Positions 1 through 20,951 of a stretch of DNA of 20,951 nucleotides are shown here, one piece after another. Position 1 is the stretch's first letter. Each line of letters starts with the position of its first letter. Under the pieces are notes generated by a model. The model ran no database searches and was not told the origin of the DNA. It saw only the letters and a program-made list of their open reading frames with translations. The stretch is from a virus. Both the position numbers and the translations under genes were made by a program. The stretch covers positions 1 through 20,951 of IMG/VR virus record IMGVR_UViG_3300031565_000464. One strand, written 5' to 3'.

Positions 1-2081
1 TAGCAGCGGACACCGACCCCGGAGCGTCACGCCTTCCTCTGCCGATCCAACCCGGCACCGTGGCGTTGACCATCTCAGACGTTTCGGGCAGTCCCGAGAC
101 TCTCTACGACAGCGGTGTCGGTGGTTGGCTTGACAGGCCGCGCGGCGATCCTCGTGCAACCGCAGTGACTGGTGCGCTCGACTACACAACGGGTGCGTGG
201 AGCGTCACGGCGAGCGCCGCGATCACGGCGACGGCATCCATCAGCGCCGACTACACGTCCACACCCTTTCGGCAGGCTCGCCGCGCGGTGCGTGGGATGG
301 GTCCACAGTTCATCGCGGACACGACGCCCAACGCCGCTGGCATGAACCTCGACACGCCGACGTTGGCGAACGCCTACAACAGCACCAACTGGCTCGACCA
401 CGTCACAGGAGAGTTCTCCATCGAGTTGGACCTGGTGCCTACGGGTGCGAACACGTTCAACGTGCGCGACAACGGGGCGCTGACCGCCGTCTACATGCCA
501 GCCGACATCCTCGGCTTCGGTGACGGCACTACGACCGTCTTCACTGGTCAACTGTCCAGCGCCCCCTACCGGCGACAGGATGACCGACTGGTCGCGCTTC
601 AAACTGCGCAAGCGTCAAGCGCTGGTGCGGGTGACCCGCAAGTTGCCTTCGGAACGCTCGGCATTAGCGCCGACGCGGATCACTGGACGCAGAACGTCGC
701 ATTGCCGAGTGATCCAGACAACTTCCTCGACTACCGAACGGGTGCCACTTCGATTCAGTGGACCGGCGCCCCGGCGTTGGATGAGGCTGTTGTCGTCACG
801 GCGGATGACGTCGTCATTCACGCGACCGCGCGTTACCCAGGAGACATCGAGAACGAACGCACGATCATGACGGAAGGTTTCTACGTCGTCGTCGATTCGG
901 ACCCCTCCCTTGTTGGGACTCTTCGGTGTCGGGTCTTCTTCGCGACCACCGCCATCGAATCGTTCGGGCAGCAACCTGACATCGCCAGTCTCGTCGAGGC
1001 GGTCAACGATCCTCTCAACGGCTCGGACTTCATCCGACTCAACTCGACCGACGAAGCTGGGTTTCTTGACATCGACCTTACGGCTCCGCAATCCATCGGC
1101 CTGTCCGGTGCGTTCACCAACGCGGACGTCGTCGGTGCGAAGGTGGGCAACACCTACACCGGGCTGCAGCACTTCCGCAATCACGAGGTGGTCGCGCTCG
1201 ACTGGATCATGATTCCCGGTCAGTGGCATGCACCCGTCATCACTGCGCTCCAAACGCTGGTCGAGCGGAATGGTCGCCGTGCAATCGGCATCGTACCGTG
1301 CCCAGAGGCTGATGAAGTTTTCGAGACGCGTGACTTCGTCAACGCTGAGTACAACAGTGGGCCTGGTCTTCCTCCGGTGCCGACTGCCCTCGTTCCCTTC
1401 CCGCCACAGGTGCCAATCAACAGCAACCAGCTTGCGATCTTCGACCCGTGGCTGCAGTACCTCGACAACTACACCAACGAGACGGTGATCGAGCCGCCGG
1501 ATGGTGACATGGCTACGCTCGTGGCGAATACCGACAACGTAGCGGCACCGTGGTTCCCAATCGCTGGCGGACGACGCGGTCGTGTGCTCGCCGACGCGGT
1601 GAAGTACTCAACTGAGTTGGATGATCGCAACCTGGTCTACGGACAGGTCGGAGCGCGCACAGAGGTCATCAACGTCATCGCAGTGCAGCAGGGCCGTGGA
1701 CTGCAGCTAGTCGGTCAGCGCACTGCGCAGCGTTCTCCGACGGCGCTCGACCGCATCAACGTGCGGTGGACTGTCAACAAGATCATGAACGACGTGGACA
1801 ACATCTCAAAGGACTTCCTCTTTGAGTTGAACGACACGATCTTGTGGAGGGAGATCAAGGCCGCTATCGACAAGGTGCTCAAGCCCATAATCGAGCGTCG
1901 CGGTCTGCAGGACGCGTTCGTGCTCGTGGACGGCACTACCACCACGGCTAGCGACATCGACAACCTCACCGTGAAGGCTAAGATATTCATCAAGCCTGCC
2001 CGCGCCGTCGAGTTCTTGGAGTTCGACATTGTTCTCACCCCCACTGGTGCTGACTTCTCTGACGTCAGCGCCGCCGGTTAA
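1..2081 (+). CDS. Contractile tail sheath protein, 5' partial
   Basis: Forms the outer contractile tube of the tail, which shortens to drive the inner tube through the cell envelope. The last ~180 residues carry the conserved sheath core: an APWFPIAGGRRGRV stretch, then YGQVGARTEVINVIAV, an INVRWTVNKIMNDVD segment and a final beta-strand region ending near FDIVLTPTGADF. Before this lie at least two beta-rich modules (around bases 33-260 and 500-840) ending in LDYTTG and LDYRTG. The frame is open from base 3, so the GTG at 60 is probably not the start: codons just before it read PIQPGTV, matching PIKPGTV at the start of the same module in the gpI-like gene. No N-terminal sheath start is visible, so the beginning lies outside the window. 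Visible length is about 692 codons, ending in TAA. The tail tube gene follows 13 bases later, the usual order. Sheath identity is confident; module function is unknown. Confidence 0.9.
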   Translation, partial: AADTDPGASRLPLPIQPGTVALTISDVSGSPETLYDSGVGGWLDRPRGDPRATAVTGALDYTTGAWSVTASAAITATASISADYTSTPFRQARRAVRGMGPQFIADTTPNAAGMNLDTPTLANAYNSTNWLDHVTGEFSIELDLVPTGANTFNVRDNGALTAVYMPADILGFGDGTTTVFTGQLSSAPYRRQDDRLVALQTAQASSAGAGDPQVAFGTLGISADADHWTQNVALPSDPDNFLDYRTGATSIQWTGAPALDEAVVVTADDVVIHATARYPGDIENERTIMTEGFYVVVDSDPSLVGTLRCRVFFATTAIESFGQQPDIASLVEAVNDPLNGSDFIRLNSTDEAGFLDIDLTAPQSIGLSGAFTNADVVGAKVGNTYTGLQHFRNHEVVALDWIMIPGQWHAPVITALQTLVERNGRRAIGIVPCPEADEVFETRDFVNAEYNSGPGLPPVPTALVPFPPQVPINSNQLAIFDPWLQYLDNYTNETVIEPPDGDMATLVANTDNVAAPWFPIAGGRRGRVLADAVKYSTELDDRNLVYGQVGARTEVINVIAVQQGRGLQLVGQRTAQRSPTALDRINVRWTVNKIMNDVDNISKDFLFELNDTILWREIKAAIDKVLKPIIERRGLQDAFVLVDGTTTTASDIDNLTVKAKIFIKPARAVEFLEFDIVLTPTGADFSDVSAAG

Positions 2082-2094
2082 GGAGGCATAAGAC

Positions 2095-2652
2095 ATGCCC
2101 GTATCACAGTACAGATACTCAGGTGCGTTCGCCGCTCAGGCTGGCGGCATCTGGAATGTCCAGAAGCAGAACATGGGGATGTTGGAGTTGAACCTGGATC
2201 AACTCATTCCCGGCGCCAAAGAGGTGTTGATCCTCAGTCTTGCGTCGTTCTCGGTTCCTGGGCGGGATGTCGGCAAGGCTGAGTTGCCTTATCTCAACGG
2301 CAACGCACACTACGCGACCCGACCTGGTCCGCAGGGGGACATCATGGCACAGTTCCGCGACTTCCCACTGGCAGGCACGCGGCGCCTTCTCTACCAGTGG
2401 ATGTCGCTGGTCTACAACGAGGAGTCTGGTTTGATGCTGCCCATGGGCGTCGTGAAGACCACTGGCACTCTCGTGTTGTTCCAGTCGGACGGCCAGGGTG
2501 AGCGCACAGCGTCGTTGGAAGGTCTCTTCCCCACGAAGATGCCGGACATTGGCATGGACTTCAACACAGGTGACATCCTCACCATGGATATGACGTTCTC
2601 CTGCGACCGCGTGATTTGGGACCAAAACCTACTAGCACCGGTTATGGGCTAG
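2095..2652 (+). CDS. Tail tube protein (gp19/gpFII-like)
   Basis: Probably the structural protein of the inner tail tube, stacking as hexamers inside the sheath and conducting DNA. At 185 residues it is within the usual size of myovirus tubes. It shows alternating beta strands, a hydrophobic LLYQWMSLVYNEESG segment in the middle and a C-terminal GDILTMDMTFSCDRVIW strand typical of the tube/Hcp-like fold. Placement directly after the sheath is the strongest support. The start is fixed by a very good Shine-Dalgarno, AAGGAGG at about 2080-2086, ending 8 bases before the ATG and overlapping the sheath stop. The gene ends in three consecutive in-frame TAG codons (2650-2658). I assign it by fold pattern and position rather than by a diagnostic motif. 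Confidence 0.82.
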   Translation: MPVSQYRYSGAFAAQAGGIWNVQKQNMGMLELNLDQLIPGAKEVLILSLASFSVPGRDVGKAELPYLNGNAHYATRPGPQGDIMAQFRDFPLAGTRRLLYQWMSLVYNEESGLMLPMGVVKTTGTLVLFQSDGQGERTASLEGLFPTKMPDIGMDFNTGDILTMDMTFSCDRVIWDQNLLAPVMG

Positions 2653-2690
2653 TAGTAGACTCCGCTTTCACAATTTGACGAAACGAAGCA

Positions 2691-2705
2691 GCCTCAACAG
2701 GAGGC
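2691..2705 (+). promoter_or_regulatory. Small inverted repeat before the sponge gene's ribosome binding site
   Basis: GCCTC and GAGGC flank a 5-base loop (AACAG) and could form a short hairpin. It ends just before a purine-rich Shine-Dalgarno (AGGAGGA at about 2707-2713), with ATG at 2718. There is no T-tract, so it is not an intrinsic terminator. It lies in the 65-base gap after the tail tube gene, one of the two largest gaps here. It may influence translation or mRNA ends, but a 5-base stem can occur by chance. Confidence 0.25.
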
Positions 2706-2717
2706 AGGAGGAGCAAA

Positions 2718-3041
2718 ATGCTCACCGATGCGCGCTACGTTCATTCCCCAGGAGGCTGGGGGCAGGAAAACAACGTCTGGGACGTTGCTGAGATCGAGAA
2801 TCATCTCTCGATTCAGTTCCAGAGTGGGCCTGCTCCCGCCTACGGGGTCAACGGTGTTCAACTCGTAGATGTTCTCAAGGTCTGCGCCGATCAGGCGCGG
2901 GCTTTGATGTCCGTGGACTCGTCGCGTAGCCGCGCGTTTGTCATCACGAAGCTCGACGAGGCGATCCTCTGGGAAGGTAAGCGCATCGTCGAGGCTGGTT
3001 CGCGCACCAAGGCAGTGGATGCCGCTAGGAGAGACGCATGA
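2718..3041 (+). CDS. Acb2/Tad1 hairpin-domain protein, putative cyclic-nucleotide sponge
   Basis: A 107-residue soluble protein. Residues 32-48 read IQFQSGPAPAYGVNGVQ and are followed by LVDVLKVCADQAR and, at 69-90, SRSRAFVITKLDEAILWEGKRI. The pattern of a GP..xVGVNG lead, a first helix, then SR.x.A...TKL.EA..W.xK.I in the second helix is what I know from the Acb2/Tad1 hairpin family of phage proteins. Characterised members (T4 and Pseudomonas phage Acb2; Tad1) bind cyclic nucleotide or ADP-ribose signals and so inhibit CBASS or Thoeris defence; many relatives are untested. Residues 1-31 (with HSPGGWGQENN) are an extension I do not recognise. The start has a strong AGGAGGA Shine-Dalgarno. The stop overlaps the next gene's start as ATGA, so it is translationally coupled to the gp26-like tail gene and probably made late with the tail. 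Family call is confident; ligand and function are inferred. Confidence 0.8.
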   Translation: MLTDARYVHSPGGWGQENNVWDVAEIENHLSIQFQSGPAPAYGVNGVQLVDVLKVCADQARALMSVDSSRSRAFVITKLDEAILWEGKRIVEAGSRTKAVDAARRDA

Positions 3042-4162
3042 CCAAGCAGGTACCTGCATATCAACCCGTAGACCCGGCCAATCTCCCAGAAGGACACCCA
3101 CTACGCAACCTGGCAGCGCAGCTAGGGATCGCGTCGGAGGTCCAGGGGGCGCCACCAGCGGGCGGTGACGCGGTTAGTACCAGTCGACTAGCCCCCAACT
3201 TCCCCACCTACCAACACGCCCCCCAGGGGGCTCCTGTGGCCGCTCGTTGGGAGCCCACGACCGTTGGGTCGTCCCAGGGGGCTCCTGTGGACCCTCTGAG
3301 CCGCCCCTTCAAGCTCCCGTCCGGTGGGCTGTTGTATCCTGGGCATGACGGGGCGGTGGTGTTGTCGCCGATGCGCGGCGAACAGGAGGAGATGATCGCA
3401 GGCGCTGGCGTTGGTGTGAACGCCACACCAGCCATCCGTCACGTAGTTGAGCAGTGTCTTGACACGCGCGGCATTGTGCACGACCAACTCATTCTGGAGG
3501 ACTGGGCTGCGTGTCTGTTGCACATCCTTTCACTGTCGCAGGGCTCCGATAACTTGCCGATGTACCCGCAGTGCCCATCGTGCACGCAGCACTTCGACGG
3601 GTCACGCGTCCTGAGCGCAGTGCCGTGTCGTTCACTGCATCGCGCTCTGCCCGGTGAGCCGGTGACGTGGCCCCCAGCGACGACTGCCGACGAAGACGAA
3701 GACTTGCTCATCCTGCGTGAGATGGGGCTCGGCGAAGACGGCAGCACTGACTCGCATCAAGTGTTCGCGGCGGCGTCGTTGGATGAGCCTATCACCGTCA
3801 AGCTGCAGAACGGGCAGCAGATTGGTTGGCGATACCTGCGCATCGCCGACTTGATTCAAGCATCGGAATTCGCGGAGCGCTCACAGAGCGGCAACACGAA
3901 CATGGGATCGCGGCTGCACTCGTTTGTGCAGGCGCGCTACATCGCAGCCATCGACGGGCGCAGCGTCGGTGTGATCGACGCCATGCGGTGGTGCAAGCAG
4001 GCACCCCTTCCCCTCCTCCGCGAACTTCGCGAGGTGATTGAAAGGAGGTCGTTCGGCTACGAGTTGCGTCCGATGTTTCAGTGCTCCCACTGCAAGCATC
4101 GCTTCCGCAAACAACTCTCCCTGGACGGTTCCATGTTTCGCAATCGTTCTTCTGGCGTCTGA
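3038..4162 (+). CDS. T4 gp26-like baseplate hub/tail assembly protein with Cys pairs
   Basis: Likely acts in assembling the baseplate hub or tail, as in the T4 gp26-type family found next to tape measure genes in myophages. The first ~85 residues are Pro/Gln/Ala-rich and probably disordered, with repeated QGAP motifs. The family core begins at about residue 90 with LPSGGLLYPGHDGAVVLSPM (an LPS.G.LYP.....V...P pattern), then an acidic/helical stretch ending in LEDWAACLLHILSLSQG. A CPSC pair follows (C179, C182), and a second pair, CSHC (C349, C352), lies near the C-terminus before KHRFRKQLSLDGSMF. The two pairs could jointly bind zinc. The ATG overlaps the upstream stop (ATGA). Lying between tail tube and tape measure, it occupies the place where tail assembly chaperones usually sit. 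Family match is moderate to good; the exact T4 equivalent is uncertain. Confidence 0.68.
   Translation: MTKQVPAYQPVDPANLPEGHPLRNLAAQLGIASEVQGAPPAGGDAVSTSRLAPNFPTYQHAPQGAPVAARWEPTTVGSSQGAPVDPLSRPFKLPSGGLLYPGHDGAVVLSPMRGEQEEMIAGAGVGVNATPAIRHVVEQCLDTRGIVHDQLILEDWAACLLHILSLSQGSDNLPMYPQCPSCTQHFDGSRVLSAVPCRSLHRALPGEPVTWPPATTADEDEDLLILREMGLGEDGSTDSHQVFAAASLDEPITVKLQNGQQIGWRYLRIADLIQASEFAERSQSGNTNMGSRLHSFVQARYIAAIDGRSVGVIDAMRWCKQAPLPLLRELREVIERRSFGYELRPMFQCSHCKHRFRKQLSLDGSMFRNRSSGV
3222..3290 (+). repeat. In-frame 18-base direct repeat (two copies) in the gp26-like gene
   Basis: An 18-base unit, CCCAGGGGGCTCCTGTGG, occurs at 3222-3239 and again at 3273-3290, offset by 51 bases (17 codons). Both copies encode QGAPV in the disordered N-terminal part of the protein; a diverged third QGAP is encoded near 3145. 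Short inverted repeats (GGGCTCC/GGAGCCC and ACGACC/GGTCGT) lie within or between the copies. A recent internal duplication of linker sequence is the simplest reading. Confidence 0.8.
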
Positions 4163-4199
4163 GCACTCGCTCATCAAGCTCCAAGAGGAGAGGCACATC

Positions 4200-4373
4200 A
4201 TGCACCGCGCCGGAATTGCTTACAGCGATTGGCGCCTCATGACACGCTGGCAGCGCCTGGAGTTAGTTGTGAGAAAGGAGAAGCGCGATAACAAGGTTTT
4301 GAAGAAGATGAACGAGAGCAATAATCTGGGCACTATGCTCTCGATGGTGTTCACCAGGGTGATGGGTCTGTAG
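4200..4373 (+). CDS. 57-residue protein between gp26-like gene and tape measure
   Basis: A short basic protein, helical in appearance, with AYSDWRLMTRWQRLELVVRKEK followed by KVLKKMNESNN. Small proteins with a Trp-rich 'W..M....R..L' helix are common just before tape measure genes, where they are thought to act as assembly chaperones or partners of the upstream gene product. I chose the ATG at 4200 because AAGAGGAG lies about 8 bases upstream. A longer version from TTG 4038 would overlap the end of the gp26-like gene in another frame and begin with an unconvincing sequence. Its TAG stop shares a base with the GTG start of the tape measure gene, so the two are coupled. Function is inferred from position only. 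Confidence 0.65.
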   Translation: MHRAGIAYSDWRLMTRWQRLELVVRKEKRDNKVLKKMNESNNLGTMLSMVFTRVMGL

Positions 4374-5995
4374 TGGCTGACGGTTTCGAGACAATCGGTT
4401 GGGTCTTGTCCATTGAGGACGAGGCTACCGGACCCGTCATCAAGGTCCAGAAACTGATTGACGAGGCAGTCAAGAAGACAGCAAAAGCAGCAGATGTAGT
4501 GCTTCAGACCTTCACCACGAAGGCTGAAGAAGTGCCAGTGGAGTTGGTGAAGTTCTACAGTGGGATGTTCGGTAAGGTCGCTGCCAAGTGGCATGACTTC
4601 GGTGACGGGTTCGTCAAGCATTGGGACGACACGAGTAAGAAGGTCAAGAATGTCTCCGGGATGTTGGCGGACATAGGCGCCGAGACGATCCCCAAGTTAC
4701 TGAACATGGTCACCGCTTTGGGCGACGAGATGAAGCGCGCCTTCGACGGTAAGAATTACGCCAAGGCATTCACCGTTCTCGTCAAGCACACGCGCGCCGC
4801 AATTCCAGTCGTCAACGACTTTCTACAGAAGTTCATCAGCATCGAGAAGATCACCAACGCCTTCAAGTTAGCTGGCGGCGTGGCTGGCATATTCTTGGGA
4901 CCATTCGCCGCGCTCTTCCGTTTGTTTGAGCCGCTAATAAAGATGTTCACTGAAGCGTTCATGCCTGCCATGACGTCGTTCACGGCTATCATCCAGAGCG
5001 CGTTCGGCCCACTGACTCAGACGCTAGACATCATCGCGACCAACATCGCAATGAAACTACTCCCGCACATATCTAAGCTGACGGTGATCGCAGAGCTTCT
5101 AGCTGTTCAGTTCGGTGCGTGGGTTACCGAATTGATCGACAGCGGTTTCTTAGAGGACATGATTGACGCGGTAGTTGATCTAGCAGTCGAATCACTTCCC
5201 ATGATGATGGATGCTCTCATGGAGATTGGGAAGGTTTTCAAGGAGGTCGGGCCTGAAATGCTCAAGGCGTTCTTGGAGATCGCAAGAGCACTACTGCCGT
5301 TGATACCGGATCTGACCGAGATCGCAGTCACGATCCTGCGCGACGTGATGCTCCCCACGCTCAAGGCCATTGTGCCGATCCTGCGCGACGATGTCATCCC
5401 ATTCATCAAAGAGTGGCTCCCACCTTTGGTGACTTTGCTGAAGGACGCCGCAGATCAGTTCAAGCAGATACTCGGAATGAGCAAAGCCGAGTGGGGCGGT
5501 GCCTTCAGCGACATCTTTTCGCCGTTCACGAATTTCAGCAAATGGTTGGACACACCCGCAGGGTCGGTGGTGAAAACGCTACTGAACCCGTTCGGCGCCG
5601 CAGCCGACACCATGAAGAAAGCGTTTAACCTGTTCTCCACACCTGACACTCCGGCGCCTAGACTCCCGATGATCGGTGCAACCGGCGTGGCTACACCTTC
5701 TCTCCCGCCGATGGCGGACGGAGCAGCCATGGTGAACAGACCGGTCATCGCTGGGGAAGCTGGGCCGGAGATGATTCTCCCTTTGAATCGGTCTACCGTT
5801 GAGCGTGTTTTGTTGCCGCTGCTGCCGAAGATCGAGATGCCTGGGCAAGAGGCGATTCAGCGTGTACTGGAGCGCATAGACGATAAGCTCGGCGGAAAGC
5901 TGCGCGTTGATGGTGGTGCGTCTGCGGTGTCTGTTTCCGGTGGCGATGGTGGTTTGTCTATGGCCGTTGGGATGGACGGGGTAGGTGCTTGGTGA
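4373..5995 (+). CDS. Tail tape measure protein
   Basis: Sets tail length by spanning the lumen of the growing tube, and is released on infection. It is 540 residues, mostly helical, and rich in hydrophobic heptad-like segments such as PMMMDALMEIGKVF and repeated LLPLIPDL/ILRDVMLPTLKAIVPILRD blocks. A strongly hydrophobic stretch lies at about residues 166-190 (GVAGIFLGPFAALFRLF), as is usual for tape measures. Near the C-terminus (about 456-470) is VIAGEAGPEMILPLN, the well-known 'GEAGPE..IPL' signature of these proteins. The end (from about 500) is Gly-rich. At roughly 1.5 angstrom per residue it would fit a short tail of about 80 nm. The GTG start overlaps the previous stop by one base (TAGTG), and the TGA overlaps the next start (GTGA). 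Identity is confident. Confidence 0.88.
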   Translation: MADGFETIGWVLSIEDEATGPVIKVQKLIDEAVKKTAKAADVVLQTFTTKAEEVPVELVKFYSGMFGKVAAKWHDFGDGFVKHWDDTSKKVKNVSGMLADIGAETIPKLLNMVTALGDEMKRAFDGKNYAKAFTVLVKHTRAAIPVVNDFLQKFISIEKITNAFKLAGGVAGIFLGPFAALFRLFEPLIKMFTEAFMPAMTSFTAIIQSAFGPLTQTLDIIATNIAMKLLPHISKLTVIAELLAVQFGAWVTELIDSGFLEDMIDAVVDLAVESLPMMMDALMEIGKVFKEVGPEMLKAFLEIARALLPLIPDLTEIAVTILRDVMLPTLKAIVPILRDDVIPFIKEWLPPLVTLLKDAADQFKQILGMSKAEWGGAFSDIFSPFTNFSKWLDTPAGSVVKTLLNPFGAAADTMKKAFNLFSTPDTPAPRLPMIGATGVATPSLPPMADGAAMVNRPVIAGEAGPEMILPLNRSTVERVLLPLLPKIEMPGQEAIQRVLERIDDKLGGKLRVDGGASAVSVSGGDGGLSMAVGMDGVGAW

Positions 5996-6795
5996 CATTT
6001 CCTTCCACTAACTTCTTGCCCGGCATTCGTTCTGACGTAGTCCCGTGCGCTTTGGTGCTTGAGGACAGCCCGAGTTATGCAGACGACGGGCGACTCGACT
6101 TTCAGAGCTTTCCCGGAAGCATCACGCAGGCTTACCAAGTTGACTCCTACGAGGAGACTCAGAGAAGCCGCATGCCGCAGCCGGGCGCCGCTTTGTATCG
6201 CGGCGGCAACTGGAGCATCATGTCTCTTGAGTTGGTGTTTCGCGCGGGGCGCAACATCACGCGCGTTTCAGATTTGGACCGCATAGCTAACATCGACATC
6301 AACAATCTTCTGTCGGAGATGGAACACAACATCCGATGGCTTGAGGCGTTGGGCTTTCCGAAAGAGCGGAACGCCACTGAACTGAACAGAGGATTACAGT
6401 CTCGCGTAGCGAAGCTCGACCCCAAATTCCATCAGGGTTTGGTCAAGATCCCGGTACTAAAGCGCTACGACCCGCCGATGGTGCTGGTGGTGTTCGGTTC
6501 GTTCTTGACCCTCAGAGGCTACATAACGCAAGTCACCATCCAATGGGAAGGCCCATGGCATCCGATCACAGCGCAGCCATACGGTGCGCGAGTGTCGCTG
6601 TCGTTTCAGCGGTTCGACACTGGTATGCCAGATTGGGATTCGGTGCGTAATCAGGCTGGCCTGAGTCCGGCGCACGAGGTGTTGGTGCGCGGTCTCGCGC
6701 AGCGTGACGCTTTGGGCGCTGCCACGCGAGTTTCGCTCAGTCGATCTATCGCCACTAGGCGCGCCGCTGCCAACGCAGGCGCGGCGGCGCCGTAG
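5992..6795 (+). CDS. Baseplate tube-initiator/CIS-tube-like protein
   Basis: Probably sits where the tail tube joins the baseplate. The N-terminal half has SITQAYQVDSYEETQRSRMP, then YRGGNWSIMSLELVFRAG. The second half (about 152-208) has IPVLKRYDPPMVLVVFGS, then RGYITQVTIQWEGPWHPI and a beta strand ARVSLSFQRF. This 'PP.V...G......G.I..V...W...F...P..A.V.L.F' pattern is seen in contractile-injection-system tube/adaptor proteins and in the N-terminal part of Afp7-like LysM proteins. The next gene supplies a LysM/gp53-like part, as if one Afp7-like protein were split in two. I take GTG 5992, which overlaps the tape measure stop as GTGA, over TTG 5989. The Arg/Ala-rich tail (about 225-267) is likely flexible. 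Subfamily is uncertain; a baseplate role is well supported by order. Confidence 0.62.
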   Translation: MTFPSTNFLPGIRSDVVPCALVLEDSPSYADDGRLDFQSFPGSITQAYQVDSYEETQRSRMPQPGAALYRGGNWSIMSLELVFRAGRNITRVSDLDRIANIDINNLLSEMEHNIRWLEALGFPKERNATELNRGLQSRVAKLDPKFHQGLVKIPVLKRYDPPMVLVVFGSFLTLRGYITQVTIQWEGPWHPITAQPYGARVSLSFQRFDTGMPDWDSVRNQAGLSPAHEVLVRGLAQRDALGAATRVSLSRSIATRRAAANAGAAAP

Positions 6796-6801
6796 GCACT
6801 C

Positions 6802-7155
6802 ATGGCAGAAGAAGACAGAACATTCGAGCTTCCGACCGAGTTCAGTGACCCGTACAAGCGCACGCAACTATTCATCAAGGATGGTCGCGCGTTCTACGGT
6901 TTATGGAATGAGCCACCAGTCGTGCTCGACGGCGATGAGCAACAGGTCGTCGTGTCCATGGGTCTAGAAGGGCAGCTTGACCTCTTCGCACAGACATTTC
7001 TCGGCGACCGCAAGCTCTGGCGCGCCATCGCACAGGTCAACCGGATCGACTTCCCGCTTGAGGAGGTGAAGGCGGGCGACGTCATCATCATTCCGAAGCT
7101 ACAGAACGTGAACGCGGCCTACCGCGACACGCAGAATCGCAGTACCAATTCGTGA
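6802..7155 (+). CDS. LysM/gp53-like baseplate protein
   Basis: A 117-residue protein of the small LysM-like baseplate family (T4 gp53, P2 gpX and Afp7 C-terminal types), likely clamping neighbouring baseplate or hub subunits. The key region is GQLDLFAQTFLGDRKLWRAI, followed by AQVNRIDFPLEEVKAGDVIIIPKL. This matches the usual 'D.IA...YGD..LW..IA..N.I..P..L..G..L.IP' LysM pattern, with VN residues following. The upstream portion has FYGLWNEPPVVLDGDEQQVVV, a strand pair leading into the domain. Only six bases separate it from the previous gene, and its TGA overlaps the next GTG. It has no signal peptide, so it is a virion part rather than a secreted peptidoglycan binder. Confidence is good for the fold and moderate for the exact equivalent. 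Confidence 0.75.
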   Translation: MAEEDRTFELPTEFSDPYKRTQLFIKDGRAFYGLWNEPPVVLDGDEQQVVVSMGLEGQLDLFAQTFLGDRKLWRAIAQVNRIDFPLEEVKAGDVIIIPKLQNVNAAYRDTQNRSTNS

Positions 7156-8360
7156 GTTCCAGCATCATCACGTCTATCGTGGAGATTCGGATTGACGGTG
7201 AGGTGCACGACATCACACCGTTCATAGATCAATTCACTTGGACCGAGAGCATGCTAGCTGGCGGCTTCTCGTGGTCGCTGCGTTTTAGAACCGGTGGATG
7301 GAAGGCGTGGGACTCGATCATGATGGGGCAGGACAACCCCGAATTCTCGTTCCGCGTCTCTTCTCAAGAAGGAGAGGAGCGCACCCTTAGTTCCGAGTGG
7401 CGGACTGGCATCACCGATAAGAGTCGTGCGGCGTTCAACGCGAGCACTCGTATGCTCGCTGAGATCAAAGGCGCAGACCAACGGCTGGTGCTCGCGCAGA
7501 AAGCTCGCACACGAGCTTGGAATAACATGCGCGCGTCTGACGTCCTTCAGTCAATCGCCACAGAGTACGGTCTTAGCTCAGACATCGCCGCGTCGGCCTA
7601 TTCGTCAGTGTGGGTGCAGGCGCGCCAAGATGATTGGTCGTTCATGCGTGACCTTGCGCTGACGTCCACGGTCTCTGGCAATCGCGGAGACTCCTACCTG
7701 TGGTTGGACGGATCTACGCTGCGATACCAGGCGCCCACGCTGACCGACATGACAGAGCGTCGCTACGATGTGTCGGTGCTTGAGGATCGCGTTGAAGATT
7801 TCGCGTTCCTCTACAGCGGGCGCGAGGTCGACCGAAACGGCGGCGCTACCCTGCGTGGCATCGGTTTCGACTTCGACACCAAACGCGGTCTCGTGTTCGA
7901 CATGGACCCGGTAGCTGCGGCGACTCAACCGGCGCTGGCGCCGCGCGTGCCGCGCCGTATGGGTGACGGCCTGCGGGTGGTGCCGTTCGCGGAGGATGAT
8001 TTGGGTGTTGTCAGTGAGAGCACTCGGTCGCGTTGGGGTAGGGTAGCGCCGCGTTATCTCTCTGTGCGACTCAGGGCAAGACCTGACCCCTCGTTGCGAC
8101 CTAACAAGGTCATCTCTATAGAAAACTCTTTCGGTGACCTACAGCAGACGCCGTTCATGGGTCGATACGTTTTGTTAGAGGTTCAGCACATCGTAGTGGG
8201 TAGCCTACTGACTACGTCGATCACCGGTTTCCGTCGTGAGTCACAGGTTGGCGACGCGCAACCTACCGGCGCGCTGGCGACGAACACCGGTACGCGCGAT
8301 GAAAACCAGACAGCAGGCAGCGAAGGTAGCAGCATCAGAACTGCAAAGGTGCTTTCATGA
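7152..8360 (+). CDS. Baseplate hub protein (gp27/gpD-like)
   Basis: Forms the central hub ring joining the tail tube to the spike. It is 402 residues. The N-terminal part is beta-rich (VEIRIDGEVHDITPFIDQFTW, then SWSLRFRTGG). At about 128-140 is ASDVLQSIATEYGL, and at 155-170 QARQDDWSFMRDLAL, followed by YLWLDGSTLRYQAP. This is the 'W.F...LA......G..LW.DG..L.F..P' arrangement shared by gp27, gpD and VgrG N-terminal domains. The C-terminal ~40 residues, after ITGFRRES, are polar, Thr/Gly-rich and probably disordered. The gene starts with GTG overlapping the previous stop, and its TGA overlaps the ATG of the spike gene, the normal partner in the same complex. Hub identity is well supported by motif and neighbour. 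Confidence 0.84.
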   Translation: MSSSIITSIVEIRIDGEVHDITPFIDQFTWTESMLAGGFSWSLRFRTGGWKAWDSIMMGQDNPEFSFRVSSQEGEERTLSSEWRTGITDKSRAAFNASTRMLAEIKGADQRLVLAQKARTRAWNNMRASDVLQSIATEYGLSSDIAASAYSSVWVQARQDDWSFMRDLALTSTVSGNRGDSYLWLDGSTLRYQAPTLTDMTERRYDVSVLEDRVEDFAFLYSGREVDRNGGATLRGIGFDFDTKRGLVFDMDPVAAATQPALAPRVPRRMGDGLRVVPFAEDDLGVVSESTRSRWGRVAPRYLSVRLRARPDPSLRPNKVISIENSFGDLQQTPFMGRYVLLEVQHIVVGSLLTTSITGFRRESQVGDAQPTGALATNTGTRDENQTAGSEGSSIRTAKVLS

Positions 8361-9244
8361 GCACGCTCCCAGGATTTGAAGCAACGGAGGAAATTCCGGT
8401 CCAACGCTCGGAGTGGTTTGGGATGTGGCCGGGTTACGTGGTCGACACAGCCGATCCTGATAAGAACGGTCGCGTGCGCGTGCGTGTCCCACAAGTCTTC
8501 GGCGACACTCTTGAATCGGAGTTCATTGAGGACGACAAACTGCCGTGGGCTAGGCCAGCATTCCCGACGCACGATCTACACGTGCCAGAGGTCGGTGATG
8601 GTGTCTGGGTCAGCTTCTACGGCGGCCTCTCGAATAATCCGATTTGGCATGGGCAATTCTTGGGAACAGGCGATGCCCCTGCGGAGTTCACGAGTGCATA
8701 CACACCGACTCCCAAGACGCGAATCATACGCACCGCCAACGGTCATCTGATCGAGATGCGCTGGGTCGACGGTGAGGAGAAGATTCGCATCGTTACTGCC
8801 GGTGGTAGTGCTGTGAATCTCAGAGACGACCCGGCGGGTGCTGTGGTCGAGGCGCTCACCCTTGGTGGTCGCAAGCTCACGCTGGATGATGCGCAGCAGC
8901 TAGTGCGTTTGGAGACAACTACGCAGAGCATCGAAATTCTGGACGCCAGCGGTGTGGTCAATGTGAATGCCGCCACCAATGTGAACGTGAACGCAGACAC
9001 CAATGTGAACGTGAACGCTGGAGCCTTGGTCACAGTGACCAGCCCCGCTGTCGACGTGATTGGCACCGGGCAAGTCACCTTCAAAGGGGTTCCGTGTTTG
9101 CTTGGACCAGACGGCGCCCGGTTTTCGCTCATGATGGATACGTTCATCGCCTTCTTCAACACACACGTGCATGGCGTCGCAGGTACGCCGCCAGTCGTTC
9201 CTGCCACCGCAGTGCTAGCCACCACTAGCGTTAAGGGGAACTGA
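8357..9244 (+). CDS. Baseplate spike protein (gp5/gpV-like) with beta-helix and HxH tip
   Basis: The membrane-piercing spike at the centre of the baseplate. Residues ~20-100 form the OB-fold seen in gp5/gpV/VgrG: FGMWPGYVVDTADPDKNGRV, then VPQVFGD, LPWARPAFP, VPEVGDGVWVSFYGG and PIWHGQFLG. A middle segment (about 105-190) has VTAGGSAVNLRDDP-like strands. From about 199 the chain runs in eight-residue steps (VVNVNAAT, NVNVNADT, NVNVNAGA, LVTVTSPA), consistent with the triple beta-helix of gp5. THVHG (H270, H272) lies near the end; an HxH pair at the tip of P2 gpV binds iron in the trimer. There is no lysozyme domain like that of T4 gp5, and no separate PAAR protein was found. Length is 295 residues. 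Coupled by overlaps to the hub upstream and the gp25-like gene downstream. Confidence 0.85.
   Translation: MSTLPGFEATEEIPVQRSEWFGMWPGYVVDTADPDKNGRVRVRVPQVFGDTLESEFIEDDKLPWARPAFPTHDLHVPEVGDGVWVSFYGGLSNNPIWHGQFLGTGDAPAEFTSAYTPTPKTRIIRTANGHLIEMRWVDGEEKIRIVTAGGSAVNLRDDPAGAVVEALTLGGRKLTLDDAQQLVRLETTTQSIEILDASGVVNVNAATNVNVNADTNVNVNAGALVTVTSPAVDVIGTGQVTFKGVPCLLGPDGARFSLMMDTFIAFFNTHVHGVAGTPPVVPATAVLATTSVKGN
8975..9018 (+). repeat. 24-base-period repeat encoding spike octapeptides
   Basis: A 20-base identical unit (beginning ACCAATGTGAAC) occurs at 8975-8994 and at 8999-9018, a period of 24 bases, or eight codons. It encodes TNVNVNA twice, and the preceding GTCAATGTGAATGCC is a diverged copy. The eight-residue period fits the triple beta-helix of gp5-like spikes, so the repeat reflects protein structure rather than a mobile or CRISPR element. 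Confidence 0.85.
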
Positions 9245-9642
9245 TGGCTAACAGATTCTCTGGGCCTGCCTACCAGTTCGGACCATCGTGGCAGGGCACG
9301 TTTGGACCTAAGTCAGACCTTGAGGTCGTGTTCACGTCGCTGTCCAACATCGTGACTACGGAGATCGGCACCATTCCGCACGCACCCTTTATGGGTAGTG
9401 AGGTGCCAAGGCTTGTATTCGATCCGAACGACGCCATCACGCGCGCGTCAATTCGCTACTTCGTGCAGCGGGACGTGGAGAAGCAGGATCCTCGCATTCG
9501 CGTGTTGACTGTACGCACTGAGGCGCCCGACAATGAGCCCCACACCGTAATCGTCACGCTAGCGTTCACCATACTCGGCGACCCGCAGAATCGCGTCTTC
9601 ACCGCACCGGTCGAGTTCAACACCTTGTCGACGGCGAGTTAG
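9244..9642 (+). CDS. Baseplate wedge protein (gp25/gpW-like)
   Basis: A small wedge subunit that joins the gpJ/gp6-like protein and helps trigger sheath contraction. The 132-residue product has the family layout: residues 53-65 VPRLVFDPNDAIT, then ASIRYFVQRDVEKQDPRIRV, then HTVIVTLAFTILGDPQN. The EKQDPRIRV segment corresponds to the conserved 'E.PR(I)...' of gp25-like proteins, where an acidic-Pro-Arg core follows a helix. The ATG overlaps the spike stop (TGATG), and the gpJ-like gene follows after five bases, the standard W-J order. The first 25 residues (FSGPAYQFGPSWQGTF) look like an extended arm. Confidence 0.8.
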   Translation: MANRFSGPAYQFGPSWQGTFGPKSDLEVVFTSLSNIVTTEIGTIPHAPFMGSEVPRLVFDPNDAITRASIRYFVQRDVEKQDPRIRVLTVRTEAPDNEPHTVIVTLAFTILGDPQNRVFTAPVEFNTLSTAS

Positions 9643-9647
9643 CAGCT

Positions 9648-12600
9648 ATGGTCATTGTCAACGTAGACTTCACCGCGCGCACCTTCGATGCGATCCGTAC
9701 ACGCGGTCTCACTTTTCTGAAAGGACGCATCGGCAACTTTGCTTACAACGATGCGATCTCGACGGGCGTTGCTCCTGCGATCATCGACGTGCTCGCTTGG
9801 TTTCACGAGCAGAACGCGCACTACTACGACCGCCGTCGTCGCAACAGTCTGCTAATCCTTGCAGACACGTTGGAGTCCATGCGCATCCTCACGCGCGCGC
9901 AGGGCTACCGTATGCGCCCCGCCACCGCCGCTGGTGTGTCGGTGCTCGCACAGCCTGATCCACCCCAACCAGCTTCGATTTTGTTGAAGGCCGGTACCAC
10001 GGTGCAAGCCGCTGGTCTGACCTTCGAATTGATCGAGGACCACACCATCCCCCCGAGCGTTACCACGTGGCCTGACGGCACGACTGACGATGTGATCGTG
10101 CTGACGGAAGGCGTGACGCGCGTTGACCGCTTCACATCGGACGGGTCGCAGTGGCAGTCTTTCCCACTATCACAACCCGGCGTCATCGACGGAAGCGTTG
10201 CCGTCGTCGTGCTGGGTGAAGAGTGGGAAGAGGTAGCCGCGCTCGCGTTCGTAGAGGGCACACAGCAGGGGCGCGACGCCTTCACCGGCACCGGGGTCGA
10301 CTCGCAGGAATACGTTCTCTCGTTGATGAACCCGATCACCAGCTTGGAGGACGAAGACGGCATCACTGTGTTGATCTTCCCACTCGGTCAGCCGCAATCA
10401 GCGCTACAGGTGTGGCAGCAAGTCGCGGAGTTCACAGGTGCGCCGCGCGAGTTCACTACCATCATTGACATCTCAGGGAACACGCGAGTGCGGTTCGGTC
10501 TCGCTGCAGACGGCACCGCACCAGGTGCTGGTAGCAGTATTCAGGTTCTCTACTTGATCGCAGGCTCGCAGAAGCGTTATCAACTCGCGTTCGACGAAGA
10601 CGACGCCGGACTCATTCTGTTCGGTGACGGCGTCTTCGGTGTGATCCCGTCTAATAACTCGGACATCGTTGTCAGCTACCGGGTGGGTGGTGGTCAGCGT
10701 GGGAACGTGCCCCCAGGCACCATCAGCGTGTCGGTGCAGGGCGTACTCCCGAGTGGTGCGAGCACGCCTGTCCGTCTGCGCAACCTTGAGCGCGGAGATG
10801 GAGGACAAAACCCAGAGTCGGTGGAGAGCGCACGCGTGCTTGCCCCACGCTTCGCCAAGAGCAATAATCGCGCAGTTCGTGAGGAGGATTGGAACGCGCT
10901 CGCCAGCAGCTACGTCGATCAGGTGTTTGGTGCACCGTCTTACGCGTCGTGCTTCCTCAAACAGAAGCGACCCGAGCGCAACACGGTGGTGTGCGCGCTG
11001 TGGGGTCGCGACTCTCTTGGTCGCGTTGCTACGCCCGGCTCCGCGCTCAAGATTGGTGTCAAGCGCTTCCTCGATGCACGCCGCACGTTCACGACGACTG
11101 TGGAGATGAAGGATGGCGAGATCGTACAGATGGACCTCGACCTCTCCATCGAACTTGTGCGCGGGCAGTCGCGTCAGGCGGTCTTCGCGGCGGTAACCGC
11201 ATCCGTCAGCAAGTTCTTCAACAGCGCGCTTGTGCGACCCGGTACTGACGTCCCCATCGGTGAGTTGTTCCGGGTCATCGAGTCGACCGCTGGTGTTGAG
11301 CGCGTTTTGATTGAATCAATCATCGGCTCTCGCTTGGTGCAGATAGTCATCGGAACAGGCGACGGCGTCACCGCTACGTTCTCCGGTGACTTCGTGTTGG
11401 AGGACGGCACATCCGTAGTGCTGGAGTCAACGGCAGTCACCGACGGAACGCTGCAAGTCGTAGATGACGGTGATGGGTCATTTCTGGGCAGTGTCGATGT
11501 TGGTGGAACCAACACCATGGATTACAGCACCGGCAAGTTCACCACGACCTTCGCGAATCCTCCGGTCCTCAATGCGTCGATTCGAGCAGAGGCCAAGATC
11601 GAGGTGTTCTTCGCGAACACGGAGAACATCGGAAGCAGCAACGGCGCGGTGACGTCGATTGACGGTGCCACGGTCTTCTACCCGATCATCAAGCGCCCTC
11701 CGCGCGGCATCTGGTCCGGCGATCAGCAGCGCATCGTAGACGGCGCTCAGGTCGGTGCGTCTGACCAGTATCGAGGTGCGTTGTCCGACGATGTCAACAC
11801 GAGCAGCCTGACTTTCATCGATGACGCGGCGCAGACTGTGTTCGATAACGGTGCTGGCGTGCTGTTGCAAGGCGCCACTCCTGTCGGGACCATCGATTAC
11901 GCGTCTGGCGTCTACAACTTCACCTACTTGGGTGCGTCGACACTACCGGTCAAGGCCGCGTGGACCACGCGCACGGTTGACGTGACGCTCGCTACTGAGT
12001 TCCTACCACTGACGCCTGGTCGGGTCTTCTTCTGGGGAGGCTTCGCCAAAGACGGCGCACAGGTCGGTGGTGAGATCATTGCGTTCGACGACGGCGACGG
12101 CAACATCGTTGGCGACGTACTCGCGGGTGGTACCGTTCTCTATGAGACTGGTGAGGTCAACTTCCGGTGGAACGCTGACCCCTCGCCAGGCATCGCAGGC
12201 GGCGCGTCACGCTTCGGTTACCTGCGTCAGACCCCCGATGGGGTTTTGACTCAGTTCGACTTCGACGTGTTCGTGCTGACGGGCGGACCGCTCGCGGGTG
12301 GGCAAGCTGCCGTCGACCTGTCTAGCGGTGGGGATGACGGTGAGGGTAGAACGCGGTTTGTGCTGTCGGATCTCAGCAGCGTCGGTTTCGCGTTGGACGA
12401 TGTCTACGACAACTGGCAGGGTGCGCTCGACGGACCCTCGCTCGACCGCGAGAACACCAACGCGTTGATCTACCTGCCGTCTGGACTCAACTCGACATCC
12501 AACGGGACGGTCACGTTCTCGCAACCACTCCCAGTGGGCACTCCGCTGGAGTTCCCGGTACAAGTCACCAACGTCGGTGTCTACATGGTCTCGGCGTGGG

Positions 12601-12905
12601 TCTTCTACGTGAAGACCCCTACCGGTCCAGGTTTGGACAAGAGCTTGTTCGCCGACAACAACGGGCGTCTGTGGGGTGATGTGGTCAACCCGTTCCCAGT
12701 TGACCGCCTCGACCATTTGCGTGGTCGTTACTACGCGTCTCTCGCTGGTTCACCCATCGTAGCTGGCCGTTCGCTGGCACTTACCTACGACGCACAGACC
12801 AGCGTGCCCCCAGTGCGTGACATTCCTATAGATGCGGATCAAGTCGCCGTGGTTGGTAGGATCAAGCTCACCGAGCTACCACCGGAGTCGAACGCACGTG
12901 CCTAA
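9648..12905 (+). CDS. Baseplate wedge protein (gpJ/gp6-like) with C-terminal beta modules
   Basis: The main wedge protein that builds the baseplate ring. The N-terminus (NVDFTARTFDAIRTRGLTFL, then DVLAWFHEQNAHYYDRR and ESMRILTRAQGYR) is typical of the J family. At about residues 322-360 is the family signature LILFGDGVFGVIP, followed by VVSYRVGGGQRGNVPPGTIS. A second core segment (about 455-560) has NTVVCALWGRD, then VPIGELFRVIESTAGVERV. After that comes a long extension unlike P2 gpJ, with beta modules containing GDGVTATFSGDF (571-), DYSTG (625-629), DYASG (750-754) and YETG (832-835), and a final part with VYMVSAWVFYVK. At 1085 residues it is far longer than P2 gpJ (about 300). The start has a poor Shine-Dalgarno, suggesting coupling to the gp25-like gene five bases upstream. 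Core identity is strong; the extension's role is unknown. Confidence 0.83.
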   Translation: MVIVNVDFTARTFDAIRTRGLTFLKGRIGNFAYNDAISTGVAPAIIDVLAWFHEQNAHYYDRRRRNSLLILADTLESMRILTRAQGYRMRPATAAGVSVLAQPDPPQPASILLKAGTTVQAAGLTFELIEDHTIPPSVTTWPDGTTDDVIVLTEGVTRVDRFTSDGSQWQSFPLSQPGVIDGSVAVVVLGEEWEEVAALAFVEGTQQGRDAFTGTGVDSQEYVLSLMNPITSLEDEDGITVLIFPLGQPQSALQVWQQVAEFTGAPREFTTIIDISGNTRVRFGLAADGTAPGAGSSIQVLYLIAGSQKRYQLAFDEDDAGLILFGDGVFGVIPSNNSDIVVSYRVGGGQRGNVPPGTISVSVQGVLPSGASTPVRLRNLERGDGGQNPESVESARVLAPRFAKSNNRAVREEDWNALASSYVDQVFGAPSYASCFLKQKRPERNTVVCALWGRDSLGRVATPGSALKIGVKRFLDARRTFTTTVEMKDGEIVQMDLDLSIELVRGQSRQAVFAAVTASVSKFFNSALVRPGTDVPIGELFRVIESTAGVERVLIESIIGSRLVQIVIGTGDGVTATFSGDFVLEDGTSVVLESTAVTDGTLQVVDDGDGSFLGSVDVGGTNTMDYSTGKFTTTFANPPVLNASIRAEAKIEVFFANTENIGSSNGAVTSIDGATVFYPIIKRPPRGIWSGDQQRIVDGAQVGASDQYRGALSDDVNTSSLTFIDDAAQTVFDNGAGVLLQGATPVGTIDYASGVYNFTYLGASTLPVKAAWTTRTVDVTLATEFLPLTPGRVFFWGGFAKDGAQVGGEIIAFDDGDGNIVGDVLAGGTVLYETGEVNFRWNADPSPGIAGGASRFGYLRQTPDGVLTQFDFDVFVLTGGPLAGGQAAVDLSSGGDDGEGRTRFVLSDLSSVGFALDDVYDNWQGALDGPSLDRENTNALIYLPSGLNSTSNGTVTFSQPLPVGTPLEFPVQVTNVGVYMVSAWVFYVKTPTGPGLDKSLFADNNGRLWGDVVNPFPVDRLDHLRGRYYASLAGSPIVAGRSLALTYDAQTSVPPVRDIPIDADQVAVVGRIKLTELPPESNARA

Positions 12906-14196
12906 CCATCGCGAACGGCGCAAGTCACCAGACCCACGCATCGCGGGCGCGCAGAACGATCTCCGCGTCGACCTGTATCGGCGTTTGCTCCCGCAAATTC
13001 AGGTGCAGGATCAGCGCAGTGGTGCGCAGGGTCCTGTCCTGCATTGGAACGATTCCGACGCACAGTGGAACAAGGCGGACAGCCCGAACCTTTGGAATCA
13101 GGTTGGCCTCTCGCCAATCATTCAAACACTGTTCTGGGTGTTGGAGACGTTGGAAGGTGAAGAGCTTGGGATCCTCGAAAGCCTCGACAGCATCGTAGAC
13201 CCGTTCACGACGCCGGAAGAGTTGTTGGACGATCTCGCAGCCTCGTTCGGCTACGCGCTGGACGATGCTTTGGATGTCGACGCTAAGCGCATCGTTGTGC
13301 AGGGTCTTTTCCACGCTTACAAGGCGCTCGGACAGCGTATCGCGTTCGACGTCTTCTACCGCATGGTCGGTTTCGAGGTCATCAAGGTCTTTCCGCTGTG
13401 GAAGAAGGACATCTACGAGGCTAACAACGACTACAGCCGGTTTCGCTACGCCACGACTCTGCGCGTGGCTGAAGCTGTTGGTCCCGCTGGGAACGTCGCC
13501 TACATCACGAACCTCACGAACCTCCCGATCAAGCCGGGCACAGTTCGCATCACTGACGGTGTTGTAGTCCTGAAAGACGACCCCGAAACCGGCGGCGAAG
13601 CTGAGGGCTTGGCGTTCACTGGTCCGATTGCACCTATCATCGGACCCGGCATCGAGTCAGGCACGATCAATTACGACACCGGTCGAGTCGAGGTCAACTT
13701 CGGCACGCCTTCTGCCGGTCCCGTAACTGCAGACTACGAGTCCATCGATACTGAGTGGCCGTTCCACGCAGCACGTATGGACATCGAGATATTGATGAAC
13801 CCCGGTGGTGGCGTTCCAATCCCGGTGGTGGATCAAGAGGTGGTGCAAGGTCTGCTTGATCGCCTAGATGAGATTCGGCCCATCCACGTTCTTCTACGCG
13901 CGTTCACGCTCGTGTTTGAACTGGACGACACCGTTGAGCCGACCGCCACCGACTCAGTAGGGTGCATCTCAATTCTGAAGGACGTGCGCGCGCCGTTCGG
14001 CGGCTCCGCTGGTTCGAATCGCACTTACATGATCGACGCGGCACCGGACGTACAGCCCGACACGCTGTTCATCTCCAACATAGTAGGCGGTAACGAGGTC
14101 TTGCGCCGCGTGCTGTTGGAGGATCGCACTGGCTTCGTCTGTCCCGGTTTGGATCTGTTGAAGATCCAAGCGGGCGGGCCTGAGACCTACTGGTAG
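12898..14196 (+). CDS. Tail protein I-like baseplate protein with inserted beta module
   Basis: Links the wedges to fibres in P2-type baseplates. Residues ~104-170 contain TTPEELLDDLAASFGYALDD, then KRIVVQGLFHAYKALGQR and FYRMVGFEVIKVFPLW, the standard tail-protein-I pattern (end of helix, 'h..KGT...', then a strand). From about 205 to 275 an inserted module begins PIKPGTVRITDG and ends INYDTGRVEVNFG...VTADYE; after it, the I-like part resumes at WPFHAARMDIEILM and DEIRPIHVLLRAF. About 70 residues of unrecognised C-terminus follow. I chose GTG 12898, giving 432 residues, because it overlaps the end of the gpJ-like gene by 8 bases and starts at PNHRERRKSPDP; starting at 12832 would add an implausible shadow sequence. 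The order J then I agrees with the P2/Mu arrangement. Confidence 0.75.
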   Translation: MPNHRERRKSPDPRIAGAQNDLRVDLYRRLLPQIQVQDQRSGAQGPVLHWNDSDAQWNKADSPNLWNQVGLSPIIQTLFWVLETLEGEELGILESLDSIVDPFTTPEELLDDLAASFGYALDDALDVDAKRIVVQGLFHAYKALGQRIAFDVFYRMVGFEVIKVFPLWKKDIYEANNDYSRFRYATTLRVAEAVGPAGNVAYITNLTNLPIKPGTVRITDGVVVLKDDPETGGEAEGLAFTGPIAPIIGPGIESGTINYDTGRVEVNFGTPSAGPVTADYESIDTEWPFHAARMDIEILMNPGGGVPIPVVDQEVVQGLLDRLDEIRPIHVLLRAFTLVFELDDTVEPTATDSVGCISILKDVRAPFGGSAGSNRTYMIDAAPDVQPDTLFISNIVGGNEVLRRVLLEDRTGFVCPGLDLLKIQAGGPETYW

Positions 14197-14198
14197 GC

Positions 14199-15071
14199 AT
14201 GATGGCTGAACTAGAGCCCGCAGAGATTTTCACGCACGACGCGCCCAACGAGTTCACCATCGTGGACGCGAAGCAGATTCGTGACAACCTTACGGCACTG
14301 GCGCGCACGTTCTACACCACGAACGCAGCCAACCCACAGGACACTCGTGAGGGTCAGCCGCGCGTCAACGCGTCGGACCTGAACAACATCAAGTTGGAGT
14401 ACTTGATTGGGGGGATCTTCCGCCCAGTCCTACAGAATCTTCAGGGCGGCATCGCTGCGCCGATCAAGAGAATCGTCGAGGTCGGCACAGCCGCTACGAC
14501 GTGGTCCATCGATCACAACTTGGGGTCGCGGGTCATCGCACTGGTCTTCGACTCGTCGTGGTTTCAGCTTGAAGCGACCAGCCTCACGAATCCCGACGTA
14601 GACTCCAAGATGTTCGGCGACTTCGACCTGGCGACCGTACCGTCTGGTCCGGTTCGCGTTGGCATGCCGCTGACCTTCAACGGCATCATTACAGCGACCT
14701 ACGCCATGGTGTCGCGCGCTGTAGCTGGCCCGGTCAACGTCGTGTTTGACATGACCATCGATAAGACACCGAACGGAGGCGGGTCGACCCCGATCACTGG
14801 CGGCACGGTCTCGGCTGTGTCTGGTGGCGCCCTTCCCATTGGTGGATTGATTGCTGGCGCTCCGGTGACGGCTGCGAACGGCTTCAATGCGGGTGATCTG
14901 CTAGACATCATCGCTACCGTTACTACACCTTCTGCCGGTGAGGTAGAGTTGTGGGCTGAGTTGACGCGTGTGCTCAACCCAGGAGAATTCACCCTTGAGC
15001 AGCCGACTGACAATAGGATCGTGGTCACACATCCTGTCGCCACGTCCGGCTTCGTCGTCTTGATCGGTTAG
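14199..15071 (+). CDS. Tail fibre or fibre-attachment structural protein with HNLG module
   Basis: A 290-residue tail protein placed directly after the gpI-like gene, where fibres or their connectors are found. Residues ~105-109 are DHNLG, within WSIDHNLGSRVIALVFDSSW, a short beta motif common in phage fibre and baseplate-associated proteins. The N-terminal ~75 residues (FTIVDAKQIRDNLTALARTFY, then RVNASDLNNIKLEYLIGG) are helical and may bind the baseplate. The C-terminal half is Gly/Thr/Val-rich beta sequence (GGTVSAVSGGALPIGGLIAG, then GEVELWAELTRV), as in fibre shafts. Two ATG codons stand at 14199 and 14202; the second has slightly better spacing from GGTAGG. I do not recognise a receptor-binding domain. 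The fibre role is inferred from motif and place. Confidence 0.55.
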   Translation: MMAELEPAEIFTHDAPNEFTIVDAKQIRDNLTALARTFYTTNAANPQDTREGQPRVNASDLNNIKLEYLIGGIFRPVLQNLQGGIAAPIKRIVEVGTAATTWSIDHNLGSRVIALVFDSSWFQLEATSLTNPDVDSKMFGDFDLATVPSGPVRVGMPLTFNGIITATYAMVSRAVAGPVNVVFDMTIDKTPNGGGSTPITGGTVSAVSGGALPIGGLIAGAPVTAANGFNAGDLLDIIATVTTPSAGEVELWAELTRVLNPGEFTLEQPTDNRIVVTHPVATSGFVVLIG

Positions 15072-15079
15072 GAGCAAGC

Positions 15080-16009
15080 ATGACTTTCGACAAGGCGCGC
15101 AGATACGTGGCAGACCGCCAAGCGCAGCTTCTAGGTTATCGGATGGCCGGAGCCAACCTACCCAGCAACCTCACGCGGCGTCCCGATGGTGTCGTGGTTC
15201 CGCGCAACCCAACGATGCAGTCCATGTCGCTAGCTGGCGACGTCATGCCGAGCCCAGCAAAGGGCCGTCTCATCGTGGAGACGCGCGCTCCCGGTGGAGA
15301 CTGGGTCACGCACGAGGACGACAGCAACCTCGTCGTGACGCAAGCCGAACGTCTCATGGCGAACATGGCGGCAGGCATCGCAAACAGTGCGATCAGCTAC
15401 ATCGAGCTTGGTGACCCTGCGTTCCCGGCCAACGCACCAGCGCTCGGTGACATCACGCTCCAGCAGACCACCGGAGAGCGCAAGACGGCGACCGTCACCG
15501 TCGCTGGTAACGTCCTCACGGCTGAGGTCACGTGGGGCATCGCCGAAGCCAACGGATTCATCTTCACTGAAGCCTCGCTCAACACCGGTATTCTAGGTGC
15601 TGGCGATCAGTTCGCGCGCAAGACGTTCAACTCCATCGCTAAGAATAACTCTTTCGAGATGCGGTTCACGTGGCTCATCACATTCCTGGTCAACGCGGCG
15701 AGCGGCGGTGATTGCGCTGGCGTCGCGCTTGTCGGTCCGTCCGCCGTCGCGAACGAGACCATCTACGAGTCCGTCGCGGGTGGTGAGGCTTCGGTAGCAG
15801 CCACGTTCGACTTCACGGTCGGTGCTGCGTTGCTTGATGTGTTCCTCAATGGACAGCGTCTCGTGCGTAGCAGGCAATACATCGAGATTCCCGCTGGCGG
15901 ACTATCAGCACCGGTCGGCGGTCTGCCAGGAAACAAGGGAGTCAACTTCGTCGGGTTCACCTTGAGCATCGGCGACATCGTCTACATCGTCCAGCGGACG
16001 ATTGGGTAG
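15080..16009 (+). CDS. Tail fibre/appendage structural protein
   Basis: A 309-residue structural protein. The middle (from about N83) carries NLVVTQAERLMANMAAG, then ISYIELGDPAFPANAPALGD, TTGERKTATVTV, ANGFIFTEASLNT and FEMRFTWLITFLV. This is a known phage fibre/appendage module ('N.iv..g...l...lag...i..ialG....p...d..L...R......a...n...i.EagL.....f.r..f..i.k......f.w.itf'). A second short module near the end (about 240-305) has DVFLNGQRLVRSRQY, followed by a Gly/Pro loop and GDIVYIVQRTIG, also frequent in fibres. The start has a good TAGGAG Shine-Dalgarno. The next gene begins nine bases after its stop with the same TAGGAG signal. Structural role is well supported; the exact place in the virion is not. 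Confidence 0.62.
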   Translation: MTFDKARRYVADRQAQLLGYRMAGANLPSNLTRRPDGVVVPRNPTMQSMSLAGDVMPSPAKGRLIVETRAPGGDWVTHEDDSNLVVTQAERLMANMAAGIANSAISYIELGDPAFPANAPALGDITLQQTTGERKTATVTVAGNVLTAEVTWGIAEANGFIFTEASLNTGILGAGDQFARKTFNSIAKNNSFEMRFTWLITFLVNAASGGDCAGVALVGPSAVANETIYESVAGGEASVAATFDFTVGAALLDVFLNGQRLVRSRQYIEIPAGGLSAPVGGLPGNKGVNFVGFTLSIGDIVYIVQRTIG

Positions 16010-16018
16010 GAGTGCGAC

Positions 16019-17497
16019 ATGACGATTGACAAGATCCCAGAGAGACAACTCAACGTCGGCCCAGCCGGTTGGTTCAAGGTCGAGCCCGAGAGTCCAGCAG
16101 GTAATCAGGTCGTGCTCAAGGCGGGATTCGCGTTCGCGGGTGCGGACCGTCTCATCGACGCGTTCACGGGTGGTGACCAGACCAGCGCCGGATTCTCCGG
16201 CGTGTCTGGTGCCGGGTTCAAGCGATGGGACTTGGTCTACCTCAACGCTTCCGGCGTGGTGACCGTTCTCGCGGGAAATGAGGTAGCCAGCGGCGCCCCC
16301 GTGTTCGATGGGGCACCTGGCTTCAACCTTGGCCCCAACATGCCGGACCAGTGCGTGCCAGCCGCCTATGTGTTGATTGATGAGGTGTCGCCTGCGCCAC
16401 CAGTCATCACCGAGTCGGACATCACGCGCATCACGGGGTTCGCGGAGGTCACGCGGTCGCTCAACGGGTACTTGGTCGACAAGGGTCTCTTCGGTGCCGC
16501 CCCCGGAGGAGCTAGCGACGTTGTCACCGCACTGTTCGCGAGTGAGACCGCTGGAGGTGGTACTGCCGTCAAGGGCGTGGTCACCGCGCCGCCCGAGAAC
16601 TATGTTCATCTACTCGACCAGAACAGCGACGAGATCACGCACACGACCGGCGCCAAGATGTATGGGCGCCTCACCGAAGCGGCGGGCGTCTGGACGCTGG
16701 CCTACTTCTACATCGACGGAACGGGCGCTGAGACATCCATGGACCCGAGTGCGGACACCGGGGGTCCTGCACCGACCGACCTTCAACTTGTCGGCGTGCC
16801 GAAGGTCTACAGCGCGAACGACCCCGCTCGCCCGCTGTTCGACAGCAACGTCGCGCGTCTCTCTGACCAGTTGGTGGGCACCATTCCCGACGGTTCCGAG
16901 ACTGTCAAAGGCAAGGTCGAGTTCGCGCCTAGCGGCGGCACAGCGTCGCTTGAAGCTGTGCAGGGTAACGACAGCAGACTCGGGGCTGTGACGGGTCGGG
17001 CGAACGCTGGCGCTGTGTCTGGCCTACAGCCGGTGGTGCGCTTGATTCAGGGGGCGAACGTCACCGTCAGTTTGCTTGAGGCAGGCGGTGAGCTTCAATT
17101 TACCATCGCGGCGGCGGCAGGTGGTGGTGGCAACACGAACGCTGTTGCTTCGCTGGCTTATGTTGCCACGCTAGGGAATCCATCCTTCAACCCAGCGTTT
17201 GCCACCAATGCCAACATGGCTGTGGTTTTGACCAGGGACAGCGGCAACGGGGCCATGGTTGGTGTTTGTATTGGTGCTGGTGGGGTGACCGCCCAAGGTT
17301 GTTTGACGATTGACGGAATCGGCGGCACAGAGCAGGCTGCTTTTGTCGATGGTGTTGTCGCCGCTTTCTCAAACTCCCCGTTCAACCAGTACACCTACTC
17401 GATGACTTCGTTCACCAACGCACTAATCACCATGACGCGTGCGGGGGCGGATGTGGTGACGACAATTACAGGTCGGATTTTGGTGCTGGGCCAGTAG
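16019..17497 (+). CDS. Tail fibre protein, probable receptor-binding fibre
   Basis: A 492-residue fibre-like protein. The N-terminal region (FKVEPESPAGNQVVLKAG, then KRWDLVYLNASGVVTVLAG) resembles the virion-binding start of appendage proteins. The centre has VKGKVEFAPSGGTASLEAVQ followed by GNDSRLGAV, matching the 'G.v..A..g.......V...DSRL' motif common in fibres, and then GANVTVSLLEAGGELQFTI. A Gly-rich linker (AAAAGGGGN, about 364-375) leads to a C-terminal domain of about 115 residues rich in small, Asn and aromatic residues (FSNSPFNQYTYSMTSFTN). That domain uses more T-ending codons than the rest of the gene, a hint of exchange, as is usual for receptor-binding tips. It is the last of three fibre-region genes and ends in TAG. 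No chaperone gene is evident after it, and receptor specificity cannot be read. Confidence 0.6.
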   Translation: MTIDKIPERQLNVGPAGWFKVEPESPAGNQVVLKAGFAFAGADRLIDAFTGGDQTSAGFSGVSGAGFKRWDLVYLNASGVVTVLAGNEVASGAPVFDGAPGFNLGPNMPDQCVPAAYVLIDEVSPAPPVITESDITRITGFAEVTRSLNGYLVDKGLFGAAPGGASDVVTALFASETAGGGTAVKGVVTAPPENYVHLLDQNSDEITHTTGAKMYGRLTEAAGVWTLAYFYIDGTGAETSMDPSADTGGPAPTDLQLVGVPKVYSANDPARPLFDSNVARLSDQLVGTIPDGSETVKGKVEFAPSGGTASLEAVQGNDSRLGAVTGRANAGAVSGLQPVVRLIQGANVTVSLLEAGGELQFTIAAAAGGGGNTNAVASLAYVATLGNPSFNPAFATNANMAVVLTRDSGNGAMVGVCIGAGGVTAQGCLTIDGIGGTEQAAFVDGVVAAFSNSPFNQYTYSMTSFTNALITMTRAGADVVTTITGRILVLGQ

Positions 17498-17507
17498 GGG
17501 GTTTTTC

Positions 17508-17876
17508 GTGTTACCGAAGGAATTTAAGTTTTCGATTCCCCGCGATCATCCAAAGGCAGCGAAGCTGATTTCCATCTTCGATAAGCTAGCCACATCGCGA
17601 GAGCGAGTTGGCGGGTTGGTGATTGACTCAGGAATCACAGACGACTCAGCAGTTCAGTACGTGCTTGGGGAACTGCGCGACCTCTTGGTGGAGTCTGGTG
17701 TGGACTTGAATGATCTTGTCGAAAAGTCCCTACACAGAAAGCCCGCACCTACTGATGTCTCCAAGTTCTTGCGCGACCCAAGCTCATTGACGGCTATGCT
17801 TGCTGGCCTGGCTGGCAGCACGGGACTATCGAGTGTAGGCTCGTTGTTCTCGTCACCCACAAAGGAAACTCCATGA
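17508..17876 (+). CDS. Hypothetical small protein
   Basis: I do not recognise this 122-residue protein. It has mixed charge, with a likely helical middle (FDKLATSRERVGGLVI, then AVQYVLGELRDLLVESGVDLNDLVEKSL). The end is small-residue-rich and mildly hydrophobic (LTAMLAGLAGSTGLSSVGSLFSS), not clearly a membrane helix. The GTG start has AGGGGG about six bases upstream, just after the fibre stop. The TGA overlaps the ATG of the lipoprotein gene (ATGA), so the two are coupled. Position between fibres and the replication block leaves several roles open, including lysis, fibre chaperone or virion accessory. Confidence 0.6.
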   Translation: MLPKEFKFSIPRDHPKAAKLISIFDKLATSRERVGGLVIDSGITDDSAVQYVLGELRDLLVESGVDLNDLVEKSLHRKPAPTDVSKFLRDPSSLTAMLAGLAGSTGLSSVGSLFSSPTKETP

Positions 17877-18148
17877 AACGCTTAATCTTCGTTGGATCGC
17901 TCGCCCTGTTCATGGCCGGTTGCTGTTGCAACCCTGCCGCCATGAAGGCCATCGACCGTGGCATCTCAACGAACAAAGGCCACATGGTCGACAGCGGTCT
18001 GCCGCAGAAAGCGCGTGAAATCGCACAAGACAACTACGATGTCTTCAACCAGGTGAAGTTCAGCCTCGACGGAACAGCACTCCCCGAAGACACCGCAGCA
18101 CGTTCCGCCGCGCGCACGCCGAAGCCCGCTGAGGGTGGTGGTGAATGA
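17873..18148 (+). CDS. Predicted small lipoprotein
   Basis: A 91-residue product. The N-terminus MKRLIFVGSLALFMAGC is a classic lipoprotein signal: two basic residues, a hydrophobic core and a lipobox with the modified Cys at 17 (followed by two more Cys). The mature part is about 75 residues, polar, with AIDRGISTNKGHMVDSG, KAREIAQDNYDVFNQVKF and a Pro/Ala/Gly-rich tail. It should be lipidated and held in a membrane, likely the outer membrane in a diderm host. Phage lipoproteins of this size include outer-membrane spanins (Rz1-like) and superinfection-exclusion proteins. No partner inner-membrane spanin was seen nearby, so I do not assign it to lysis. It starts inside the upstream stop and ends inside the next gene's ATGA, and belongs to a coupled three-gene set. 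Confidence 0.7.
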   Translation: MKRLIFVGSLALFMAGCCCNPAAMKAIDRGISTNKGHMVDSGLPQKAREIAQDNYDVFNQVKFSLDGTALPEDTAARSAARTPKPAEGGGE

Positions 18149-18606
18149 GCTTACTCGATCCGTCTGAGCTTCTGACCGCGCTTGGTGATAAGGCAGAATC
18201 GGAATTCGCCGCCAAGGGCGACGGCTGGTTCGACGACATCCTAAGCGAAGGTCGCAAGCTCTCCGAAAACGAACTACCTGATGAACTGAAGACCGCCGCG
18301 AGTGATGCTCTCGACGAGTTAGAGGTGAACAAGGCACCCCTACTACGTCTCGGCGCCTTCGGCCTCGCGCAAGTCGTCGGCTACTTCGGTTCCGACAAAG
18401 AGGAGGAGGCTAAGAACGCATACATCGCAAAGCAGGCCACCTACGAGGAGCGTCGTAAGTGGATGCAAGTCGGTGGCGACCTTGCGCAGCAGGATCGCGA
18501 AGAGCGCGACAAGGCGTGGGATGAGACCAAAGAGCTTCTCAAGAAGATCGGCACCGTCGGTCTCAAGGTGCTCACGAAAGTCTTGCTGGGAAGTCTAGGT
18601 CTCTAA
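18145..18606 (+). CDS. Hypothetical protein with amphipathic C-terminus
   Basis: I do not recognise this 153-residue protein. It starts with an acidic helical region (ELLTALGDKAESEFAAKGDG, then LSENELPDELKTAASDALDELE). A moderately hydrophobic stretch follows at about 65-80 (APLLRLGAFGLAQVVGYFG), then a highly charged helix (EERRKWMQVGGDLAQQDREE) and a basic/hydrophobic end, LLKKIGTVGLKVLTKVLLGS. The C-terminal pattern could bind membrane, but no clear transmembrane helix is present. The ATG overlaps the lipoprotein stop (ATGA), so the two genes probably act together. A gap of 62 bases with a possible promoter follows it. Confidence 0.6.
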   Translation: MSLLDPSELLTALGDKAESEFAAKGDGWFDDILSEGRKLSENELPDELKTAASDALDELEVNKAPLLRLGAFGLAQVVGYFGSDKEEEAKNAYIAKQATYEERRKWMQVGGDLAQQDREERDKAWDETKELLKKIGTVGLKVLTKVLLGSLGL

Positions 18607-18618
18607 GTCGCTGATGAC

Positions 18619-18647
18619 TTGACGGGACGACCGGCGTTGGTTACTCT
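18619..18647 (+). promoter_or_regulatory. Candidate sigma70-type promoter before the DNA-metabolism genes
   Basis: TTGACG at 18619-18624 is five of six bases of a -35 box. After exactly 17 bases comes TACTCT (18642-18647), a weak -10 that keeps the leading TA and final T. It lies in the 62-base gap between the small-gene trio and the glycosylase gene, where the role of the genes changes. Transcription would begin about 15 bases before the ATG at 18669, leaving a short leader with GAGGGG as ribosome binding site. The -10 match is poor, so this is tentative. Confidence 0.35.
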
Positions 18648-18668
18648 CTCTGACTTGAGGGGTGACCA

Positions 18669-19544
18669 ATGGCGGTCGACATCAACGTCTACTCACACAG
18701 CAACCCAAACGGAGGTCCAAATCCACTGCACAGTTCGTGCGTGGGTGCTACTCCTTTGGATGCGGGACTCGCCCTCGACGCAGTGATGGTTGGGGGTGGC
18801 CTCGGACCGCCACTCGGACCACCGCGTCAGCACACGCTCACGTATCCGCAGGTACCTGCTGATCCCATGCTCGCGCTTCACGCGGTGCAGAATCGATACC
18901 ACAACTGTGGGCGCTGTCATCTGTCTGAGACGCGCAACAAGATCACCTACGTGCGCGGCAACGTCTACTCACCCATAGTGCTCTTGGGTGATGGGCCGTG
19001 TCAGTCGGCTAACACCGTAGGACAACCATTCAGCGGCACTGACGGGAACCTGCAGAACGAAATTCTCGTGCAAGTCGGGATCCACCCAGTTAGCGATGTG
19101 TGTTGGATGCAACTACTTGGGTGTCGTGCGGCGGGCCACTTCCAAACCGACCGCGCACCTACTGACACTGAGTTGGTCGCGTGCTCGGAGCGGACCACGA
19201 TGTTGCTCCGCGCAATTCGGCCCCGCGTTGTTGTGTGTCTGGGCCGCGACGCCACGAGATACTTCTTCGATGAGCCGCCAGAGCTTTGGGGGTGGAAGAT
19301 GTTCACCCCGCTGGACTCTCCAGATGATTGGGTGATGGTCGGTTACGCGCACCACCCGTCGTATCTGGTGCGAGTCATCGGCGCTGCGCCCATGTATCGG
19401 GAGTACGCGGCGAGCAAGAGCTTCTACGGTATTTTGCTTGATCGCATGCCGTCACTGACAAAAGTCACTGGGTGGCAATTCATGCCGCACTACGTCGAGA
19501 AAACTCTCAACGGACGCATCACCGTGGGGGGTGTGTCGTCGTGA
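18669..19544 (+). CDS. Family-4-like uracil-DNA glycosylase with altered active-site motifs
   Basis: Belongs by sequence to the 4Fe-4S uracil-DNA glycosylase superfamily, which cuts the base from uracil in DNA. Four cysteines fit the cluster: C80 and C83 (CGRC), C152 (GCR) and C172. Motif 1 is LLGDGPCQSANTVGQPFSG (105-123); motif 2 is HHPS (228-231) in VGYAHHPSYLVRV. APTDTELVACSERTTML and IRPRVVVCLGRDA complete the family core. Differences stand out: the usual GE(A/G)PG is GDGPC, the second acidic position is Ala, and the usual Asn before the third Cys (TNVVKC) is Gln (MQLLGC). Residues 1-75 are a Gly/Pro/His-rich extension without a known domain. It starts a coupled run with a winged-helix gene, a DnaC-like gene and a helicase gene. 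Activity could be on uracil, on another modified base, or lost. Superfamily assignment is confident; substrate is not. Confidence 0.75.
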   Translation: MAVDINVYSHSNPNGGPNPLHSSCVGATPLDAGLALDAVMVGGGLGPPLGPPRQHTLTYPQVPADPMLALHAVQNRYHNCGRCHLSETRNKITYVRGNVYSPIVLLGDGPCQSANTVGQPFSGTDGNLQNEILVQVGIHPVSDVCWMQLLGCRAAGHFQTDRAPTDTELVACSERTTMLLRAIRPRVVVCLGRDATRYFFDEPPELWGWKMFTPLDSPDDWVMVGYAHHPSYLVRVIGAAPMYREYAASKSFYGILLDRMPSLTKVTGWQFMPHYVEKTLNGRITVGGVSS

Positions 19545-19969
19545 ACAAGGCCGAATACATCAACCGCGCTGCCGTCTGTCGAGTCCTGTACACCGAACTG
19601 TTCCAGCAGGCGTGCGCTGTGCTCCCGCCGGTAGTCGCTGGTAAACAGGATCTTGAGGTTTCCTATACGCTGCGCGACATCGCCGATGCGCTGGGTATCA
19701 CGGTCAGTCAGGCGACCATGGACGTGCGTCGTCTTGAGAACTGGGGATGGGTCCAGCGGCGTAAGGGCTCGTGGCGTTTTATTGGTCGACGCTGTGACGG
19801 TGTGTTCCGGCTTCTAGCCGACGTCGCCGCGTTTCAGGTGACTGGAGAATCCAACTTGATCTCACTAGAAATCTTGGGCGTCACGGTGGTGGATCCGATG
19901 GCTACTTCGAACAACATCGGCGGCGCTGGAGCGTCGCGCGTTTTCGTAGATGACGGCGGTGCTGAGTGA
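19541..19969 (+). CDS. Winged-helix DNA-binding protein
   Basis: A 142-residue protein with a helix-turn-helix at about 45-75: TLRDIADALGITVSQATMDV, then RRLENWGWVQRRKGSWRFIG, with the turn and wing typical of MarR/replication-initiator-like winged helices. I chose GTG 19541, which overlaps the glycosylase stop as GTGA, rather than the longer 19472 start that lies inside the glycosylase gene. It is followed, again with GTGA overlap, by a DnaC-like gene. That position suggests either a replication initiator that brings the loader to viral DNA or a local transcription regulator. The C-terminal ~45 residues (LISLEILGVTVVDPMATSNN) could be an interaction region. DNA binding is well supported; which of the two roles it has is not. 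Confidence 0.65.
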   Translation: MNKAEYINRAAVCRVLYTELFQQACAVLPPVVAGKQDLEVSYTLRDIADALGITVSQATMDVRRLENWGWVQRRKGSWRFIGRRCDGVFRLLADVAAFQVTGESNLISLEILGVTVVDPMATSNNIGGAGASRVFVDDGGAE

Positions 19970-20556
19970 CGCGGATCAGGGACAGACGACTAGACCCAGA
20001 CGAAGAGCCACTACAGTGGATGGCTGCGTTGCAACGGAGCCGCATCCCATCTCTGTTTTGGAGTGCCAAACTCGACCTGGTTAAGATCAGTTCGGATTGG
20101 CTCGCGAAGGCACTCCTCGACACGACGTGGGCCGATGATGGGACCGGGTTCTACGTCTACGGACCGTTCAATACGGGTAAGAGCGCTGTAGCTGCCCTCA
20201 TAGGGATGGAGATGGTGCGCCGCTGTGAGCGCGTGTTGTGGTTGTCCGTACGCGAGGTCCCGTCCGTCCGCTTTCGTGAGAATGATGAGTTCGCCGCGAT
20301 CAACACACGCCTGGAGACGTGCGATCTACTCGTGTTGGATGATCTTGGGCAGCAGCGCTTCAAGATGGACGGTCCCGCAGGCACCGCCGTCGAGGACACT
20401 GTGCGCATCTGTTACGAGCGCAAGCGTCCGGTGATCTACACATCGAATTGGTCGTGGGCCGAGATGCCCGCTCGACTGGCAATGATTCAACCGTTGGTAT
20501 CGTTGATTAAGCGCACGACGAAGCCGCACGCAATGCGAGGTGACTGGGGTGGATGA
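19966..20556 (+). CDS. DnaC-like AAA+ ATPase, putative helicase loader
   Basis: Loads a replicative helicase onto DNA, using ATP. The 196-residue protein has a Walker A, GPFNTGKS (66-73), and a Walker B, LLVLDDLG (121-128, acidic pair D125/D126). It also has sensor-like VIYTSN (156-161) and a C-terminal SLIKRTTKPHAM with basic residues where an arginine finger/sensor would be. Size, short N-terminus and motif spacing suit the DnaC/DnaI-like group of phage loaders rather than a transposon IstB, though IstB-type ATPases are close relatives. The GTG overlaps the previous stop, and the TGA overlaps the GTG of the following helicase-like gene. That neighbour strongly supports the loader role. It appears complete. 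Confidence 0.78.
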   Translation: MTRIRDRRLDPDEEPLQWMAALQRSRIPSLFWSAKLDLVKISSDWLAKALLDTTWADDGTGFYVYGPFNTGKSAVAALIGMEMVRRCERVLWLSVREVPSVRFRENDEFAAINTRLETCDLLVLDDLGQQRFKMDGPAGTAVEDTVRICYERKRPVIYTSNWSWAEMPARLAMIQPLVSLIKRTTKPHAMRGDWGG

Positions 20557-20951
20557 AGCCAACTTCTTCGCGGCGATCCTGTTCTCGAATGAACAGGGAA
20601 AGCTGCGACTGATCGAACCTCAGCGCGATCTATCCGAAGCGTGGCAGCACGTGTACTCGTGGATCATCCAATTCATGCAGGACTACGGGCGTCTACCTCG
20701 TCCAGCCACCGTAGCGGGCACGTTCCAAATCGTGCTGCATGCACCGAGTGAGCAAGCCGAGTTCTACGCCGCTAGCCTTCGCGAGAACGCACGGCGCGCG
20801 CAACTGGAAGAGCAGCTAAGCGAGAAGGTTGTCCCACCGCTCGCAGACAACCGGTCTGGAGATGCCATCGACGCTGCGGCGCAAGTCATCACCGACATTC
20901 GCCACGCGTTCCCAGAGCCCGATGATTCGCGGTCGTTTCTCCCGAACATAA
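20549..20951 (+). CDS. Replicative helicase (DnaB-like), N-terminal part, cut by window end
   Basis: The open frame from GTG 20549 runs past the window end, giving at least 134 residues. It overlaps the DnaC-like stop by 8 bases. The sequence MDEANFFAAILFSNEQGKLR, then EAWQHVYSWIIQFMQDYGRLP and FYAASLRENARRAQLEEQL, is helical and matches the N-terminal helical domain of phage DnaB-like helicases ('...aW..i..f...yg.lP...t......yy...l......r.l'). The Walker motifs of the RecA-like domain would lie downstream and are not visible, so the assignment rests on this domain and on the upstream loader gene. A primase or another replication protein is a less likely alternative. Confidence 0.6.
   Translation, partial: MDEANFFAAILFSNEQGKLRLIEPQRDLSEAWQHVYSWIIQFMQDYGRLPRPATVAGTFQIVLHAPSEQAEFYAASLRENARRAQLEEQLSEKVVPPLADNRSGDAIDAAAQVITDIRHAFPEPDDSRSFLPNI

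Follow-up and report, generated by a model that had tools for sequence, protein, structure and literature searches.

Sponge proteins show which alarm molecules bacteria use. Thoeris or CBASS is inhibited by the phage protein Tad1, a hexamer of three dimers with gcADPR or cyclic di- or trinucleotides as its ligands. Its C-terminal tail lines a pocket common to gcADPR and dinucleotides, and trinucleotides bind separately, at trimer interfaces (PMC12043709). In phage phiKZ, Tad1 (gp184) is a virion protein that is injected into the host (PMC10449902, PMC13282480) and is reported to block both CBASS and Thoeris (PMC13282480); the injected protein is named in the latter review, and orf184 is given by PMC12043709. 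Here we describe a Tad1 relative encoded among the tail genes of an uncultured phage, in a stretch of 20,951 nucleotides (the window), and compare it with these systems.

A Tad1-branch protein between tail genes

The first-pass annotation had described a 107-residue protein encoded between a tail tube gene and a gp26-like gene, coupled to the latter through ATGA, an arrangement that the open reading frames and profile matches bear out. The features of the locus are as follows.

60–2081, + strand: tail sheath gene, C-terminal part (phrog_23, E 3.6e-43)
2095–2652, + strand: tail tube gene, the upstream neighbour, conserved in that place across members (phrog_45, E 3.6e-11)
2691–2705, + strand: 5-bp RNA hairpin GCCTC-AACAG-GAGGC, directly 5′ of the Shine-Dalgarno sequence (covariation, 10 members)
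2706–2711, + strand: Shine-Dalgarno sequence AGGAGG of the Tad1-like gene (from the sequence)
2718–3041, + strand: gene for a divergent Tad1-family protein (P0001), 107 aa, ATG start (open reading frame, phrog_2428, PDB 8kbb)
3038–4162, + strand: gp26-like baseplate/tail assembly gene, the downstream neighbour (PF12322 T4_baseplate, phrog_150 baseplate hub)

The stop codon of the Tad1-like gene and the start codon of the gp26-like gene share four bases (3038–3041). Matches of the gp26-like gene are weak (PF12322 at E 0.0016, below the cut-off, and phrog_150 at E 0.0012), and tape measure and baseplate genes lie downstream of it. In an overlapping 40.9-kb contig, in which the sheath reading frame runs to 1202 aa, the upstream genes include those for a major capsid protein of the Gp23 type and a prohead protease of family S77, which identifies the source as an uncultured myophage of the T4 superfamily; with the closest cultured sheath proteins, identity is about 30% and extends over half the protein.

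Membership of the Acb2/Tad1 family, as first proposed, is supported and can be narrowed to the Tad1 branch. A single-sequence phmmer search of the PDB retrieved CmTad1 (8kbb, E 7.6e-8) and, less strongly, CbTad1 (E 0.003), PHROG 2428 matched residues 26–93 (E 6e-8) and tblastn paired the protein with SBSphiJ7 Tad1 (30% identity, E 2e-4). A profile of 22 relatives from other phages, built with this lineage left out, found the window protein independently at 57 bits (E 2.2e-15), and a profile of the lineage itself reached CmTad1 in the PDB at E 1.5e-11 and an Acb2 homologue at just E 1.4. The segments GPAPAYGVNG and SRSRAFVITKLDEAILW lie, as had been noted, at residues 37–46 and 69–85. Copies of the protein, 30–100% identical, occur in many contigs; together with dN below dS and the phmmer match to solved Tad1 structures, this argues that the reading frame is not a chance one.

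The proposed search with an HMM of the hairpin family gave a divided answer: the Tad1 profiles found the protein, but the Pfam model PF24729 (Acb2_Tad1_hairpin) did not match it. The sole match in that Pfam scan, RLIP76, was set aside as a chance one, and an NCBIfam scan of the protein gave no match. Close relatives score 18.3–21.4 bits against PF24729, under its 27-bit gathering threshold, as does the protein of P59, a clear Tad1 homologue (17.2 bits), so we regard the model as insensitive to the Tad1 branch.

An AlphaFold2 monomer model, built on a 31-row alignment (mean pLDDT 80) after a lineage-only alignment had given a poor model (pLDDT 65), predicts strands at residues 5–8, 23–26 and 30–33 and helices at 49–66 and 70–106, with the helical hairpin blocks at pLDDT 91–97. 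In Tad1, N-terminal β-strands lead into a pair of long antiparallel helices, as predicted here; the arrangement of Acb2, a short N-terminal helix and two helices without strands, does not fit, and the strand-free Acb2 also lacks the FQxGP...GVNG segment, which with the E-value of its homologue places the protein in the Tad1 branch rather than with Acb2. A fold search of the PDB with this monomer placed Tad1 chains in the first 14 positions, at probability 1.00 and E 1e-3 to 7e-3; the match ranked after them had E 1.5. Monomer TM-scores to Tad1 were low, at 0.39–0.51, and the fold call thus rests on the agreement of sequence and structure. The helical hairpin expected in the first-pass annotation is therefore present in prediction, and the N-terminal extension that it had called unrecognized proves not wholly so, with three predicted short strands where Tad1 has its N-terminal β-sheet. 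By analogy with Tad1, the protein may act as an oligomer.

Elsewhere in the window, the tail genes are followed by a gene of the uracil-DNA glycosylase superfamily (18669–19544; PF03167, E 2e-13) and then by genes for an HTH protein and a DnaC/IstB-like ATPase. A 91-aa reading frame at 17873–18148 that starts MKRLIFVGSLALFMAGCC has a lipoprotein-like signal and no Pfam match; it is possibly a spanin or an exclusion lipoprotein. In the overlapping contig (G001, 26831–29974, equivalent to L087:6831–9974, − strand), a 1047-aa protein has the S77 prohead protease as its N-terminal domain and a weak scaffold-like match at its C terminus, and adjoins the gp23-like capsid gene, an apparent protease–scaffold fusion.

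Replacement of the ligand-pocket residues

Three features hardly vary, if at all, among the 22 diverse relatives: the C-R-E-N Asn, the D-R Arg and the V-E-G at the C terminus. The REN-motif Asn is found in 22/22 relatives and is Arg in 9/9 lineage members; the VEG tail is present in 21–22 of the 22 relatives versus none of the nine. The DR motif is likewise absent from all lineage members, along with the VEG(T) tail, and GPIKE of the relatives becomes GPxxT/V/A. The contig L090, checked by eye, also has Asn replaced by Arg and no VEG(T) tail. The positions of CbTad1 F82 and N92, which we take to be key residues for gcADPR, align with Leu and Arg in the lineage. Core residues are kept throughout (Q35, G37, P38, G43, N45, G46, R70, T77, K78, W85 and R89), and phiKZ gp184, SBSphiJ7 and P59 retain REN/EEN and EGT motifs.

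Judged from these alignments, the ordinary gcADPR/dinucleotide pocket is not intact in the lineage. With the REN Asn changed to Arg and the VEG(T) tail lost, ordinary Tad1 ligand binding cannot be assumed. The protein descends with Tad1 and would work in its manner; we do not file it as a functional Tad1, since the lineage has neither the GVEGT tail nor the REN motif that belong to the gcADPR/CDN pocket. Loss of sponge function would look alike: the most invariant ligand-associated residues are gone.

A single gain, retained with the tail

Ten distinct members, the window and L090 (a contig of a metagenome-assembled genome) among them, make up all resolvable contigs in which tube identity is 67% or more. 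In each, the Tad1-like gene stands directly before the gp26-like gene and overlaps it by 1–8 bases, and the tube gene precedes it in every member whose contig covers the upstream side. At 13 sister loci with a tube 36–62% identical, the order sheath–tube–gp26–tape measure is the same and the gene is absent, gp26 following the tube after a gap of about 8–62 bases. A search of 11 sister records, some of which are fragments, found no copy at another place, and a genome scan for the lineage returned L090 only. This distribution indicates a single gain by the lineage ancestor, into an intact tail operon, with retention since. A tree, midpoint-rooted so that its direction is inferred, unites the lineage as one clade (100/100) at the end of a very long stem (2.81 changes per column). 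Distances for the gene track those for the tube (Mantel r 0.58) and gp26 (Mantel r 0.69), and dN/dS is about 0.2–0.4 for pairs with dS below 0.75, which indicates inheritance with the tail under purifying selection.

Could the fold have been exapted, its ligand binding lost, for a tail role such as that of a tube/gp26 assembly chaperone or regulator? The lineage-wide loss of pocket motifs from a kept fold, the long stem, the constant position, the overlap with gp26 and the co-inheritance with tube and gp26 would all be expected. A tail component, however, should be indispensable to homologous tail modules or at least shared among them, and in the sister phages the same set of tail genes stands in the same order without this one, so that it is not needed to build such a tail and a tail-structural role is unlikely; the tape-measure proteins around the gene, moreover, diverge freely (26–35% identity). 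We consider exaptation doubtful.

The gap upstream of the gene holds other reading frames in some members. In L021, a 90-aa frame (4200–4472) sits between the tube and the Tad1-like gene, and in L015 (6019–6938; also L016/L055:1666–2585) the same gap holds three tandem small genes, which suggests an insertion spot. The three products have no Pfam or PHROG match and begin MRTFNQYLSE|S, MRTFNQYLAE|T and MKTFEQHYLAE|A, close to MKTYQEFIAE|A, the sequence that targets the T4 internal proteins ipII and ipIII to the capsid. Each of these N-terminal sequences closes with an (L/I)xE site of the kind that the T4 prohead protease cleaves; from these N termini they are probably packaged, injected proteins. 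The tube–gp26 gap of one sister phage (L084, 3537–3600) holds a strong terminator-like hairpin (GGACGGACGGAGGG...CCCTCCGTCCGTCC TTTG).

A conserved hairpin in the leader

The hairpin ahead of the Shine-Dalgarno sequence is present in all ten members (among them L004, L005, L006, L014, L015, L019, L020, L021 and L090), with the consensus GGCYC-AANAN-GRGCC-AGGAG. All 50 of 50 cells are paired and three of the five pairs have changed on both sides in compensatory fashion, whereas sliding the partners by one base reduces pairing to 60% or less. An Rfam search around the leader found nothing credible. The element probably tunes translation or mRNA stability of the Tad1-like gene.

Two further candidates were rejected. 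A hairpin before the sheath gene in L005 and L019 was considered as the same element and set aside because it falls within the final part of the coding stretch before it, and because L014 and L015 do not have it. A second hairpin, occluding the Shine-Dalgarno sequence and start codon, was not distinctive enough in accessibility: the pairs flanking the ATG are mostly kept, and Shine-Dalgarno accessibility is 0.21 versus 0.29–0.41 for gp26 and tube.

Timing of expression and virion-linked precedents

The view that a tail-operon setting implies late expression is supported by the locus, late transcription being read from position. That late synthesis would be odd for a defence inhibitor, as was first remarked, is a puzzle that published answers ease. 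One is the injected phiKZ Tad1. The other is that a staphylococcal Thoeris is triggered by the major capsid protein (PMC12578639), which is a late product. The puzzle softens further in that placement in a structural region is recurrent for Tad1-like genes of unrelated environmental phages, which adjoin the terminase large subunit (L024, L032, L033 and L046) or a head–tail adaptor (L035); those of Herelleviridae adjoin recombinase and sigma-factor genes.

The phiKZ precedent raises the alternative of a sponge that is synthesized late, travels in the particle and enters the next host cell together with the DNA, and so is present from the start of that infection. A family profile finds phiKZ gp184, which is part of a solved phage structure (8y6v), at E 1e-11; gp184 is annotated as a structural protein and its injection is documented (PMC10449902, PMC13282480). 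The Tad1-like gene lies inside the tail operon, coupled directly to gp26, and in L015 and L016 it adjoins the three genes with T4-type capsid-targeting N termini, which with the T4-type S77 prohead protease makes packaged proteins plausible at this locus. The window protein itself, however, has no targeting sequence and is missing the 150-residue N-terminal part of gp184, which is an ordinary Tad1 (it keeps EEN and TEGT) from outside this lineage. Virion delivery is, on this balance, rather unlikely.

A proposed role

The reading that we prefer, at a probability of roughly 0.5, is that of a late-made, Tad1-derived counter-defence sponge of changed specificity, produced together with the tail. 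A sponge gene of the Tad1 kind would have entered the tail operon of a T4-superfamily lineage once, between tube and gp26. It would be transcribed late, along with the tail genes, and translated from its own start with the hairpin in front, and the product would act inside the infected cell by binding, rather than cleaving, an immune nucleotide signal whose level climbs late, such as one set off by newly made virion proteins. Since the usual pocket for gcADPR and dinucleotides has been rebuilt, gcADPR bound in the manner of Tad1 is probably not the ligand; likelier would be some other signal, or a cyclic trinucleotide bound at the separate site of the trimer interface. There is a modest chance that the rebuilt pocket captures an immune nucleotide signal that Tad1 and Acb2 are not known to bind and that the sponge, made at tail time or borne in the virion, meets defences that late virion proteins trigger.

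Least probable is that Panoptes-type sponge-sensing defences, which are triggered by Acb2 dinucleotide binding and whose escapers lose Acb2 (PMC12657218), selected against the dinucleotide pocket and left a trinucleotide-only sponge: the separate Tad1 sites for di- and trinucleotides (PMC12043709) and the loss of pocket motifs from a core that keeps Q35, G37, G43, N45, G46, R70 and R89 would fit, but there is no link from the lineage to a Panoptes-bearing host, and we judge this improbable.

A fold kept under long selection while the residues for known ligands are replaced suggests that the signal is an unknown one, or else that binding of the known ones has been selected against, as Panoptes-type defences would bring about. 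Because its place in the tail operon is constant, the gene allows a clean comparison with sister phages that have the same tail and no sponge, and the lineage extends what phiKZ established, namely that a sponge can be made late or be linked to the virion.

Comparison with known systems

PHROG 2428 resembles the window protein in sequence and is a family without assigned function or tail-gene context. Acb2 (T4 vs.4 and PaMx33) shares the two-helix hairpin with its TKL.EA.MW motif (PF24729) but differs in the missing N-terminal region already described, and T4 vs.4 lies among small genes of the vs/regB region, far from structural genes, whereas the window gene is in a tail operon. In phiKZ, gp184 is likewise a myophage Tad1 domain encoded as or with a structural protein; it differs in its length of 230 aa, with the additional N-terminal part and the retained pocket motifs, and in lying outside a tube–gp26 context. 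The Tad1 proteins proper (CmTad1, 8kbb–8kbd; CbTad1, 7uav, 7uaw and 8smd; SBSphiJ7) are small phage proteins with N-terminal strands and a C-terminal helical hairpin, both predicted here, with which the window protein has in common the core FQxGP....G.NGV and ITKLDEA..W..KR. From these the lineage departs in the Arg for the REN Asn, the Leu at the CbTad1 F82 position and the absent GVEGT tail, and in location: phages of the SBSphiJ7 type carry Tad1 beside recombinase and sigma-factor genes, and the phage described here carries it in the tail operon.
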